Origin: an uncultured Lachnoclostridium sp.
GTDB lineage: Bacteria; Bacillota; Clostridia; Lachnospirales; Lachnospiraceae
Assembly: GCA_946499505.1 (NCBI GenBank)
Contig: CAMMSL010000001.1
Coordinates: 1 to 64,000 of the forward strand
DNA: 64,000 nt
Direction of reading: 5' to 3'
Part shown: piece by piece, positions 1 through 64,000 of the stretch
How the letters are laid out: every line of letters starts with the position of its first letter
Position numbering within the stretch: the stretch's first letter is position 1
Program-made: the position numbers and the translations under genes
The notes under the pieces: model-generated
What the model was told of the DNA's origin: nothing
What the model saw: only the letters and a program-made list of their open reading frames with translations
Databases searched by the model: none

Positions 1-75
1 TTCAAAGAAATTTTCAAGGGTTGTTGTCTATTGTTCAGTTATCAAGGTTCCTGTCATTCTCTCTCAAGCGACAGC
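1..75 (-). other. Leader of a probable rRNA operon (continues off the left edge)
   Basis: Read leftward, this stretch follows two strong tandem promoters and contains CCTTGATAACTGAACAAT (30-47) and CCCTTGAAAA (about 13-22), which resemble the spacer and leader sequences found before 16S and 23S rRNA genes in Clostridia. A short inverted repeat CTGTC...GACAG lies near its start. No rRNA sequence itself is inside the window, so the rRNA operon is an inference. Confidence 0.5.
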
Positions 76-81
76 TTTAAT

Positions 82-110
82 ATTTTATCAAATCCATTCC
101 GCTTTGTCAA
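82..110 (-). promoter_or_regulatory. Strong sigma-A promoter (downstream of a tandem pair)
   Basis: On the minus strand TTGACA (105-110) is followed after 17 bp by TAAAAT (82-87). It lies 54 bp downstream of another strong promoter and points off the left edge. Tandem consensus promoters are typical of rRNA operons. Confidence 0.75.
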
Positions 111-163
111 GAACTTTTTTATTTTTCTTTTGTTTTTACTGTCTCTCACGAGTCAGCTTAAAT

Positions 164-193
164 ATAATACCACTCATAATTACCATCTGTCAA
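164..193 (-). promoter_or_regulatory. Strong sigma-A promoter (upstream of a tandem pair)
   Basis: On the minus strand TTGACA (188-193) is followed after 18 bp by TATTAT (164-169). The sequence upstream (about 195-300) is very AT-rich with A-tracts, as expected for an UP element. Confidence 0.7.
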
Positions 194-335
194 CCATTTT
201 TTACAAGTTTTTCAACATTTCTCGCAAGTTTTCTTCCGGTACTATATATGGTATTTTTACACGATATTATCACACTATTTTCTCAGATTTTACACTGGAC
301 AAAATTTTGTCTGACCCATCTCATATTCACGGTTT

Positions 336-367
336 AAAAAAACTACCGGACTATTCCAGTAGTTTTT
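336..367 (-). terminator. Intrinsic terminator of the tRNA-Ser pair
   Basis: On the minus strand an AAAACTACTGG / CCGGTAGTTTT stem with a short loop is followed by a T-run (336-341). It sits just after the tRNA-Ser genes and before the tandem promoters. Confidence 0.75.
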
Positions 368-382
368 GCAGATAATATCGAG

Positions 383-472
383 CGGAGAAGGAGGGATTTG
401 AACCCTCGCGCCGCTACTAACGACCTACTCCCTTTCCAGGGGAGCCCCTTCGGCCAGCTTGGGTACTTCTCC
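383..472 (-). tRNA. tRNA-Ser (anticodon GGA)
   Basis: The reverse complement folds as a type II tRNA of 90 nt. The acceptor stem is GGAGAAG/CTTCTCC, the anticodon loop reads CTGGAAA with anticodon GGA, a long variable arm follows, and the T arm has GGTTCAAATCC. The long variable arm and discriminator G fit serine. No CCA is encoded: the bases after the discriminator are CTC. Confidence 0.95.
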
Positions 473-476
473 AAAA

Positions 477-562
477 CGGAGAGGGTGGGATTCGAACCCA
501 CGCGCCCTTTCGGACAAACGGTTTTCAAGACCGCCTCGTTATGACCACTTCGATACCTCTCC
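477..562 (-). tRNA. tRNA-Ser (anticodon TGA)
   Basis: The reverse complement is an 86-nt type II tRNA with acceptor stem GGAGAGG/CCTCTCC, anticodon TGA in a CTTGAAA loop, a long variable arm and a T arm with GGTTCGAATCC. It is 4 bp from the other tRNA-Ser, so the two serine isoacceptors are probably cotranscribed. Confidence 0.95.
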
Positions 563-644
563 ATAGCACGCCGTTTATACAACGTTTTTCAATTTATGCC
601 GCCTGGATAATAATGTATTCACATCACTCCGTGCGACGTGGACT

Positions 645-674
645 ATTCTATCACATATCCAAAATGCATGTCAA
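645..674 (-). promoter_or_regulatory. Promoter of the tRNA-Ser pair
   Basis: On the minus strand TTGACA (669-674) is followed after 18 bp by TAGAAT (645-650). The -35 box overlaps the last codons of ispD, so the tRNA genes can be transcribed independently of the long operon upstream. Nothing else is seen in 563-644. Confidence 0.65.
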
Positions 675-1372
675 GACTTTCTTTTCAAAAATACGCCTGC
701 GATTTCAAGATCCTCTGGTGTTGTGATTTTAATGTTCTCATAGGAACCGTAAAACAGCCTGATCGGATAACCGATCATCTGTTCCACCACCATGGCGTCA
801 TCCGTCACAGTGATCTGTTCTTTCTCCATGAGCATAGCATACGCTTTCCGTATAAGTGCTGTGTCAAACACCTGCGGTGTCTGCACAATCCAGACACTGC
901 TGCGGTCAGGCGTTTCTGCCACCACGTTATCAGGATCCGCAATCTTAACCGTATCTTTGGACGGCATCCCCGCCACACAGGCGTGGTACTCTGAGACACA
1001 TTCATACGCTCGCTCTATCATTTCTCCATCGACAAACGGACGCGCACCATCATGGATATAGACATACCCGTCCTTCGTCTCCCGAAGTCCGTTCCAGACA
1101 GAATTATATCTCTCGGCACCTCCGGAAATAATCTTACATACTTTAGATAATCCATATTTTTCTACGATCTCCTGCCGGCAGTATTCTTCTTCTCCGGCGC
1201 CGCATACAAGAATAATCTCATCAATCCGTCGGCAATCTTCAAATGCACGCAGGGAATAATAAAGCACAGGCTTTCCTCCCATGAGCAGGTACTGCTTATG
1301 TACTTTTGTCCCCATCCGTTTTCCACTTCCCGCAGCGAGCACAATAGCTGTACAGTATTTTTTCTTTTCCAT
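671..1372 (-). CDS. ispD: 2-C-methyl-D-erythritol 4-phosphate cytidylyltransferase
   Basis: This cytosolic enzyme joins CTP to methylerythritol phosphate in the MEP isoprenoid pathway. The 233-residue length is normal. The nucleotidyltransferase signature AIVLAAGSGKRMG is at residues 9-21, and HDGARP (107-112), which binds CTP and metal, is present. The start has a GGGAG site. It is the last protein gene of a long leftward run and follows tsaD by 40 bp. The kinase of the same pathway, IspE, is also in the window at 60173-61060. Confidence 0.95.
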   Translation of the reverse strand: MEKKKYCTAIVLAAGSGKRMGTKVHKQYLLMGGKPVLYYSLRAFEDCRRIDEIILVCGAGEEEYCRQEIVEKYGLSKVCKIISGGAERYNSVWNGLRETKDGYVYIHDGARPFVDGEMIERAYECVSEYHACVAGMPSKDTVKIADPDNVVAETPDRSSVWIVQTPQVFDTALIRKAYAMLMEKEQITVTDDAMVVEQMIGYPIRLFYGSYENIKITTPEDLEIAGVFLKRKS

Positions 1373-1412
1373 TATATTTCTCCCATTCTTTATGCAGCAT
1401 CCCTCAGTATTC

Positions 1413-2441
1413 TCACCGCTCTCCGAGCTTCAGATTCGGCACCGCATTCAGATCCCATCCGTGCCGGGTTCCTGCAAGGTACTCATAGAACGCCGCAGCC
1501 CCGATCATTGCCGCATTGTCCGTGCAGTAGATTGGTGACGGATGATAGAACTTCACGCCTTTTTCTTCACAGGCCTGCTTCATGGCCGCGCGAAGAGCCG
1601 TATTAGATGCCACGCCTCCGGCAATGGCAAATTTGTACATTCCATAATCTTCTACCGCTTTCATCGAGTTCTCTACCAGCACTTCTACCACCGCTTTCTG
1701 GAAAGAAGCCGCGATATCCGCCGGGTCAAAACTCTCACCTTTCATTTTGCATCCATTGATATAATTCAGCACTGCCGACTTCAGGCCACTGAAGCTGAAG
1801 TCATATTCCGCGCCGTCAATATGTGCTTTCGGGAACTTAATGGCATCAGGATTTCCCTCTTTCGCTATCCGGTCGATCTTCGGTCCGCCCGGATAGCCCA
1901 GTCCGATCGCGCGCGCCACTTTATCGTATGCTTCTCCCGCAGCGTCATCTCTTGTACGCCCGAGGATCTCATATTTGCCATATTCCCGCACGCAGACCAG
2001 ATGTGTATGTCCGCCGGATGCTACAAGGCACAGAAACGGCGGTTCCAGGTCCGGATGCTCGATATAATTTGCAGAAATGTGTCCCTCGATATGGTGCACT
2101 CCGACGAGGGGCAGATTTCTTGCGAACGCGATAGCCTTCGCCTCTGCAACACCTACAAGAAGAGCTCCTACCAGTCCGGGGCCATAGGTCACTCCCACTA
2201 CGTCAATATCATCAAGCGTCACATCCGCTTCTTTTAACGCCTCTTCAATAACCTGATTGATCTTCTCAATATGTTTTCTCGATGCAATCTCCGGAACCAC
2301 TCCGCCATACAGCTTATGCAGGTCGATCTGGGATGAAATGATATTTGACAGCACCTCCCTGCCGTTGTGAACGACCGCCGCCGCTGTTTCATCGCACGAG
2401 CTCTCGATCGCAAGGATATTCAGATCTCTGATTTCTTTCAT
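1413..2441 (-). CDS. tsaD: tRNA N6-adenosine threonylcarbamoyltransferase TsaD
   Basis: TsaD transfers the threonylcarbamoyl group to A37 of ANN-decoding tRNAs, together with TsaB and TsaE. The protein starts [20 protein letters not shown], and the metal-binding HHIEGH is at residues 116-121. An ASKH ATPase core and a C-terminal GGVASN segment are seen. I chose the ATG at 2441 because GAGAGG lies 6 bp upstream; a TTG at 2462 would extend it by 7 residues. With that start the gene lies 10 bp from rnz. TsaB and TsaE are in the same operon. Confidence 0.95.
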
Positions 2442-2451
2442 GTCACGCCTC

Positions 2452-3360
2452 TCAATCTTCAAACATCAGTTCCGCCGACATTCCGTCTTTTCCCGCCTTT
2501 GCCGCCGGGAATATTTTCCGCACGTCATCCATGTACGGCTCCGGTCTTGTCAGGGACGGACTGTAATGTGTCAGCCACATTTCTTTTACCTGCGCCGTAC
2601 GGGCAAGCTCTGCCGCTTCGTAAAACGTCATATGCTTATACTCCGATGCCTTTGCGGCTTTGTCTTTTTCTCCATACATTCCCTCACAGATAAACAGATC
2701 CGACTTCTCTGCATTCCGCCGGATGGACTCTGTAGGACGTGTATCCGTCGTATAAGTCAGCTTAATTCCTTTTCGGGGAGGACCTAATACCATACCCGGG
2801 GTGAAATGCCCGTCCTCGTTGTCAATCGTCTCACCGCCCTGCAGACGGCTCCAGTATTTCAGCGGGATGTCCTGTTCTTTTGCCTTTGCAGCATCGAACT
2901 TTCCTGCCCGGTCAATTTCCATAGTATATCCATAGCAGAGTACATTGTGATTCACACGAAACGCTCTGATACGATAACCATTCATCTCAAACGTCTGCTC
3001 CGCTCCCTGAATTTCTTTATAAATGATCGGAAACGGAAGTTCCGGTGCGATCACGCGAAGGCAGCCCACGACGCGCTCCAGACCTTTTGGTCCGATCATC
3101 GTCAGGGGTTCGGTCCTGTCCGCATTTCCCATGGTAAGGAGCAGACCCGGGAGCCCGCTGATATGATCCCCGTGATAATGGGTAAAACAGATCACATCGA
3201 TGGGTTTAAAACTCCATCCTTTTTCTTTTATCGCGATCTGGGTGCCCTCGCCGCAGTCAATGAGCATGCTGCTGCCGTTAAAACGGGCCATCAGCGCTGT
3301 GAGATAGCGGTAAGGGAGCGGCATCATGCCTCCGCACCCCAGCAAACAAACATCTAACAT
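2452..3360 (-). CDS. rnz: Ribonuclease Z
   Basis: RNase Z is the metallo-beta-lactamase-fold endonuclease that trims the 3' end of tRNA precursors, which matters when CCA is not encoded. The 302-residue protein has the zinc motif THYHGDH at residues 60-66 and later histidine and aspartate ligands in [15 protein letters not shown] and LTHYSPS. The start follows AGAGGG. It sits between tRNA modification genes, and the tRNA-Ser genes at the end of this run indeed lack encoded CCA. Confidence 0.93.
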
Positions 3361-3374
3361 ATATTCCCTCTATC

Positions 3375-3608
3375 TTATTCTTCTATATCTGCAGGCAGCT
3401 GAAAGGAAGAAAGGAGTTTGTCATAGCACGACTCGCACAGATCAAAACTGTGTTTTTCTCCGTCTTTATCCGAAAAATATCCCCACGTATAATCTACACT
3501 GAAAACTCCCTCTCTGGGGGTTCCGTCTATAACACTTATCTCTTTTCCGCACTGATTGCAGACAATCTTATTTATTTCTTTTGTCTCTTTTAATTGATAC
3601 TGGCGCAT
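3375..3608 (-). CDS. Small zinc-ribbon protein, unknown function
   Basis: This 77-residue protein has two CxxC pairs, CNQCGKE near residue 16 and LCESCYD near residue 60, which should bind one zinc ion. It ends in a short acidic tail. The start MRQYQLKETKE is chosen because GGAGGAG lies 5 bp upstream; longer in-frame reading to 3707 lacks a ribosome site. It lies between tsaB-rimI and rnz and is probably cotranscribed. Similar small ribbon proteins are common in Clostridia, but I cannot assign a function. Confidence 0.75.
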   Translation of the reverse strand: MRQYQLKETKEINKIVCNQCGKEISVIDGTPREGVFSVDYTWGYFSDKDGEKHSFDLCESCYDKLLSSFQLPADIEE

Positions 3609-3737
3609 ACAATCTCCTCCTGTGTCTCTGCCGTTCCCGGCAGAACCGCCGGACAACAGTAAACAGTTTTTCTTTTTTGCTACGCCTACAGTATATCGAA
3701 CCGGCACTTCAATTGATAGTGGAAACTGCTGCCGCTG

Positions 3738-4925
3738 CTATGCATTGATTTCCAGTTCCCTGCTCATAAGGATCGCATCTTCCACCGGATTTTCATAAAA
3801 CCGCTGACGAATACCATCCTCTTTAAAGTTCAAGCTCTCATAAAGCGCTCTTGCCGCAGTATTTCCACAGCGTACATCCAGAAGGAGTTTTTTGATCCCT
3901 TCTGAACCGCAGACGGATTCCAACTCTTCGAACAGGGCACGGGCTACCCCCTGCCGCTGCAGTTCCTTTACCACCGCGATCCGGGCGATCTCAGCTTCAT
4001 CCACCGCTGTGTATGCAATGAGATAACCTGCCGTCCGCCCTGCTTTTTCTGCTATCAGGCAGATGGTGTTCGCCTGATCCAGAGTCTCCAGTATGGTTTT
4101 TTCACTCCATGCATCGGGAAACAGCTGATGTTCCATTTCCGCTACCGCAGCGCCGTCTTCCATCGTCATTCTGCGCACCTTTGGGACCGCATTTTTCTCA
4201 CGTTCAGCTCTCTCACGCTCAGCCTGCGATTTTCTCAGATACTCAGGCTTAAACTCAGCGGCCATCTCATACCTGCCCGCCTCGTAGTAACGGATTCCAA
4301 GAGCTCCTACCGCTGCCGCTCTCTGCCGGTTCATAAAGGACGGAGCAAAGGAATAAGGAACTTTAAGCCCTTCTGCCAGCATGTCCGCATAGACGGGAAC
4401 GCCGTCTCCCAGAAATACAACCCTCCGCCTGTAAACGTTCAGATGGCGGATCAGTTCCTCCACCGGAACCGCCATCTGCATCCTGAGCACCTGAAAGACA
4501 GGCTCGTCATACAGACTTCCATCTTCGTTTTTCTTATGGGCGAAGGAATAAAGCCCGGTATACACCTGCTTTCTCCGTGCATCCATGATCGGACATATAA
4601 TATCTTCGCAGCCATACAGGCTGTAAGCCATAGCGTCCACTGTAGGCACATGGATGAGCGGCTTGTCCAGAGCAAGGCCCAATCCTTTGGCCGTAGCAGA
4701 GCCGATTCTCAGCCCGGTAAATGATCCCGGTCCTCCCGCCACTGCAATGGCATCGATTTCCGCCAGATCCGCATCGACCATCCTTACCATTTCATCGATC
4801 ATGGGAAGCAGTGTCTGCGAATGTGTCTTTTTGTAATTTGTCGTATATTCAGCGATCGTCTGGTCATTCTCCACGATCGCCACTGTGGCTGTCAGCCCCG
4901 AGCTGTCTATCGCCAATACTCTCAT
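3738..4925 (-). CDS. tsaB-rimI: TsaB-RimI fusion: t6A synthesis subunit plus ribosomal S18 N-acetyltransferase domain
   Basis: Two normally separate proteins are joined in 395 residues. Residues 1 to about 225 are TsaB: MRVLAIDSS, GGPGSFTGLR near 64-73 and the MDARRKQVYTG segment. It is the scaffold partner of TsaD. After an acidic/basic linker (about 225-245), the rest is a GNAT acetyltransferase of the RimI type with the acetyl-CoA loop RQGVAR and a DVRCGNTAARALYE segment. RimI acetylates the N-terminal alanine of ribosomal protein S18. The ATG at 4925 is preferred over a GTG at 4961, which lacks a ribosome site. Such fusions are known in Lachnospiraceae. Confidence 0.9.
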   Translation of the reverse strand: MRVLAIDSSGLTATVAIVENDQTIAEYTTNYKKTHSQTLLPMIDEMVRMVDADLAEIDAIAVAGGPGSFTGLRIGSATAKGLGLALDKPLIHVPTVDAMAYSLYGCEDIICPIMDARRKQVYTGLYSFAHKKNEDGSLYDEPVFQVLRMQMAVPVEELIRHLNVYRRRVVFLGDGVPVYADMLAEGLKVPYSFAPSFMNRQRAAAVGALGIRYYEAGRYEMAAEFKPEYLRKSQAERERAEREKNAVPKVRRMTMEDGAAVAEMEHQLFPDAWSEKTILETLDQANTICLIAEKAGRTAGYLIAYTAVDEAEIARIAVVKELQRQGVARALFEELESVCGSEGIKKLLLDVRCGNTAARALYESLNFKEDGIRQRFYENPVEDAILMSRELEINA

Positions 4926-4976
4926 AGTCTGTCCCGCTTTCTGTAATCTCGTTCTCTGCACGATCTGCAGAGCAGC

Positions 4977-5411
4977 TTACTGCGAATCCGATTCGCTTAT
5001 CGTGATCTTCCGGTAGTCAAATCCCTGCTCAAGATCTTTCTCGATCAGAATATCCGTGCGCTTCTCCGGAAGTATCTCCTCGATCAGGTTTGCCCATTCG
5101 ATCAGAGAGACTCCGTCTCCCATAATATAATCTTCAAACCCGACTTCTTCCATCTCTTCTACATCACCGATCCTGTACACGTCAAAATGATAGAAGGGAA
5201 GCCTCCCCTCTTCATATACCTGTACGATCGTAAACGTGGGACTGTTGACCGGTTCTTCTATCCCCAGCCCTTTGGCCAGTCCCTGTGTAAATACTGTTTT
5301 CCCCACGCCAAGATCCCCGGTCAGGGTAAATACCTGCCCGGGAATCGCATGTTCTCCAAGTTTTTTTCCTATATTAAATGTCTCTTCAGGACTTCTCGTC
5401 TCCAATACCAT
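4977..5411 (-). CDS. tsaE: tRNA threonylcarbamoyladenosine synthesis ATPase TsaE
   Basis: TsaE is the P-loop ATPase that cycles the TsaB-TsaD complex during t6A formation. The 144-residue protein has the Walker A GDLGVGKT at residues 32-39, then NSPTFTIV and HFDVYRI, both typical. The start MVLETRSPEE follows AGAGG by 8 bp; a GTG 24 bp upstream is less likely. It lies directly upstream of tsaB-rimI, so all three Tsa proteins of the t6A complex are in one leftward run. Confidence 0.94.
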   Translation of the reverse strand: MVLETRSPEETFNIGKKLGEHAIPGQVFTLTGDLGVGKTVFTQGLAKGLGIEEPVNSPTFTIVQVYEEGRLPFYHFDVYRIGDVEEMEEVGFEDYIMGDGVSLIEWANLIEEILPEKRTDILIEKDLEQGFDYRKITISESDSQ

Positions 5412-5446
5412 AAAGACATCCTCTTTCTTCTGCACCGCAGCTTCAA

Positions 5447-6625
5447 TTAGTGATGGAACAGGCGAATACCTGTAAACGCCATGACCATGCCGTACTTATT
5501 GCATGTGGCAATGACATTGTCATCTCTCACCGAACCGCCCGGCTGTGCGATATATTTCACGCCGCTCTTATGTGCGCGTTCGATGTTGTCTCCGAACGGG
5601 AAAAATGCATCAGAGCCGAGAGATACATCTGTCAGTTTGTCAAGCCATGCCCTCTTTTCCTCACGGGTAAATACTTCCGGTTTCTCTGTGAAGATATTTT
5701 CCCATGCGCCATCTGCAAGCACGTCCATATATTCCTCTCCAATGTACAGATCAATAGCATTGTCCCTGTCCGCACGCTTGATGCCGTCTTTAAACGGCAG
5801 CTCCATTACTTTCGGGCACTGTCTGAGCCACCAGTTGTCTGCTTTCTGGCCTGCCAGACGTGTACAGTGGATACGGGACTGCTGTCCTGCACCGATACCG
5901 ATTGCCTGTCCGTCCTTTACATAGCAGACAGAGTTGGACTGGGTATATTTCAGCGTGATCATAGAGATCGCCAGATCCATCTTCGCCGCATCTGTGAGCT
6001 CTTTGTTATCTGTTACCACATTAGAGAAGAAATCTTTGTCAATATTGAGTTCATTCCTTCCCTGCTCAAATGTGATGCCGTACACTTCCTTGTGCTCCAG
6101 CGGAGCCGGTACATAGTCCGGATCGATCTGGATAATGTTGTAATTTCCTTTTTTCTTCTGTTTTAAAAGTTCCAGCGCTTCCGGCTCGTATCCCGGTGCG
6201 ATCACACCATCGGATACTTCTCTCTTGATGAGTCTTGCAGTATCTACGTCACAGACATCAGAGAGTGCGATAAAGTCTCCGAACGAAGACATGCGGTCCG
6301 CACCTCTCGCCCTCGCATATGCACTGGCAAGCGGAGAGAGCTCTCCCAGATCATCCACCCAGTAAATCTTCGCAAGCGTCTCTGTCAGCGGAAGCCCTAC
6401 TGCCGCACCGGCCGGAGAAACATGCTTAAATGACGTAGCCGCCGGAAGTCCGGTCGCCTTCTTGAGCTCAGATACAAGCTGCCAGCCGTTGAACGCATCG
6501 AGGAAATTTATATATCCGGGACGTCCGCACAACACTGTGATCGGCAGGTCACTTCCATCGCTCATGTAGATCTTTGATGGTTTCTGGTTCGGGTTACATC
6601 CATATTTCAGTTCTAATTCTTTCAT
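5447..6625 (-). CDS. purH: Stand-alone AICAR transformylase (PurH C-terminal type)
   Basis: This enzyme formylates AICAR to FAICAR with 10-formyl-THF in purine synthesis. The 392-residue protein has only the transformylase part: the catalytic Lys-His is in SFKHVSPAG at residues 65-73, and QSNSVCYVKDG and GIGAGQQSR are present. The IMP cyclohydrolase domain of usual bifunctional PurH is missing; the gene just upstream supplies it. The start MKELELKYGC follows AAAGGAG. It is followed by tsaE after 35 bp. Confidence 0.9.
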   Translation of the reverse strand: MKELELKYGCNPNQKPSKIYMSDGSDLPITVLCGRPGYINFLDAFNGWQLVSELKKATGLPAATSFKHVSPAGAAVGLPLTETLAKIYWVDDLGELSPLASAYARARGADRMSSFGDFIALSDVCDVDTARLIKREVSDGVIAPGYEPEALELLKQKKKGNYNIIQIDPDYVPAPLEHKEVYGITFEQGRNELNIDKDFFSNVVTDNKELTDAAKMDLAISMITLKYTQSNSVCYVKDGQAIGIGAGQQSRIHCTRLAGQKADNWWLRQCPKVMELPFKDGIKRADRDNAIDLYIGEEYMDVLADGAWENIFTEKPEVFTREEKRAWLDKLTDVSLGSDAFFPFGDNIERAHKSGVKYIAQPGGSVRDDNVIATCNKYGMVMAFTGIRLFHH

Positions 6626-6657
6626 CTTCTTATCCGCTCCTTTACGATTTATCACGA

Positions 6658-7371
6658 TTACTGATTCTTATTTACGATCTTTGTCTCATAGTTTCCTGTC
6701 TCAATATCGATATAGCGGACAAATAGTGAAACTTTGTTGTCCTCGTTTAAGCTGTTCCACAGAAGATCCGTAAACGCTTCCATATCATCCGGTATGCCGA
6801 TAAGCTTCGGTTCGCCCTCAAAGCTCGGGAGCGGATTGCCGTCACACATATATGTGTGAATAAAATGTCCCTCGCCCGCTGCCGGATTCTCATAAGCAAA
6901 CGTATAGCGGTTGCAGCTCTCCGGACTTCCGTTATTGCTCTTTAAGATAGACATTGCATAGTTATAGGTACCATTCTCTATATGCATGATTCCGGAAATG
7001 CGTGGTGTATAGTTCGGTCCGTCAGGCTCAAACTCTCTTGAGCGAAGAGTCTGTTCAAATGTGAGCTGTTTGTCCATCCCCTCATAGATCGTGTCCGTCT
7101 GATCACCGTTCGTCACGATTGTCTTATTGCCCAGTACTCTGACCGGCGCATAGATGATCAGGCTCGGGTCAGTCAGCTTTGACGGATCAAACGCCTGCGT
7201 GCGGATCCCCTCCCCGTCCTCTACAAATATACGGTTCCTGCTGTTCTCACTTCGCCCCATGATAAAATAGGCTGTGACAGCTTTCTTCCCATCCGGTGTC
7301 TTCCCGATGATGATCCCTCTTCCGGGATAAGAATTATTCTTAAGCTCCTCCTCAATTGACAGCATCTTCAT
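6658..7371 (-). CDS. purO: IMP cyclohydrolase, PurO-like (archaeal type)
   Basis: This 237-residue protein resembles the IMP cyclohydrolase family first known from methanogens, which closes FAICAR to IMP. Typical parts are YPGRGIIIGKTPDGKKAVTA near residues 10-30 and the following MGRSENSRNR. It is adjacent to a transformylase without its own cyclohydrolase domain, which fits the assignment. The ATG at 7371 is 10 bp after AAAGGAG; longer readings would run into the gene upstream. The family call rests on my recognition of the fold signature and on context. Confidence 0.82.
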   Translation of the reverse strand: MKMLSIEEELKNNSYPGRGIIIGKTPDGKKAVTAYFIMGRSENSRNRIFVEDGEGIRTQAFDPSKLTDPSLIIYAPVRVLGNKTIVTNGDQTDTIYEGMDKQLTFEQTLRSREFEPDGPNYTPRISGIMHIENGTYNYAMSILKSNNGSPESCNRYTFAYENPAAGEGHFIHTYMCDGNPLPSFEGEPKLIGIPDDMEAFTDLLWNSLNEDNKVSLFVRYIDIETGNYETKIVNKNQ

Positions 7372-7387
7372 CTCACTGCATCTCCTT

Positions 7388-8785
7388 TCAATCTTTCTCT
7401 TCTTCCTCCTCGGACGCACGCCGCTGTTTCTTCTTTCCGCCGCGTTCTTCATCGTCCTCCTCTGTCTCAGCGACAGGCTCGATCTTCATCCTGACTCTTG
7501 TGATCCGGTTATCTTTGACTTCCTCTACGGTAAAAACCAGATTTCCCTCCTCGATCACATCTCTGTCATCCTTTCCCGGAATATGGCCCAGCTTCTCGAT
7601 CAGATATCCGGAAAGAGTATCATAGTTCTCCGTCTCCAGCTTCAGGCCAAGTTCCTCGTTGAGATCATCGATCAGGATTCCTCCGTCCAGACGATATTCA
7701 TTTTCACTGACGGCCTCGATCTCCGGAACGACTTCTTCATATTCTTCATTAATGTCGCCCATGATCTCCTCCACCAGATCCTCGATCGTAACAATACCCG
7801 AGAACCCACCGTATTCATCCACCAGGATCGCCATATGGTGTCTTGCCTCCTGCATGGTACGGAAAAGTTCATCAGCCTCTTTTGTCTCAGGCACAAAAAA
7901 CGGTTCGTGCAGCATCTCTCTGATGTTCATCTGCTCGAGACTGTTCTTCCGCAATTCGATCATTACATCCTTGACATGGAGTACTCCGATGATATTATCT
8001 ATATTCTCCTCATAGACCGGTATCCTGTTATGCCTTGTCTCAAGGATCTCATCGATCAGTTCCTCGAATGGTTCGTTAATATCGATGGTGACCACATCAC
8101 GTCTCGGAACCATGATCTCTCTGGCTGTTCTGTCATCGAATGCAAATACAGAATCGATCATCTCACGCTCATCATCGTCAAATGTTCCGCTCTCATTTCC
8201 CATCTTGAGAAGAGCCTTTATTTCCTCTTCCGTGACAGCCTCTTCCTGATCCTCCGTCTTCATGCGAAGGATCCTGAGCACCAGCTTTGTTGAAAAAGAA
8301 AGCAGCCTGATAAACGGTGACAGTATGATCGAAATATAATGGATAGGCATGACAGTCAGCATGCTGAATGCCTCTGCTTTCTGAAGTGCGATCCTCTTTG
8401 GCACCAGCTCTCCGAATACAAGGTTAAAGAACATGAGCACCAGAGTCACACCGTTATGTGCAATCTGCGAACTGTAAAGAATACCTGCTCCGTGCAGCCA
8501 TTCTGCCAGCACCGGTGAAATGCTCGCCGCTGCAGATGCCGATGAATAAAATCCGGCAAATGTGATCGCCACCTGGATCGTAGAAAGGAACTTCGTCGAG
8601 TCCTCGAACAGCCCCTCGATCACCTTTGCCTTTTTATTGCCCTCTTCTGCAAGACTCCGTATTCTGTTCTTATTGACAGATACGACCGCCATCTCGGCTC
8701 CGGCAAAGTAAGCATTCATCAAAGTGAAAAACAACAATAGTAACAAGTCGAATAAAATAGTGTTCCCCGCAGGGTCCGCGTCCAT
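7388..8785 (-). CDS. CNNM/CorC-type membrane protein with CBS pair (HlyC/CorC family)
   Basis: The 465-residue protein has an N-terminal DUF21 (CNNM) region with about four membrane helices (residues 10-160), two CBS domains (about 205-325; REIMVPRRDV and NRIPVYEE are typical) and a CorC/HlyC domain (about 340-425). Members are linked to magnesium or cobalt efflux, and older names call them hemolysins. The tail (about 430-465) is very charged and ends in a Glu/Lys run. GGAGGAG precedes the start. It heads the run that leads into the purine and tRNA-modification genes. A second, shorter paralogue lies at 48882-50252. Confidence 0.88.
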   Translation of the reverse strand: MDADPAGNTILFDLLLLLFFTLMNAYFAGAEMAVVSVNKNRIRSLAEEGNKKAKVIEGLFEDSTKFLSTIQVAITFAGFYSSASAAASISPVLAEWLHGAGILYSSQIAHNGVTLVLMFFNLVFGELVPKRIALQKAEAFSMLTVMPIHYISIILSPFIRLLSFSTKLVLRILRMKTEDQEEAVTEEEIKALLKMGNESGTFDDDEREMIDSVFAFDDRTAREIMVPRRDVVTIDINEPFEELIDEILETRHNRIPVYEENIDNIIGVLHVKDVMIELRKNSLEQMNIREMLHEPFFVPETKEADELFRTMQEARHHMAILVDEYGGFSGIVTIEDLVEEIMGDINEEYEEVVPEIEAVSENEYRLDGGILIDDLNEELGLKLETENYDTLSGYLIEKLGHIPGKDDRDVIEEGNLVFTVEEVKDNRITRVRMKIEPVAETEEDDEERGGKKKQRRASEEEEEKD

Positions 8786-8870
8786 AAAAAATAACTCCTC
8801 CTAACAAAATATTATCAGGAGAAGTATATCATGCACCTGTCATTTACGCAAGATGCAGCTCAATGGTTCA

Positions 8871-9374
8871 TCACGCCTTGTTCCCGCTCTCCGTTTCCAC
8901 ATGGCTTGCAATAAAGCTCTGCATCTCCGAAGCAGGAATGCCCAGGGCAAAAGCAAATTCACTGTACAGTGCATGTTCAAGAAGCATCTGATACTTTCGG
9001 TCAAGACTCGTAACACTTCCTCTGCTCTTCGTCCTTTTGTAGGTCGTTTTCAGAACTTTCACCCAGTTTTCCGGGCAGAAATCAGAAATACATTCCTTGT
9101 ATTCCTGCTCACGGAACTTTTCATTTTTCACCTGGAGCACTTCAATCTGTGGCATCCGCCTGATAAGATCAAGCGCCTCGTCCCGGCTCACCGGGCGCCG
9201 GATATTTGTCTCGTCATCCGCCGGAACATACGCCTTATCCCCTGCATCTTCCACAGACTGAAGTGTATAGTACTGTTTGCTGTTGTCCACAAAAGAAAAA
9301 TCAAGCGTTCCAATATCTTCCACCTTATACAGGCCCCTGCACTTATAGACTACCGCATCTCCTCTGCTGAGCAT
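8871..9374 (-). CDS. CarD-like / CdnL-type transcription factor
   Basis: The 167-residue protein begins MLSRGDAVVYKCRGLYKVED, the start of the RNA polymerase-interacting domain shared by CarD, CdnL and Mfd. A helical C-terminal part follows (about residues 80-165). Such proteins bind the RNAP beta subunit and steady open complexes at some promoters, rRNA promoters among them. The start is chosen for the AAGGAGG site 7 bp upstream; in-frame sequence to 9452 has none. It has its own promoter (9489-9517). Confidence 0.82.
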   Translation of the reverse strand: MLSRGDAVVYKCRGLYKVEDIGTLDFSFVDNSKQYYTLQSVEDAGDKAYVPADDETNIRRPVSRDEALDLIRRMPQIEVLQVKNEKFREQEYKECISDFCPENWVKVLKTTYKRTKSRGSVTSLDRKYQMLLEHALYSEFAFALGIPASEMQSFIASHVETESGNKA

Positions 9375-9488
9375 CCAATTCCTCCTTCTTCTTGTATTAC
9401 ATGTAAGTTTTGCCGTTTTCCTCAAAGTATAGTCAAAGAAAGACCGATACAACGCTGTAACGGCCTTTCAATGGTCTCACTATGATAT

Positions 9489-9517
9489 ATTTTAACACAA
9501 TTTTATCATTTATGTAA
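9489..9517 (-). promoter_or_regulatory. Promoter of the CarD-like gene
   Basis: On the minus strand TTACAT (9512-9517) is followed after 17 bp by TAAAAT (9489-9494), 115 bp before the CarD-like start codon. Confidence 0.55.
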
Positions 9518-9611
9518 GACTTTTCGCTATAAGTTCTTGATTTTTATTAATCTTCCTTGTCGTCCCCGACAAGATTTCCGGAGGTTGGTGTATGCTACCT
9601 GCAGGTAATAA

Positions 9612-9818
9612 TCAGTTCTCGTTCTCTGCGTTTAAGAACATCCAGATCAGAGCTGCGATCGCCGCGCCGACAAGCGGTCCTACAATAAATATCCATGCCT
9701 GAGAGAGTGCTTCGCCGCCTGCAAGAAGTGCCGGTCCGAGACTTCTCGCCTGATTTACGCCCGTGCCTGTCAGCGGGATACCGATGATATGAACGAATGC
9801 AAGCAAAATGTCAACCAT
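9612..9818 (-). pseudogene. Aquaporin (MIP family) C-terminal remnant
   Basis: The 68 residues match only the last quarter of an aquaporin: helix 5, [20 protein letters not shown] with the second pore loop, and the last membrane helix. A whole aquaporin has about 230 residues and two NPA loops. Here the first half and loop are gone, and the remaining loop reads NQA instead of NPA. No clear ribosome site precedes the ATG. Upstream sequence (9819-9898) shows no further match. It is most likely a decayed gene. Confidence 0.75.
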
Positions 9819-9898
9819 TACACTTCGCTCACTTTTTTACAGCTTATTCTTTAAAATCATAAATTTCTCTTGCAAATCGTATTCCAGAACCGACAAAT

Positions 9899-10279
9899 TC
9901 ATCCAAACAAAATATTTACACAAGACGGCAACACCGCCCCGATCATCATCAGCACAGCTGCGATCAGTGAAATGATCCGCATAACACGGAACCTTTTATC
10001 CGAGGAGCGGTCAGGAATGTCTGCATCTCCCGCAGCCGTTCCATCTTCAAGAGGAACGGTCAGAGCCTCGATAATCTCTTTTGCCCTGTCCGCGTCCTTT
10101 TCATTCACATAAATGTCATTTCCGAATATTGATGTCCCCATGTAAATATTCATATAATCTCCGCTGCCCTTAGACTCAGAATAAGCCGGAATCCCACGGT
10201 CATTGAGCGTCTCCGTGATCATGTCCGCGTCCACGCGGTCGGCACATGAATAAATTTTTACAGGTTTCATTCCTTCCAT
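9899..10279 (-). CDS. DUF2007-like protein with a C-terminal membrane helix
   Basis: The 126-residue protein starts MEGMKPVKIYSCADRVDADM. Residues 5-72 look like the small alpha/beta DUF2007 domain (a GlnB-like fold, ligand unknown), which often starts with a short strand and a helix that 'spans' a deletion of homologous residues. A charged linker (about 75-97) and one hydrophobic helix (about 100-118) follow, so it is probably anchored in the membrane. GGGGGA precedes the start; a second ATG 9 bp on is also possible. Neighbours give no clue to its role. Confidence 0.65.
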   Translation of the reverse strand: MEGMKPVKIYSCADRVDADMITETLNDRGIPAYSESKGSGDYMNIYMGTSIFGNDIYVNEKDADRAKEIIEALTVPLEDGTAAGDADIPDRSSDKRFRVMRIISLIAAVLMMIGAVLPSCVNILFG

Positions 10280-10356
10280 AATTATCCCCCTTATACGCGT
10301 TTACTGATCTCATTGTACTTTCTCCCTGAAAATTAGTAAAGACGTAAAACATTTTG

Positions 10357-10370
10357 GTTGTTAATACAAC
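10357..10370. promoter_or_regulatory. Inverted repeat GTTGT-N4-ACAAC before the ferredoxin gene
   Basis: A perfect 5-bp inverted repeat with a 4-bp centre lies 61 bp before the ferredoxin start. Size and form resemble binding sites of CRP/FNR-family regulators, which often control redox genes, but no regulator of that family is encoded in the window. Confidence 0.35.
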
Positions 10371-10430
10371 AGATTTTAAAAATAGACTATTGTATTCTAA
10401 ATACAGAAAAATGAAAGGAAGTTGATTTTA

Positions 10431-11150
10431 ATGATCCGTAGAATTATTCAGATAAACGAAGAAAAATGCAACGGCTGCGGCGCCTGTGCTTCAGCCTGTC
10501 ACGAAGGTGCCATCGGCATGGTAAACGGAAAAGCCCGGCTGCTGCGGGATGATTACTGCGACGGACTGGGCGACTGTTTGCCGGCCTGCCCCACCGGCGC
10601 CATTACTTTTGTAGAGCGTGAGGCTGCGGCATATGATGAAAAAGCCGTGAAGGAAAATATGAAGAAGAATGCGGAGACAGGTGCGCAGAACACAGTTCAG
10701 CATACCGGCTGTCCCGGCAGCCGGATGCAGCGATTTGAACGTACTGACCATGCTTCAAATGCACTGCCGTCTGTAGAGCACGCCGCTTCTCAATTAGGAC
10801 AGTGGCCCTGCCAGATTAAATTAGTTCCTGTCAATGCGCCTTATTTTGACGGAGCAAAGCTGTTGATCGCCGCCGACTGTACAGCTTTTGCCTACGCGAA
10901 TCTTCATCAAGAATTTATGAAGGGGAAAATCACACTGATCGGCTGTCCCAAACTGGATAGTATCGACTACAGCGAAAAGCTGACTCAGATAATCAAAAAT
11001 AACGATATTAAAAGCGTGACCATTGTACGCATGGAAGTTCCCTGCTGCGGCGGGTTAGAGGCAGCAGCAAAAACTGCTCTGCAGAACAGCGGGATATTTA
11101 TCCCGTGGCAGGTGGTCACCATCTCTATAGACGGAGATATCCTGGATTAA
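10431..11150 (+). CDS. 4Fe-4S ferredoxin-type protein
   Basis: The 239-residue protein has two cysteine clusters near the N terminus: CNGCGACASACHEGA (residues 13-27) and CDGLGDCLPACPTGA (residues 43-57), enough for two [4Fe-4S] clusters, the second with an altered spacing. The rest (about 110-239) is a conserved domain with further cysteines (DCTAFAYANLH, GCPKLD, VPCCGG). Related proteins are often found near hydroxylamine reductase or CRP-type regulators in anaerobes. The ATG at 10431 is 9 bp after AAAGGAAG. It is convergent with the merR gene. Confidence 0.8.
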   Translation: MIRRIIQINEEKCNGCGACASACHEGAIGMVNGKARLLRDDYCDGLGDCLPACPTGAITFVEREAAAYDEKAVKENMKKNAETGAQNTVQHTGCPGSRMQRFERTDHASNALPSVEHAASQLGQWPCQIKLVPVNAPYFDGAKLLIAADCTAFAYANLHQEFMKGKITLIGCPKLDSIDYSEKLTQIIKNNDIKSVTIVRMEVPCCGGLEAAAKTALQNSGIFIPWQVVTISIDGDILD

Positions 11151-11172
11151 TCCTGACTTCCCGGATATATCG

Positions 11173-11211
11173 ATGCCCGGGTACTGTCTCGATGATTCAG
11201 CGCCCGGGCAT
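11173..11211. terminator. Hairpin between convergent genes
   Basis: A 9-bp perfect stem ATGCCCGGG/CCCGGGCAT with a 21-nt loop lies between the stop of the ferredoxin gene and the end of the merR gene. T-rich sequence follows on the plus strand, so it probably ends the ferredoxin transcript. Confidence 0.55.
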
Positions 11212-11231
11212 TGTATTTCATATGTTTTTGT

Positions 11232-11522
11232 TTATTTATCCTGACAGTTTTCTTCGATTTCTCCGTCCTGTTCCAGGAGTTTTTTTATTTCGGGAATCGT
11301 CATTTTCCTGTCCCGCAATTGTCTGATATAAGTAATCCGCTCTATGCTTTCTACCCTGCGGTACCGTCTCGTCAGGTTCTCCTCCGCCTGTTCGAATGGC
11401 AGCATGCCTTCTTCGGTATAAAACTTCAACGTACTGTACCGCACCCCGGTCAGTCTCACCAGTTCTCCGATGGTTACATATTCCGAATGTTCAATTGTCT
11501 CCATACTTCTCTGTCTCGACAT
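11232..11522 (-). CDS. Small MerR-family transcriptional regulator
   Basis: The 96-residue protein has a MerR helix-turn-helix, YVTIGELVRLTGVRYSTLKF, then a wing (YTEEGMLPF...RYRRVE) and the start of a dimerisation helix. There is no effector domain. The ATG at 11522 follows AAGGTG; a GTG 9 bp upstream is the alternative. It follows the unknown 300-residue gene by 18 bp and is probably its partner in one operon. Repeats and a palindrome at the promoter of that operon (12503-12544) are possible binding sites. Confidence 0.82.
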   Translation of the reverse strand: MSRQRSMETIEHSEYVTIGELVRLTGVRYSTLKFYTEEGMLPFEQAEENLTRRYRRVESIERITYIRQLRDRKMTIPEIKKLLEQDGEIEENCQDK

Positions 11523-11540
11523 CAGGCTCACCTTTTCTTC

Positions 11541-12443
11541 TTACCAGTATACCGGGACCAGATTAGCCCCCTGAATCGGCACTTTATACGCTCGTTTCGT
11601 CATAGGGAATATGCGGTAATAAGCATTATCAACTTTTAACAGCGTCTCGCTTCCTGACTTAACCTCTTCAACATAATGCCCCATCTTTGTCAGATGTTCC
11701 ATCACTGCCATCCTGCGTTCTTTTACATTCGTTCCGAGGATCACGAAGTCTATGAAAATTGATTTCCGCCGTTCCAGATACGGAAAAAGCAGATTCACGC
11801 CTTCCAAATAAGGATTTTTAAACAAGTTATGCTTTGCTCTCAGGAAACGCCCCGCAAAACTTTCAACCGCGCTGTGAAATTCTGCCTGCCACAGGGCACG
11901 GAAGTTCTCATCCTCTGAAGCTGCCTCTGTCATCCTCGCCTGTACTTTCTCCTGCTCCGACACCGAAAACAGATCATGAATGCAGCCGCTCTCACGGAAA
12001 AGCCACAGCAAGACAGCGCACTCTGCGGTTACAGGTCCGTCTTCCAGAATCTCAGCCCGGATTCCCTCCCTGACTCCCAGATAAGTGTTTTCTTCACTGC
12101 GGTATGCCTTCAGTTCTACCCCGGCGGTATAGTAATCCATATCACAGCCAAGAATATCGGGAACCACTTCCATCACTCCGTCCGCTTCCAGCATATCAGC
12201 CATTTCTTTTTCCAGCTGCTTTGCCTCTTTTTTCTTAAGACTTTTTGCCGCCTCCACAGCCTTGTTCACACCGGAAATAAAATCTGGAGTCTCACACTCT
12301 TCATCTGTATCGATAACTTCTTCCAATACTTTCGCCGCCGCAATCCCGCGTACTGCAGCGCTCTTTGACAGGGAAGGATGCAGGCTTTCCTGCCCGTCCA
12401 GCGCAATGATCGCATACTGTTGAGATAAAACTAAATCCTTCAT
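11541..12443 (-). CDS. Uncharacterised 300-residue protein, cotranscribed with a MerR regulator
   Basis: The N-terminal half is helical and acidic (MKDLVLSQQYAIIALDGQES, then Lys/Glu-rich helices at about 60-90). The C-terminal part (about 215-300) contains FPYLERRKSIFIDFVILGTN and ends with a basic beta segment. There is no signal peptide or membrane helix, so it is probably cytosolic. The start resembles GPP34-like helical proteins faintly, which I do not trust as an assignment. An own promoter is visible at 12539-12567, and the merR gene follows. Confidence 0.7.
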   Translation of the reverse strand: MKDLVLSQQYAIIALDGQESLHPSLSKSAAVRGIAAAKVLEEVIDTDEECETPDFISGVNKAVEAAKSLKKKEAKQLEKEMADMLEADGVMEVVPDILGCDMDYYTAGVELKAYRSEENTYLGVREGIRAEILEDGPVTAECAVLLWLFRESGCIHDLFSVSEQEKVQARMTEAASEDENFRALWQAEFHSAVESFAGRFLRAKHNLFKNPYLEGVNLLFPYLERRKSIFIDFVILGTNVKERRMAVMEHLTKMGHYVEEVKSGSETLLKVDNAYYRIFPMTKRAYKVPIQGANLVPVYW

Positions 12444-12502
12444 AATCGTACCCTCCTCTCGTTTATGCAGCTATCCGATTCCATCAGTTATACCTGCTGC
12501 AA

Positions 12503-12530
12503 ATTACTTGCTACTTATTACTTACTACTT
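12503..12530. repeat. Four tandem 7-bp repeats in the merR-operon leader
   Basis: On the minus strand four heptamers AAGTAGT, AAGTAAT, AAGTAGC, AAGTAAT follow without gap, directly downstream of the -10 box. They begin where a 15-bp near-palindrome (12530-12544) ends. The position suits regulator binding that blocks transcription start. Confidence 0.55.
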
Positions 12531-12538
12531 ATGATTTA

Positions 12539-12567
12539 ATCATACACTGGGAAGGCAGTTTTTTCAA
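12539..12567 (-). promoter_or_regulatory. Promoter of the unknown gene-merR operon
   Basis: On the minus strand TTGAAA (12562-12567) is followed after 17 bp by TATGAT (12539-12544). The -10 box is part of the near-palindrome TATGATTTAATCATA at 12530-12544. Confidence 0.6.
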
Positions 12568-12612
12568 TAGAATATAGGAAAAATTTATTGCATATTCTTC
12601 GTCTCCTGTGAG

Positions 12613-13407
12613 CTACAGTAAATATCTGTAAACAAGTCTTTCTATCGTTCTGGTGTTCAGGACAATTTTCCCTGTCTCAAATGTAAGTATCAGACGCTCT
12701 CCAGGATAAATGCCATTTCCTTCATATGCCTGTATTTTTCTTACTGCATTCTGCGCATATACCGGGTCATCCATTCTGCCGTCATGTTCCCAGTAAATTT
12801 CCTGTTTTGTCTTTCTGGAAAGGAAAGTGAAATCCGGATGAACTGTGCCAAAACGTTCTAAATGCAAGGGACATTCATATTTGTATATAATTCCGTTCCG
12901 GTAAAAATAGTCCGCAAGGATTTTTTCTGATTTTGAGCGCACGCGCTCCCCCTTCTCGGTTAATATAACAGGCATATCTTCCTGAAATTCTTTTCTCTTG
13001 TAATCCTCAGCAGCCCACTTGCTCAATTGCCGTTCCCAGACAGGTTCAACCGGCTTAATCAGCTTTTGTCTTTCAGGATGTTCAGCCAGGAAAATTTTTT
13101 CAATTTCTTCCTCGTCATAATCTTTTGTAATTCTTCTGATCTGGGACAACCTTTTTTCAGCAAGTTTCATTATCTTTTCATCGTAAGATTTCTGTGCAAG
13201 CCTGTACGCCAGTTTCTCCTTCTCTTTCGGAAGATATTCCCCGTTTTTTCTCCCTCCCGGCACGCAGTAATAATACTGAACACATTTGTTACTGCTGGAC
13301 AGACGCAGCTTCCCCTGCGGAGCATCTTTCAATTGTTCTGAAGTCTTCTGAATTATCTTCTCCAGTCTGTCCTGCTCCTGTAATAACATCTCTCTAAGAC
13401 CTGCCAT
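12613..13407 (-). CDS. Putative PD-(D/E)XK nuclease-fold protein
   Basis: The 264-residue protein has a coiled-coil-prone N-terminal half (about 1-110, rich in Lys, Glu and Gln). The C-terminal part has RSKSEKILADYF (about 155), then VHPDFTFL and EIYWEHDG (about 195-215), an arrangement that fits a PD-(D/E)XK nuclease core (E, D, E-x-H). Substrate and role are unknown. An AAAGGAAA site precedes the ATG. It is monocistronic by its surroundings, and the five-unit dyad array (13519-13764) lies 112 bp upstream of its start. Confidence 0.65.
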   Translation of the reverse strand: MAGLREMLLQEQDRLEKIIQKTSEQLKDAPQGKLRLSSSNKCVQYYYCVPGGRKNGEYLPKEKEKLAYRLAQKSYDEKIMKLAEKRLSQIRRITKDYDEEEIEKIFLAEHPERQKLIKPVEPVWERQLSKWAAEDYKRKEFQEDMPVILTEKGERVRSKSEKILADYFYRNGIIYKYECPLHLERFGTVHPDFTFLSRKTKQEIYWEHDGRMDDPVYAQNAVRKIQAYEGNGIYPGERLILTFETGKIVLNTRTIERLVYRYLL

Positions 13408-13518
13408 ATGATTTTCCTTTCTTTTCTGTATAAAACATGTCTGAAACGACAGACACTCCTGTTATAGAGTAACTTGAAAGTAACTTGGAATAATAATTTC
13501 TGGAATTTATACTGATTT

Positions 13519-13764
13519 ACGGTTATGAATTGCTTTATAGACTGTAAAACCGTAGTCTTTTCTTGTCTTATACGGTTAAATCAGGATTTTTAGTATCCGA
13601 ACCGTATCCTCGTCACGATTCTTACGGTTAAATTTGGAGTTTCTGATATCTAAACCGTACTCCTACCACGATCCTTACGGTTGAAATTCGACTTTCTAGT
13701 ATCTGAACCGTACTCTCGCCAGGATTTTTACGGTTAAGAATTGTTTTTTTGGTTATAGAACCGT
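13519..13764. repeat. Five-unit array of ACGGTT...AACCGT dyads, 52-53 bp period
   Basis: Five copies of ACGGTT-N(22-23)-AACCGT start at 13519, 13572, 13624, 13677 and 13730. All ten half-sites are identical, whereas the sequence inside the dyads varies. The 18-bp spacers between dyads are also related in four units (for example ATCCTCGTCACGATTCTT and ACTCCTACCACGATCCTT). The period equals five helical turns, so all dyads face the same side. The array fills the gap between the rpsI terminator and the nuclease-like gene. No coding sequence is seen in 13408-13899. Confidence 0.85.
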
Positions 13765-13833
13765 TCCGGCAGTTCATCTGTTACTAAAAGCCAAAACTGC
13801 CTGCTTATGAATGAAATGATTTCAGATTTATTT

Positions 13834-13864
13834 GAAAAATCCCGGAAGCCGAAACTCCCGGGAT
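13834..13864 (-). terminator. Intrinsic terminator after rpsI
   Basis: On the minus strand ATCCCGGGAG, loop, CTTCCGGGAT is followed by TTTTT, 36 bp after the rpsI stop codon. Confidence 0.85.
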
Positions 13865-13899
13865 AAGATTTCTTTTGATATTCTGCGTAAACGCTTTGA

Positions 13900-14292
13900 T
13901 TAACGTTTTGAGAACTGCGGAGCTCTACGAGCTGCTTTGAGACCGTATTTCTTACGCTCTTTCATTCTCGGGTCACGAGTCAGGAATCCTGCGCTCTTGA
14001 GTACCGGTCTGTAATCAGCGTCTGCCTCAAGGAGTGCTCTTGCGATACCGTGACGGATTGCTCCAGCCTGTCCTGTGTAACCGCCGCCTTTAACGTTTAC
14101 GATCACATCGAATTTGTCTGTTGTGCCTGTAGCCACGAGCGGCTGGCGAACAACAACTTTCAGTGTCTCAAGTCCGAGATACTCGTCGATGTCTCTTTTA
14201 TTGATTGTAATCTTACCTGTTCCAGGTACAAGATATACTCTTGCTACTGATTTTTTTCTTCTTCCTGTTCCGTAGTATTTTGCGTTAGCCAC
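13900..14292 (-). CDS. rpsI: 30S ribosomal protein S9
   Basis: S9 is a small-subunit protein whose basic C-terminal tail reaches the P-site tRNA. The 130-residue protein has the typical [15 protein letters not shown] start, [20 protein letters not shown] in the middle, and ends [17 protein letters not shown]. An AAAGGAGG site precedes the start. It follows rplM by 26 bp, the usual pairing. Confidence 0.99.
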
Positions 14293-14318
14293 TGTTATAT
14301 CCTCCTTTCAACCTCTAC

Positions 14319-14747
14319 CTAAAATGTCAGAACTTCCGGTTTCTGTGCCTGATGTGCATGATCCGGTCCAGCGTAAACGTGAAGTTTCTTGATCATGTCT
14401 CTTCCCATAGGTCCTTTCGGGAGCATTCCTTTAACAGCAAGCTCGATCACTTTCTCCGGTTTCTTAGCCATCATCTCTGCAAGTGTTGTCTCTTTCATTC
14501 CACCTACATATTCGGAGTGGTTGTAGTAGATCTTCTGCTGAAGTTTCTTACCTGTTACTTTTACTTTCTCAGCGTTTACAACGATCACATAATCGCCTGT
14601 ATCGATATGCGGTGTGTACTCCGGTTTGTTCTTTCCTCTGAGGACTTTAGCGACCTCAGATGCAAGACGTCCGAGTGTACATCCTTCAGCATCAACCACA
14701 TACCATTTTCTTTCAATCTTGTCAGGGTTAGCCATATAAGTTTTCAT
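14319..14747 (-). CDS. rplM: 50S ribosomal protein L13
   Basis: L13 is an early assembly protein of the large subunit. The 142-residue protein carries [38 protein letters not shown] and MLPKGPMGR, all hallmarks. It is the first gene of the rplM-rpsI operon and has a strong promoter and a leader of about 108 nt that may be an autoregulatory site. Confidence 0.99.
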
Positions 14748-14759
14748 GGGTGTTCCTCC

Positions 14760-14856
14760 TATAAAATCATCAGATAACGTTTGCTTGTGTAGCTTATATA
14801 TTTGAAATCAGCATACTCCGGGGCTATGGCGCATACTGTTTCTCCTTTAGTCATGC
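14760..14856 (-). ncRNA. Possible L13 autoregulatory leader
   Basis: The untranslated leader of rplM contains a hairpin CAGTATGC...GTATGCTG (about 14811-14840; 8 pairs including two G-U) around a GC-rich loop. L13 leaders that bind the ribosomal protein are known in Bacillota. Placement fits, but I cannot match the consensus by eye. Confidence 0.35.
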
Positions 14857-14862
14857 TGTAAT

Positions 14863-14891
14863 ATTATAGTCCTCAGCCTTCTCTCTGTCAA
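14863..14891 (-). promoter_or_regulatory. Promoter of rplM-rpsI
   Basis: On the minus strand a perfect TTGACA (14886-14891) is followed after 17 bp by a perfect TATAAT (14863-14868), as expected for a ribosomal protein operon. Confidence 0.9.
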
Positions 14892-14924
14892 GATTTTTTT
14901 CATTTTCTTCTTAATGATGTGTTT

Positions 14925-15932
14925 TCATTTTCTTCTTTTAATAATGATCACGACCAGCGCTATGACTGCGGCAGCAGCTATGACTGTGACTACTCCCCAG
15001 ATCAGGACGGAATTGTCATCCCCTGTCTGCGGATTGACAGTCAGGGATCCGGCAGATGCTGTCAGCGACACACTGAGCGGATTCGAATATTTTTTTGTCA
15101 ACTCCAGCTTCTGCACCTTGGAAGTCATTTCCAGTGAAGCCGGAAGTTGGGGCTGCATTTTCTTTTCCATTACAACATAAATTCCTGAGTGATCTGTCTC
15201 AAATACCGCTTTTCCATTATTATATGTAAAAGAAAGTTCCGTCCTTACCGGAGTTTCTCCGTTCATGCTGATCTCACTGACCACAACTCTGCCAGTGTCA
15301 AACCCTGCCGGCACATCCAGTGATACCTCTACCGGGCTGTCCGGCTGAACCGGCTGCTGGGTTACAGGATCAATGACCGCCACTGTATAGATCCGGAACT
15401 GATCCGAACTAAGTGCCAGGAACTGGCTCAGACCAGAATAGAGCTCATCTGAACTGTCCATTAAGATTGTGAAAGCCATCGGGCCCGGTACGATCTCCGG
15501 TATTTCCCCCGGCCATGTGCTTTCCTGTCCGTCTCCTATCTGTCCTTCGTCTTTCTCCGGATCCTCCGCCTGCTGCCCGTCATGCTGACCGTCATCTGAC
15601 TGATCCGTCTGATTCGTCTGATCATCTTTCCCGATAACATCCTGACCGTTTCCGTCACTTTCCACATCGTCGGCATTATCTGAATCTTTCGTTTCTTTTT
15701 CTGTGCCTGTATCCTGAACTTCCATCGTCTGCACGGGCTTTTCGCCGCCGATCGTATCATCATCTGCAGCGGGATCCGGTTCTGCATCATCCCCGCTCTG
15801 CATACTGATTTCGGTATCGTCCTGTTCACTCTGCTCCTGTGCCCGTGCCTGTCCCGGCATCATCGCTGATATCAGCATTGCGGATAAAAGCAAAACTGTC
15901 ATCTTCTTTGTGATCATACTCCATTTTCTCAT
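14925..15932 (-). CDS. Secreted surface protein with NPQTG sorting signal
   Basis: The 335-residue protein has a signal peptide (residues 1-32, LLLSAMLISAMMPGQARA), then an acidic, low-complexity stretch of Asp, Gln, Glu and Ser (about 33-140), a folded region with beta character (about 150-290), and at the end NPQTGDD, a hydrophobic helix and KRRK. That end is a cell-wall sorting signal of the NPQTG kind, used by sortases of Clostridia and related to class B. No sortase is encoded in the window. The ATG at 15932 follows GGAGG. Function beyond surface display is unknown. Confidence 0.8.
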   Translation of the reverse strand: MRKWSMITKKMTVLLLSAMLISAMMPGQARAQEQSEQDDTEISMQSGDDAEPDPAADDDTIGGEKPVQTMEVQDTGTEKETKDSDNADDVESDGNGQDVIGKDDQTNQTDQSDDGQHDGQQAEDPEKDEGQIGDGQESTWPGEIPEIVPGPMAFTILMDSSDELYSGLSQFLALSSDQFRIYTVAVIDPVTQQPVQPDSPVEVSLDVPAGFDTGRVVVSEISMNGETPVRTELSFTYNNGKAVFETDHSGIYVVMEKKMQPQLPASLEMTSKVQKLELTKKYSNPLSVSLTASAGSLTVNPQTGDDNSVLIWGVVTVIAAAAVIALVVIIIKRRK

Positions 15933-16154
15933 GCCAGTTCCTCCATATATGAAATACAAACATCGAACATTAACCTTTATTTTTAGTATATCTTCCAGAC
16001 TTTGCGGTGTCAATTTACGATTCCATTTTACTTCTATTTCCTATAAAGATATGCTATAATAACTGAGTTATACACGGGCCGGACCGGCCATGCTGATCCA
16101 GCCTGCAAGATTATATAGAAAACGTAAACCAGCAGTAAAGGAAGGTGCTAATCT

Positions 16155-17540
16155 ATGTGGGCTTACAATGAAACTTTTTACCAGATATATCCTATCGGAT
16201 TCTGCGGCGCTCCTGTACACAATGACGGCGTCACAGCGCACCGCATCTTAAAGATCGGCGAATGGGCAGGATATCTGCAGGAGCTGGGAATCGGATCCAT
16301 CATTTTAAATCCGATTTTTGAATCTGACAATCACGGCTATGATACAAGAGATTTTAAAAAGATCGATTGCCGCCTCGGAACGAACGACGACTTCAAAGAG
16401 GTCTGTCAGACGCTTCACGATCACAATGTAAAAATCATGCTTGACGGCGTGTTCAATCATGTAGGAAGAGGTTTCTGGGCATTTAAGGACGTTCAGGAAA
16501 AGAAATGGGATTCCCCGTACAAAGACTGGTTCTGCATTAATTTCGACGGAAACAGCGGTTACAACGACGGCTTCTGGTATGAGGGATGGGAAGGCCATTA
16601 TGAGCTGGTCAAACTGAACCTGCAGAATCCGGCAGTTGTTGACTATCTGCTCGACTGTGTGAAGATGTGGATCGAGGAGTTCGGGATAGACGGGCTCAGA
16701 CTGGATGTAGCTTACAGTCTGGACCATAACTTTATGAAGAGACTTCGCCATTTCTGTGAAGAACTCAAACCGGGCTTTGCACTGATCGGTGAAGTTCTCT
16801 TCGGAGACTATAACCTAATCGTAAATGACGAGATGCTGCACAGCTGTACAAACTACGAATGTTACAAAGGGATCTACTCCAGCTTTAACAGCATGAATAT
16901 GTTTGAAATCGCGCATTCGCTGAACCGTCAGTACGGTCCGGAGCAGTGGTGTATCTACAGAGGGAAGCATCTCATGACTTTCGTGGACAATCATGACGTA
17001 TCAAGACTTGCCACGATCCTGACAAACAAAAATCACATTCCGCTCGCATACGGTCTTCTCTTCGGAATGCCCGGCATTCCCTGTATCTATTACGGAAGTG
17101 AATGGGGCGAGGAAGGGGCAAAAGCTCCGGACAACGATTATGCTCTCCGCCCGTGCTTTGAAGAGCCGAAGCCGAATGAGCTGACCGCATTTATCAAAAC
17201 ACTGATCGCATTGCGCAGAGAGAGCGACGCACTCTGCAACGGAACATATCATAATGTAGTGATCACCAACCACCAGCTTGTCTTTGAGCGCAGGACAGAC
17301 GCCGAACGTGTCCTTGTGGCGATCAACGCGTCCGACTCCGAATACACGGCCGGCAGCCATGAGTTGAACGGTACATTCAGCCGGATTCTGACATACCCGG
17401 GTGAATTTAAAGCACTTGCATCAGAAGAAGCTGCTGTCGAAGATAACTGTGAAAGTCAGGAAACCGCTGTCGACACAGTCACTTTAAACGGACAGATCAC
17501 TATGCCCGCTTACAGCGTACAGTATTTAAAAATGCAGTGA
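16155..17540 (+). CDS. Alpha-amylase family glycosidase (GH13)
   Basis: The 461-residue protein is a cytosolic GH13 barrel without signal peptide. The four conserved regions are visible: DGVFNHVG, GLRLDVAY (nucleophile Asp), LIGEVLFG (acid Glu) and FVDNHDVSR (third Asp). A small beta domain follows (about 375-461). It likely cleaves alpha-glucans or cyclodextrin-like oligosaccharides inside the cell; the exact substrate cannot be read. AAAGGAAGG precedes the start. A TATAAT at 16055-16060 may be its -10 box, but a good -35 is missing, so control by an activator is possible. Confidence 0.88.
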   Translation: MWAYNETFYQIYPIGFCGAPVHNDGVTAHRILKIGEWAGYLQELGIGSIILNPIFESDNHGYDTRDFKKIDCRLGTNDDFKEVCQTLHDHNVKIMLDGVFNHVGRGFWAFKDVQEKKWDSPYKDWFCINFDGNSGYNDGFWYEGWEGHYELVKLNLQNPAVVDYLLDCVKMWIEEFGIDGLRLDVAYSLDHNFMKRLRHFCEELKPGFALIGEVLFGDYNLIVNDEMLHSCTNYECYKGIYSSFNSMNMFEIAHSLNRQYGPEQWCIYRGKHLMTFVDNHDVSRLATILTNKNHIPLAYGLLFGMPGIPCIYYGSEWGEEGAKAPDNDYALRPCFEEPKPNELTAFIKTLIALRRESDALCNGTYHNVVITNHQLVFERRTDAERVLVAINASDSEYTAGSHELNGTFSRILTYPGEFKALASEEAAVEDNCESQETAVDTVTLNGQITMPAYSVQYLKMQ

Positions 17541-17571
17541 GCATATTATTTTCCAATCTTTGCAGATCTGA

Positions 17572-18468
17572 CTATTTTCCACAGATCTGATCTGCGATGA
17601 TCTGCTGGCCTGTCTGGTCCGGATGGAGTCCGTCCGGCTGGACATGGTCACAGACTTCTGAGCTGAATATATCCGCTACCTGATAGCCGTACTTTTCCGC
17701 ATATTTCTCTATGATCCGATTCATATTCCGGATCACATTTTCAACTCCCCGGTCCATCGTAGATGGAATATTCAGATTAGCCACCGGATTATAAATATTG
17801 GTAACTATGATCCATGCATCCTCTTTTTTCAGACCACTGATCCGGTTCATCATCTCTATCCAATTCGCCTCAAACATCTGATAATCCCACTCTTCCAGCG
17901 TTTCTATGATCTTAAAGACGAGAAGCGGATTGTCTGCCGCTGATTCCCGGAGCGCTTTCAGTGCTTCACCTGCGCTCTTGAATCTCGTATCCGTATCGAG
18001 GATCTCCTGTACAGCGCTTTTACACTCGTTGAGAAGGTCATTGGAACCGACCGTAATAAATATAACGTCCGATCTGCTCACACTGTCGCAGACTTCCTCA
18101 TCCGTCAGGATCTTATCATTCATCCCAGCCGAATCAAGTCCGTTTCTGGCATAGTTTGTAATCTCATACTGAAAGTTTTCCTCTGAGGCCATCTGCTGCA
18201 TCGCAAGACTGCTGTACGGTTCAATGACTACATTTTCATCGCCGGAGTATCCTTTCGCTATACTGTCTCCCAGTACGGTGACATACACATCCTGCCTGCC
18301 CGTCAGAGAGGACGCCGTCACATTTTCGATCGTGCCGGCTTCTTCTGCCTGCATCTCTTCGTCAGTATCCGGTTCATCCGGCACAGTCACATAAGTGGTG
18401 ACCGCTGTCACCGCAAGTACACCGGTCATCAGGAATACTGTCGCCGTCTGCATTATCTTTCTGATCAT
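17572..18468 (-). CDS. Secreted or membrane-anchored SGNH/GDSL hydrolase
   Basis: The 298-residue protein has an N-terminal hydrophobic signal/anchor (about 8-30) and an acidic linker. The SGNH blocks are seen: VLGDSIAKGYSG (Ser nucleophile), ITVGSNDLL (Gly and Asn of the oxyanion hole) and DGLHPDQTGQ (Asp and His). It is probably an esterase acting at the cell surface, for example on acetylated sugars or lipids. AAGGAAG precedes the start. It lies just after sbcC on the same strand with a 20-bp gap. Confidence 0.85.
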   Translation of the reverse strand: MIRKIMQTATVFLMTGVLAVTAVTTYVTVPDEPDTDEEMQAEEAGTIENVTASSLTGRQDVYVTVLGDSIAKGYSGDENVVIEPYSSLAMQQMASEENFQYEITNYARNGLDSAGMNDKILTDEEVCDSVSRSDVIFITVGSNDLLNECKSAVQEILDTDTRFKSAGEALKALRESAADNPLLVFKIIETLEEWDYQMFEANWIEMMNRISGLKKEDAWIIVTNIYNPVANLNIPSTMDRGVENVIRNMNRIIEKYAEKYGYQVADIFSSEVCDHVQPDGLHPDQTGQQIIADQICGK

Positions 18469-18487
18469 ACGATCACTTCCTTCTCAC

Positions 18488-21217
18488 TTATAATACCCAT
18501 GATGTACTGCTGCCATGCTCATTTTTTGTAACTTTAAGTTTCCAGTCAATCTGCTCTTTCAGCTCATTAACATGGGAAATAATCCCCACAAGACCTTTCT
18601 CTCCCGCCAGCTCTTTTAATATCTGAATTGCACGCTCCCGGGCAGCATCATCCAGGGAACCAAAGCCTTCATCCACAAACATCGTCTCCAGACTCACCGC
18701 TCCTGCTGTATTCTGTACGATATCCGCAAGCCCAAGGGCCATGGAGAGTGCAGCCATAAAAGACTCGCCGCCGGACAGAGATTTCACGTCGCGGACAGAA
18801 TCTGTTACCAGATCATATACATCCAGATCCAGTCCTGCCTGTCCCTGACTGCTCAGGGCACTGATCTCCCGGCACTGGAGGATAAATTCATTGGATGTCA
18901 TGCGGGCAAGCCTCTTGTTTGCCGCCCGGATGATCTGCCGGAAATATTTTCTCTGGACATATGTCTCAAAGTCCAGCTTCACGCTGCCACTTAAGTTTCC
19001 GTTTGCCGTGCGGCTTAAATTTCCGATCATCTCATACTTCTGCCGCAGTTCTTCTTCTGAAGCAAAATACTTTTTCAACTGCTCGTAAGCACTTTTATTA
19101 GTCATATTTTTCCCGTGCAGTTCCAGGCTCTCTTCCCGCCTCTTTTTAAGAACTGATGTGAGCTCCTGCTGCCGCTGCCGGTCGGCCTCTATGTCTTCCC
19201 GTTTTCTTCCCTCAGTCTGGGCTTTCAATGTCTCGACCTGTGTCCGGCACTGAAGCACATTTTTTTCATACTCCTTTACCCGCCGGTCTTTCTCCTGCCA
19301 TTCCCCGATCCACTGCTTTGCATCCCGGTACTCGTCCTGATCTTTGAATTCCTGCTTTCGGATTTCTTCGTGGAACGCCTCCCGCTCTTCCCCGAACCGC
19401 TTCTCAAGCCGTGTTTTCTGGGCTTTCATGCTCTCCAGCAGTCCGGATCGGCGCCTCGTTTCTTCCACACATTTCCGGTAATGATCCCGGGCCTGTTTTA
19501 CCTTCTCTTTCTCAGCCTTTAACTGCTGTTCCAGATCGTTAAGCTGTGCCTTTGCCTCTTCTTCAGCAGGCGGCTTCTCTCCCAGGGCCGCCTCCCCTGC
19601 GGCCAGTTCGGCACGCACGCTCTGATAGGTTTCCTGTAACCGGGCGCGCTTCTTCTCCGCCTGATCGCGCAGTTTTTTTGCCTGCTCTACCGCCTCCTGA
19701 TCCGGTACATTTTCTGACAGATCTGCCTTTTCCGGATGATGGATGGATCCGCATACCGGGCAGGGCATTCCCTCTTCCAGACCTTTCGCCATAAGCCCGG
19801 CCTGTCCTTCGAAAAATCTCCGGTATCTGTCCTCATAGTCTTCGGATGCCTTCCGGCATGCCTCCATACACTGCGCCATCTCAGCAGTCCTTTGGTCATA
19901 TTCTTTTCTCAGTCTGCGCACATTCGCATATCCCGGAAGCATCTCCCTAAGGCGGAGAATTTTCTCCTGCATCTGGGGCTCCAGCTCATTCAGTGCGGCC
20001 TCCAGACGCCCCGCCTTTTCTTTGAGACGCTCTTCGTCAGCTCCGTGTTCTTTCTGCCATATGAGCTGGGACTGTATTTCGGTTTCGGCATTTTCCTGTT
20101 CTTTCTTTGTCCGGAGCGCCTGCACCTCCAAGCTGCGGGCACGCTCCGCGCGCTCGCCTTTTGACGCCTGCTGTTTCATCTTCTCATAGACTTCTCTGTC
20201 ACGCTCCAGCGCCTGTTCCCTCTCCCGTGCCCGGTCGAGCAGATCAAAGAGCCGGTTTGTCTCCTGTTTCTTCTCGATCACGGCGTGGAGTTCATCGGAC
20301 TCTTTCTGAAGCTTTTCTTCTTCCCCGGCAAGATCCCGGGCAAGGTCTCTTCCCTCTTTTATGATCTGCTTTAACACCGGCCTGACTTCTTCCGCCGGCG
20401 GCATTTCTCTCTCCAGGAGTTCCTGCCAGACTGCTCCTGCTTTGACAGGCATATTTGTCACTCTTTCTTCCCCGGGGCTTTCCATACCGGCGCCTTTGGT
20501 ACTTGCCGCAACGTCTTCTCCAACGTTTTCCAAGGTTTCTTCCGGATCATCAGACACCGGAACTACCCGCTCCATCTCTCTTCGTATATCGGTTTCATTT
20601 TCTTTCAGGCTGACATACAAAGTTTTCCCCTGTTCTTTCAATTCCTCCTGCATCCGCCAGTAGATCTGCGTCTGAAAGATCCTGGAGAATATCTTTTTGC
20701 GCTCTTTAGAGCCCGCGTGCAGGAGTTTCAGGAAATCCCCCTGGGCGATCATGGCGATCTGGGTAAACTGCCCCGCATCCAGCCCTATGATCTCTTCAAT
20801 CTTCTGGTCGATCTCCCGCTTCTTTCCCTGAAATTCTTTCCCGTCCGGCAGAAGAAGGCTTACCTTAGCCGTCTCTTTCACCAGACGCACTGTACCGTCT
20901 GCATTTTTCCGTTTTCCGACGCGCATATATTCCGGATTTCTCCGGATCGTATATTCCTCCCCGCGGTAAGAAAACACATACTCCACATAAGTATCCGTGT
21001 CCTCGGCGGCATACTGGCTGCGCATCATGTTGCCGTCTCGCGCTCCGCCGCTGGTCCTGTCATAGAGCGCATAGGTGATGGCGTCAAATATGGTAGTCTT
21101 CCCTGCACCCGTATCGCCGGTGATCAGGAACAGGCCGCCCTGCACCTGCGTAAAATCTATCACTTCCGTCCCGGAATAAGATCCGAAAGCGGACATTGTA
21201 AGCCTGACCGGTCTCAC
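18488..21217 (-). CDS. sbcC: Exonuclease subunit SbcC
   Basis: SbcC is the Rad50-like ATPase partner of SbcD; the complex cuts hairpins and processes DNA ends. The 909-residue protein has the Walker A GDTGAGKTTIFDAI near residue 35, long coiled coils, the zinc hook CPVCGS near residue 490, then SLSGGESF and the Walker B MFVDEGFGSLD. The start is GTG at 21217 with AAAGGAG upstream. It overlaps sbcD by 4 bp, which suggests translational coupling. Confidence 0.97.
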   Translation of the reverse strand: MRPVRLTMSAFGSYSGTEVIDFTQVQGGLFLITGDTGAGKTTIFDAITYALYDRTSGGARDGNMMRSQYAAEDTDTYVEYVFSYRGEEYTIRRNPEYMRVGKRKNADGTVRLVKETAKVSLLLPDGKEFQGKKREIDQKIEEIIGLDAGQFTQIAMIAQGDFLKLLHAGSKERKKIFSRIFQTQIYWRMQEELKEQGKTLYVSLKENETDIRREMERVVPVSDDPEETLENVGEDVAASTKGAGMESPGEERVTNMPVKAGAVWQELLEREMPPAEEVRPVLKQIIKEGRDLARDLAGEEEKLQKESDELHAVIEKKQETNRLFDLLDRAREREQALERDREVYEKMKQQASKGERAERARSLEVQALRTKKEQENAETEIQSQLIWQKEHGADEERLKEKAGRLEAALNELEPQMQEKILRLREMLPGYANVRRLRKEYDQRTAEMAQCMEACRKASEDYEDRYRRFFEGQAGLMAKGLEEGMPCPVCGSIHHPEKADLSENVPDQEAVEQAKKLRDQAEKKRARLQETYQSVRAELAAGEAALGEKPPAEEEAKAQLNDLEQQLKAEKEKVKQARDHYRKCVEETRRRSGLLESMKAQKTRLEKRFGEEREAFHEEIRKQEFKDQDEYRDAKQWIGEWQEKDRRVKEYEKNVLQCRTQVETLKAQTEGRKREDIEADRQRQQELTSVLKKRREESLELHGKNMTNKSAYEQLKKYFASEEELRQKYEMIGNLSRTANGNLSGSVKLDFETYVQRKYFRQIIRAANKRLARMTSNEFILQCREISALSSQGQAGLDLDVYDLVTDSVRDVKSLSGGESFMAALSMALGLADIVQNTAGAVSLETMFVDEGFGSLDDAARERAIQILKELAGEKGLVGIISHVNELKEQIDWKLKVTKNEHGSSTSWVL

Positions 21218-22392
21218 CTCGCATCTCCTTTCACTCTGTCAAATACATGCTCTACGATTTCCGTCTCATCTTCTGACATCCCGCGCCCCTGCATCTCGCG
21301 GAAAAAGTCCGAGAACACCTGCACCGGATCTTCTATGCGTATCTCTTCTTCGCCGAACTCCAGCTTCTGCCTGGTTCTCTCATTATCCATTCTCACTTCC
21401 AGAATATGAGTGTACACCTTTTCCAGCTGTTCCTTGGGCTTATATGGATCGATCTCATCTGTCAGCGTAACGCTCACATAGTCGTCTCTCTGCTCCGGTT
21501 TCGCCGCATCAATGATCCCGGCAAGTTCTCCCCGCAGTTTTCGCACATCCCGCAGCGGATGGAGCGGAAGTTCTTCCATCTTGACCAGAGTGCCTTTATC
21601 TCCCAGTTCTACCATATGCAGTGTCTTCTCATGCCCTGCTTCGCTGACAGAATATTTTAACAGCGTGCCGCAGTAACGGATATGCCCCGCTCCGACTTTC
21701 TGTGCCCCGTGGAGATGTCCCAGGGCGGCATAATCAAAGTCTTTCAGGACAGAAATATCTACGTTGTCAATGCCGCCTACACTCAGCAGTTCTGAATCGC
21801 ATGTCTCGGGAGTAATATTTTCTCCCGTACTTATATCCTTTCCTGTATAAAACTGGTGGGATACGAGCACGTTCCGTTCTTCCGGATCAATCTGCTCACG
21901 CTCTAATACGGCCCTGACCGCGGCAGTATAGCTCTCCGGAAGTTCGCCTCCGCACAGGCCCCGCACATATCCTGGCTTCAGGAACGGCAGGAGCCAGAAA
22001 TGAACATCGCCGTATTCGTCCTGCAGCGTGATCTTCCGCAGATGTTCTTCCTCCGTTTCCGGCGCCTTTCCGGCAATGTATATCTGATGGCTCCCCAGCA
22101 GGCGGCTTGCATAGTCCAGACGCTGGGCAGAGTCGTGATTTCCTGAAATGATAAGGATCGGTATCGCAGGCTCTATTCCCGAAAGCCGGGTAAGGAAATC
22201 ATCGAACACTGCCACCGCCTCCCCTGACGGAACTGATTTGTCATAAATGTCTCCCGCAATGACAACAGCATCGGGGTGAAGCTTTTCTGCATAGGAAATA
22301 ACCTCCCCGAGGATATGTTCCTGATCCTCGCGGAGGTTATAATGATGCAGCTGTTTTCCAATATGAAGGTCTGATAAGTGAAAAAATCTCAT
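21214..22392 (-). CDS. sbcD: Exonuclease subunit SbcD
   Basis: SbcD is the Mre11-like manganese nuclease of the SbcCD complex. The 392-residue protein starts MRFFHLSDLHIGKQ and has AGDIYDK, SGNHDS and ALGHLHG, the metal-binding calcineurin-fold motifs. I chose the ATG at 22392 since homologous sequence begins there and AAGGGA is 9 bp upstream; in-frame sequence to 22494 is not conserved-looking. Confidence 0.96.
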   Translation of the reverse strand: MRFFHLSDLHIGKQLHHYNLREDQEHILGEVISYAEKLHPDAVVIAGDIYDKSVPSGEAVAVFDDFLTRLSGIEPAIPILIISGNHDSAQRLDYASRLLGSHQIYIAGKAPETEEEHLRKITLQDEYGDVHFWLLPFLKPGYVRGLCGGELPESYTAAVRAVLEREQIDPEERNVLVSHQFYTGKDISTGENITPETCDSELLSVGGIDNVDISVLKDFDYAALGHLHGAQKVGAGHIRYCGTLLKYSVSEAGHEKTLHMVELGDKGTLVKMEELPLHPLRDVRKLRGELAGIIDAAKPEQRDDYVSVTLTDEIDPYKPKEQLEKVYTHILEVRMDNERTRQKLEFGEEEIRIEDPVQVFSDFFREMQGRGMSEDETEIVEHVFDRVKGDAR

Positions 22393-22515
22393 TCCGGTCT
22401 GTCCCTTCTCTAAGTTCTCGCGTTCTTCCAGGAGCATATAGCAGCTCCGTTGTTTATCAAATCTATTATAGCAGAATCCGTCTGTTCCGGGCAAGGCACC
22501 CCTGCCGTATTGCTC

Positions 22516-23067
22516 CTACAGGCAGACCATAGTCGGCTCATGTTCCATGGCAGGAATTACTTTTTCCATAAGATCCGACGTCTTGAACCTCAGGCTGGAT
22601 GTATTGACACACGGATGGCAGGCGAAATATTCATCCTGCAGGACATCTTCGTCAATCAAGAGCCTGACTTTTTTCTCTTTATCGTTCATTAATCCCATTA
22701 CACTCACAGAGCCCGGTGTGATGTCCAGATACTGCTCCATATATTCCGGCTTTGCAAAAGACAGCCTTGAGGAGCCGATCTGCGCGGACAGATATTTCGT
22801 CTTAAATGGCTTGTCTCCCGGTATGAGCAGCAGATAAAAATCCGTTGCCTGGCGGTTACACAGGAACAGGTTCTTGCAGATGGCAACTCCTTTCTCCACG
22901 CCTTCGCTCAGCGTCCGGTCAATCTCCTCTCAGGCTTCCATGGTCATGGCCGCCTCATGGTCAACTCGTTTATATTCTATTCCAAGAGAGTCAAGAAAAT
23001 CGTACACTCTTATTTCTTTCTCAAGTCTTCCTTCTGTACTCTCCGGTCTTCCGTCAACTAACTGCAT
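22516..23067 (-). pseudogene. ProX/YbaK-type aminoacyl-tRNA editing protein interrupted by an in-frame TGA
   Basis: Read from the ATG at 23067 (AAAGGAG upstream) the frame gives MQLVDGRPESTEGRLEKEIR and continues to a TGA at 22932-22930 (codon 46, context MEA-stop-EEIDRTL). Past it the same frame runs intact for 137 more codons with KNLFLCNRQATDFYLLL, GSVSVMGLMND and FACHPCVNTSS, typical of prolyl-tRNA synthetase-associated editing proteins that hydrolyse mischarged tRNA. As I recall the family, Cys often stands at the stop position. A simple nonsense mutation, a sequencing error or selenocysteine would all fit. A GTG at 22899 could restart a 127-residue product. Confidence 0.75.
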
Positions 23068-23097
23068 TTGATGTCACTCCTTTATCGTCTTCTTATA

Positions 23098-24801
23098 TCA
23101 CATCTTCAGGCTCCGGTAACGGTCAAAACAGGCAAAGATTTCCTGCCGTCTGGGCATTGCCATGCAGGATATGCTGGAACTGCTCTCGCACAGAGCCGCC
23201 AGCGTCCCTTTTTCTATGACTTGCTCCAGTTCGTCCACGATCTGCCTGAGGTCTTTTCTTCCGTCCATAATATGCTTCTGCGCATACCTCATACAGTACC
23301 CGAGCGCCGTAACCTGCTCGCTGTCCGTGATCTGCTCCACATAGCGCAGATCGATAGTCTCCTTGTTGATCATGACCGCCTCGCGTCCCATGGTCTTTAT
23401 CTTGATCCTGTCATTCTCCCGGAAGCCTTTTCCCGCCCGCGGGCACCGGTGGAAATCCGGTCTCTTAGCCGGTGTCTCCGGACCGCTGACCGCCGGATAG
23501 CTCTCCGCTTCTTTCTTTGCATAAGCGGTGATATCCTTCGGCACATAGCGGTCCATCTGGATAATGGTATCCGCAACATGGAAATAAGCCCCCGAGCTTC
23601 CCGCCACGATCACAGTGGAAATGCCGTAATCATCATACAGTTCCCGTATCCGCTCAATAAACGGAGTAATAGGCTCCATGTCGCGGTGGATGACTCTCTG
23701 CATCAGTTCGTCCCGAATCATGAAGTTAGTCGCGCTCGTATCCTCGTCGATCAGCAGAAGGGAAGTCCCCGCCTCAATACTCTCTACTACATTCGCAGCC
23801 TGCGATGTACTGCCGCTGGCATCTTCAGTACAGAATCCCACAGTGTCCTTCCCGTTCGGCAGATCATTGATGAACATGGAAATGTCTGTCTTCTGAATGC
23901 TCCTGCCGTCCTCGGCGCGCAGCTTCACTGCAGTGTTATCTGTGATAACATATTCCCTGCCGTCCCCTGCAATATGGTCATACACTCCCAGCTCCAATGC
24001 CTTTAACAGAGTGGATTTTCCGTGGTAGCCTCCGCCCACGATCAGAGTGATTCCCTTGCGGATCCCCATACCCGTGATCTTTCCTTTGTGCGGAAGTTCC
24101 ATCGTCACTTCCAGTTCTTTCGGGGACTGGAACTTCACTCCGCCTTTCATGGGACGGGATGAGATACCCGACTCTCTTGGCAGCACACTCCCGTTCGCCA
24201 CAAAAGCGCAGAGCCCCATCTTTGGAAGCATTTCACGGATATAGTGCTGATCCTCTGCAAGATCTGCGATCGCTCTTAGACGCTTTGCATCCATATTTTT
24301 ATAAAAGAGGGCGTGTTTCACACACTCCGGCACAAAATCAAAGAGAATCTTCTCCAGCTCTCTCGCGTTGATCGTCCGTCCGTTCGCCGGAAATCCGATT
24401 TCCATGCGCAGCACAATATCTCCGCTCTTCGGGTCGATGCGGCACGCCGTGCGTTCCAGCACTTCCTGAGAGCAGCGGCTCACAGAGATCAGTCCGCTCT
24501 TTCCCGAACCTTTCGCCTTAAACGCAAACTGCTCAGCCTGTCTGCCGTACTGTCTCGTCAGCTCGTCCTGCAGCGCAATTCTCTGATAGTCTTCCTGATA
24601 CAGTTCCTTTGGGAAGCCCGCTGTGCGTCCGGCAGCATGAACGCTCACCTTTGACGGAGAGGCGAAGGGGTCGCCCTGCACATGATCAATGGATAATATA
24701 TAACCCGGAAACTGATACGTGCCTCTTGTATCTTTATAAGCCGGATAGCCCCTGTGGTCGATCCTTTTTAATAAACTTCTGAGTTCTGTTGATGACTGCA
24801 T
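23098..24801 (-). CDS. ABC-class ATPase (COG3044-like), function unknown
   Basis: The 567-residue soluble protein has an ABC-type nucleotide site without membrane domain: Walker A GGGYHGKSTLLKAL (about 255-268), an ASGSTSQAAN segment in place of the signature loop, and Walker B SLLLIDEDTSATNFMIRD (about 340). The N-terminal third (about 1-240) is conserved with COG3044. These ATPases are widespread but not understood. GAGGAG precedes the ATG. The editing-protein gene follows after 30 bp. Confidence 0.85.
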   Translation of the reverse strand: MQSSTELRSLLKRIDHRGYPAYKDTRGTYQFPGYILSIDHVQGDPFASPSKVSVHAAGRTAGFPKELYQEDYQRIALQDELTRQYGRQAEQFAFKAKGSGKSGLISVSRCSQEVLERTACRIDPKSGDIVLRMEIGFPANGRTINARELEKILFDFVPECVKHALFYKNMDAKRLRAIADLAEDQHYIREMLPKMGLCAFVANGSVLPRESGISSRPMKGGVKFQSPKELEVTMELPHKGKITGMGIRKGITLIVGGGYHGKSTLLKALELGVYDHIAGDGREYVITDNTAVKLRAEDGRSIQKTDISMFINDLPNGKDTVGFCTEDASGSTSQAANVVESIEAGTSLLLIDEDTSATNFMIRDELMQRVIHRDMEPITPFIERIRELYDDYGISTVIVAGSSGAYFHVADTIIQMDRYVPKDITAYAKKEAESYPAVSGPETPAKRPDFHRCPRAGKGFRENDRIKIKTMGREAVMINKETIDLRYVEQITDSEQVTALGYCMRYAQKHIMDGRKDLRQIVDELEQVIEKGTLAALCESSSSISCMAMPRRQEIFACFDRYRSLKM

Positions 24802-24888
24802 GGTAATGTCTCCTCATATTCCAAATAATTATCTGCTTCAAGTTCCTGCATGGAATTTTAGTATACGCTTTTGAGAAAGTCAATAATA

Positions 24889-24923
24889 CAAAAACCGGCC
24901 ATTTGCGAGAATGACCGGTTTTT
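24889..24923 (-). terminator. Intrinsic terminator after the GH42 gene
   Basis: AAAACCGGCCATT and AATGACCGGTTTT pair around a short loop, with T-runs on both sides. On the minus strand it lies 37 bp after the GH42 stop. Confidence 0.85.
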
Positions 24924-24959
24924 CGTATTCTTTTCAGAGTTATATTGTTTTCCTGTCAA

Positions 24960-26996
24960 TTATGCCTTTCTCTCAAGCACCACGCACTGAAACGCCCCAA
25001 GCTCCAGCTTTCCTTCATAGACCGCTCCGCTCTCGGCGTCCGTCCATTTCCCGATGCCGTCCACGCAGACCGGCTCATTCTTAAAGTTCATCACGAATAC
25101 TGCGTCTCTTCCGCCTTTACCGGATTCGTCCATGCCGGTACGCTCCGTTACCGTCACGCCGTAAGGAAGTTCCGTCTCCAGCGCGTTCTTCAGGCCGGAG
25201 CGCTGAAACACATCTCCGTAAAGTGCCCGCAGAAATGCAATATCCGACTCTGCCGCCAGATAATACGCCTCTCCTTTTCCGAATGCGTTGCGCGTTACCA
25301 CCGGGCAGCCCTCGTAAAAATCCCGTTCGTAGGCAGAAAGGACCTCTGCACCTTCTTTCGCGTGATTGATCTCGCACATCCGCCGTGCCGGGTACTCTGT
25401 CCCATTATATGCAAACTGATTTTCAAACTCTTCGGAAGGAGCGTCAATTTCCTCCTGCATAACGCCCAGCACATCCTCCAGCGGATGATGTCCGGTAAAG
25501 CAAAGATCCGTCTCATCCGCCATGCCGCTGAAATATGTAGTAACGAAAGTTCCGCCGTTTTCAACGAACGCCTTTACTTTTTCGGCCCATCCGGATTTGT
25601 ACATATAATTTAGAGGAGCAGAAACGAGCTGATATCCGCTGATATCCGCATCCATATCTATGATATCCGCCTCGATGCCTTTCTCCCAGAACGCACGGTA
25701 ATGTGAGATCACACAGGCAGGATAGTCAAAGTCCAGCCTCGGTCCTGTGATATCTTCAACGGCCCACCAGTTTGCCCAGTCAAAAAGGATAGCTGCTTTC
25801 GGATGGTTTACAGTTCCGTCGAGGATGTGATCCAGACCCGGCAGCCGCTTTCCGACTTCCGCCACTTCACGGAATGTACGTGTATTGCTTCCATTCTTGT
25901 GATCCAGCACGGCGCCGTGGAATTTCTCATAGGAACCGCGGCCTTTTCTCCACTGGAAATACTGGACAGAATCCGACCCGTGGGCAACCGCCTGCAGGGA
26001 AGAAAGCATATGCATTCCCGGACGTTTTACCGGATTATTATTTCTCCAGTTGATCACAGACGGCACACTCTCCATCAGGAGGAACGGTTTCTTCTTCATA
26101 GTGCGCATCATACTGTGGTTAAATGCCGCCTGAACCGCTGCGGGGACTTCATCTTTCTGCTTGTGCCAGAACGGATAATTATCCCATGATACAATATCCA
26201 GCTCCTTCTGCAGCCTGTTGTAGTCGATATTTTTAAATGTATCCATAAAGTTTGTGGTCGCCGGAAGATCCGAGTGCTCCGCCACCGCACGTCTCTCCAT
26301 ACCGCAGAAATCACTGATCTGATCCGTGACAAATCTGCGCCAGTCAAGCTCCAGTCCGGTCACAGTCGTCTCACCGTGGGGCGCCGGGCTGTGAATCTGC
26401 TCCCAGTCCGTATATACATGGCTCCAGAAACGTCCCCACCACGCGTGATTCAGCGCATCCAGCGTGCCGTATTTTTCTTTCAGCCACTCTCTGAAAGCGC
26501 TCTGGCACAGATCGCAGTGACAGGCTCCGTCACTGAAATTCCCCGCCAGCTCATTGGACAGATGCCAGAGGATCACATTTTCCTTTTTCCCGAATCTCTC
26601 CGAAAGCGCTTCGTCAAGAGCAGTGATCTTCGCGCGCATTACCGGCGATGTATAACAGAAATTATGCCGTTTCCCCGGCAGGTTCCTCCGCCCGTCAGCG
26701 CGCACCTGCATCACCTCCGGATATTTCTGCGTCAGCCAATGGGGCATGGCGCCTGACGGCGTCGCAAGGATTACCTGAATCCCCGCTTTTCCCAGATTAT
26801 CAATGATCTCTTCCAGCCACTCAAAGTCGTATACGCCCTCTTCCGGTTCCAGTACCGCCCACGAGAACACCCCCAGCGTCACACAGTTGACGCCTGCTTC
26901 TTTCATAAGTCTGATATCTTCCTCTAAAACCTCCGGGCAGTCCAGCCACTGTTCCGGATTGTAATCTCCGCCATGGAGCAAATGTCCTCCTAACAT
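24960..26996 (-). CDS. Beta-galactosidase, GH42
   Basis: The 678-residue cytosolic enzyme removes terminal beta-galactose from galacto-oligosaccharides. The barrel starts HGGDYNPEQW; the acid Glu is in WHLSNELAGN, and a zinc-type cysteine cluster CHCDLCQSAF follows, as in many GH42 trimers. The nucleophile Glu is in LLMESVPSVINW. A trimerisation domain (about 400-600) and a small beta domain complete it. AAAGGAG precedes the ATG. It follows the GH2 beta-galactosidase after 40 bp and is probably in one operon with it. Confidence 0.95.
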   Translation of the reverse strand: MLGGHLLHGGDYNPEQWLDCPEVLEEDIRLMKEAGVNCVTLGVFSWAVLEPEEGVYDFEWLEEIIDNLGKAGIQVILATPSGAMPHWLTQKYPEVMQVRADGRRNLPGKRHNFCYTSPVMRAKITALDEALSERFGKKENVILWHLSNELAGNFSDGACHCDLCQSAFREWLKEKYGTLDALNHAWWGRFWSHVYTDWEQIHSPAPHGETTVTGLELDWRRFVTDQISDFCGMERRAVAEHSDLPATTNFMDTFKNIDYNRLQKELDIVSWDNYPFWHKQKDEVPAAVQAAFNHSMMRTMKKKPFLLMESVPSVINWRNNNPVKRPGMHMLSSLQAVAHGSDSVQYFQWRKGRGSYEKFHGAVLDHKNGSNTRTFREVAEVGKRLPGLDHILDGTVNHPKAAILFDWANWWAVEDITGPRLDFDYPACVISHYRAFWEKGIEADIIDMDADISGYQLVSAPLNYMYKSGWAEKVKAFVENGGTFVTTYFSGMADETDLCFTGHHPLEDVLGVMQEEIDAPSEEFENQFAYNGTEYPARRMCEINHAKEGAEVLSAYERDFYEGCPVVTRNAFGKGEAYYLAAESDIAFLRALYGDVFQRSGLKNALETELPYGVTVTERTGMDESGKGGRDAVFVMNFKNEPVCVDGIGKWTDAESGAVYEGKLELGAFQCVVLERKA

Positions 26997-27036
26997 GATC
27001 GTTCTCCTTTTTGTGTTCTATTTTTTCTGCAGCCTC

Positions 27037-30000
27037 TTAAATACCTCTGAAGCTGAATGTAAATGTCATCTTTCCGTCTGCATCCAGCAGATACTCCGGA
27101 TGCGGACGCGAGCCCCAGCTGTCATCCCCTGCAATTCCCATCTGGCCGAGCGCCGCACGGACCACAGTATAATGTACCTGCGGAAGTTCATACGGATGCT
27201 TCGCATTTTCCAGTTCATGCGGCGTGTACGGCAGGGCAGAGAACATCATAGGCCCGCTCTTTTCATCCATTTCAAAGAGCATTCCTCTTCCTCTCCTGTC
27301 CGTTACCGAGGCATACCGCACCTCCTCTTTGGCTCCGCACTCCTGAGGCACAATATATTTTGCCATATTGTCTTTCACTAGATTCTTATAAATGCCGAGC
27401 TTTGCGCCTCTCTTTCTGTCAGCATAAGTCTCCGAAGGCCCGAGTCCGTACCATTCCACATGATCATAATCCGCGTCAAGTTTGAAGAGAACGCCGAATT
27501 CCGGCATATCCCCCAGCTCTTTTACCGGATCGTAAGACAGGGTCGTCTTCACTCTTCCATCTCCTGTCACCTCATATGCAAGCGTGCACCTGCTCACTGG
27601 TATCGTGGGCATCAGATAAGTATAGGTTATTCTCACAAAATGTATCCCTGTTTCGCTGATTCGCTCTTCTACCTCAGGCTCCATGACCGTACCGCAGGAA
27701 CCTTCCCGAAAATCCTTGTGAGACACATACATACTGGCGATCTTCCACTGTGCATAACGCTTCGGCATCTGATTTCCCTGATCATTATCCACAGGCGCTC
27801 TCCAGAAATTAGGCTTGGGGATCTCTTTTATCATCTCTCTGCCTGCATACCGGTAGGACACAAGCCCTCCGTCCAGCACAGAAAACAGTACGTCAAAGTT
27901 CCCGCCTTTTACTCCGATGTTATGCTTCCCCCGTATCACGGTAACTTCTCCGGCACTTTGTCTCTTCTCTGCTTTGATCCTATACACATACTGCCCAAAT
28001 GCCGCCTCATGGCCTGCCGCCGCCCAGACCGTCTCTTTTTTCAGCCTGAAGGATACCGTGATCGTATATTCGCCCGGCGCAGTTTCCGGCTGTACCGGGA
28101 GATCATATGTTTTTTCACTCAGCGGCTCTACATCTGTTTCCAGCTTTTCACACCTGATCTGCACCCCGTTTCTCGCCGCCGTCACGATACAGTCAAATGT
28201 GTCCGTATTTACAAAAAGATTTTTGTTAATCACTTTTACCTGTTTTTCAGATACTTCGGCGGTAATATTCTGATAGTTGAATTTTACTTCCTGCATCTTC
28301 GGGGAGGGCTCTCTGTCTCCGCCGTACACGATACCGTTGGCGCTGAAATTATAGTCTGTCGGCCGTTCGTCAAAGTCGCCGCCATACGCCTGAAACTCAT
28401 TGCCGTACCGATCCTTTTTCGTAATGGTCTGATCGATATAATCCCATATGAATCCGCCCTGATAAAGAGGCTCCGTATCCGTCAGATCAGTATATTTGTG
28501 CATTGCGCCGCAGGAGTTCCCCATAGCGTGGGTATATTCACAGCAGATAAACGGCTTGCTCCGATCCTTTGCCAGAAACTCTTTGATTGATCTCACCGAA
28601 GGGTACATCTGGCTTTCCATATCACTTGTATCATTATAACTGCGGTCGTTGAATACTCCCTCATAATGCGCCAGACGGGTGGGATCCTCCCTGCGGAAAA
28701 ACTGAGACATTTCATAAATATCCTTGCCGCCATATGATTCATTGCCGCAGGACCAGATCAGAATGGAGGGGTGGTTCTTATCCCTCTGATACATGGAATT
28801 CGCACGATCCAGCACCATATCCAGCCATTCCGGTTTACTGCCCGGCACAATATAATCATAATCGCCTGTTACATAAGCCGTATCCCATGAGCCGTGCGAC
28901 TCAAGGTTCGTCTCATCGATCAGATACAGGCCGTATTCATCACACAGTCTGTAGAGCAGCGAGGAATTCGGATAATGGCAGGTACGTATGGCATTGATAT
29001 TATTCTGTTTCATTACAGCCAGATCTTTGCGCAGTTCCTCCTCCGAGACACACCTGCCTCCCGCAGAGCTGAACTCATGGCGGTTCACGCCTTTAAACAC
29101 GATCCTCTTTCCGTTCAGCGTCATAATATGGTCTTTCATCTCGAATCTGCGGAATCCGGCCTTTTGGGGTATGACTTCACACAGACTGCCGTCCGCATCA
29201 TATACCTCAATTGTCAGATCATACAGTTCCGGTTCTTCCGCACTCCAGAGCTTTGGTCTGTCAATCTCCCACAGCCATGTATTCTCTCCTGCCAGCTCTT
29301 TCTCATCCTCCAGACACACCATGTCCTTATAAGCAAGACGGATGCGGGCCTTTCCCGTTCCCCACGTCTCTGTCCGGATCTCTAATTTCCCTTTTGACAG
29401 CGTCTCGTCCGGAATGGCGCGTACTCTGAGATCGCGGATATGTACATCTGGCACGGTATAAAGATAGACATCCCTGTAGATGCCGGAGAAACGGTAAAAG
29501 TCCTGATCCTCGCACCAGCTCCCGGACGTCCACTTGAACACCTGAACCGCCAGCTTATTCTCCCCGTCTTTTATAAGATCCGTCAGTTCAAATTCTGAAG
29601 GAGTAAATGTATCTTCACTGTATCCGGCAAACGCTCCGTTGAGCCAGACCGCGATGCCGCTCTCCGCTCCCTGAAAAGAGATAAAAATACGTCTGCCCCG
29701 CATTCTCTCCGGAACCGTAAAATATTTCACATAGCTTGCCGTCGGATTAAAATGCTCCGGAATCCCGCCCGGACGTATATCCTCGCGTCCTTCCCACGGA
29801 TACTGTACATTTACATAATGGGGAGCATCATACCCTTCCATCTGTATGTGTGCCGGCACGCGGATATCATCCCAGTCAGAGCAGGAGTAATCCGGTTTTT
29901 CAAAGCCCTGCACAGCCAATCTGTAATTCTTTGCATAGTGGAATTTCCACACCCCGTTCAGGCTTTCCCTGAATTCTGATTTTCCGGACAGCATGTCCGC

Positions 30001-30096
30001 CTCTGACGCATAATAGACATGATCGGAACCGGCATCCAGCCTGCCGTCCCGAAAATACCGGGGATCTTTCACGTTTGTGTAGTCAAATGTTTTCAT
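27037..30096 (-). CDS. lacZ: Beta-galactosidase, GH2 (LacZ type)
   Basis: The 1019-residue protein has the five LacZ domains: a jelly roll (about 50-220), two immunoglobulin-like domains, the barrel with CGNESYGG (acid Glu) and CCEYTHAMGNS (nucleophile Glu), and the C-terminal beta-sandwich that starts near residue 735. It hydrolyses lactose-like beta-galactosides in the cytosol. The start MKTFDYTNVKD follows AAGGAGG; a longer reading to 30138 has no ribosome site. The promoter lies in the divergent region shared with an AraC-type regulator. Confidence 0.96.
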   Translation of the reverse strand: MKTFDYTNVKDPRYFRDGRLDAGSDHVYYASEADMLSGKSEFRESLNGVWKFHYAKNYRLAVQGFEKPDYSCSDWDDIRVPAHIQMEGYDAPHYVNVQYPWEGREDIRPGGIPEHFNPTASYVKYFTVPERMRGRRIFISFQGAESGIAVWLNGAFAGYSEDTFTPSEFELTDLIKDGENKLAVQVFKWTSGSWCEDQDFYRFSGIYRDVYLYTVPDVHIRDLRVRAIPDETLSKGKLEIRTETWGTGKARIRLAYKDMVCLEDEKELAGENTWLWEIDRPKLWSAEEPELYDLTIEVYDADGSLCEVIPQKAGFRRFEMKDHIMTLNGKRIVFKGVNRHEFSSAGGRCVSEEELRKDLAVMKQNNINAIRTCHYPNSSLLYRLCDEYGLYLIDETNLESHGSWDTAYVTGDYDYIVPGSKPEWLDMVLDRANSMYQRDKNHPSILIWSCGNESYGGKDIYEMSQFFRREDPTRLAHYEGVFNDRSYNDTSDMESQMYPSVRSIKEFLAKDRSKPFICCEYTHAMGNSCGAMHKYTDLTDTEPLYQGGFIWDYIDQTITKKDRYGNEFQAYGGDFDERPTDYNFSANGIVYGGDREPSPKMQEVKFNYQNITAEVSEKQVKVINKNLFVNTDTFDCIVTAARNGVQIRCEKLETDVEPLSEKTYDLPVQPETAPGEYTITVSFRLKKETVWAAAGHEAAFGQYVYRIKAEKRQSAGEVTVIRGKHNIGVKGGNFDVLFSVLDGGLVSYRYAGREMIKEIPKPNFWRAPVDNDQGNQMPKRYAQWKIASMYVSHKDFREGSCGTVMEPEVEERISETGIHFVRITYTYLMPTIPVSRCTLAYEVTGDGRVKTTLSYDPVKELGDMPEFGVLFKLDADYDHVEWYGLGPSETYADRKRGAKLGIYKNLVKDNMAKYIVPQECGAKEEVRYASVTDRRGRGMLFEMDEKSGPMMFSALPYTPHELENAKHPYELPQVHYTVVRAALGQMGIAGDDSWGSRPHPEYLLDADGKMTFTFSFRGI

Positions 30097-30167
30097 GCAG
30101 CGCTTCCTCCTTCTGAACATAGTAACTGCCGTCTGCACCGCAGCTGGTTATCCCGCTGTATTCCCTT

Positions 30168-30196
30168 ATTATAACGTCTCTGGACGTTTCGGTGTA
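30168..30196 (-). promoter_or_regulatory. Promoter of the GH2-GH42 operon with an embedded dyad
   Basis: On the minus strand TATAAT (30168-30173) is a perfect -10 box, but the expected -35 (30191-30196, TACACC) is poor. A perfect inverted repeat AACGTC-N4-GACGTT (30173-30188) fills the spacer. A weak -35 next to an AraC gene suggests activation by that regulator; the dyad could instead be a repressor site. Confidence 0.55.
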
Positions 30197-30252
30197 TGAT
30201 ATGTTAAACTAAAAATATAATATTTTGAAACTGATTATACAGGAGGCGCTTT

Positions 30253-31059
30253 ATGAATGTTGTTTTCCGCAGTTCCCCCGTGACAGATCCTTATACATTT
30301 GAGTCTGTCGGAAGCGGATGGGAGCAGGATCGAGTCACACGCCCGTCAGGCTATCCGTTCTATCATTATCTGCAGACAGAGCAGGGATCCGGAAAGATTG
30401 AAACAGCCGCCGGCACCTATACCCTGAAGAAGGACGAGGGGCTCCTGATCGCTCCGTTTATCCGCCATTCCTACGACAGATCCGAGACTGTCTGGCGTGT
30501 AAAATTTGCCACTTTTACCGGAACAGCCGAGCGGAGCATCCCCCAGATCATGGGCAGCCGTCCTGTCATTCCCGTAAGCGCCGGACAGGGCGCACAGATT
30601 GCCCGTCTGATCGATGACAGTCTGGAACTGTACAGCCGCCGCCCTCTTGACCAGAAACAGCTTTCCGTCAACTGCTATGCTGTTCTGGTAAATATTGCAG
30701 ATACCGCACATGCAGGCAGCCCGGCTGACGAACCGCTGTACCAGAATTATGTACTTCCCGTAATAAAAGAAATTGAAAGGGATTACTCCCTTCCTCTCAC
30801 TATCGCGGATTTAAGCCGGAAGGTATTCATCACCCCCCAGTATCTGACCCGTCTCTTCCGCCGGTATCTCAACTGCTCTGCTTATGAATACCTGACCTCA
30901 TACCGGCTCAGCAAGGCAAAAGAGCTGCTGATCAGCAGCCCCCGTCTGGAGATACAGGATATCGCCCGGCGCACCGGCTTTACTGATTCCAGTCATTTTA
31001 TCGCTGTATTTAAGAAGGCGGTCGGAACCACGCCGCTGGACTTCCGGCGGATGAACTGA
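30253..31059 (+). CDS. AraC-family transcriptional regulator
   Basis: The 268-residue protein has an N-terminal cupin-like sugar-sensing part (about 20-110, GTYTLKKDEGLLIAPFIRHS) and two C-terminal helix-turn-helix motifs (about 170-268; LTIADLSRKVFITPQYLTRL and IQDIARRTGFTDSSHF). ACAGGAGG precedes the ATG. It is transcribed away from the GH2-GH42 operon, so activation of that operon by a galactoside is the likely job. Confidence 0.9.
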   Translation: MNVVFRSSPVTDPYTFESVGSGWEQDRVTRPSGYPFYHYLQTEQGSGKIETAAGTYTLKKDEGLLIAPFIRHSYDRSETVWRVKFATFTGTAERSIPQIMGSRPVIPVSAGQGAQIARLIDDSLELYSRRPLDQKQLSVNCYAVLVNIADTAHAGSPADEPLYQNYVLPVIKEIERDYSLPLTIADLSRKVFITPQYLTRLFRRYLNCSAYEYLTSYRLSKAKELLISSPRLEIQDIARRTGFTDSSHFIAVFKKAVGTTPLDFRRMN

Positions 31060-31078
31060 ATTCTTTCAAAACGCAGTC

Positions 31079-31127
31079 GCAAAAAGTGCGCCCCGGGTAT
31101 TTTATCCAAGATACCCGTGACGCACTT
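31079..31127 (-). terminator. Intrinsic terminator of the galactan operon
   Basis: AAGTGCG...CGCACTT encloses an inner stem CGGGTAT/ATACCCG; on the minus strand it ends in TTTTT. It lies between the zinc-ribbon gene (minus) and the AraC gene (plus) and can serve both. Confidence 0.85.
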
Positions 31128-31148
31128 CCGTGTTATAAAAATACAGAT

Positions 31149-31364
31149 TTAGAAATCTTCCATCTTATATCTTTTCATCATTGCACCGTATTTCATCCGG
31201 ATGACTTCATTTCTCTTAAGAACATCCTCTTCGTTGCCTACATACTGGCAGCGGATGCAGTAATATTCGTCTTTGTCCTTATCATAAAACATATCGATAT
31301 CAAGATCTCTCATAAAACACATCGGACAGCGGTAATTTAATCTGCCTTTTCCAGCTTGAGCCAT
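31149..31364 (-). CDS. Small zinc-ribbon protein at the end of the galactan operon
   Basis: The 71-residue protein has CPMC and CIRC pairs about 24 residues apart, so it should bind zinc. The C-terminal half is basic. AAGGAGG lies 9 bp before the ATG, inside the end of the preceding gene, which it overlaps by 28 bp. I do not recognise the family. The tight overlap hints at coupled expression with the 617-residue protein. Confidence 0.7.
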   Translation of the reverse strand: MAQAGKGRLNYRCPMCFMRDLDIDMFYDKDKDEYYCIRCQYVGNEEDVLKRNEVIRMKYGAMMKRYKMEDF

Positions 31365-33190
31365 GTGGACACTACCTCCTTATCAGAAACTTCTGTCGTA
31401 TATCCCAGTGTAAACATCGGTGAGAATGCATAGCCCTCGCGGACATAGCCCTTCGCCTCTTTTTTGTCCATGCTCATGGACACCTTTGTCTCAATTTCAG
31501 GGATTACTGCGCTGACGCTGTCGGCGCCTTCCATATCTGCTTCTCTGCACTTATATTCATAGCTGATGGTCTTCTCTTCTCCCTCTTTTGTGCAGGCAAG
31601 GGTAATATGCGTCATATCCTCCGGATATTCTGTCGTTCCGTAGCATGCAACCATGTATTCATTCAGCTCGACTTTAGCAGACGGATCGCTCATCCCCAGT
31701 ATATTTCTCTCAATCTGGATGTCAGATTCACCCTCCGCGAAGATGACCCGTGTCTGAAGCTTTACAGTCAGATCAGCGAACTCAATATCCACCGGATCAA
31801 GGGTAAGAATTCTCTTTTTCCTGCCGCCTTCCATCTCTTCTTCTGAGAAATGGGCTTTTGTACGGCACAGGCACAGATCTACTTCCTCGCCATTGTGGGT
31901 AAGTTTCGCGCTGCGCACAGTTCCCTCTCCTGCGTAATGAGTAAAGTATCCGGCTCTGTATTTCTCCTGGATCAGGAACGGATAAGACGCATCCTGCACA
32001 TGTTTTGTCCCGATTCCGACTTCCCATTTGAGTTTCGCCGCATATGGACGCAGATCTACGATCGCGCCTCCCTGATCCATGTTGACGCAGGCTCTCATAT
32101 ATGGGTCGCAGTACCAGAATACCTGCTTGTCTGAGCCGTAGAGAATATCTCTCCACAGAGCACACTCAGGCTCTGTATAAGTCTTTTTCTGACGGTAATG
32201 ATCTGCGAACTCCGCCATTGTCATATCGACAAGTTTTCCTTCTTTTTTAAGCTGTCCGTAATATGCCATGCCGTCCTCATAGGATTTTTTGAGCAGTTCG
32301 TACGGAGCTTCCCAGCGTCCCATCTTATTGAGCCAGCCCGGTCCTACGAACATCATATTGTAGGCATAGCCGTTGTTGTATTTCTCAAGTGCACGGTACT
32401 GATCAATGAGGTTGTACAGATACGGATACTCCCATGTCTTTGTATCATAGATCATTCCGCGCAGCACATTCTGCGGATGGGTTCCGAAGTTGGAGCCGTT
32501 TCCGTCATAACATGCCAGCAGGTCACGGGAGAGATGGGGGATTGCTACAACGCCGCTGTCCTCCGCCTCATTAGCCGCCGGTGCATGTGTATTCTGCTTT
32601 GAAGGGATCCACGGATTCCACGGACCTCCGTCGAACAGAGTATACCATGAATTATTGCATGTGTGGTACGCCTTTGGTCCTTCCTCCCAGCAGGTCGCGA
32701 TCTCACATTTTACTGACGGATACTTTTCCTTGATATAGTTTGTCAGTTCCGCGTCCATATAGTAGGAACCTGTTGACTCCGGATAGAAACCGAATGTGTC
32801 ATAAAATTTTCCGAATACGTCATCCACGATGGATTTCTTATCTTCCATGGAGAACATCCAGATACAGAAATCTTTCGTCTTATATTTTTCACGGAACTCC
32901 GTACACGGAAGTCCCAGAAGCGACAGTGCGATCTCGTCTCCGTATTTCTCGTGGTCTTCCTTCGCGATCTGGATCGCCTCTTCATTAAAGAGAGAGGCAT
33001 ATGTCATCTGGATCGTCGTCTTAAGTCCGTTCTTATGCGCAGTCTCCTGCTGAAACTTAAAGATATCAAGAGACTCTGTGAGAAGAGACTTCCTTCCGAT
33101 ATCCTCTTCCTTCCCGTGGCCGGTCACCTTCTCGGCATATTCCGGCACCATCTCGGGACGATGAATAATATTAACAATAAATTTATCCAT
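31337..33190 (-). CDS. Unrecognised 617-residue protein of the galactan locus
   Basis: The N-terminal part (about 1-330) looks like an alpha/beta barrel enzyme: MDKFIVNIIHRP, TTIQMTYASLF, FGFYPESTGSYYMDAEL and IPHLSRDLLACYDGNGSN resemble deacetylase- or GH-like barrels. The C-terminal part (about 385-617) is beta-rich. There is no signal peptide. The position after the GH53 gene suggests a role in galactan breakdown, such as a glycosidase or esterase. A weak AAAGG site precedes the ATG. The function is not known to me. Confidence 0.7.
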   Translation of the reverse strand: MDKFIVNIIHRPEMVPEYAEKVTGHGKEEDIGRKSLLTESLDIFKFQQETAHKNGLKTTIQMTYASLFNEEAIQIAKEDHEKYGDEIALSLLGLPCTEFREKYKTKDFCIWMFSMEDKKSIVDDVFGKFYDTFGFYPESTGSYYMDAELTNYIKEKYPSVKCEIATCWEEGPKAYHTCNNSWYTLFDGGPWNPWIPSKQNTHAPAANEAEDSGVVAIPHLSRDLLACYDGNGSNFGTHPQNVLRGMIYDTKTWEYPYLYNLIDQYRALEKYNNGYAYNMMFVGPGWLNKMGRWEAPYELLKKSYEDGMAYYGQLKKEGKLVDMTMAEFADHYRQKKTYTEPECALWRDILYGSDKQVFWYCDPYMRACVNMDQGGAIVDLRPYAAKLKWEVGIGTKHVQDASYPFLIQEKYRAGYFTHYAGEGTVRSAKLTHNGEEVDLCLCRTKAHFSEEEMEGGRKKRILTLDPVDIEFADLTVKLQTRVIFAEGESDIQIERNILGMSDPSAKVELNEYMVACYGTTEYPEDMTHITLACTKEGEEKTISYEYKCREADMEGADSVSAVIPEIETKVSMSMDKKEAKGYVREGYAFSPMFTLGYTTEVSDKEVVSTWLKLEKAD

Positions 33191-33214
33191 GTTTATGTAC
33201 CAAACCTTTCTGTT

Positions 33215-34321
33215 TCACTTTCTGCTGAAATCCCGGATTGTATCAAGCGCCTTCAGAGCGTTGCCCCTGTAGTTAAAGAGCGCCTGATTTGCCCACTCAT
33301 TTCCTCCCGGTCCTTCCTCTTCGATATAGGCCAGTGCTGCATCGTTTGCCCATCCGCTTCCGGGCACCGGAAGCCAGCCCGGCTCCCAGTAATAGAATCC
33401 GCGGGCTCCTTTCACCCTCGAGATCCTTGTGAGGAAATCCTGCATGAAGTCGCTCTGGCCTTCCGGCGTCATCGGATACTCCACCTTCGCGGCAAGCTCC
33501 GGTTTCGTCGCCATACCTTTACGCTCGTTCTCCCCGAGCTGTTCATACACGGCATAATCCTCCATCGTGTGTCCCATGGACACTTCCGCCACGATCAGTT
33601 CTTTGCCGTATCGCGAAGAAATGTCATGCATATTGTCCTCAAGATCCTGCAGGGTCCCGTGCCAGAACGGATAATAGGACAACCCGATTATTTCGAACTC
33701 CTCTCCCCGCTTCATAAACTCATCAAACCACTCTCTGTAGAGAGCGTTGTTGCCGCCATTATCCAGATGCAGCATGACCGGAAGATCCGGATCGACGCTT
33801 CTTACCGCCCGGATCCCGGCATTTAAAAACCGCGCGATATTGTCATACTGCGGCACTTTCCCATAAGGCCAGAGCAGGCCGTTTGAGAGCTCATTTCCAA
33901 CCTGTATCATCGTCGGGAACGCATTCTGCTCCTTCAGCGACACAAGCACCTGTCTGGTGTAATCATATACGGCCTGCTCAAGCTGCGGCACATCCATGCC
34001 GCGCCATGCCTTCGGGATGCGCTGTTTGCCCGGATCCGCCCAGAAATCACTGTAGTGAATATCCAGCAGAAATCCCATGCCTTTGGCGAGCACTCGCTTC
34101 GCAAGCTCTGTCGTCGTCTTAAGGTCATTGGTGCCCGCACCGTACGGAACCCCCGATTCGCTGTACGGATCATTCCACAGTCTCAAGCGGATCGAATTCA
34201 CACCATATTCTTTTAATATTTCCAGAAGCTCCTTCTCCTGTCCGTCTTTGTAGTATTTTGCTCCCAGCTCTTCCAGTTCTTTCAGCGAGGAGACATCCAT
34301 GCCCTTGATAAACGATTCCAT
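33215..34321 (-). CDS. Endo-beta-1,4-galactanase, GH53
   Basis: GH53 enzymes cut beta-1,4-galactan chains. The 368-residue protein starts at the catalytic domain (FIKGMDVSSLKELEELG) and lacks a signal peptide. The acid Glu is in VGNELSNGLLWPYGK, the nucleophile in LIVAEVSMGHT. The end has YYWEPGWLPVPG, also typical. Most characterised members are secreted; this one should act on imported oligosaccharides. AAAGGG precedes the ATG. It follows the permease genes after 58 bp. Confidence 0.92.
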   Translation of the reverse strand: MESFIKGMDVSSLKELEELGAKYYKDGQEKELLEILKEYGVNSIRLRLWNDPYSESGVPYGAGTNDLKTTTELAKRVLAKGMGFLLDIHYSDFWADPGKQRIPKAWRGMDVPQLEQAVYDYTRQVLVSLKEQNAFPTMIQVGNELSNGLLWPYGKVPQYDNIARFLNAGIRAVRSVDPDLPVMLHLDNGGNNALYREWFDEFMKRGEEFEIIGLSYYPFWHGTLQDLEDNMHDISSRYGKELIVAEVSMGHTMEDYAVYEQLGENERKGMATKPELAAKVEYPMTPEGQSDFMQDFLTRISRVKGARGFYYWEPGWLPVPGSGWANDAALAYIEEEGPGGNEWANQALFNYRGNALKALDTIRDFSRK

Positions 34322-34379
34322 ATACTGCCCTTTCTGTCAGAATGCCGCCGGTGTAAAATTGCACCGGCAGCGCATTTTT

Positions 34380-35222
34380 TTAACCCTTAACTGCTCCGCC
34401 TGTAACACCTTCTACATAGAACTTCTGCATGATTATAAACAGGATCGAGATCGGGATCGATACGATCACGCCGCCCGCGCAGAACTGTGTAAAGTATGTA
34501 TTGATCAGGCTCTTCTCAAGCATATTGTAAAGTCCGATTGCCACGGTCCACTGAGACGCCACACCGGAGTTGAGCATCATCTTCGCGTATACGAAGTCCA
34601 TCCACGGTACGAGGAAAGAACTGATAACCGTATACACGATGATCGGCTTGCTCATCGGCATAACGACTTTGAAAAATACTTTTGCCTCACTTGCACCGTC
34701 CAGATAGGCAGCCTCACGCAGAGACGCCGGAACTGTATCCAGGAAGCCTTTTGCTATAAGATAGCCCAGTCCGGATGACGCTGAATATACAAAGATCAGA
34801 CCGAGATGGCTGTTCGTCAGACCGATACTCTTTAAGATAAAGTACACGGCGATCATCGCCAGAACGCCCGGGAACAGATTGATGATAACGGCAATATTCA
34901 TCAGCGTCTTTCTTCCCCTGAATCTCATACAGGATGTGGCATATGCCACCATCAGTACGAAAGCTGTTGAGATGATACAGGTAAAGCAGGCGATAATAAA
35001 CGTATTCCAGAACCACTGCGGGAACTGTGCTACCGTATCCGACCCGAACAGCAGGTTCTTATAACTGTCGATCGCCCACTCTTTCGGGAAAAATGTAGAG
35101 GTGTTCATACCGGTGTATTTACTGAACGATGTGGCAAGCAGCCAGACAATCGGAATCAGCCATACCACAGCCAGAAACGCCAGAAGTACATGCCTTAGAA
35201 TATCTGAAACTTTGATCTTCAT
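34380..35222 (-). CDS. Galacto-oligosaccharide ABC transporter permease (MalG type)
   Basis: The 280-residue membrane protein has six helices and the EAA loop REAAYLDGASEAKVFFKVVMP (about 170-190), where it docks with the ATPase. It pairs with the MalF-type permease, whose stop codon its start overlaps by one base. GGAGG precedes the ATG. In the context of GH53 and the galactosidases the likely substrate is galacto-oligosaccharide, as for GanQ of Bacillus. Confidence 0.9.
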   Translation of the reverse strand: MKIKVSDILRHVLLAFLAVVWLIPIVWLLATSFSKYTGMNTSTFFPKEWAIDSYKNLLFGSDTVAQFPQWFWNTFIIACFTCIISTAFVLMVAYATSCMRFRGRKTLMNIAVIINLFPGVLAMIAVYFILKSIGLTNSHLGLIFVYSASSGLGYLIAKGFLDTVPASLREAAYLDGASEAKVFFKVVMPMSKPIIVYTVISSFLVPWMDFVYAKMMLNSGVASQWTVAIGLYNMLEKSLINTYFTQFCAGGVIVSIPISILFIIMQKFYVEGVTGGAVKG

Positions 35223-36667
35223 TATTGATATACCTCCTCTCGGTCTCCTCTGGTCATACGGCCAAATGCAACCAGTGTAAACGCCGCACAGATTACAAAG
35301 ACAACAATACCGATAACGGCCGCCATCTTATAGTTATAGTACTCCTGCGTCAAACGGAACAGCCACGTGACAAGCAGATCCACTTCTTTCGCCTGGGAGT
35401 TTGCCAGTGCCTGATTCGTCGTCGTATACACATCCTGCGTCAGCAGGTAAATTACGTTAAAGTTGTTAATGTTCTTTACAAAATCCGTCACCAGCGCAGG
35501 TCCTGTGATAAAGAGCACATACGGCATGGTGATATGACGGAAAATCTGTACCGGTGATGCGCCGTCAATCCGCGCGCTCTCCACCTGATCTGTCGGCAGA
35601 TTCATGAGAACACCGGTTGCGATCAGCATCTGATAGGGCACACCCACCCAGATATTGATCAGGATGATCATTACATGCGCCCATCCCGGAGATGAAAGGA
35701 ACGGGATATAGGATGTACTGATCAGTCCCACATCTCTCAGGAAACCGGTAAGTCCGATGTTCGCACAGATCGTATTGACAATACCGCCGTCAGCGAAGAA
35801 GTTTCTCACCAGCAGCAGGGACACGAACTGCGGAACCGCGATCGTGACCATAAACAGAGTTCTCCACATTTTTTTCAGTTTTACACGTTTATGATTGATC
35901 AGCAGGGATAAGAGAATACCTCCGATGTAGTTCGTAAACGTGGCAAACACTGCCCAGACCAATGTCCATATAAGAACTCTGACAAAAGAATAACCAAATG
36001 TAATGGTCAGGCCGCCGCCTCCGAACAGATTGATAAAGTTGTCGAGGCCTACCCATGTAAAGAGTTCTGTCGGCGGCATATGCTGCTGATCATAGTTGGT
36101 AAACGCTACCAGTATCAGGATCAGAAGCGGCACAATTGTAAATACCACGACTCCTGTAACAGGAAGCGCCAGCAGCGTCTTATAAAAATTCTCGTTGCGG
36201 TAAGTATTGAGATCTTCTTTAAATGTATTGATGTGTTCTCCGTTTTCCGCCATCTTCTGAAGTTCATAGGCATGTTTTACATTGGAGAACCAAACCACAA
36301 GAAATACCGCCCAGATCACAAAACTCACAACAGAAAACAAAAGGATCATAAATGAATTATCATAATCATTGATCTCATTTTTCATTGTTACCGGATTAAA
36401 CACCGATTCCCTCTGTACTGTACCCAGCGAACCGAACTTCGGTACATACTGGGAGGAGCACACAACGCTGAACACGATGACCAGCGCTTCAAAAATAGTG
36501 ATCAGGACAGATTTCACATACTGTTTTCTGCGGAAATATCCTGCGCCCATCCAGATCAGGGAGAGCTTTACGAATAGATCGCCCTTTGCTACAGCTTCTC
36601 CGAACCCCCGAAAAAATCTTCCGATCGCACTGAAAAATCCGGCGACTCTGCCTTTCGATTTTTCCAT
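35222..36667 (-). CDS. Galacto-oligosaccharide ABC transporter permease (MalF type)
   Basis: The 481-residue protein has an extended N-terminal region (about 1-165) with two or three helices, then the six-helix permease core with the EAA loop ARIDGASPVQIFRHITMPY (about 375-395). The long form matches MalF/GanP rather than short sugar permeases. It lies after the binding-protein gene, with a terminator hairpin between the two. No ATPase gene is found in the locus. Confidence 0.9.
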   Translation of the reverse strand: MEKSKGRVAGFFSAIGRFFRGFGEAVAKGDLFVKLSLIWMGAGYFRRKQYVKSVLITIFEALVIVFSVVCSSQYVPKFGSLGTVQRESVFNPVTMKNEINDYDNSFMILLFSVVSFVIWAVFLVVWFSNVKHAYELQKMAENGEHINTFKEDLNTYRNENFYKTLLALPVTGVVVFTIVPLLILILVAFTNYDQQHMPPTELFTWVGLDNFINLFGGGGLTITFGYSFVRVLIWTLVWAVFATFTNYIGGILLSLLINHKRVKLKKMWRTLFMVTIAVPQFVSLLLVRNFFADGGIVNTICANIGLTGFLRDVGLISTSYIPFLSSPGWAHVMIILINIWVGVPYQMLIATGVLMNLPTDQVESARIDGASPVQIFRHITMPYVLFITGPALVTDFVKNINNFNVIYLLTQDVYTTTNQALANSQAKEVDLLVTWLFRLTQEYYNYKMAAVIGIVVFVICAAFTLVAFGRMTRGDREEVYQ

Positions 36668-36719
36668 ATTTCTCTCCTTCCTAAACCGGACAAAAAGCTC
36701 TTTTCATCCGGTCCTCTTC

Positions 36720-36763
36720 CAAAAACCGGCCGGCTCACTGCTGCATTCCATGTGGCCGGCCGG
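36720..36763 (-). terminator. Intercistronic terminator or attenuator after the binding-protein gene
   Basis: On the minus strand CCGGCCGGC and GCCGGCCGG form a 9-bp GC stem with a 20-nt loop, followed by TTTTTGG. It lies between the binding-protein gene and the permease genes, where partial termination would raise binding protein over permease. Confidence 0.75.
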
Positions 36764-36765
36764 CT

Positions 36766-36788
36766 GATCGGCATTCCTATTGCCGATC
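36766..36788 (-). other. Short hairpin before the intercistronic terminator
   Basis: GATCGGCA and TGCCGATC form a perfect 8-bp stem with a 7-nt loop, 26 bp after the binding-protein stop codon. It has no T-run of its own and could protect the 3' end of the binding-protein mRNA. Confidence 0.55.
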
Positions 36789-36813
36789 ATTATCTCTATC
36801 GCTTCTTACTCCT

Positions 36814-38103
36814 TTAGTTGATCGGAGCTGTTGCACCATCTTCAAGTGTATCAAGTGCTGCCTGAATTCCTGCTGTATCATTCACATCGAGCTCGCCTTT
36901 GGCAACCATCTCACCGAATGTAGCTGCCGGATCCCAGAAGTTCTGTCCTGCGAACTGTACAACACCATATTCATTCTGTGCTGCCAGTGCTGAAAGAGCT
37001 ACGTTTGACTGAACCTCATCGGACTCAAGAACAACTTTGTTGGACGGTCCAATCTGGCGCTCCTCAAACTGTGTTCTCTGTGCGTCTTCATTTGTGATCC
37101 AGTCTGCAAGAAGTGCTGCCCATCCTGCATTTTTAGAGTGAGCGTTTACGCCTACCATCTTATAACCGGATACAGAAGCCTGCTGTAACTGGTCGCCTGC
37201 AATTGTAAATGTAGGAAGCTTTGTTGCTGCATATCCATCGCCGAATACTTCCTGTGCCACACTTGCATCCCATGTACCGGATACTGCCGCGCAGAGCTGT
37301 CCGGATGCAAGCTGATTGGAGATATCACCGTCAGCAACTGCCATGAATGCCGGATTTCCAGCGATATTCAGCATAGCCTGAGTAACTTCCACGCCTGAGT
37401 AATCCGCATCTCCGTTCCAGTCCATGGATGTGGATCCGTCATCATTCAGGCTGGTTGTAAATCCTGCACTGTAGAAGAAAGAAGCATTGTACCAGCCGGA
37501 TGCCAGCGTCATGCCGACTTTCTTTCCTGCTTCATTTGCAGCTGCCAGAAGAGAATCCCATGAAGCTACGTCATCCTCTGAAAGAACAGATGAATCATAG
37601 AACAGGAAGTAACCGTTATCTGCTGTTCTCGGGAATGCATACAGTGTGTCATTGTATGTACATGCTTCTACAGAATCAGCAGTATTTGCTTCTTTCACAT
37701 CATCTACGCTCTTGCCGGCATATGCCTGAAGTGCCTCGTCCATATCATCAATAGACTGCAGTGCACCGGCATTTACCAGATCCGGAAGCTGATCGGAAGC
37801 AAATGAATAAACATCTGCTGCTGCCTCAACGTCTGTAAGGACAGTATCTTTTGCCGTAGACTCACTCTCTACACCTACTTCAACAGAGATATCTGCTGCA
37901 TCTGCATATTCTTCGGAGAATGACTCTGCCATTTGCTTCAGGAAATCCTGATCTTCCTCAGCCCCCCACATTCTTAACGATACCGCCTGTTTCTCTCCGG
38001 ATGCCGCACCGTCTGACGAATCATCTGATCCGCCGCCGCAGCCTGCAAGCAGTGTTGCAACCATCGCCGCTGACAACAATACACTTACCAACTTTTTCTT
38101 CAT
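36814..38103 (-). CDS. Extracellular sugar-binding lipoprotein of the galacto-oligosaccharide ABC transporter
   Basis: The 429-residue protein has a lipoprotein signal (MKKKLVSVLLSAAMVATLLA, then GCGGG with the lipobox Cys near 22) and a Ser/Asp linker. The rest is a MalE-type binding fold (LRMWGAEEDQDFLKQMAESF at the start, DAQRTQFEERQIGPSNK near residue 345). It captures oligosaccharide outside the membrane for the two permeases. It is the first gene of the operon, behind the promoter with TTGCGCAA operators. AAAGGAGG precedes the ATG. Confidence 0.93.
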   Translation of the reverse strand: MKKKLVSVLLSAAMVATLLAGCGGGSDDSSDGAASGEKQAVSLRMWGAEEDQDFLKQMAESFSEEYADAADISVEVGVESESTAKDTVLTDVEAAADVYSFASDQLPDLVNAGALQSIDDMDEALQAYAGKSVDDVKEANTADSVEACTYNDTLYAFPRTADNGYFLFYDSSVLSEDDVASWDSLLAAANEAGKKVGMTLASGWYNASFFYSAGFTTSLNDDGSTSMDWNGDADYSGVEVTQAMLNIAGNPAFMAVADGDISNQLASGQLCAAVSGTWDASVAQEVFGDGYAATKLPTFTIAGDQLQQASVSGYKMVGVNAHSKNAGWAALLADWITNEDAQRTQFEERQIGPSNKVVLESDEVQSNVALSALAAQNEYGVVQFAGQNFWDPAATFGEMVAKGELDVNDTAGIQAALDTLEDGATAPIN

Positions 38104-38152
38104 AAAAAAACCTCCTTTTCCGATTCTCTGTCGGAATGCTAATTTACGCTCC

Positions 38153-38173
38153 TGCGCAATTTATTTTGCGCAA
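38153..38173. promoter_or_regulatory. LacI-type operators just downstream of the transporter promoter
   Basis: Two sites, TGCGCAAT (38153-38160) and TTGCGCAA (38166-38173), lie 14 bp apart, immediately downstream of the transcription start. TTGCGCAA is palindromic with central CG, the usual form of LacI-family sites. Binding here would block elongation. Confidence 0.65.
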
Positions 38174-38191
38174 TCGCTTGCTCTAATAAGG

Positions 38192-38220
38192 ATTATAGCA
38201 CTAGTCTCAAATTTATACAA
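38192..38220 (-). promoter_or_regulatory. Promoter of the galacto-oligosaccharide transport operon
   Basis: On the minus strand TTGTAT (38215-38220) is followed after 17 bp by TATAAT (38192-38197), 88 bp upstream of the binding-protein start codon. Confidence 0.8.
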
Positions 38221-38284
38221 TATACAGATTTACTATTCGTCAAAAAAACTTTTTGGAAAAAATGCATAAAAATAGCACCATCAT

Positions 38285-38301
38285 TTGCGCAATTTGCGCA
38301 T
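38285..38301. promoter_or_regulatory. Upstream pair of LacI-type operators
   Basis: TTGCGCAA (38285-38292) and TTGCGCAT (38294-38301) lie about 110 bp from the downstream pair. The two pairs flank the promoter, which would allow DNA looping by a tetrameric or paired repressor. Confidence 0.6.
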
Positions 38302-38339
38302 TTAATGGCGCTTTCTGACAGATTCCTGTTTTTCAGATG

Positions 38340-39353
38340 TTATTTCGTCGATTCCTTCAGAACGACTTCGTAATCCAGCAGTGTCTTTCCCTGAACTTCC
38401 TTTCCATCCAGCATATCAAGGAGCACATCGCATGCGACCCGGCCGATCTCTGTATTGTCAAACTTCAGGGAAGTCACCGCAACCGGATAGCTGTCCAGCA
38501 CTTTGCTGTTATGGCAGGAAGCCACACGCATCCCTCCGGGGATACTGACATTCTGGCTGTAAAGCTCCTGCAGTACAATATTGCATATGTCATCGTCCTG
38601 ACAGAGGATGCAGTCCGCTCTTTTCCGCACAAGTTCATCTGTATTCTTGCGTATGATCGTTTCTGTCATATTATCTCTGTACACAAGACTTGCATCCACG
38701 TCCATCCCGATATCTCTGTAAGCCTGAAGATATCCCCTGTAGCGTTCTTCATTTACGATCAGATCATCCGATCTTCCCATATATGCGATCCTGCGCATCT
38801 TCCGGGATAGGAGAATCGCCGCAAGATCGCGGCAGGCTCCCATATTGTCATGATCCACCTGGACAACCAAGTCATCGTCCAGAGAGCCGATCGCCACAAA
38901 TGGGCAGCCTCGGGATTTCAAAAACTTAGCAAACACATCATCCCTGTGGGTATTTCCAAGGATCACACCATCCACTTTACCGTTGTCAAGAAGACGTTTC
39001 AGCCTGGTTATATCCATTCCGTTCGTAGTCACTACAAACATATCATATCCCCGCGCCTGCGCAACCTCATTCACACCGCACATACACATATAGAAGAAAG
39101 GCTGCGCCACAAGTGTTTTTATTTCAGGTATAAGGAGGGCAATATTTTCTGTCTTCGCCTGCGCAAGGCTCTTTGCGCTGCTGTTGGGATGATAATCGTG
39201 TTCCTCTATAAACTTCAGCACCTTTCTCCGCGTCTCGTTTCCGATACGTCCTTTTCCGGAAATCGCCCGCGATACTGTACTGATCGAAACCCCAAGCTGT
39301 TCCGCCACATCATTGATCGTCATCTTCTTCCCTTTCCCATCACTTTCGCGCAT
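38340..39353 (-). CDS. LacI-family regulator of the galactan locus
   Basis: The 337-residue protein has the LacI helix-turn-helix TINDVAEQLGVSISTVSRAISG, a hinge and a periplasmic-binding-like sugar domain (about 70-330). It probably represses the transport and GH53 genes downstream and responds to a galactoside. TTGCGCAA sites before that operon and one upstream of this gene are the likely operators. The ATG at 39353 follows AGAGGG; starts at 39380 or directly before TINDV are possible. Confidence 0.9.
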   Translation of the reverse strand: MRESDGKGKKMTINDVAEQLGVSISTVSRAISGKGRIGNETRRKVLKFIEEHDYHPNSSAKSLAQAKTENIALLIPEIKTLVAQPFFYMCMCGVNEVAQARGYDMFVVTTNGMDITRLKRLLDNGKVDGVILGNTHRDDVFAKFLKSRGCPFVAIGSLDDDLVVQVDHDNMGACRDLAAILLSRKMRRIAYMGRSDDLIVNEERYRGYLQAYRDIGMDVDASLVYRDNMTETIIRKNTDELVRKRADCILCQDDDICNIVLQELYSQNVSIPGGMRVASCHNSKVLDSYPVAVTSLKFDNTEIGRVACDVLLDMLDGKEVQGKTLLDYEVVLKESTK

Positions 39354-39423
39354 TACATCACGCCCTCTTTCCATCGCCATATTTCTATTTAGTATGCATC
39401 TTTACGAACAAGCTGTCAATAAT

Positions 39424-39431
39424 TTGCGCAA
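39424..39431. promoter_or_regulatory. Single TTGCGCAA site upstream of the LacI gene
   Basis: The same 8-bp palindrome as at the transport operon lies 71 bp before the LacI start. It overlaps the T-run of the glnN terminator. It may provide autoregulation. Confidence 0.5.
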
Positions 39432-39479
39432 AAAATCCCGGCGGGGAAAGAGAGAGAGGTGTATCTTTCCCCGTCGGGA
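39430..39479 (-). terminator. Intrinsic terminator after glutamine synthetase
   Basis: On the minus strand TCCCGACGGGGAAAG and CTTTCCCCGCCGGGA form a 15-bp stem (one mismatch) followed by TTTTTT, 15 bp after the glnN stop. Confidence 0.9.
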
Positions 39480-39494
39480 GACAGGTATCAATAT

Positions 39495-41609
39495 TTATAC
39501 TTCAAAGATCAGATCGCCATAAGACGGCATCGGCCAAGCTTCCTTGTCTACGATCATCTCCAGTTTGTCAACCGGTGCACGGAGTGCTTCCATAGCCGGG
39601 AAGACATCTGAATGATAGAAGTTTGCCTGCACAGCGCCCTCTTCTTTTGCAGCAGCCTCTTCTGTCACTTTAGCCAGTGCATCAAGAGCTTTCTTTGTCT
39701 CTCCCATGAGGGCCGTCACTTCAGCAAGTGCTTCCTTCTGTACGGACGCATCTGCCCCTGCCGCTGTCACTGCATTTACAGTGTCGGCAAGCGTCTTTGT
39801 ATATTTGATAAATGCCGGCATAAACTGTTTGCTAGCCATATCGATCATTGTGCGTGCCTCGATGTTGATGGCTTTCGCATATGTCTCATACTGGATCTCC
39901 GCACGTGATTCCAGCTCAGCTTTTGTGAACACGCCAAATCTCTCAAAGAGATTTACTGCTTTATCTGTTACCATTGCCGGAATTGCCTCTACCATAGAGC
40001 GGATATTCGGCAGGCCTCTTCTCTCAGCCTCCTCAACCCATGCTTCTGAGTAGCCGTCTCCATTGAAGACAATTCTCTGATTCTCTGTCGCATATTTCTT
40101 GATCAGATCATGTACAGCCAGATCAAAGTCGTCTGCCTTTTCAAGTACATCGCACGCATCCGCAAATGCCTCTGCAACAATTGTGTTGAGCACGATGTTC
40201 GGAGAAGCGATGGAATCACGAGATCCTACCATACGGAACTCGAACTTATTTCCTGTAAACGCAAACGGTGAAGTACGGTTTCTGTCTGTAGCATCTTTCG
40301 ACAGCTCCGGAAGTGTACTAACACCTGTGTCAAGTTTGCCGCCTTTTATACTGTGTGTTGCCTCACCTGTGCTGATCAGCTGCTCCAGCACATCTTCGAG
40401 CTGCTCGCCCAGGAAGATGGAAATGATTGCCGGCGGTGCCTCGTTCGCTCCAAGTCTGTGATCATTTCCCGGATCTGCTGCGGATTCTCTTAAGAGATCT
40501 GCATGCATGTTGACTGCTCTTAAAATACATGTCAGAACGAGAAGGAACTGTGTATTCTCATGAGGCGTCTTACCCGGATCAAGCATATTGATGCCGTCAT
40601 CTGTCGTGATGGACCAGTTATTATGTTTACCGGAACCATTGACACCTGCGAACGGTTTCTCGTGAAGCAGGCATTTCAGTCCGTGCTGGCATGCAACTCT
40701 CTTCAGTGTCTGCATTACGATCTGGTTGTGGTCAACTGCAATATTGGCCTCTGAGTAGATCGGAGCCAGCTCATGCTGTGCCGGAGCAACCTCGTTGTGC
40801 TGAGTTTTAGCCGTAACTCCGACTTTCCACAATTCTTCATTAACATCCTTCATGAATGCCGCGATTCTCTGACGGATTGTTCCGAAATAATGGTCGTCAA
40901 GCTCCTGCCCTTTCGGAGGCATAGCTCCGAACAATGTACGTCCTGTATAGATCAGGTCTTTTCTCTGCTCGAATTTCTCAGCATCTACAAGGAAATACTC
41001 CTGCTCCGGTCCTACGGACGGAGTTACTTTCTTGGATGTTGTATTTCCAAACAGTCTCAGCAGACGCAGTGCCTGTTTGTTGATTGCTTCCATGGAACGA
41101 AGAAGCGGCGTCTTCTGATCCAGCGCCTCTCCTGTATAGGAGCAGAATGCTGTCGGAATACAGAGTGTAGCTCCGCCTGCATCCTGTCTTACAAATGCCG
41201 GTGATGTACAATCCCATGCTGTATATCCTCTCGCCTCGAAAGTTGCTCTCAGTCCGCCTGACGGGAATGAGGACGCATCCGGTTCGCCCTTGATCAGCTC
41301 TTTACCGGAGAAGCTCATCAGCACCTTTCCACTCGGCAGCGGTGCAGAGATAAAGGAGTCATGTTTCTCTGCCGTAACTCCTGTCAGCGGCAGGAACCAG
41401 TGTGTATAGTGTGTAGCGCCTTTCTCGATTGCCCATTCTTTCATCTCATGTGCGATGACATCGGCTGTCTCAAGATCCAGTTCTTTCCCTTCCTCAATCG
41501 TTTTCTTCAGATTTTTGTAAACCTTTTTCGGCAGACGCTCCTGCATCACAGTGTCATTGAAGACGTTTTCTCCAAAGATATCGGCTACATTGATCTTTTC
41601 TGTGCTCAT
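39495..41609 (-). CDS. glnN: Glutamine synthetase, type III
   Basis: This dodecameric enzyme makes glutamine from glutamate, ammonia and ATP. The 704-residue length is normal for GSIII, longer than types I and II. Typical parts are THWFLPLTGVTAEKHDSF, VGPEQEYFLVD (metal site), NEVAPAQHELAPIY and GSGKHNNWSI. The ATG at 41609 follows AAGGAAGGG; an ATG 21 bp upstream is less likely. The gene has its own promoter and a terminator-like hairpin in the leader. Confidence 0.96.
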   Translation of the reverse strand: MSTEKINVADIFGENVFNDTVMQERLPKKVYKNLKKTIEEGKELDLETADVIAHEMKEWAIEKGATHYTHWFLPLTGVTAEKHDSFISAPLPSGKVLMSFSGKELIKGEPDASSFPSGGLRATFEARGYTAWDCTSPAFVRQDAGGATLCIPTAFCSYTGEALDQKTPLLRSMEAINKQALRLLRLFGNTTSKKVTPSVGPEQEYFLVDAEKFEQRKDLIYTGRTLFGAMPPKGQELDDHYFGTIRQRIAAFMKDVNEELWKVGVTAKTQHNEVAPAQHELAPIYSEANIAVDHNQIVMQTLKRVACQHGLKCLLHEKPFAGVNGSGKHNNWSITTDDGINMLDPGKTPHENTQFLLVLTCILRAVNMHADLLRESAADPGNDHRLGANEAPPAIISIFLGEQLEDVLEQLISTGEATHSIKGGKLDTGVSTLPELSKDATDRNRTSPFAFTGNKFEFRMVGSRDSIASPNIVLNTIVAEAFADACDVLEKADDFDLAVHDLIKKYATENQRIVFNGDGYSEAWVEEAERRGLPNIRSMVEAIPAMVTDKAVNLFERFGVFTKAELESRAEIQYETYAKAINIEARTMIDMASKQFMPAFIKYTKTLADTVNAVTAAGADASVQKEALAEVTALMGETKKALDALAKVTEEAAAKEEGAVQANFYHSDVFPAMEALRAPVDKLEMIVDKEAWPMPSYGDLIFEV

Positions 41610-41742
41610 ATGAATTCCCTTCCTTTTCATATTCTTTTCATTTCCGGGGAACTTATTGGAAATATATTTTCCGCCGCCTTATCCTCTATGTCTGAAGGCT
41701 TCCCGGAGACTGTTCCGCAGGTTCCGCCAGCAGGTTCCTACG

Positions 41743-41778
41743 AAAAAAGGGCACTCCAAGCTATCTTGGAACGCCCTT
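41743..41778 (-). terminator. Terminator hairpin in the glnN leader / after fba
   Basis: On the minus strand AAGGGCGTTCCAAG, loop ATAG and CTTGGAGTGCCCTT form 14 pairs (two G-U), followed by TTTTTT. It lies about 20 bp after the -10 box of the promoter at 41798-41826 and 134 bp before glnN, so it would act on the glnN transcript as an attenuator as well as on read-through from fba. Confidence 0.8.
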
Positions 41779-41797
41779 GTTCTTGTCTACGTGTGAC

Positions 41798-41826
41798 AGT
41801 ATACCTCAATCACTCCAAAAAGGCAA
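41798..41826 (-). promoter_or_regulatory. Promoter upstream of glnN
   Basis: On the minus strand TTGCCT (41821-41826) is followed after 17 bp by TATACT (41798-41803). The start point would lie near 41791, so the terminator-like hairpin at 41743-41778 is inside the leader. Confidence 0.65.
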
Positions 41827-41869
41827 GTAAAATTTTCAAAAAAGTTATTCAGGTTTTCCTAAAAAGTTT

Positions 41870-42733
41870 TTAGGCCTGTCCTACAGAACCGAACAGCTCC
41901 ATTTTCTCTTTTACTTTAGCCATGATTGCTTCTGCGCCTGGTTTCAGGAGTTTACGCGGGTCAAAGCCTTTGCCCTGTTTGTCTTTTCCAGCCTCGATAT
42001 ACTCGCGTGTTGCCTCTGCGAATACGATCTGGCACTCTGTATTAACATTGATCTTAGCTACGCCAAGGCTGATCGCTTTCTTGATCATATCATCCGGGAT
42101 ACCTGTACCACCGTGAAGCACGAGCGGCATATCGCCTGTCTTCTGCTGGATCGCATCCAGAGTCTCAAAGCTTAATCCCTCCCAGTTGTCCGGATATACA
42201 CCGTGGATGTTTCCGATACCTGCTGCCAGGAAATCGATTCCGAGGTCTGCAATTCTCTTGCACTCGTCCGGATCAGCGCACTCGCCTTTTCCGATAACTC
42301 CGTCTTCCTCGCCGCCGATCGCTCCGACCTCTGCCTCAAGGGACATGCCATGCTCATGTGCGATCTTAACAAGCTCTGTTGTCTTTGCTACGTTCTCGTC
42401 GATCGGATAGTGTGATCCGTCGAACATGATAGAGGAGAATCCTGCCTCTACACATTTCAGGCATCCGTCATAGCTGCCGTGATCCAGGTGAAGTGCTACC
42501 GGAACTGTAATGTTCAGCTCTTCGAGCATACCGTTTACCATTCCTACAACTGTCTTGTAGCCTGCCATATATTTTCCTGCGCCCTCAGATACACCAAGGA
42601 TAACCGGTGAATTGCACTCCTGTGCTGTTAAAAGGATCGCCTTTGTCCACTCAAGGTTGTTAATGTTGAACTGTCCTACTGCGTAGTGACCTGCTTTTGC
42701 TTTCTGAAGCATTTCTGTTGCTGATACTAACAT
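41870..42733 (-). CDS. fba: Fructose-bisphosphate aldolase, class II
   Basis: This zinc enzyme splits fructose 1,6-bisphosphate in glycolysis. The 287-residue protein has HLDHGSYD (catalytic Asp and zinc His), EVGAIGGEEDG, VLHGGTGIPD and INVNTECQ. GGAGGAG precedes the ATG, and a good promoter lies at 42822-42850. The family also includes tagatose- and other bisphosphate aldolases; length and motifs favour FBA. Confidence 0.93.
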   Translation of the reverse strand: MLVSATEMLQKAKAGHYAVGQFNINNLEWTKAILLTAQECNSPVILGVSEGAGKYMAGYKTVVGMVNGMLEELNITVPVALHLDHGSYDGCLKCVEAGFSSIMFDGSHYPIDENVAKTTELVKIAHEHGMSLEAEVGAIGGEEDGVIGKGECADPDECKRIADLGIDFLAAGIGNIHGVYPDNWEGLSFETLDAIQQKTGDMPLVLHGGTGIPDDMIKKAISLGVAKINVNTECQIVFAEATREYIEAGKDKQGKGFDPRKLLKPGAEAIMAKVKEKMELFGSVGQA

Positions 42734-42821
42734 TTTTCTTCTCCTCCAATTCTGCCTCCCTGCTGCATCCGGTAAAATGCGGTGGCAGCCGGGATTTGTC
42801 TGGTTTTATAAATCCTTTCTT

Positions 42822-42850
42822 ATTATAGCGTAACAGAGAAGAAAATACAA
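42822..42850 (-). promoter_or_regulatory. Promoter of fba
   Basis: On the minus strand TTGTAT (42845-42850) is followed after 17 bp by TATAAT (42822-42827), adjoining the stop codon of the isochorismatase-family gene. Confidence 0.8.
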
Positions 42851-42851
42851 T

Positions 42852-43403
42852 CTAATTTTCTGTATGCCCTTCGGCACCACATATCTCCTCGTATGCCTTC
42901 TCCGCCGTGATCACACGTTCTTTCGTAATACAGCTCCGGAGCACAACAAGCGCCGCCTCATGTTCTTCTATCCCCGACGTCGAACCGCACAGATCTTCTA
43001 TCACCGCACAGTCGACCAGATCGTTATAGCAGTCCATAGCACTGTGCAGGACACAGCATCCTGTATTCACGCCCGCAAAGTATATCTTTTCGATTTCATG
43101 ATCACGGACAAACTCCTTCATCTCTTCATTCCAGCAGCTGTACTTGTCCTTGTCAAATACTCTCTGCATGCATCCCCGGAGCTCAGGTACGATCTCAGCA
43201 TCTTCCGATCCCGCCATACAACTTTTCCATCCCTCAAACACATAGCACGCTGTATGCTCATGATTCACATAGCGTGTGCCTGCTGTGATCACACGATTCG
43301 CGATGCTTGCCTGGAAATCATGTATCTTTTCCACAAGCCCCTCTGTAAAGTTGTTGATAAATCCATTCTGCATATCTATGATCATAAATAATATGTTTCC
43401 CAT
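42852..43403 (-). CDS. Isochorismatase-family cysteine hydrolase
   Basis: The 183-residue protein has the family core: MIIDMQNGFI (Asp), a Lys near KDKYSCWNEE, and VNTGCCVLHSAMDC with the nucleophilic Cys near residue 114. Relatives include nicotinamidases and other amidases; the substrate cannot be read. GGGAGG precedes the ATG. It is upstream of fba but separated by fba's promoter. Confidence 0.85.
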   Translation of the reverse strand: MGNILFMIIDMQNGFINNFTEGLVEKIHDFQASIANRVITAGTRYVNHEHTACYVFEGWKSCMAGSEDAEIVPELRGCMQRVFDKDKYSCWNEEMKEFVRDHEIEKIYFAGVNTGCCVLHSAMDCYNDLVDCAVIEDLCGSTSGIEEHEAALVVLRSCITKERVITAEKAYEEICGAEGHTEN

Positions 43404-43480
43404 ATTCTATCCTCCCTGACTTCCATTCTCAGCCTTTGTATAGTATGTTTCCGTCACTGTCTTCTTATTCTCTGCTTTCA

Positions 43481-44272
43481 TCAGTTTTCTGCCTGATATA
43501 CAAATCTTGTCCCGTCTCGGAGAGTATTCTCTTCAAACCGCGGTATCTCCGCGGATTTATCCGCCTGAAATATCAAATCTTTTCCATCAATCACAAAAGT
43601 ATATTTTTTATCGAACATTTCGTCCTGCAGGACCAAGGTGCCGTCCTCTATCGTAAACTCTCCCATCGGGAGATCACTGGAAAGAGTGGAGTAAAACAGT
43701 GTTGCCTTCTTATCTGCATACAGGTCAATAGTCGGTTCCAAATATTTATCATACCCTTGCGCAATATAATGTCCCGGCATCAGCCCGGTACCTGCGATCG
43801 GCTTCATCTCCAGTCCACATGGATTTCCCGGCAGTCTGCTCTCATGCACATCCCGTGGTTCACTATCGCACTCCTTCCAAAGCGCCTCTATATCCGCTGA
43901 AGTAACGTATTCCTTTTCATCTGTCAGGAAACAGATTGTCCCGCTTTTCCCGCCTCCATATGTATATACTACTTCGTAATCCGTACCATCTGAAAGGTTA
44001 AATCGGAAACTGGTCGTCGTTCCTCCCGCCATGTCGTCCTCCGGGTTTCCCTGACTTATCGTCTGTCCCGAAAATGAATCATACAGCGTTTCAACATCTT
44101 CCATCTCCACTACTGCCTTCTCCTGCGCATCCCCAGGCACACTATAGTGGTATATTTCTATAAAATTTACATCCGATGCGTCAAACGGAAATTTTATTTC
44201 TTCTTTACTGGCACATCCGGACAAAAGAAACGGGGTTGCAAGAGCAACATACAACAGTTTCGTCGTTTTCAT
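43481..44272 (-). CDS. Putative lipoprotein, unknown function
   Basis: The 263-residue protein has a lipoprotein signal with LLSGC (Cys near residue 20). The mature part begins with KFPFDASDVNFIEIYHY and has a beta-rich composition; near the end YTFVIDGKDLIFQADKS recalls repeated beta-strands in DUF-type lipoproteins. GGAGGG lies 6 bp before the ATG at 44272. No family is recognised. It seems to be a single gene. Confidence 0.7.
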   Translation of the reverse strand: MKTTKLLYVALATPFLLSGCASKEEIKFPFDASDVNFIEIYHYSVPGDAQEKAVVEMEDVETLYDSFSGQTISQGNPEDDMAGGTTTSFRFNLSDGTDYEVVYTYGGGKSGTICFLTDEKEYVTSADIEALWKECDSEPRDVHESRLPGNPCGLEMKPIAGTGLMPGHYIAQGYDKYLEPTIDLYADKKATLFYSTLSSDLPMGEFTIEDGTLVLQDEMFDKKYTFVIDGKDLIFQADKSAEIPRFEENTLRDGTRFVYQAEN

Positions 44273-44400
44273 AACCAACCCTCCGCAAAAGAATGAAAGA
44301 ATAAGCCGCCTCTGATCAATATAGAAATATTATAGCAAAAGAAAGTACATATAGCTATAATATCAGTGCCGGAGTATGATTAAATCGGGTTTTCAAATAC

Positions 44401-44426
44401 AAAAAAAGCTCGTAAAAACGAGCTTT
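44401..44426 (-). terminator. Terminator of tRNA-Glu
   Basis: On the minus strand AAAGCTCGT, a short T loop and ACGAGCTTT are followed by TTTT, directly after the tRNA. Confidence 0.9.
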
Positions 44427-44431
44427 CTTAA

Positions 44432-44503
44432 TGACTCCGAGGGGAATCGAACCCCTGATTCCAGCGTGAGAGGCTAGCGTCTTGACCGCTTGACCACGGA
44501 GCC
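44432..44503 (-). tRNA. tRNA-Glu (anticodon CTC)
   Basis: The reverse complement folds as a 72-nt tRNA with acceptor stem GGCTCCG/CGGAGTC, anticodon loop CTCTCAC (anticodon CTC), and T arm GGGGTTCGATTCCCC. Discriminator A is followed directly by TTAAG, so CCA is not encoded. It reads GAG codons. It has its own promoter and terminator. Confidence 0.93.
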
Positions 44504-44511
44504 TTATTTAT

Positions 44512-44542
44512 ATTCGCTGTTTGGTTGTCCCTCACAGCGAAT
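44512..44542 (-). other. Hairpin in the 5' leader of the tRNA-Glu transcript
   Basis: ATTCGCTGT and ACAGCGAAT form a perfect 9-bp stem with a 13-nt loop, between the promoter and the tRNA. It probably forms at the very start of the primary transcript. Confidence 0.6.
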
Positions 44543-44545
44543 ATT

Positions 44546-44574
44546 ACTATATCATATAGATTAATGAGATGCAA
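44546..44574 (-). promoter_or_regulatory. Promoter of tRNA-Glu
   Basis: On the minus strand TTGCAT (44569-44574) is followed after 17 bp by TATAGT (44546-44551). Confidence 0.75.
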
Positions 44575-44602
44575 GTACTTTTTTCATTTTTTTACATTTT
44601 TT

Positions 44603-44637
44603 ATCACAGTTCAGTCATGGCACGGCTGAACTGTGAT
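44603..44637 (+). terminator. 12-bp hairpin downstream of the diacylglycerol kinase gene
   Basis: ATCACAGTTCAG and CTGAACTGTGAT form a perfect stem with an 11-nt loop, 3 bp after the kinase stop codon. T-rich sequence follows on the plus strand; on the minus strand, where the kinase transcript runs, A-rich sequence follows, so it is not a normal terminator for that gene. Confidence 0.45.
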
Positions 44638-44640
44638 ATT

Positions 44641-45600
44641 TTATTCCTCGACTGCACCATTGATTTCAGTCGCTTCTTCCGCCATCTTTTCCGCCGAGAG
44701 CCCTGCTGCCACCTCCTGGCGCACCATGATCTGAAGCGCCTGTCTGTTATTCCGGACAGTAACCTCCTCATGGCTTCCTCCATACTCGCCGTCAAGCGTC
44801 CAGGGAATCGCCTCCATGGATTCAAACCGCACACATCCCGACTTGAAGGAATACATGCGCTCCGGATTGATCTGTCTGAGCATGATCGCCCCGAGCAGAT
44901 CGTTTAATTCAAGCGGATTCTTTGGGGTCTTGATAAGCGTCACCTCAAACTCGCCGTCATCAAATACCACATCCGGCCCAATGATTCCTGTAAATCCCCC
45001 CACCGACCGCGAGTTTGTCACCATGCCGTAGATAAATTCATCTTCGATCTCCTCGCCATCATGAATCACGCGGATCTTGTAGGATGGTATATTAAATATC
45101 CTTTTTGCCCCCTCCAGCACATATGCCAGATGACCGAGGATATTCTTCATACTCTGCTTTGTCTCGTAAGAAACATCCGTAAAAAGGCCGAATGCTGCGA
45201 TATAGATAAAGTAGTCATCGTTAAATGTTCCTACGTCGCACGGAAACGGCACCCCATTGACTGCTGTATCTGCAGCTGCGAGAATGTCTTTTGGAATGCC
45301 AAGGCTGGTGGCGAAGTCATTTGTAGTGCCAGCCGGAATGTATCCCAGTGGAGCCTTATACGACCGCATCCGCATACCTGTCACAACTTCGTCAAGTGTT
45401 CCATCACCGCCGCTGCACACGATCAGATCATATCCCTCGGCGCAGGATTGCATCTTCTCCGCTCCGTCATGATATTTCTGGGTCGGATATACCGTCACCT
45501 CATATTCTGCTTTTGTAAAAGTGTCAATTACATCTGAAAGTTTGGGCTTAAGTGTCCCTGTGCCTGCGTTCGGATTATAAATAAACAACATCTTTTTCAT
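44641..45600 (-). CDS. Diacylglycerol/lipid kinase family protein (DgkB/YegS type)
   Basis: The 319-residue protein phosphorylates a lipid such as diacylglycerol. It has FIYNPNAGTG near the start, the nucleotide loop CSGGDGTLDEVV (about 60-71) and GTTNDFA. The ATG at 45600 is preferred because GGGGAGG lies 8 bp upstream; an ATG 6 bp earlier is possible. It follows the HPr-like gene, separated by a terminator. Confidence 0.9.
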   Translation of the reverse strand: MKKMLFIYNPNAGTGTLKPKLSDVIDTFTKAEYEVTVYPTQKYHDGAEKMQSCAEGYDLIVCSGGDGTLDEVVTGMRMRSYKAPLGYIPAGTTNDFATSLGIPKDILAAADTAVNGVPFPCDVGTFNDDYFIYIAAFGLFTDVSYETKQSMKNILGHLAYVLEGAKRIFNIPSYKIRVIHDGEEIEDEFIYGMVTNSRSVGGFTGIIGPDVVFDDGEFEVTLIKTPKNPLELNDLLGAIMLRQINPERMYSFKSGCVRFESMEAIPWTLDGEYGGSHEEVTVRNNRQALQIMVRQEVAAGLSAEKMAEEATEINGAVEE

Positions 45601-45643
45601 GCTCATATCCTCCCCGTTTATATAATCCTGCCATATAGTCAGC

Positions 45644-45667
45644 AAAAGGCTGTACTTATGCACAGCC
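45644..45667 (-). terminator. Terminator after the HPr-like gene
   Basis: On the minus strand GGGCTGT, loop and ACAGCC are followed by TTTT, 20 bp after the stop of the HPr-like gene. It ends the murB-rapZ-whiA-HPr operon. Confidence 0.7.
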
Positions 45668-45687
45668 CTCCCTTTTCAAAATAATCT

Positions 45688-45948
45688 TTATTTTACTCTA
45701 TTTGCAAAAAATGTCCTGATTCCTTCTGCAGCTTTCTTCTCATCCTCACCCTCAGTAACTACAGTAATTTTCTCACCATTCGAAAGGCTCAGGCTCATCA
45801 TCCCCATAATACTTTTTGCGTTGATATTCTTCTCACCAATCTGAATGTACACTTTGCTCGCATACTGGCTCGCTTCCTGTACAAGCAGAGCAATCGGTCT
45901 GCCGTCAAATCCGCCTTCTGTCTTAACTACAACAGGTGTTTTAATCAT
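45688..45948 (-). CDS. HPr-like (Crh-type) regulatory protein lacking the catalytic histidine
   Basis: The 86-residue protein aligns with HPr and Crh over its whole length. The active His15 position is Asp (GGFDGRPIALLVQEA), so it cannot carry phosphate from enzyme I. Ser46 is kept in NAKSIMGMMSLSL, the site of HPr kinase. Thus it should act as a regulator, as Crh does with CcpA in Bacillus, where Gln replaces the His. The start overlaps whiA by 4 bp. In Bacillus crh also follows whiA. Confidence 0.88.
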   Translation of the reverse strand: MIKTPVVVKTEGGFDGRPIALLVQEASQYASKVYIQIGEKNINAKSIMGMMSLSLSNGEKITVVTEGEDEKKAAEGIRTFFANRVK

Positions 45949-46904
45949 AATAATCCTCCTTGTTCCTGCCTTACCTTGTCTGCCATCTCGCTGAGTCTGC
46001 GCAGTCTGTGGTTGATTCCGGACTTTCCCACCGGGGGATCAAGAGCCTCCCCCAGTTCTTTCAGAGTGGCGTCAGGATGATCAAGACGGGCGATCGCCGC
46101 CTCCACCAGATTATCCGGCATATGGTCAAATCCCACCGTATCTCTGAGATATGTAATGTCCTCAATCTGTTTCACCGCTGCTGACACAGTTTTATTAATG
46201 TTGGCAGTCTCGCAGTTCACCTTCCTGTTTACAGAATTACGCATCTCTTTCAGGATCCTGACATTCTCAAGTTCCATCAGAGCCACATGCGCTTCCATTA
46301 CATTAAGGATATCTACTATCTGAGAACCTTCTTTCAGGTATACAACATATGAGTTCTTGCGCCTCACGATCTTGGCATCCAAACCAAAGCTGCAGATCAC
46401 CTCGCGGATCTTCTCCGCTGCCTCGGGCAAGGAACAGACGATTTCAAAATGATACGCCTTCTTCGGATCGCTCATAGAGCCCGCCGCCTGATATGCTCCC
46501 CGCAGGAATGCTCTTTTACAGCATGTCTGCTGGATTACAAGAGGGCTGAACGGCTGGATTTCATCTGCATTTTCTTTTTGTTCGCCGATCATCTTCGTTG
46601 CCTGAAGGATGCGAAATGCGTCTTCATGATGTTGCACAATAACTGCATACGACACGCTTTGTTTCGCAATGTTTCTCCTTATTGAGATATCAGTTCTAAT
46701 ATTAAATGTTTTTTCTATCAATGTAAAGACTTTTCTTGCAACTAGAAAGTTTTCCGAATGAATTTTTATGCTGCAGCGATCGAACCGATTAAATACAATC
46801 GTTCCACACAATCCGATGAAAGCCGCCAGTTCTGCTATCTGACAATGTCTTGCAGAGCTGATATTTCCTGCAAGTTCCTCTCTTACTTTTCCAGAAAAAG
46901 ACAT
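45945..46904 (-). CDS. whiA: DNA-binding protein WhiA
   Basis: WhiA combines a degenerate LAGLIDADG endonuclease fold (residues about 1-220, FSGKVREELAGN at the start) with a C-terminal helix-turn-helix (about 230-319; LKELGEALDPPVGKSGINHRL). It influences cell division and chromosome segregation in Bacillus and sporulation in Streptomyces. The 319-residue length is normal. The ATG at 46904 is the family start; the AGGA site is a little far. It lies 4 bp after rapZ. Confidence 0.95.
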   Translation of the reverse strand: MSFSGKVREELAGNISSARHCQIAELAAFIGLCGTIVFNRFDRCSIKIHSENFLVARKVFTLIEKTFNIRTDISIRRNIAKQSVSYAVIVQHHEDAFRILQATKMIGEQKENADEIQPFSPLVIQQTCCKRAFLRGAYQAAGSMSDPKKAYHFEIVCSLPEAAEKIREVICSFGLDAKIVRRKNSYVVYLKEGSQIVDILNVMEAHVALMELENVRILKEMRNSVNRKVNCETANINKTVSAAVKQIEDITYLRDTVGFDHMPDNLVEAAIARLDHPDATLKELGEALDPPVGKSGINHRLRRLSEMADKVRQEQGGLL

Positions 46905-46908
46905 ACTC

Positions 46909-47790
46909 TCACTCTTTCCTTTTTGTGATCGCATCTTTTCCGATATCCCGGTGCTCGATGCGAACTCCGTAATTCTCCTGTTTATCCAGCCTTTGATACA
47001 GAGCATTCGCAAGAGTTACAGACCTGTGTTTTCCACCAGTGCAGCCGATTGCGATAATAAGCTGATTCTTGCCTTCCAAAATGTAATTTGGAATAAGGAA
47101 ATCGACCATATCCGTCAGTTTATCAAGAAATACCTGTGCCTTTTCATTCTCCATGACATAATCCTGCACCGCCGGGTCATTTCCAGTCTTCTCTTTCAAT
47201 TCATCGATATAATACGGATTCGGCAGGAAACGTACGTCAAATACAAGATCTGCATCCTGCGGGATACCGTACTTAAACCCAAAGGACATAACTGTGATAT
47301 ACAGATTGCAGAAACTCTCTCCTTTTACAAAAATCTTCTCCAGTTCCAGTTTCAGTTCCCTGGTAAGCATTTTGCTTGTGTCTAAAATATACGTAGCACG
47401 CATCTTCAAAAACATGATCTTTTCACGTTCTTTCGCGATTCCCGTATCCACTCTGCCCGAACCGCTCAGCGGATGCTGTCTTCTCGTTTCCTTATATCTT
47501 TTGATCAGCACATCGTCCTGCGCATCCAGAAACAGAATCTCATAGCTGACCTGTTTTTCATCCATCTCATCGAGCACTTCCTGCAGACCGCTGAAGTCCT
47601 GTCCTCCTCTGACATCAATTCCCAGAGCGATATTCTTTACCTCTTCTTCCGGCTCACTGAACATCTCTACAAAGCGGGGAAGAAGCGGAATGGGAAGATT
47701 GTCTACACAGAAGTATCCCATATCCTCCAGCATCTTTAACGCAGTCGTTTTACCTGCACCCGACATTCCCGTCACGATCACCAAACGCAT
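46909..47790 (-). CDS. rapZ: RNase adapter protein RapZ / YvcJ nucleotide-binding protein
   Basis: The 293-residue protein has the Walker A GMSGAGKTTALKMLED near residue 8, VDNLPIPLLP, and GCTGGKHRSV near the C terminus, all typical. In E. coli RapZ guides RNase E to a small RNA of amino-sugar control; in Bacillus YvcJ binds UDP-GlcNAc-type signals and affects competence. AGGAG precedes the ATG. Order murB-rapZ-whiA-HPr is conserved in Clostridia. Confidence 0.95.
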   Translation of the reverse strand: MRLVIVTGMSGAGKTTALKMLEDMGYFCVDNLPIPLLPRFVEMFSEPEEEVKNIALGIDVRGGQDFSGLQEVLDEMDEKQVSYEILFLDAQDDVLIKRYKETRRQHPLSGSGRVDTGIAKEREKIMFLKMRATYILDTSKMLTRELKLELEKIFVKGESFCNLYITVMSFGFKYGIPQDADLVFDVRFLPNPYYIDELKEKTGNDPAVQDYVMENEKAQVFLDKLTDMVDFLIPNYILEGKNQLIIAIGCTGGKHRSVTLANALYQRLDKQENYGVRIEHRDIGKDAITKRKE

Positions 47791-47793
47791 CTG

Positions 47794-48699
47794 TCAAAAC
47801 TCTCCTATCCTTTTCACTTCCGGCTCCAGCCTTACGCCCGAGTTTTCCTCAACCCGGCGCACTATCGTCTCCATCAGTTCCGCTACTTCCCGCGCAGTCG
47901 CCCCGCCCCTGTTGATCACAAATCCACAGTGCTTCTCCGACACCTGGGCATTTCCCACGCGAAATCCTCTCAGTCCGGCCTCTTCGATCAGCCTGCCCGC
48001 GAAATATCCTTCCGGCCTCTTAAATGTGCTTCCTGCACTGCCGAATTCGAGCGGCTGCTTCGATACCCGCTTCTCCTTCAGTTCGTCCATCTTGGCACGG
48101 ATTTTCTCTTTATCTCCTTTCCTTAAGACAAGCTCCGCCGCCAGAACTACATAATCCATCTTTGAGACAATACTGGTGCGGTATCCCATCTTCATCTCTT
48201 CAACAGGAAGTGTCAGCACTTCGCCCCCGGGTGTAAGGACATCAGCACTTTTGAGCACCTGTCTGATCTCACCGCCATATGCGCCTGCATTCATGCGGAC
48301 CGCGCCTCCCAGCGTGCCCGGAATACCGGAGGCAAACTCGAATCCCTCCAGTCCGGCCTCATATGCCGCAGCAGCTACCTTTGAAAGCAGCGCCCCCGCC
48401 TGTGCCCGGATGATCTCTCCATCGGTCTCAATCTCTCTCATATTCTTAAAGACCTGTATGATGACGCCCCGGTACCCTTTGTCGCCCACAAGAAGATTGC
48501 TTCCGTTTCCTATTATATAGTATGGTATCGCCTTCTCTGTACACAGTGCCGTAATCTTTCTGATCTCATCAGCAGAAGACGGCATGACAAAATAATCTGC
48601 CGGCCCTCCGATGCGAAAAGTCGTATGCCCGGACATCAGTTCGTCTCTCAGAACGTTTTTCTCTCCGGTAATGGAACAAAGATCATTATACAGGTTCAT
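47794..48699 (-). CDS. murB: UDP-N-acetylenolpyruvoylglucosamine reductase
   Basis: MurB reduces UDP-GlcNAc-enolpyruvate to UDP-MurNAc in peptidoglycan synthesis, with FAD and NADPH. The 301-residue protein has HTTFRIGGPADY, IGNGSNLL, GIPGTLGGAVRMNAGAYG and SAGSTFKRPEG, and ends near PEVKRIG. The ATG at 48699 follows GGAG; reading to 48786 adds unconserved residues. It heads the rapZ-whiA-HPr operon. Confidence 0.96.
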   Translation of the reverse strand: MNLYNDLCSITGEKNVLRDELMSGHTTFRIGGPADYFVMPSSADEIRKITALCTEKAIPYYIIGNGSNLLVGDKGYRGVIIQVFKNMREIETDGEIIRAQAGALLSKVAAAAYEAGLEGFEFASGIPGTLGGAVRMNAGAYGGEIRQVLKSADVLTPGGEVLTLPVEEMKMGYRTSIVSKMDYVVLAAELVLRKGDKEKIRAKMDELKEKRVSKQPLEFGSAGSTFKRPEGYFAGRLIEEAGLRGFRVGNAQVSEKHCGFVINRGGATAREVAELMETIVRRVEENSGVRLEPEVKRIGEF

Positions 48700-48881
48700 A
48701 AATATACTCCATTTCTCAATTCTATGCTTATTTGCCACATTATTATAAGCCATGCTCAAAGCGATGTAAACCATCATTTCTTGCAAATCTGCCAGATCCA
48801 GTGTATAATGTAGCAGTATCTCTGAGTTTTTCAGCGTCAGTTCAGACGCACTGTAACAGATAAAGGAGTGAAAAAAGTACA

Positions 48882-50252
48882 GTGGACTCTGGTGACACCT
48901 TTCAATTTATCATATTGATTATCCTGCTTATGCTCTCAGCATTTTTCTCATCAAATGAGACTGCGCTCACAACGGTGAACAAGATCCGGCTGCGCTCTCT
49001 GGCAGATGACGGGAACAAAAAAGCGGCAATGGTTCTCGATATCACGGAGAATCATACATCCAAGATGCTGAGTGCCATACTGATCGGCAATAATATCGTC
49101 AACATCTCTGCATCTTCCCTTTCAGCCACACTTGCATATGCATTCGGCGGATATATGGTCAGCATCGCTACGGCAGTCCTTACAGTCGCGATCCTCGTTT
49201 TCGGAGAGATCACGCCGAAAAACTATGCCACCATAAACGCAGAAAAGATATCGATGCGTTATATCCGGATCATCAAATTCTTTATGACGATCATGACTCC
49301 GGTAATCTTTATCATCAATCTCTTTTCCCGCGGCATCATGTTCCTTCTGCGGGTGGATCCTGCCGCTGCAAAAAAAGTCATGACCGAGGAAGAGCTCAGG
49401 ACCATTGTAGATGTAAGCCATGAGAGAGGTGTGATCGAATCTGATGAAAAAGAAATGATCAACAATGTATTCGATCTCGGTGATGCCGACGCAAAAGACA
49501 TCATGGTCCCGAGGGTACATGTGACTTTTGCCGATGTTAACAGCACATATGATGAGCTCATCGATATCTTTCGTGAAGATAAATTCACCCGCCTGCCTGT
49601 CTATGAAGACTCTCAGGACAATATTGTCGGTATTATTAATATGAAAGGCCTTCTTCTGTGCAACCGGGATGAATCTTTTAATATCCGTGATATCATGCGC
49701 CAGCCGCATTTCACATATGAATACAAGAGCATCTCCGAACTGCTTGTAGAAATGAGGGAATCAACATTTAATATCGCGATCGTACTGGACGAATACGGTG
49801 AGATGGCCGGTCTGATCACTCTTGAAGATATTCTGGAGGAGATCGTTGGCGAGATCCATGACGAGTATGACGAGCAGGAAGACCAGTTTTATCAGCTGTC
49901 TGACCGTGAATATGTGATCGAGGGCGCTATGAATCTTGATGATGTAAATGAACGGCTGCAGACCGGGTTCTCTTCCGAAGATTATGATTCGCTGGGCGGT
50001 TTTATTATCGAACACCTTGACAGGCTGCCCGAATTAAATGATGAAGTCATAACAGAAGACGGTATACGCCTGGTCGTAGAAACTCTGGATAAAAACCGTA
50101 TCGAGAGCGTACATGTATATCTTCCGGAAAAGACAGAAGACGAAGAAGGCGCTCAGGCGGAGCCCGATGATTCTTCCTCAGGAAATTCCGATGATGACAG
50201 TACTTCCGAAAACATTTCTGACAAAAATACTGCCGAACCGGACAACTCATAA
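48882..50252 (+). CDS. CNNM/CorC-type membrane protein with CBS pair
   Basis: The 456-residue protein has a DUF21 membrane region (about 5-150; SSNETALTTVNKIRLRSLADDG), two CBS domains (about 195-320, DIMVPRVHV and TRLPVYED) and a CorC/HlyC domain (about 340-425). The tail is acidic and Ser/Asp-rich. It is a paralogue of the protein at 7388-8785. The start is GTG with AAAGGAG 13 bp upstream, rather far. It is divergent from murB and ends in a clear terminator. Confidence 0.87.
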   Translation: MDSGDTFQFIILIILLMLSAFFSSNETALTTVNKIRLRSLADDGNKKAAMVLDITENHTSKMLSAILIGNNIVNISASSLSATLAYAFGGYMVSIATAVLTVAILVFGEITPKNYATINAEKISMRYIRIIKFFMTIMTPVIFIINLFSRGIMFLLRVDPAAAKKVMTEEELRTIVDVSHERGVIESDEKEMINNVFDLGDADAKDIMVPRVHVTFADVNSTYDELIDIFREDKFTRLPVYEDSQDNIVGIINMKGLLLCNRDESFNIRDIMRQPHFTYEYKSISELLVEMRESTFNIAIVLDEYGEMAGLITLEDILEEIVGEIHDEYDEQEDQFYQLSDREYVIEGAMNLDDVNERLQTGFSSEDYDSLGGFIIEHLDRLPELNDEVITEDGIRLVVETLDKNRIESVHVYLPEKTEDEEGAQAEPDDSSSGNSDDDSTSENISDKNTAEPDNS

Positions 50253-50268
50253 TTTATATTGCTTTTTC

Positions 50269-50303
50269 AAATGGTGGCTGCCAAATGACAGTCACCATTT
50301 TTC
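50269..50303 (+). terminator. Terminator after the CorC-type gene
   Basis: AAATGGTGGCTG and CAGTCACCATTT pair around a short loop and are followed by TTTCTTTC. Confidence 0.85.
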
Positions 50304-50352
50304 TTTCACTGCATATTCTGTTATAGAGTAAAGCGGAAAAGGAATCAGAACT

Positions 50353-51120
50353 ATGCCTTATACTATTATGCTGGATGCCGGACACGGCGGACGCGATCCC
50401 GGCGCGGTATACAACGGACGGCAGGAAAAAGACGACTCACTTGCCCTTACACTTGCCGTCGGCGAACTCCTTCAGGAACGGGGAGTCGACGTCCTCTACA
50501 CACGTACTACAGACGTCTACGAATCTCCTTATCAAAAAGCAATGGAGGCAAACGCAGCCGGCGCTGATTTTTTCATTTCCATCCACCGCAACTCCAGCCC
50601 GGAAGCCAACACTTATTCCGGTGTAGAATCTCTCGTCTATAATAAATCCGGAATCAAGCTGAAAATGGCCGAGAACATAAATGAACAGCTGGAAGCCATA
50701 GGATTTGTCAATCTGGGCGTAAAAGAACGCCCGGGACTGGTCGTCCTCAGGCGTACACGCATGCCGGCAGTTCTCGTAGAAGTCGGCTTCATCAATTCAG
50801 GCACCGACAACATGCTCTTCGATAACAACTTTGATGATATCGCGCTCGGGATCGCGGAAGGCATCCTAGACACGCTCCAGATGAACGGCGAGGTGTCTGC
50901 CCCTGGCTCTTATACCGTACAGGTCGGTGCTTTCCGCAATGGCGCATATGCTGATCGTCTCCAGCAGGAACTGCTGGAACAGGATTTTCCTGCCGTGACC
51001 AGCCAGAATAACGGATTGTACCGGGTTACCGTGGGCACATACCCCACGCTGGATGAAGCGGCAGCTGTGGAGAGAAGACTTAAACGTGCCGGATATCAGA
51101 CAGTAATCGTAAGCGGATAG
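50353..51120 (+). CDS. N-acetylmuramoyl-L-alanine amidase with SPOR domain
   Basis: The 255-residue protein has an Amidase_3 zinc hydrolase (about 3-175): DAGHGGRDPGA (zinc His), FFISIHRNSS (zinc His) and VLVEVGFINS (catalytic Glu). A SPOR domain follows (about 183-255; YTVQVGAFRNGAYADRLQQE), which binds denuded glycan at septa. No signal peptide is seen, although the substrate lies outside the membrane. Such amidases work in cell separation or in spore mother-cell engulfment and lysis. AAAGGAA precedes the ATG. Confidence 0.88.
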   Translation: MPYTIMLDAGHGGRDPGAVYNGRQEKDDSLALTLAVGELLQERGVDVLYTRTTDVYESPYQKAMEANAAGADFFISIHRNSSPEANTYSGVESLVYNKSGIKLKMAENINEQLEAIGFVNLGVKERPGLVVLRRTRMPAVLVEVGFINSGTDNMLFDNNFDDIALGIAEGILDTLQMNGEVSAPGSYTVQVGAFRNGAYADRLQQELLEQDFPAVTSQNNGLYRVTVGTYPTLDEAAAVERRLKRAGYQTVIVSG

Positions 51121-51486
51121 ATTCGTGAGTGTCGAAGAGATACTTCCGATTGGATAAACGCAGAAAATCATTCGGATACAGCTGTTCTGGTGAACCTTTC
51201 GGATCAGGCGGGATTGTAATGCGGACAGTGACTGTGTAAGGTCGTTAGACAAAGTTAAAGCCTGTGATGTGGCGTTAATCAAGCAAATGAAGTTGTCTGA
51301 GCAAAGCGAGTTCTTCATTTGCTTGATTGTTCTTAGCCATATCGCAGGCTTGTTACTTTGTCTTATGACCTGTAACCGGAGCCGGAAGTATTACAGTCCC
51401 GACTGATCCGAATACATACATTATTCCACTGTATCCGATTGATTTTCGGACGATTTATCATAGAATGCCTCTCCGACAAATACGAA
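51121..51486. mobile_element. Giant palindromic MITE-like element (copy 1)
   Basis: The whole 366 bp between the amidase stop and the glmM stop is one imperfect palindrome. The ends ATTCGTGAGTGTCGAAGAG and CTCTCCGACAAATACGAAT are inverted, as are GAAAATCATTCGGATACAG (51163-51181) and CTGTATCCGATTGATTTTC. The centre is a perfect 16-bp stem (51277-51292 with 51313-51328) and 20-nt loop, flanked by further complementary blocks around 51241-51275 and 51330-51371. No protein is encoded. A shorter relative lies at 63256-63427. There are no genes in this stretch. Confidence 0.8.
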
Positions 51487-52830
51487 TTACTCCGTCAACC
51501 CTTCTGCTTTGATGACATCCACCACACTATCCACGTATTTCTCGCAGATCTCGTCCGATGCCGCTTCTACCATGACGCGGATCACCGGCTCAGTGCCGCT
51601 CTCGCGCACAAGAATACGTCCATCTGTTCCCAGGGCATCTGCCGCCTTCTGGACAGCTTCTACGACTGCAGGATTTTCTCTTGCAGTTTTCTTATCTTTC
51701 ACGCGTACATTTTTCAGAACCTGCGGGAAGATCTTGACTTCATCCGCCAGTTTTCCAAGTGTCTGTTTCTTCTCAAGCATGACTTCCATGAGCATCAGTG
51801 ATGTAAGGATGCCGTCGCCGGTTCTTGCATGCTTGCTGAAGATGATATGTCCGGACTGCTCGCCTCCGAGCACGAAACCGTTCTTCAGCATATTTTCATA
51901 CACATATTTATCACCCACTGCTGTCTGCTCGTATTTCATACCAATCTTATCACAGGCTTTGTAAAGTCCCAGATTGGACATTACTGTCGTGACGATCGTA
52001 TTGCCCTCAAGGCGTCCCTGCTCCATCAGATACTTACCGCATACATACATAATACGGTCGCCGTCCACTACATTGCCGTTTTCATCTACTGCAATACATC
52101 TGTCTGCATCTCCGTCATAAGCAAAGCCCACGTCCAGTTTCTTCTCTTTGACAAATTCCTGAAGTACATTGATATGAGTGGAGCCGCAGTTCGTATTGAT
52201 ATTGGTTCCGTCCGGCTCGTTATTGATCACGTATGTCTTTGCGCCGAGTGCATCGAACACACTCTTTGCTATAGCAAATGAACTTCCGTTCGCGCAGTCG
52301 AGTCCCACACGCATATCCTTAAATGAACGGGTTGCAAGGGAGATCAGATGGCCGATATAGCGGTTTCTCCCTGCGGAATAATCGATCGTACGTCCGATAT
52401 TCTCTTTTGTAGCAAGCGGAAGCTCTTCTGTCTCTCCGTCAATATATGCTTCGATCTTATTTTCAACCTCCGCTTCCATCTTATGTCCGGCACTGTTGAT
52501 AACCTTAATACCATTGTCATAGAACGGGTTATGGCTTGCAGAGATCATAATACCACAGTCGAAATCTTCTGTCCTTACAACATAGGATACACTCGGAGTT
52601 GTCGTCACGTGAAGAAGGTATGCATCTGCTCCTGATGCAGTAATTCCTGCTGCCAGGGCATACTCAAACATATAACTGCTTCTTCTTGTATCTTTTCCGA
52701 TCACAACTCTTGCCTTGTGGTCCTGTCCGAAGTACCAACCCAGGTAACGTCCTACTTTAAATGCATGCTCCACTGTCAGTACCACATTCGCCTCACCGCG
52801 AAAGCCATCAGTTCCAAAATATTTTCCCAT
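51487..52830 (-). CDS. glmM: Phosphoglucosamine mutase
   Basis: GlmM converts glucosamine 6-phosphate to the 1-phosphate on the way to UDP-GlcNAc. The 447-residue protein starts MGKYFGTDGFRGEAN, has the phosphoserine loop GIMISASHNPFYDNGIK (Ser near residue 101), the metal loop DGDADR and the sugar-phosphate loop RESGTEPVIRVM at the end. The ATG at 52830 follows GAGG. It is convergent with the amidase gene, with the palindromic element between. Confidence 0.97.
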   Translation of the reverse strand: MGKYFGTDGFRGEANVVLTVEHAFKVGRYLGWYFGQDHKARVVIGKDTRRSSYMFEYALAAGITASGADAYLLHVTTTPSVSYVVRTEDFDCGIMISASHNPFYDNGIKVINSAGHKMEAEVENKIEAYIDGETEELPLATKENIGRTIDYSAGRNRYIGHLISLATRSFKDMRVGLDCANGSSFAIAKSVFDALGAKTYVINNEPDGTNINTNCGSTHINVLQEFVKEKKLDVGFAYDGDADRCIAVDENGNVVDGDRIMYVCGKYLMEQGRLEGNTIVTTVMSNLGLYKACDKIGMKYEQTAVGDKYVYENMLKNGFVLGGEQSGHIIFSKHARTGDGILTSLMLMEVMLEKKQTLGKLADEVKIFPQVLKNVRVKDKKTARENPAVVEAVQKAADALGTDGRILVRESGTEPVIRVMVEAASDEICEKYVDSVVDVIKAEGLTE

Positions 52831-53005
52831 AATCATAGTCCTCTTGCTTTTCAATTATATTTATGCCGGAACAGGAAATTTCATCTCGCATTCCACCATG
52901 TTTCCATTATATTACTATTACAAAACAGTTACAAGTATTTCTTTTCTGTTACATCTGCTTGCCGGAACCCCGTACATACTTGCCGCAGATCCATACAGTT
53001 CTCTC

Positions 53006-53034
53006 TTTACGCCGGCTTTTTTTTCGGTTATACT
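53006..53034 (+). promoter_or_regulatory. Putative promoter upstream of the HAD phosphatase gene
   Basis: TTTACG (53006-53011) is followed after 17 bp by TATACT (53029-53034). The -35 is only moderate. The start would lie near 53041, just before the hairpin at 53049-53089. Otherwise 52831-53120 shows no gene. Confidence 0.45.
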
Positions 53035-53048
53035 TGAATTTGGTACGG

Positions 53049-53089
53049 AAGCTGTATGCGGAGTATGATCTTCTACATACAGCTTTTTC
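53049..53089 (+). terminator. Terminator-like hairpin in the HAD gene leader
   Basis: AAGCTGTATG (53049-53058) and CATACAGCTT (53076-53085) form a 10-bp perfect stem with a 17-nt loop, followed by TTTCC. It lies 31 bp before the HAD start codon. It could be an attenuator or end an upstream transcript. Confidence 0.55.
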
Positions 53090-53120
53090 CACAGACATAC
53101 TTTCCACGGAGGAATCTATT

Positions 53121-53909
53121 ATGATCAAATTAATCGCAAGCGATCTGGACGGTACACTGCTCCACAACGGAGCTCAGGAGCTGTCCGCTTATACAATAGA
53201 TCTGATACACAGAATCACAGAGAAAGGGATCCATTTTGTCGCGGCAAGCGGACGACAGTACGACAATGAACGCCGGCTCTTTGCCGATATCAAAGACGAG
53301 ATCTCCTATATTGCAGAAAACGGTTCTATCTGTATCCATCAGGGAAAAGTTATCTCCCGGGGTATTATTCCGGACGATCTGGCTTACCGGATCATGAATG
53401 AGATTAAAAAGGAACCCGGCTACGAAATTGTTGCATCTCGTGAGGATACCTGTCTGATCGAAGACAATGATCCGGTATTTGTCAACCACATTGTAAATGT
53501 AATGCACAATACGACGCAGATCGTCGATGATATTACAAAAGTAAAAGGACCGTTTCTTAAACTTGCCATCGCAAACATGAAATCCCACGATCTCGGGGCG
53601 TATCTGAAGCATCTTCAGGAAATGTTTTCGCCGGCTGTCAAAGTCGTCACATCGGGAAATATCTGGATTGACTTTATTGTACCGGGATATAATAAGGGAA
53701 CCGGCCTTCAGAAAATGATGGAACTTTTTAATGTAAAGCCTGAAGAATGCATGGCTTTCGGAGACCAGTACAATGACGTAGAAATGCTGGAGCTTGCCGG
53801 ATACGGCTATGCCATGTCAAATGCTGCGCCCGGCATTGCAGGGCATGCCAAATATGTGACAGACTCTGTTGAAGAAGTACTTGAAGATGTACTGGCGGGG
53901 CTTGACTAG
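53121..53909 (+). CDS. HAD-superfamily phosphatase, Cof type
   Basis: The 262-residue protein has the HAD motifs DLDGTLL (residues 8-14, nucleophile Asp), AASGR, a Lys in the KGTGLQKM-like segment, and GDQYNDVEML (metal Asp). The Cof-type cap between motifs II and III suits sugar phosphates, FMN or pyridoxal phosphate; the substrate cannot be read. The ATG follows ACGGAGG. Sequence upstream in the same frame does not belong to it. Confidence 0.9.
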   Translation: MIKLIASDLDGTLLHNGAQELSAYTIDLIHRITEKGIHFVAASGRQYDNERRLFADIKDEISYIAENGSICIHQGKVISRGIIPDDLAYRIMNEIKKEPGYEIVASREDTCLIEDNDPVFVNHIVNVMHNTTQIVDDITKVKGPFLKLAIANMKSHDLGAYLKHLQEMFSPAVKVVTSGNIWIDFIVPGYNKGTGLQKMMELFNVKPEECMAFGDQYNDVEMLELAGYGYAMSNAAPGIAGHAKYVTDSVEEVLEDVLAGLD

Positions 53910-53972
53910 TCCTGCTTAAACGGACAAGTTTTCCCGGTCAGACCAGACAACAGATCAGATATTGTAAAATTC

Positions 53973-54017
53973 AATTCCGCGCCTGATATAATCAACATTC
54001 AGACGCGGAATTTTTTC
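53973..54017 (+). terminator. Terminator after the HAD phosphatase gene
   Basis: AATTCCGCG and CGCGGAATT pair around a 22-nt loop, followed by TTTTC on the plus strand. The hairpin overlaps the last codons of the convergent acyltransferase gene and may serve both. Confidence 0.8.
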
Positions 54018-55831
54018 TGCACCTCTCTGACAAAATCTTTCCATTTAAAGATCACAAGACCTATCAGGAACAGCAGACTAACGCCGGAGCAGATCACAGA
54101 CGGATACGGTACGGAAGCCACTCCAGCCACAAGCAGTATAAACGGGAGCAATCCGCACACACCTGCCTGAACCAGATAGAAAAGATATTCCGATACTTCC
54201 ATCTTTCCCGCAGCCGAGATGATCACCATAGACAGCATATTCACAAGGATTGCCAGAGGAATGACAAAATCCACAGACCACCCCTGCCATCCGGTAAACA
54301 GATCCCACAGGAGGGATCCCACTGTCACGATGACAAGCTGCCACATCCCGTTTTTCAAAGGGTTCTTCCGCTTTCGGTAACCGACCATGATGAGCAGCCA
54401 TGTGCAGAATACTCCGGCAGTCACATAACCAGCCCACCAGATTCCGAATGTCAGAAGGTAGTTAAGCATCCAGCAGATCACAACTGCCGCGGTGCATGTA
54501 AACGAGAAGATCTTAAGTCCCATAAGCGCCCTTCTCGACGGCTTTTCGTGATACCCCGGGAAATCATTTTCCTCCATATGGCACTCGATTCCGTCTTGTT
54601 TAAGGATGCCGATAAAGTTTCTGCATATATTGGGATCTATGATCTTTGAAGTAATCCCCAGCACCATGGTATCCCCATATGAACAAGAGCACATTTGCAT
54701 CTTGTCCGTGCTTGCAAAGAAACCGAACCGCTCGATATAATCCTCATATTCGTCCGCCATCTGAATACGGCCCATATTAGAATATACTGCGGTTACGCTG
54801 CGCCCGCCCAGCGTAGTACCTGCCAGCAGGAACAGATTCTTGATTTCCAGCGGTACGGCGCGCAGGAAAGGATTCTTTTCCAGACGCACCAGTTCATTCA
54901 TCCGTCCGGAAATTTCCTTTTCCACAGAGTCTTTTCCGAACATCTCTTTCATTTTCCTGATGACATCTTCCAGCTTTGTATTTTCACGAAAGTCAAAGGC
55001 TGTCTCGATCCAGCTCCAGAAATTCGTCATAGAACCGGACGGGAAGAAATTTCTCAGATTTACCGGAATCATAAGTGACACCGGACGTTTCAGCCTGCTT
55101 TTCGGCACCTCTTCATATATTGCATAAAGAAAGACCGCCGCAAGATAAGCTGTCACTGAGACTCCGTATTCCTTTGCCTTTCGATGAACTTCCGATGCCG
55201 AAAGGATAAGCTCCGTGATCTGCATCTCCGACTGTTCCAGGCGTTCTCCTTTCAGCTGATATGCCTTTCTCGATTTCCCGGCTCTGCTTTTTCTTCCTGT
55301 ATAATACTGGGAAAAGCTGTCCTCCTCATAATCACTTTCTGTGAGCTCTTCCCCGATATCTGTTTCCGGGAAACCGGCATCCGGGTATGTAAGTATCAGA
55401 TAATTTCTCACAAGCTCTTTCAGAAACTGCATAGCGCCGGTTCCATCGGTCAGTCCGTGAAATACTTCCAGATTGATCCTGTTTTTATGGTAGGTCACTT
55501 CAAAGAGAAGCCTTTTCTGATCCGGGACATAGATCCGGCTGCATGGCGGACGGTCTTCCTTTCTGACCAGAGCCGGAAGCTCTCTCGGCTCCATATAGAA
55601 CCAGAAGAGTCCTTTGCGCAGAACGAACCTAAAGACTGGATATTTCTCCATGGTCAGATCCAGCGCTTTCTGCAGAATATCCGCATCGATTCTTTCTTTT
55701 AACACGCAGTAAAACCGGAATACTCTTGAGTCTTTCTTTCCTGTAGCTGCCGGAAATGCCTGCGCCGCATTATCAAGTTTTCTCCACCGGCTCTGCCGTT
55801 TCTCTTTCACCCTGCCTGCCTCCTTGTTCAT
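53999..55831 (-). CDS. Condensation/acyltransferase-like protein with C-terminal membrane domain
   Basis: Residues about 15-400 look like an acyl-CoA-dependent acyltransferase related to alcohol acetyltransferase, wax synthase or NRPS condensation domains, with the active motif HGLTDG (about 138-143, HxxxDG). The C-terminal 170 residues contain five or six membrane helices (DUF6320-like region). The substrate is unknown; an alcohol or lipid is plausible. Two starts fit: ATG at 55831 and GTG at 55810 (AAGGAGG 8 bp upstream). It overlaps the alpha/beta-hydrolase gene by up to 59 bp. Confidence 0.75.
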   Translation of the reverse strand: MNKEAGRVKEKRQSRWRKLDNAAQAFPAATGKKDSRVFRFYCVLKERIDADILQKALDLTMEKYPVFRFVLRKGLFWFYMEPRELPALVRKEDRPPCSRIYVPDQKRLLFEVTYHKNRINLEVFHGLTDGTGAMQFLKELVRNYLILTYPDAGFPETDIGEELTESDYEEDSFSQYYTGRKSRAGKSRKAYQLKGERLEQSEMQITELILSASEVHRKAKEYGVSVTAYLAAVFLYAIYEEVPKSRLKRPVSLMIPVNLRNFFPSGSMTNFWSWIETAFDFRENTKLEDVIRKMKEMFGKDSVEKEISGRMNELVRLEKNPFLRAVPLEIKNLFLLAGTTLGGRSVTAVYSNMGRIQMADEYEDYIERFGFFASTDKMQMCSCSYGDTMVLGITSKIIDPNICRNFIGILKQDGIECHMEENDFPGYHEKPSRRALMGLKIFSFTCTAAVVICWMLNYLLTFGIWWAGYVTAGVFCTWLLIMVGYRKRKNPLKNGMWQLVIVTVGSLLWDLFTGWQGWSVDFVIPLAILVNMLSMVIISAAGKMEVSEYLFYLVQAGVCGLLPFILLVAGVASVPYPSVICSGVSLLFLIGLVIFKWKDFVREVQKKFRV

Positions 55832-56762
55832 TCATTGCCCTCTCCACACTCAGGAACCGGTTGATATGCCGGAAGCTCTCCTGAACATACAGGTGCTGGA
55901 TTCCAAGGGCAAAATATCCATGCAGCGCCCCGGCGATCCGCTCGATATGCACCCGGCATCCTGACTGCCTCAACCGTCGGCCGTACTCTTCCCCTTCGTC
56001 CCGCAGTGGGTCGTATTCTGCTGTCAGGATAAGTGTGTCCGGCAGATTGGAATAATCCTCCGCGCACAGCGGGGCAAAATAGGGATTCTCCCGGTCTTCC
56101 GGTTTACTCTCATAAAGTTTCAGATAATCCGCCATCTTCTCGCTTGTCAACAGGTATCCCGTACCGTTCGTCCGCACGGATTCATAAGGCGAGTCCTCTG
56201 TATAACAATTGCTCAGCGCGGGATAAATGAGGATCTGGCGCTGAGGGCTGAAGTCCCCGGTATCCCTTGCACGCATACACACCGCCGCCGCGAGATTCCC
56301 TCCCGCGCTGTCTCCCATGACAGTAATCTGCTCCGGCAGGATTCCCGGCAGGATCACACCGGCAAACAGCGCCTTGGCCGCCGCATAACAGTCTTCAAAC
56401 CCCGTCGGGAACCGGTATTCCGGCGCAAGCCTGTACTCCACGGAAATTACCATCTGTCCGATGGACTGCGCCATGCGCGAGCAGACCCGGTCATAGGTCT
56501 CTACGCTCTCCGTCGTCCAGCCCCCGCCGTGGAAGAAGAGGATGACCGGGATATCCTCATTGCCGGCTTCCATTGATTTCTCATCGGCGAAATACAGTCG
56601 GATGGGAACTTTATATTCTTTATTATATACTTCTGTATCCAGTTTTTTTACAAAGATCCGCATAGGATCCAGCTTTTTCAGATCCGCGATCCTTCGGGCG
56701 GACTCTACCTCGATACCGCCGTAGGAGAGCGCCTGCAGGATCGTCTGCATTGCTTTGTTCAT
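55773..56762 (-). CDS. Alpha/beta hydrolase, hormone-sensitive lipase type
   Basis: The 329-residue protein has the oxyanion motif FFHGGGWTTES (about 106-116), GDSAGGN with the nucleophilic Ser (about 180-186), and later LILTAEYDPLRDEG (Asp) and GALHGYF (His). This family cleaves short-chain carboxyl esters. It lies between an acyl-ACP thioesterase gene (5 bp upstream) and an acyltransferase gene (overlap), so it probably works on acyl esters in the same pathway. Confidence 0.9.
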   Translation of the reverse strand: MNKAMQTILQALSYGGIEVESARRIADLKKLDPMRIFVKKLDTEVYNKEYKVPIRLYFADEKSMEAGNEDIPVILFFHGGGWTTESVETYDRVCSRMAQSIGQMVISVEYRLAPEYRFPTGFEDCYAAAKALFAGVILPGILPEQITVMGDSAGGNLAAAVCMRARDTGDFSPQRQILIYPALSNCYTEDSPYESVRTNGTGYLLTSEKMADYLKLYESKPEDRENPYFAPLCAEDYSNLPDTLILTAEYDPLRDEGEEYGRRLRQSGCRVHIERIAGALHGYFALGIQHLYVQESFRHINRFLSVERAMNEQGGRQGERETAEPVEKT

Positions 56763-56767
56763 TTTAT

Positions 56768-57511
56768 TTATTTCATCTCCACGATCGCATATGGTTTTCC
56801 GTCCGCATCACACAGTTCCACCACTGTGCGCTCCTGCTCCACTGTCATTCTCGGATAGATCATATCTCCGAGCACCGCTGACTTTTTATAGTCCACTCTC
56901 AGCTGCCGTACCTGCACATCCCCCGGCACCATCTCCATCGCCATCTGCACATACTGGCAGTTATTGACATGTTCATTCGTATCGATATGATATTTCCGCA
57001 CCGGGAAGGGTTCTTCCGCCTCCGCGTGTTCCGGAAGTACGATCTTCCTCCCCTCATAAGGCATGTCCAGCGGTTCCCTCGTACCATACGGATCGATATG
57101 CTCTGCCGTCGGGCGTGCCGGTCTGCCTTTCTCCAGATCCATAAACACCCAGATAGAATTGGCGCGGGCGATCATTTTCCCCGACTCATCTTTCATATAG
57201 AAGTTACGGTTTCCGTAGAGTCCTTTAAACTCTGTGGCAAATGTTCCTGTTGTGATCTTCTCACCCATTTTCGGATAACGGTCTGCGATAACCTGCCAGT
57301 AGGAGAGCACCCAGGCTTTCCTGTCATGCTTCAGTCTTTCCATGCCGAGGCCGACCGCTTCTGAATGAAATGTACTGCAGTCCTGAAAATAATTGATCAG
57401 GGCCGGAAGTGTCATCGTCCCTCTGTGGTCTATCTCACTGTAGCGCACTCTCCCGTCAAATTCATATCCTGTATTACCATTCTTTTGCTGAATCATCGTG
57501 CTCTCTGTCAT
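56768..57511 (-). CDS. Acyl-ACP thioesterase
   Basis: The 247-residue protein has a double hot-dog fold as in FatA/FatB. The N-terminal half has RVRYSEIDHRGTMTLPALINYFQD, and the second half has KYHIDTNEHVNNCQYVQMA, where Asn and His of the active site lie. It frees fatty acids from acyl carrier protein. AAGGAG precedes the ATG. It stands upstream of an esterase and an acyltransferase gene in one leftward cluster. Confidence 0.9.
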   Translation of the reverse strand: MTESTMIQQKNGNTGYEFDGRVRYSEIDHRGTMTLPALINYFQDCSTFHSEAVGLGMERLKHDRKAWVLSYWQVIADRYPKMGEKITTGTFATEFKGLYGNRNFYMKDESGKMIARANSIWVFMDLEKGRPARPTAEHIDPYGTREPLDMPYEGRKIVLPEHAEAEEPFPVRKYHIDTNEHVNNCQYVQMAMEMVPGDVQVRQLRVDYKKSAVLGDMIYPRMTVEQERTVVELCDADGKPYAIVEMK

Positions 57512-57540
57512 CTTCCGTCACTCCTTGTTATACTTTTCTG

Positions 57541-58734
57541 TCATTTATCCTCCGGGCTGCTCTGCGCCACATAATCAGACTCCACTGTTATAACGCATTC
57601 GTAGCGGGGATCTACAGCTTTGATCCGCTCCATCAGCTGTAAGGGAAGTTCATTTTTCTTTTTCTCATCATAATCGATAGGAACGACCATATCAAAGATA
57701 AGATTCGTCTGGTTTTCTCCCGGCACCATACGGAAATCATGGATCGTACAGTCAGGATCAAGATCATGCAGAAGCTGCACGGTCTTATCACGTATCCTCA
57801 GTACCCGCTTATCTCTCATCTCCACCGGATCCATATGGATCACGAGAAAAATTCCAAGTTCTTTCGCCGCATCCCGCTCGATCCGGTCAATGATCTCATG
57901 GGACTGTTCGATATCCACGTCATTTGGCACCTCCGCATGAATTGACGCCATGCTGCGGCCCGGTCCGTAGTTATGTACGATCAGATCATGAGTTCCTTCA
58001 ATGCCGTCATATTTTTCCACAAAATGCTTGATCTCCTCATATACTTCCGGATCGATTGCCTGACCGATCAGCGGCTCCAATGTATCTTTCGCAATTCCCA
58101 CGCCGGCCCACATGACCACAAGCGCGACGCCCACACCAACAATACCGTCGATATTGATATCTGTAATCGCGAAGAAGATCAGGGACAGGATAGTGGCGGA
58201 TGTGGTGATCACATCGCCCATGGAATCCGTAAATACAGCCATCATTACTTTAGAGTCGATCTTCTCGCCCAGTTTCCGGTTAAACATGCCGAGCCACAGC
58301 TTTACAGCTATCGACAGGATCAGGATGATAACCGAGACGATCTGGAAGTTCATTGTTTCCGGATGCAGGATCTTGCCGAAAGAATCTTTCAGAAATGTAA
58401 ATCCTACTTCCAGCACAAGGAATGAAACGACCAGCGCCGCTATGTACTCAATCCGCCCGTGTCCGAATGGATGGTCTTTGTCTGCAGGCTTCTCCGCCAT
58501 TTTCACACCGACGAAGCTGATGATAGACGAGCCTGCATCTGATAAGTTGTTAAATGCATCCGCTGTAACGGATACACTGTGTAGGATAAGCCCTACCACA
58601 AATTTTACTGCAAACAAAAAAACATTGCAGAAGATACCCACGATGCTGGCCAGCACTCCGTATGCGGTCCGCACGGATATCTTCTCCACATCCTTATAGT
58701 CTTTTATAAAATGTCTGATTAAAAATTCTGTCAT
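57541..58734 (-). CDS. Cation diffusion facilitator (divalent metal efflux)
   Basis: The 397-residue protein has six membrane helices with metal-site patterns DAFNNLSDAGSS (helix 2) and FTDSMGDVITT (helix 5), a HPFGHGR loop, and two cytosolic parts at the C terminus. It exports zinc, manganese or similar ions against protons. The tail from about 310 on is longer than in small CDF proteins and includes the usual dimerisation domain. The ribosome site is weak (GGAAATAGAG). Confidence 0.92.
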   Translation of the reverse strand: MTEFLIRHFIKDYKDVEKISVRTAYGVLASIVGIFCNVFLFAVKFVVGLILHSVSVTADAFNNLSDAGSSIISFVGVKMAEKPADKDHPFGHGRIEYIAALVVSFLVLEVGFTFLKDSFGKILHPETMNFQIVSVIILILSIAVKLWLGMFNRKLGEKIDSKVMMAVFTDSMGDVITTSATILSLIFFAITDINIDGIVGVGVALVVMWAGVGIAKDTLEPLIGQAIDPEVYEEIKHFVEKYDGIEGTHDLIVHNYGPGRSMASIHAEVPNDVDIEQSHEIIDRIERDAAKELGIFLVIHMDPVEMRDKRVLRIRDKTVQLLHDLDPDCTIHDFRMVPGENQTNLIFDMVVPIDYDEKKKNELPLQLMERIKAVDPRYECVITVESDYVAQSSPEDK

Positions 58735-58738
58735 AACT

Positions 58739-59389
58739 CTATTTCCGCCAGAAAAACCAGCTGATCTTAAAATCTGTGTCAGCCGTAATCCTGGAATACT
58801 CCTCTTCTGTCAAAACGTTTTTCAGTTGCTCTTTTCCTTCATCCGGCACGACTGCATTTACAGTATCCATAAAACACAGTCCCGGGTAGAGCACGCACCA
58901 CCAGTTATGGCCTTTTGCCTCACCGATCTCAATGCGGAGCGCCTCATAATTTCCCGCCGGAAATGTAACGTCGCCGTAGCTTTTGTCCGGGAACCAGCAG
59001 GTCGTCACCGCTGCACTCACCGGATAATCCGCTCCGTTCTCTGCAATGACACTGCAGCTTGCGTCCTCTATTTCATCAATATGTGCCCGCGCCCAGTCTT
59101 TTACAGCATCAGCGCTGTCTTCCTCCGGCATATTCTCTTCCATATATGCAAGGACCGCATCTCTCACCTGCAGCTTCAGCTCCTGATCTTCGTCACTGTC
59201 GCTGTTGGCGAGCACATGGAATCTCAGTACCTCCTGCGCCAGATGTTCCTGAAGCTTTTCCTGCGCCGCCGCATCCACTCTGAAATATATTCCTGCTGTA
59301 ATCAGTGCCGCAAGAATGACTGCAAGCACAAAACAGATCTTTACAGCCCGTTTCTCAATCACTCTGTATAATCTCTCTGTCATATCCAT
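58739..59389 (-). CDS. spoIIR: Stage II sporulation protein R
   Basis: SpoIIR is the forespore signal that turns on SpoIIGA, which cleaves pro-sigma-E in the mother cell. The 216-residue protein has an N-terminal membrane anchor (about 18-40), then LRFHVLANSDSDEDQELKLQVRDAVL, the family hallmark, and NWWCVLYPGLCF. The start at 59389 follows GGAGG by 8 bp; an ATG 15 bp earlier is inside that site. It shows the organism belongs to an endospore-forming line. Confidence 0.95.
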   Translation of the reverse strand: MDMTERLYRVIEKRAVKICFVLAVILAALITAGIYFRVDAAAQEKLQEHLAQEVLRFHVLANSDSDEDQELKLQVRDAVLAYMEENMPEEDSADAVKDWARAHIDEIEDASCSVIAENGADYPVSAAVTTCWFPDKSYGDVTFPAGNYEALRIEIGEAKGHNWWCVLYPGLCFMDTVNAVVPDEGKEQLKNVLTEEEYSRITADTDFKISWFFWRK

Positions 59390-59511
59390 ATGTAATTCCT
59401 CCATATCTTTTCACCTGATATGGAGAGTATGGACAGATCACAGAGAATTATACGAAAAGGCCTGTAAATCTTCTGTTATTCTCTCCTGCGGATCTGCAGA
59501 AGCCTTTACCT

Positions 59512-60183
59512 TTAGCGGTGCCGCAGTGTATCCACCACGGTATCCGCCTGATTCGCGATGTGCTGGATCGTGATCTGCGTTGCCTTTTCTTTATCATGCT
59601 CCTCTATGGCTTTCATGATCGCCGCATGTTCTTCCAGCAGCTGTGGATGGCACTCTTTCTTCTTCAGATACTCGATGCGGTAACGGTACATCTGCTCTCT
59701 CAGGTTGTTCAATAGCTGGATCAGACGTTCATTGTCCGTGGCAGCAAAGATCACATCGTGAAATGCTTCGTCTGCCTCAGCGATAGCCGTGATGTCGTCA
59801 CTGTCCAGTATTTCCCGGAAATGATCCGCAGCAGCATGAAGTTCCTTGAGCTTTTCTTTGTCGATTCTCTCACATGCAAGCTGTACTGCCAGTTCTTCCA
59901 GAGCACAGCGGACTTCAAGTACATCCCTCAGATTCTTCTCCGTGATTTCCGCTACTTCTGCGCCTTTCCTTGGAATCATGAGCACAAGACCTTCCAGTTC
60001 CAGCTTGCGGATAGCCTCCCGGATTGGCGTCCGGCTTACCCCCAGCTTGTTGGCGAGCTGGATCTCCATCAGACGCTCGCCCGGTTTTAATTCTCCCCGC
60101 AGGATCGCCCTCCGCAAAGTATTAAATACTACGTCTCGCAGCGGAAGGTATTCATTCATCGTAACTTCAAAATCAATCGGCAT
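59512..60183 (-). CDS. GntR-family regulator (FadR/FCD type)
   Basis: The 223-residue protein has an N-terminal winged helix (ERLMEIQLANKLGVSRTPIREAIRKLELEGLV, about 38-68 overall) and a C-terminal FCD ligand domain (about 90-215) with the metal-binding Asp and His residues of that group. GGAGGAATC precedes the ATG. It overlaps the end of ispE by 11 bp, so the two are probably cotranscribed. The ligand is unknown. Confidence 0.92.
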   Translation of the reverse strand: MPIDFEVTMNEYLPLRDVVFNTLRRAILRGELKPGERLMEIQLANKLGVSRTPIREAIRKLELEGLVLMIPRKGAEVAEITEKNLRDVLEVRCALEELAVQLACERIDKEKLKELHAAADHFREILDSDDITAIAEADEAFHDVIFAATDNERLIQLLNNLREQMYRYRIEYLKKKECHPQLLEEHAAIMKAIEEHDKEKATQITIQHIANQADTVVDTLRHR

Positions 60184-61060
60184 TCTGATTCCTCCTCACA
60201 CTGTGTATATTCGTCACATAGACCTGCCTGGTCAGTGCTTTTTCCCTGATGCGTCTCTGTGCCTCGCGGGCACCCGCACGGCTCTCAAACAGTCCGAATA
60301 CCGTAGGCCCGCTGCCGCTCATCATTGCGCCCAGTGCCCCTGCATCTTTCATTGCCTGTTTGATCTCATCAATGACCGGATGCATCGGAATAGTGACATC
60401 CTCAAGGACATTTCCCATACAGCCCGCGATCTTCTTCAGATCCTGCTGCTCCAGCCCTTCTATGATCCCGTCGATATCCGGATGCTCCGTAATCTCTTTT
60501 GAATCCAGCGCCTCGTAAACCGTCTTTGTAGACACGCTGATCGGAGGCTTCGCGATCAGCACAGTACATTTCGGCATAGCCGGAAGTACCTTCAGTTCCT
60601 CGCCAATCCCCTCTGCCAGGACTGTCCCCCGCATAATGCAGTATGGGACATCTGCTCCCAGCTTCACTCCGCGCTCCATCAGACTCTTCTGGGAAAGGCC
60701 AAGCCGGAACATCCGGTTCATCCCGAACAGCACCGCGGCAGCATTGGAACTGCCCCCGGCCAGCCCGGCCGCCACGGGAATATGCTTCTTTAAAGTGATC
60801 TTCACACCTTCATTGATATGAAACTCTTCTTTCAGCAGTTCTGCCGCCTTGTATGCAATATTGTCTTCATTGACAGGCAGATAGCTCAGATTCGTCACCA
60901 CTTCGATTCCCGGTGTATCTTTCTTCTCTATCTTTACTTCATCATATAAATAAATTGACTGCATGATCATACGCACATCATGATAGCCGTTCTCTCTTCT
61001 TCCCAGTACATCCAATCCCAGATTGATCTTAGCAAGTGCTTTCAGTTCGATCTGATTCAT
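60173..61060 (-). CDS. ispE: 4-diphosphocytidyl-2-C-methyl-D-erythritol kinase
   Basis: IspE is the GHMP kinase that phosphorylates CDP-methylerythritol in the MEP pathway. The 295-residue protein has KALAKINLGLDVLGRRENGYHDV, the ATP loop PVAAGLAGGSSNAAAVL (about 92-108), and MMSGSGPTVFGLF near residue 245. GGAGG precedes the ATG. It is followed by the GntR gene. Confidence 0.96.
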   Translation of the reverse strand: MNQIELKALAKINLGLDVLGRRENGYHDVRMIMQSIYLYDEVKIEKKDTPGIEVVTNLSYLPVNEDNIAYKAAELLKEEFHINEGVKITLKKHIPVAAGLAGGSSNAAAVLFGMNRMFRLGLSQKSLMERGVKLGADVPYCIMRGTVLAEGIGEELKVLPAMPKCTVLIAKPPISVSTKTVYEALDSKEITEHPDIDGIIEGLEQQDLKKIAGCMGNVLEDVTIPMHPVIDEIKQAMKDAGALGAMMSGSGPTVFGLFESRAGAREAQRRIREKALTRQVYVTNIHSVRRNQNAD

Positions 61061-61153
61061 CCTGTGTCCTCCATACTATGCAACAGTTCAGCCCATCTGA
61101 CTGTCAGCTGTTGACTTATTAATACTGTGTTCTGTATCTTGTATACATTGTGC

Positions 61154-62713
61154 TTACAGTATACTCACATTTTCCTTAAAAATCAATAGTTTATCCCCTG
61201 GTGAAACTTTTTCATCACTTAGCCCATTTATTTCCTTGATTCCGTCGGTCGTTGTCATATATTTCTTAGCCAGGCTCCAGAGATCTTCGCCATTTTGCAC
61301 AATATGTCCTACAATCCCCGGACGCTCTGACAGTTCTTCCATATTAAGAGGCTCCATCCGGACTTCTGTGATCATCTCAACAGGTATAAGTCTGCGCAGG
61401 AATACATCAAATGACAATATGGCTTTGACTTCAACCGCCTCACTTCCCGCCAATGTTACAGCGAGCTGTTCTACATGATAAGAAAGACTGCTGCTCACTT
61501 TCTCCGGCATATCAGAATACTCGATCAGCCAGGAAAACGGTATCATCCCCTGCCAGCTTCCATAAGGCTCTGAATCATCCCCCCGCAGGTACAGAAAAGA
61601 CAGATGCAGAATGCCCTCGATCTGTATTCCCTCCGGCGTATGTTGTTCACTCTCCACCTGAATGCTGCCCCTGCTGTGAAGGATCTGAAGGACATCTTCT
61701 TTTAACTCCGGCAGGGACAGTCTTTCCGCAATTTTACATTTGGACTGATTCTGCATCAGGAGCTCCTCCAGAACAGTATCCTGCGTGTCGAATACACACT
61801 GTTGTTCCAGTGAATACATATCACTGAGGATTTCCGCCTCTTCTTCCTCATAAATGTTCATCCTCAGTGCAAGAGTAGCTTCAATCCCCAGAACACGCAT
61901 TTCTCCGTCTTCATCCAGCCGGATATCCGCCAGCGTATCTTCCACAGAATGCTGGATATGATAGTACATATTCTCGGATACTCCATCGCAGAGGACCCGA
62001 CCTTCAAATGGTACGCTCTGCTCGATCCAGTCTGCTTTTTCCTCGGCAGACAGATACATACAGAATACGAGCATCTCGCCTCTGAGCAGGATTTCATCCT
62101 GTCCTGTCCGGATATCCAGTTTTCTAACATTGATATCCGTGAGCAGGAGCTGCCCGATACTCTCCTTTGTTCCCGGCAGTGTAACCTCTTCCTTGATCCG
62201 GTATGTATCTTTCTTCGAGACTGCCAGGCGGAGCAGATTCATTTTCCGGGTCTTTCGATAGATTGGTATGTCGCTGTCGATATTTTCGGTCAGTTCCTCG
62301 TCCCGGAGCCACTCTCTGCCGATTTCAATCTCCGCCATAATTTTCAGTCCCAGTTTTCGAGAATGGACAACAGACGCCGTGAATTCTGTCCTTACATTCC
62401 TCACATAAAACGACTCGTTCCCGTCGCTCTCCGCATATACCATTTCCTCAAACGGCAGTTTTCCTTCCAGCACGGCAGGTTTTGAGTCTCCCGACGCTGT
62501 CATGTAGAGAATCGTAAAGTACACTTTCCCCGAGATCTTTACATAATTTTCCACCGGCCGGATATCCTCTGTCCTGAGCTCGGCTTTTCCCTGGATGATC
62601 CTCTGTACATCCTCTTTCTGATCCGGCACATTGTAATCCTCATCCAGATAAAACTGGTCGAAGATGCTCTTTCCCTCCTGTGTATAATGAATCGGTTTTC
62701 TGATCAGCTCCAT
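61154..62713 (-). CDS. DUF3794 and LysM domain protein (probable spore envelope)
   Basis: The 519-residue protein has three DUF3794 (SipL/SpoVID-like) repeats covering about residues 20-440 (FDQFYLDEDYNVP and VENYVKISGKVYFTILYM in the first) and a C-terminal LysM domain (about 470-515; VQNGEDLWSLAKKYMTT). SipL of Clostridioides difficile has the same layout and joins SpoIVA to the spore surface. The ATG at 62713 follows GAGGAGGAG. It overlaps nothing; the PrcB-like gene ends 11 bp upstream. Confidence 0.85.
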   Translation of the reverse strand: MELIRKPIHYTQEGKSIFDQFYLDEDYNVPDQKEDVQRIIQGKAELRTEDIRPVENYVKISGKVYFTILYMTASGDSKPAVLEGKLPFEEMVYAESDGNESFYVRNVRTEFTASVVHSRKLGLKIMAEIEIGREWLRDEELTENIDSDIPIYRKTRKMNLLRLAVSKKDTYRIKEEVTLPGTKESIGQLLLTDINVRKLDIRTGQDEILLRGEMLVFCMYLSAEEKADWIEQSVPFEGRVLCDGVSENMYYHIQHSVEDTLADIRLDEDGEMRVLGIEATLALRMNIYEEEEAEILSDMYSLEQQCVFDTQDTVLEELLMQNQSKCKIAERLSLPELKEDVLQILHSRGSIQVESEQHTPEGIQIEGILHLSFLYLRGDDSEPYGSWQGMIPFSWLIEYSDMPEKVSSSLSYHVEQLAVTLAGSEAVEVKAILSFDVFLRRLIPVEMITEVRMEPLNMEELSERPGIVGHIVQNGEDLWSLAKKYMTTTDGIKEINGLSDEKVSPGDKLLIFKENVSIL

Positions 62714-62724
62714 ATCTCTCCTCC

Positions 62725-63144
62725 TCAATCAAACAAGACGTCTTTGTCAATATATCCAAGCTGCACGACCACATAGGGAAATGTAGTGATTTCCTTTATA
62801 TCCTCCCCTTTCTCCGGACCGAGAAGATCCGTACGGATTTGGACAGTATTTTCTGTCTCGTACAGCTCCCGCACCACTACACTGTATCCGGTGGTCGGCT
62901 GTTCTCCGTACCCCTCTGCAATATAAAGCTGTCCCTGGTCCGCATAGAGCATCTGGAATGGATGTTCCTTTTCTTTTTCGATCATCGTGCTCAACTCTTC
63001 CGGTTCGTCTTCCCTGTCCACCACAGTGAAATCAAGATCCCGCAGTTTCTGCTCCTCGTTGTATTTGCTGACACAGCCGGCAGCCAGGCCGGTAATGAGG
63101 ATTGGCAGGATCCAGATGATGCAGGATGCCCTCAGACGTTTCAT
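62725..63144 (-). CDS. Lipoprotein with PrcB C-terminal-like domain
   Basis: The 139-residue protein has a signal with lipobox LAAGC (Cys near 24). The rest resembles the C-terminal domain of PrcB, a protease-complex partner (LYIAEGYGEQPTTGYSVVV). The ATG at 63144 follows a weak GACAGGG; an ATG at 63171 has none. It precedes the DUF3794-LysM gene. Its role is not known, although the domain may act as a protein-binding module. Confidence 0.75.
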   Translation of the reverse strand: MKRLRASCIIWILPILITGLAAGCVSKYNEEQKLRDLDFTVVDREDEPEELSTMIEKEKEHPFQMLYADQGQLYIAEGYGEQPTTGYSVVVRELYETENTVQIRTDLLGPEKGEDIKEITTFPYVVVQLGYIDKDVLFD

Positions 63145-63255
63145 TTCCCTGTCCCCGCAGCATTTTTCCATATATCATATGAAGCCTGCCCCTCAAATAT
63201 GTCAATTCATGTTTCTTGAACAAATACCGCCACAATAGTAAAATGTATTAATCGA

Positions 63256-63427
63256 ATAGCAGCGAACGCAGAAAATCAGTCGGATACAGCCGATATGATG
63301 CACCTTTCGTGACCGGAGCCGGAAGCATCCTCTCCCCGCCCGTCACGGATACGTGAGTCAATCCCCTGTATCCGATTGATTCTCGGACACTTTACCGGGA
63401 AAATGTCTCTCAGACAAACACGAATTT
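63256..63427. mobile_element. Palindromic MITE-like element, internally deleted (copy 2)
   Basis: ACGCAGAAAATCAGTCGGATACAG (start 63266), CACCTTTCG, ACCGGAGCCGGAAG and CTGTATCCGATTGATTCTCGG match copy 1 at 51121-51486 in the same order, as does CAGACAAACACGAATTT at the right end. The inner palindrome of copy 1 is missing, and the left end is less conserved. It lies between the divergent PrcB-like and plsC genes. The rest of 63145-63529 holds the plsC promoter. Confidence 0.7.
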
Positions 63428-63441
63428 CACGAGCATTTTTC

Positions 63442-63470
63442 TTGTATTTTCCATATACCGGCTGTATAAT
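63442..63470 (+). promoter_or_regulatory. Promoter of the plsC-like gene
   Basis: TTGTAT (63442-63447) is followed after 17 bp by TATAAT (63465-63470), 60 bp upstream of the start codon and 15 bp after the palindromic element. Confidence 0.75.
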
Positions 63471-63529
63471 TGAACGCAGGGGCGATATTGCCCTCTTTAT
63501 TTTACAGAAAGAAAATTGAGGACTGACAC

Positions 63530-64000
63530 ATGATTCGTTTTATATGTATTGTAATTTTTGTAATCCTGTTTTTGATCGTGACCGTCCCGGTGCTGATCGT
63601 GGAACGGATTCTTCACAGATTTAACCCTCATGCAAGCGATATCAGTTCCCTGCGTATCGTACAGTGGGCTTTCAAAGTGATCTTGCGGATAACCGGAGTA
63701 AAGACGACCGTGATCGGCGAGGAAAATATACCTGACGAACCGGTACTGTTCATCGGCAATCACCGCAGCTATTTTGACATTCTGCTGACTTACAGCCGAT
63801 GCAAAAGAGTGACCGGCTATATTGCCAAAAAGGAAATGGAACGTTATCTGACTCTGACCTCATGGATGAAGAGGCTGCACTGCCTCTTTCTTGACCGGAA
63901 GAATCCAAAAGAAGGTTTAAAAACGATCCTTCAGGCAATCGATGATATCAAAAATGGCATCTCCATCTGCGTCTTCCCCGAAGGGACGCGCAACCGGGGC
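63530..64000 (+). CDS. plsC: 1-acyl-sn-glycerol-3-phosphate acyltransferase (partial, runs off the right edge)
   Basis: PlsC adds the second acyl chain in phosphatidic acid synthesis. The first 157 residues are in the window without a stop: an N-terminal membrane helix (about 4-25), NHRSYFD (HX4D catalytic motif, about 84-90) and FPEGTRNRG (substrate-binding, about 149-157). The ATG at 63530 follows a weak ribosome site (TTGAGGACTG). The 3' end lies beyond the window. Confidence 0.9.
   Translation, partial: MIRFICIVIFVILFLIVTVPVLIVERILHRFNPHASDISSLRIVQWAFKVILRITGVKTTVIGEENIPDEPVLFIGNHRSYFDILLTYSRCKRVTGYIAKKEMERYLTLTSWMKRLHCLFLDRKNPKEGLKTILQAIDDIKNGISICVFPEGTRNRG

Follow-up and report, generated by a model that had tools for sequence, protein, structure and literature searches.

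Many genes for a predicted stand-alone PD-(D/E)XK-type nuclease carry beside them their own array of inverted-repeat dyads spaced at helical intervals, and these pairs form a large family in gut bacteria that is apparently undescribed. The parts of the open-licence PubMed Central literature that were searched contained no description of nuclease-linked phased dyad arrays, and, within that literature, the original statement that no named element of this design is known stands. One such pair lies in the window analyzed here, a stretch of 64,000 nucleotides from an uncultured Lachnoclostridium sp.; the initial annotation described its array and missed the main point, the nuclease gene that adjoins it. 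We consider it probable (roughly 70%) that this nuclease has in the array its own cognate binding platform, occupied by phased dimers, that it is a probable operator, and that it works as a dispersed repeat in the manner of a REP-RAYT pair.

The window array comprises five ACGGTT...AACCGT dyads, whose exact positions (Table 1) and ten identical hexamers confirm the arrangement first described. Successive dyads start 53, 52, 53, and 53 bp apart and are separated by four linkers of 18 bp each, with pairwise identities of 22 to 73% among the interiors and 39 to 72% among the linkers. A T precedes 5 of 5 left half-sites and an A follows 4 of 5 right half-sites, indicating that the true site is nearer to TACGGTT/AACCGTA. 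The ACGGTT hexamer occurs 30 times in the window on either strand, with 10 copies falling within the 246 bp of the array, and the array holds 5 of the only 7 ACGGTT dyads (N20-24) in the whole 3.08-Mb genome, in which the reversed control pattern had no match. That the array is not CRISPR stands on its anatomy: the constant part is two half-sites of 6 to 7 bp, and the intervening segments are related to each other. None of the 8 window proteins scanned matched a Cas family (3 were without a family).

Table 1. Positions of the window array (13519-13764) and of its neighbors
Feature	Coordinates	Strand	Description
Gene for predicted stand-alone PD-(D/E)XK-type nuclease	12613..13407	-	264 aa; companion of the array; no Pfam/NCBIfam family
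Leader between array and nuclease start	13408..13518	-	111 bp; stretch adjoining the array similar in relatives
Dyad 1, nuclease-proximal terminal unit	13519..13553	.	ACGGTT-N23-AACCGT
Dyad 2	13572..13605	.	ACGGTT-N22-AACCGT
Dyad 3	13624..13658	.	ACGGTT-N23-AACCGT
Dyad 4	13677..13711	.	ACGGTT-N23-AACCGT
Dyad 5, rpsI-side terminal unit	13730..13764	.	ACGGTT-N23-AACCGT
rpsI (ribosomal protein S9), upstream neighbor	13900..14292	-	window array in the gap between rpsI and nuclease

The 264-aa protein belongs to no NCBIfam family and had no Pfam match at an E value of 0.001; the three weak matches obtained up to an E value of 10 included no transposase, and the one match in a PDB sequence search (E = 0.81) was taken as chance. 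The structure model of its C-terminal part aligns with PD-(D/E)XK nucleases, with modest fold scores, and the active-site-type residues are invariant in the family; the modeled core fold and the conserved acidic residues, presumably catalytic, place the protein in the PD-(D/E)XK superfamily. Fold comparison of the N-terminal half returned only coiled-coil-like matches (prefoldin, Rad50, and similar proteins), which are little informative. In PADLOC, matches to the candidate defence proteins PDC-S68 were obtained for 19 of 19 A1 members, the window included, the best match of the window protein covering only positions 1061 to 1216 of the 1221 in the PDC-S68 model. The phage-defence candidate itself is a whole protein of about 1,200 aa, unlike the window nuclease, which matches only the domain at its C-terminal end. 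Reading frames of 1,218 to 1,269 aa with the same C-terminal nuclease domain occur in other genomes of the phylum (L247, L248, and L250), and, judged by length and domain, these are possibly PDC-S68 defence candidates. A promoter scan of the leader gave results at the chance level.

Arrays of the same type accompany the nuclease in relatives, so the repeats are not unique to one strain. In 19 of the 27 relatives from named genomes (L035 to L061; Mediterraneibacter, Blautia, Fimimorpha, Fusibacillus, Murdochiella, and others), the 1 kb upstream of the gene contains at least three ACGGTT/AACCGT half-sites, and in 14 it contains at least two exact dyads. Three others (L051, L057, and L058) have tandem dyads of different sequence (GCCGAAC..GTTCGGC; CCAGCCAGGGT), two (L050 and L054) have tandem arrays of 53 bp for which a dyad was not established, and no tandem array was found in L053, L056, and L061. 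Units were recovered from 19 of the 20 loci of the window's clade (window included), and of these 105 units 54 were exact and 31 had one mismatch, in a search that allowed up to 3 mismatches over the 12 half-site bases and thereby favors conserved half-sites. Linkers and interiors vary while the half-sites are conserved, which supports the proposed selection on the half-sites and is contrary to equal drift of half-sites and spacers. The accompanying claim that the interiors have drifted holds for their pairwise identities but not for the dyad center, near which AAA or TTT is kept in 99 of the 105 units (mean of 37.5 and maximum of 52 in 200 runs with shuffled interiors).

The two ends of the array recur among relatives. 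The interior of dyad 1 is present at 12 of the 13 relatives' loci searched (window included), and, among the matches listed, units similar to dyad 5 occur in four genomes (G814, G827, G802, and G813). Units like these terminal dyads reappear in other species, and both the number and the sequence of the middle units vary, as though growth of the array took place from the inside.

Linkage between array and nuclease extends across the family. Of 397 Lachnospiraceae genomes sampled, 122 contained nuclease homologues (E ≤ 1e-10, counting also matches to the C-terminal part only). From the matches listed, 158 loci were gathered, nearly all of them in Lachnospiraceae, and 140 of these remained after proteins shorter than 200 aa and identical proteins were dropped; loci short of upstream sequence were left out, leaving 125 for tandem-array and 128 for dyad fractions. 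Tandem arrays with periods of 40 to 110 bp occurred within 1 kb upstream of the nuclease at 77 of 125 loci and downstream at 16 of 134. At least three dyads within 900 bp, counted as inverted hexamers at a fixed distance, were present upstream at 62 of 128 loci; the downstream count was 17 of 136, and dinucleotide shuffling of the upstream sequences left 2 of 128. By the tests used, about half of the nuclease loci yielded no array. Where arrays were detected, the median distance from array end to nuclease start codon was 111 bp. As a genomic control, 220 evenly stepped 900-bp tiles of the carrier genome G282 contained 7 with at least three dyads; 5 were poly-A/T, and the other 2 were arrays of GTACCC, the half-site belonging to the second nuclease of G282 itself. 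The distal flanks of nuclease loci had at least three dyads in 6 of 129 cases, and in five of these the motif was that of the locus itself.

Co-occurrence by genome follows the same pattern. Among 58 Mediterraneibacter genomes, the array pattern was found in 15, the nuclease in 16, and both in 14 (P = 1.7e-10, uncorrected for shared ancestry), amounting to 14 of 16 nuclease-bearing genomes versus 1 of 42 others. In three of the 14 (G308, G795, and G802), the listed array match is on a different contig from the nuclease. The two nuclease-bearing genomes without a match have sites near the gene: G800 has three half-sites there (L290), and G817, whose nuclease is 66% identical, has TTCGGC sites on both sides instead of ACGGTT (L292). 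G803, which has no nuclease, contains a single array-pattern match. In the family sample, 10 genomes had a listed nuclease match of at least 60% identity, and the pattern was present in 7 of these, versus 2 of 387 others.

The half-site itself changes with the nuclease subfamily. A half-site was obtained for 70 loci, and its identity tracks that of the nuclease (0 of 999 permutations, Mantel test, a statistic that ignores shared ancestry), declining from 1.0 in the closest pairs to 0.43, the background value, below 30% N-terminal identity. As to which domain reads the half-site, the N- and C-terminal parts were not separable by correlation at 67 loci.

Among nearest neighbors, no recurrent partner gene is common to the nuclease loci: 167 of 246 neighbors were singletons, and the largest cluster, an rpsI-type gene, comprised 12 loci, the window included. 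Its recurrence upstream at these 12 loci suggests that the site after rpsI is old, and the place of the nuclease there was probably inherited vertically. At 19 of the 142 loci tested, the nuclease is flanked on its two sides, within 1.5 kb, by DNA of similar sequence, in direct orientation at 16 of them, and it is the array that is similar in L036, L038, L051, L147, L179, and others. Second arrays in direct orientation lie downstream of the nuclease in L036 (= L282) and L038 (= L284), and in the latter the leader sequence is also repeated there.

Dyads from different subfamilies share their geometry. With distances of 14 to 70 bp searched, the best hexamer pair was 25 to 36 bp apart (start to start) in 51 of 62 upstream arrays, and most of the remaining 11 have short periods and were read in the other register; among arrays with periods above 56 bp, 22 of 26 keep dyads of 25 to 36 bp. 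Half-site and period thus differ between subfamilies at a nearly constant dyad length. A conserved block lies 13 to 19 bp from the dyad center in the 67 loci (of 70) that were aligned, a position partly imposed by the requirement that half-sites be 26 to 35 bp apart. An A-tract in every subfamily was rejected, several subfamilies being without one; overall, AAA or TTT occurs near the center of 261 of 393 dyads, versus 126 after one shuffle.

Spacing between dyads is confined to discrete values. Across 77 arrays from 70 loci, successive dyads were 51 to 54 bp (n = 152), 61 to 65 bp (n = 50), 70 to 75 bp (n = 54), 83 to 86 bp (n = 16), or 94 bp (n = 5) apart, and none were at 55 to 60, 66 to 69, 76 to 82, or 87 to 93 bp. 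Further tabulated spacings are 25 to 26 bp (n = 10, all from the L166 array) and 105 to 126 bp (n = 14), in a table restricted to spacings below 130 bp. The L166 array, a palindromic CAGGCCTG repeat downstream of the nuclease with a spacing of about 26 bp, has a TRF unit of 52 bp, which is the usual rung. Single arrays can mix rungs (83 and 73 bp in L202, 51 and 63 bp in L159, and 94 and 74 bp in L194). TRF periods (n = 85) gave a Rayleigh vector of 0.80 at 10.5 bp, and those above 56 bp (n = 37) gave 0.68, with a P value of about 4e-8 on the assumption of independence, which related loci violate. Overall, a helical pitch of 10.2 to 10.3 bp fitted best. Off the ladder are TRF periods of 43, 56, 57, and 90 bp, spacings of 111 to 112 bp in one G282 array, and one spacing of 49 bp in G347. 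These data support a ladder of steps of about 10.2 to 10.5 bp, i.e., helical turns. The helical phasing first proposed from the window array is thereby borne out over many different half-sites; its reading as five turns (52 to 53 bp) corresponds to one rung of the ladder across the family.

Arrays are also dispersed within some genomes. There are 58 ACGGTT dyads in G388, 52 in G347, and 38 in G028, and G282 contains 41 TTACGTGT dyads (1 with the control pattern). G282 encodes two nucleases, each with its own dispersed motif (TTACGTGT and GTACCC). Among those listed, 45 arrays were fetched with their surroundings, and four of these are beside a nuclease copy. Of the 45, 40 overlap open reading frames by less than 20% and are thus intergenic, versus 10% of random intervals, and the neighboring genes are convergent in 16 cases, codirectional in 18, divergent in 8, and undetermined in 3. 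AAA or TTT is near the center in 138 of the 161 units of these arrays. That dispersed arrays are relics beside lost nuclease genes was rejected, several of the intergenic gaps being too short. Broken nuclease copies with a tandem array still upstream do occur (L078/L089 on contig C11 of G028 and L079/L086 on contig C4 of G347), and the unit sequences of the latter are the same as at the intact gene on contig C34 of G028. A separate repeat of about 75 bp (L113:3761-3836), with no evident relation to the dyads, is dispersed over more than 20 places in G028.

Comparison of G347 with G028 (17 and 15 regions) revealed nine common array sites, one of them the nuclease site, with site numbers that often differ. 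One pair of arrays is nearly identical in DNA sequence apart from 104 bp, exactly two units, by which the two differ. Of two G347 arrays traced to G028, the first is absent there along with other sequence, and the second is represented by one degenerate unit, versus about five in G347. These differences indicate that arrays vary by units, gaining or losing them whole, and turn over; arrays may in addition spread to new sites. In G282, the TTACGTGT dyads, all 41 of them, fall in the 1.08- to 2.82-Mb part of contig C1 (L257 to L268 and L296 to L315), leaving a dyad-free stretch of about 1.12 Mb centered near 0.52 Mb. GC skew at 20 sampled places on this contig switches from negative to positive in the interval from 0.43 to 0.58 Mb, marking a putative origin; the dyad-free stretch, a post hoc observation, could be due to chance or to origin avoidance.

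As the binding platform of its nuclease, the array would work as follows. A nuclease dimer would sit on one dyad of 34 to 38 bp, with a half-site on each side of the center. The predicted N-terminal coiled coil is accompanied by a beta-hairpin, the likely reader of the half-site, and the dyad center, often an A-tract, is probably bent. With dyads near integral helical turns, several dimers could occupy one face of the DNA, and from this arrangement we infer cooperative binding, as had been suggested at the start; aligned dimers may pair with each other or with a second array. Lying beside the gene, the array is probably also the operator of the nuclease. Whole units may plausibly be gained and lost when the nuclease breaks the array and the break is repaired against other units; a nuclease needing several stacked sites before cutting would pose no danger to its host and, through such repair, would alter arrays in steps of whole units. 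Nuclease and array would together constitute a selfish or domesticated element, functioning like a REP-RAYT pair.

Several other explanations account for part of these observations. The arrays could be operators and nothing else, forming the autoregulatory switch of a toxic or defence nuclease, with dispersed arrays as sponges or a regulon and with neither cutting nor spread. The upstream bias of the dyads, the short median distance to the start codon, the similarity between species of the nuclease-proximal terminal unit and adjoining leader, and the PADLOC matches throughout A1 all fit such a switch, which we nevertheless judge unlikely, if not strongly so. Fetched arrays flank genes in every orientation, and the 16 between convergent genes have no promoter to control; invariant active-site-type residues would be superfluous for pure binding, and array size differs between sister species. 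Regulation of rpsI by a host protein was rejected because arrays follow the nuclease elsewhere and change motif with it. A further explanation is that an unrelated chromosome-organizing protein binds the arrays and the nuclease merely travels along. Helical phasing is typical of nucleoprotein platforms, the arrays are dispersed and mostly intergenic, and those of G282 are absent around the putative origin; yet the half-site changes with the nuclease subfamily and the two G282 nucleases each have a dispersed motif of their own, for which a single host factor would not account, and no second gene is common to the loci among nearest neighbors. This explanation appears quite improbable to us.

A function in RNA is very improbable. 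Every unit is an inverted repeat and the array is directly 5' of the nuclease gene, so a transcribed array could supply hairpins acting as a guide, an attenuator, or a processing signal. The initial annotation had noted that each unit can form a hairpin if transcribed, but folding is little better than that of shuffled sequences (z scores of -1.33 and -1.52, with 18 of 200 shuffles as good), the single Rfam match is under its family threshold, the half-sites are identical rather than compensating, and for an RNA the helical spacing would lack any evident significance. Chance local duplication beside the gene is scarcely credible: slippage would give the whole-unit difference seen between relatives, but constant half-sites with diverging interiors already contradict neutrality, unrelated motifs share a similar dyad geometry and one spacing ladder, the arrays co-occur with the nuclease, and the only nonhomopolymeric arrays among the control tiles of a carrier genome carry a cognate motif. 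A phage or plasmid origin was rejected, as array DNA had no match in phage and plasmid collections (E = 1e-5). The array pattern was found in 4 of 2.9 million viral contigs, with one match each, and no nuclease relatives were confirmed in viral contigs with two peptide patterns.

Returning to the nuclease as the reader of its own array, we tentatively propose, at somewhat less than even odds, a single-gene chromosomal element family in Lachnospiraceae in which the helically registered dyad array is the address of the nuclease. The enzyme would act only on stacked or paired arrays, and so would break, enlarge, and copy arrays without harm to the genome, each lineage having a private half-site code. 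The linkage ties a nuclease family that no Pfam or NCBIfam model describes to a DNA code legible beside many of its genes. The spacing ladder, whose rungs run from about five to about nine turns, amounts to a natural experiment in helical phasing. Should the nucleases cut or pair arrays, they would represent a new route to dispersed repeats in bacterial genomes, and new tools recognizing long sites might possibly follow. If the address reading is true, the REP-RAYT way of life would have been invented a second time, independently, and nature would supply a library of long-site nucleases with specificities legible from the adjoining DNA.

Known systems share some of these features. Plasmid iterons and phased operator arrays are, like the nuclease arrays, helically phased tandem sites adjoining the gene for the protein that presumably binds them. 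An iteron is a direct repeat, about 20 bp long, that serves a replication initiator, whereas the nuclease arrays are widely spaced dyads beside a nuclease gene and are dispersed on the chromosome. Tn7 combines TnsA with arrays of TnsB end sites; the nuclease, in contrast, has no recurrent partner gene alongside, and its dyads would be bound by the nuclease itself. Unlike loci of the EDxHD/Vsr-like homing endonuclease I-Bth0305I, the nuclease loci bear no sign of an intron, intein, or phage context, and their presumed site is a repeated dyad that adjoins the gene and is present while the gene is intact. The nearest parallel in way of life is with REP/REPIN sequences, which published accounts describe as short inverted repeats, located mainly between genes and frequently arrayed, that flank the gene of a dedicated DNA-processing enzyme and have dispersed copies (PMC3733652, PMC2817692, PMC3116915). 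Like REP-RAYT pairs (REPtrons), the nuclease arrays are intergenic, dispersed, and multicopy, with 38 to 58 dyads in four carrier genomes. They differ in that the enzyme is a PD-(D/E)XK-type nuclease by its predicted fold and not an HUH/Y1 tyrosine transposase, in that about 20 to 26 bp separate the half-sites in place of a tight hairpin, in that spacing is set in helical turns, and in that half-sites vary between nuclease subfamilies with no common tag such as GTAG/CGTC. The comparison with REP-RAYT concerns way of life; in enzyme and repeat anatomy, the nuclease and its phased array stand outside that group.
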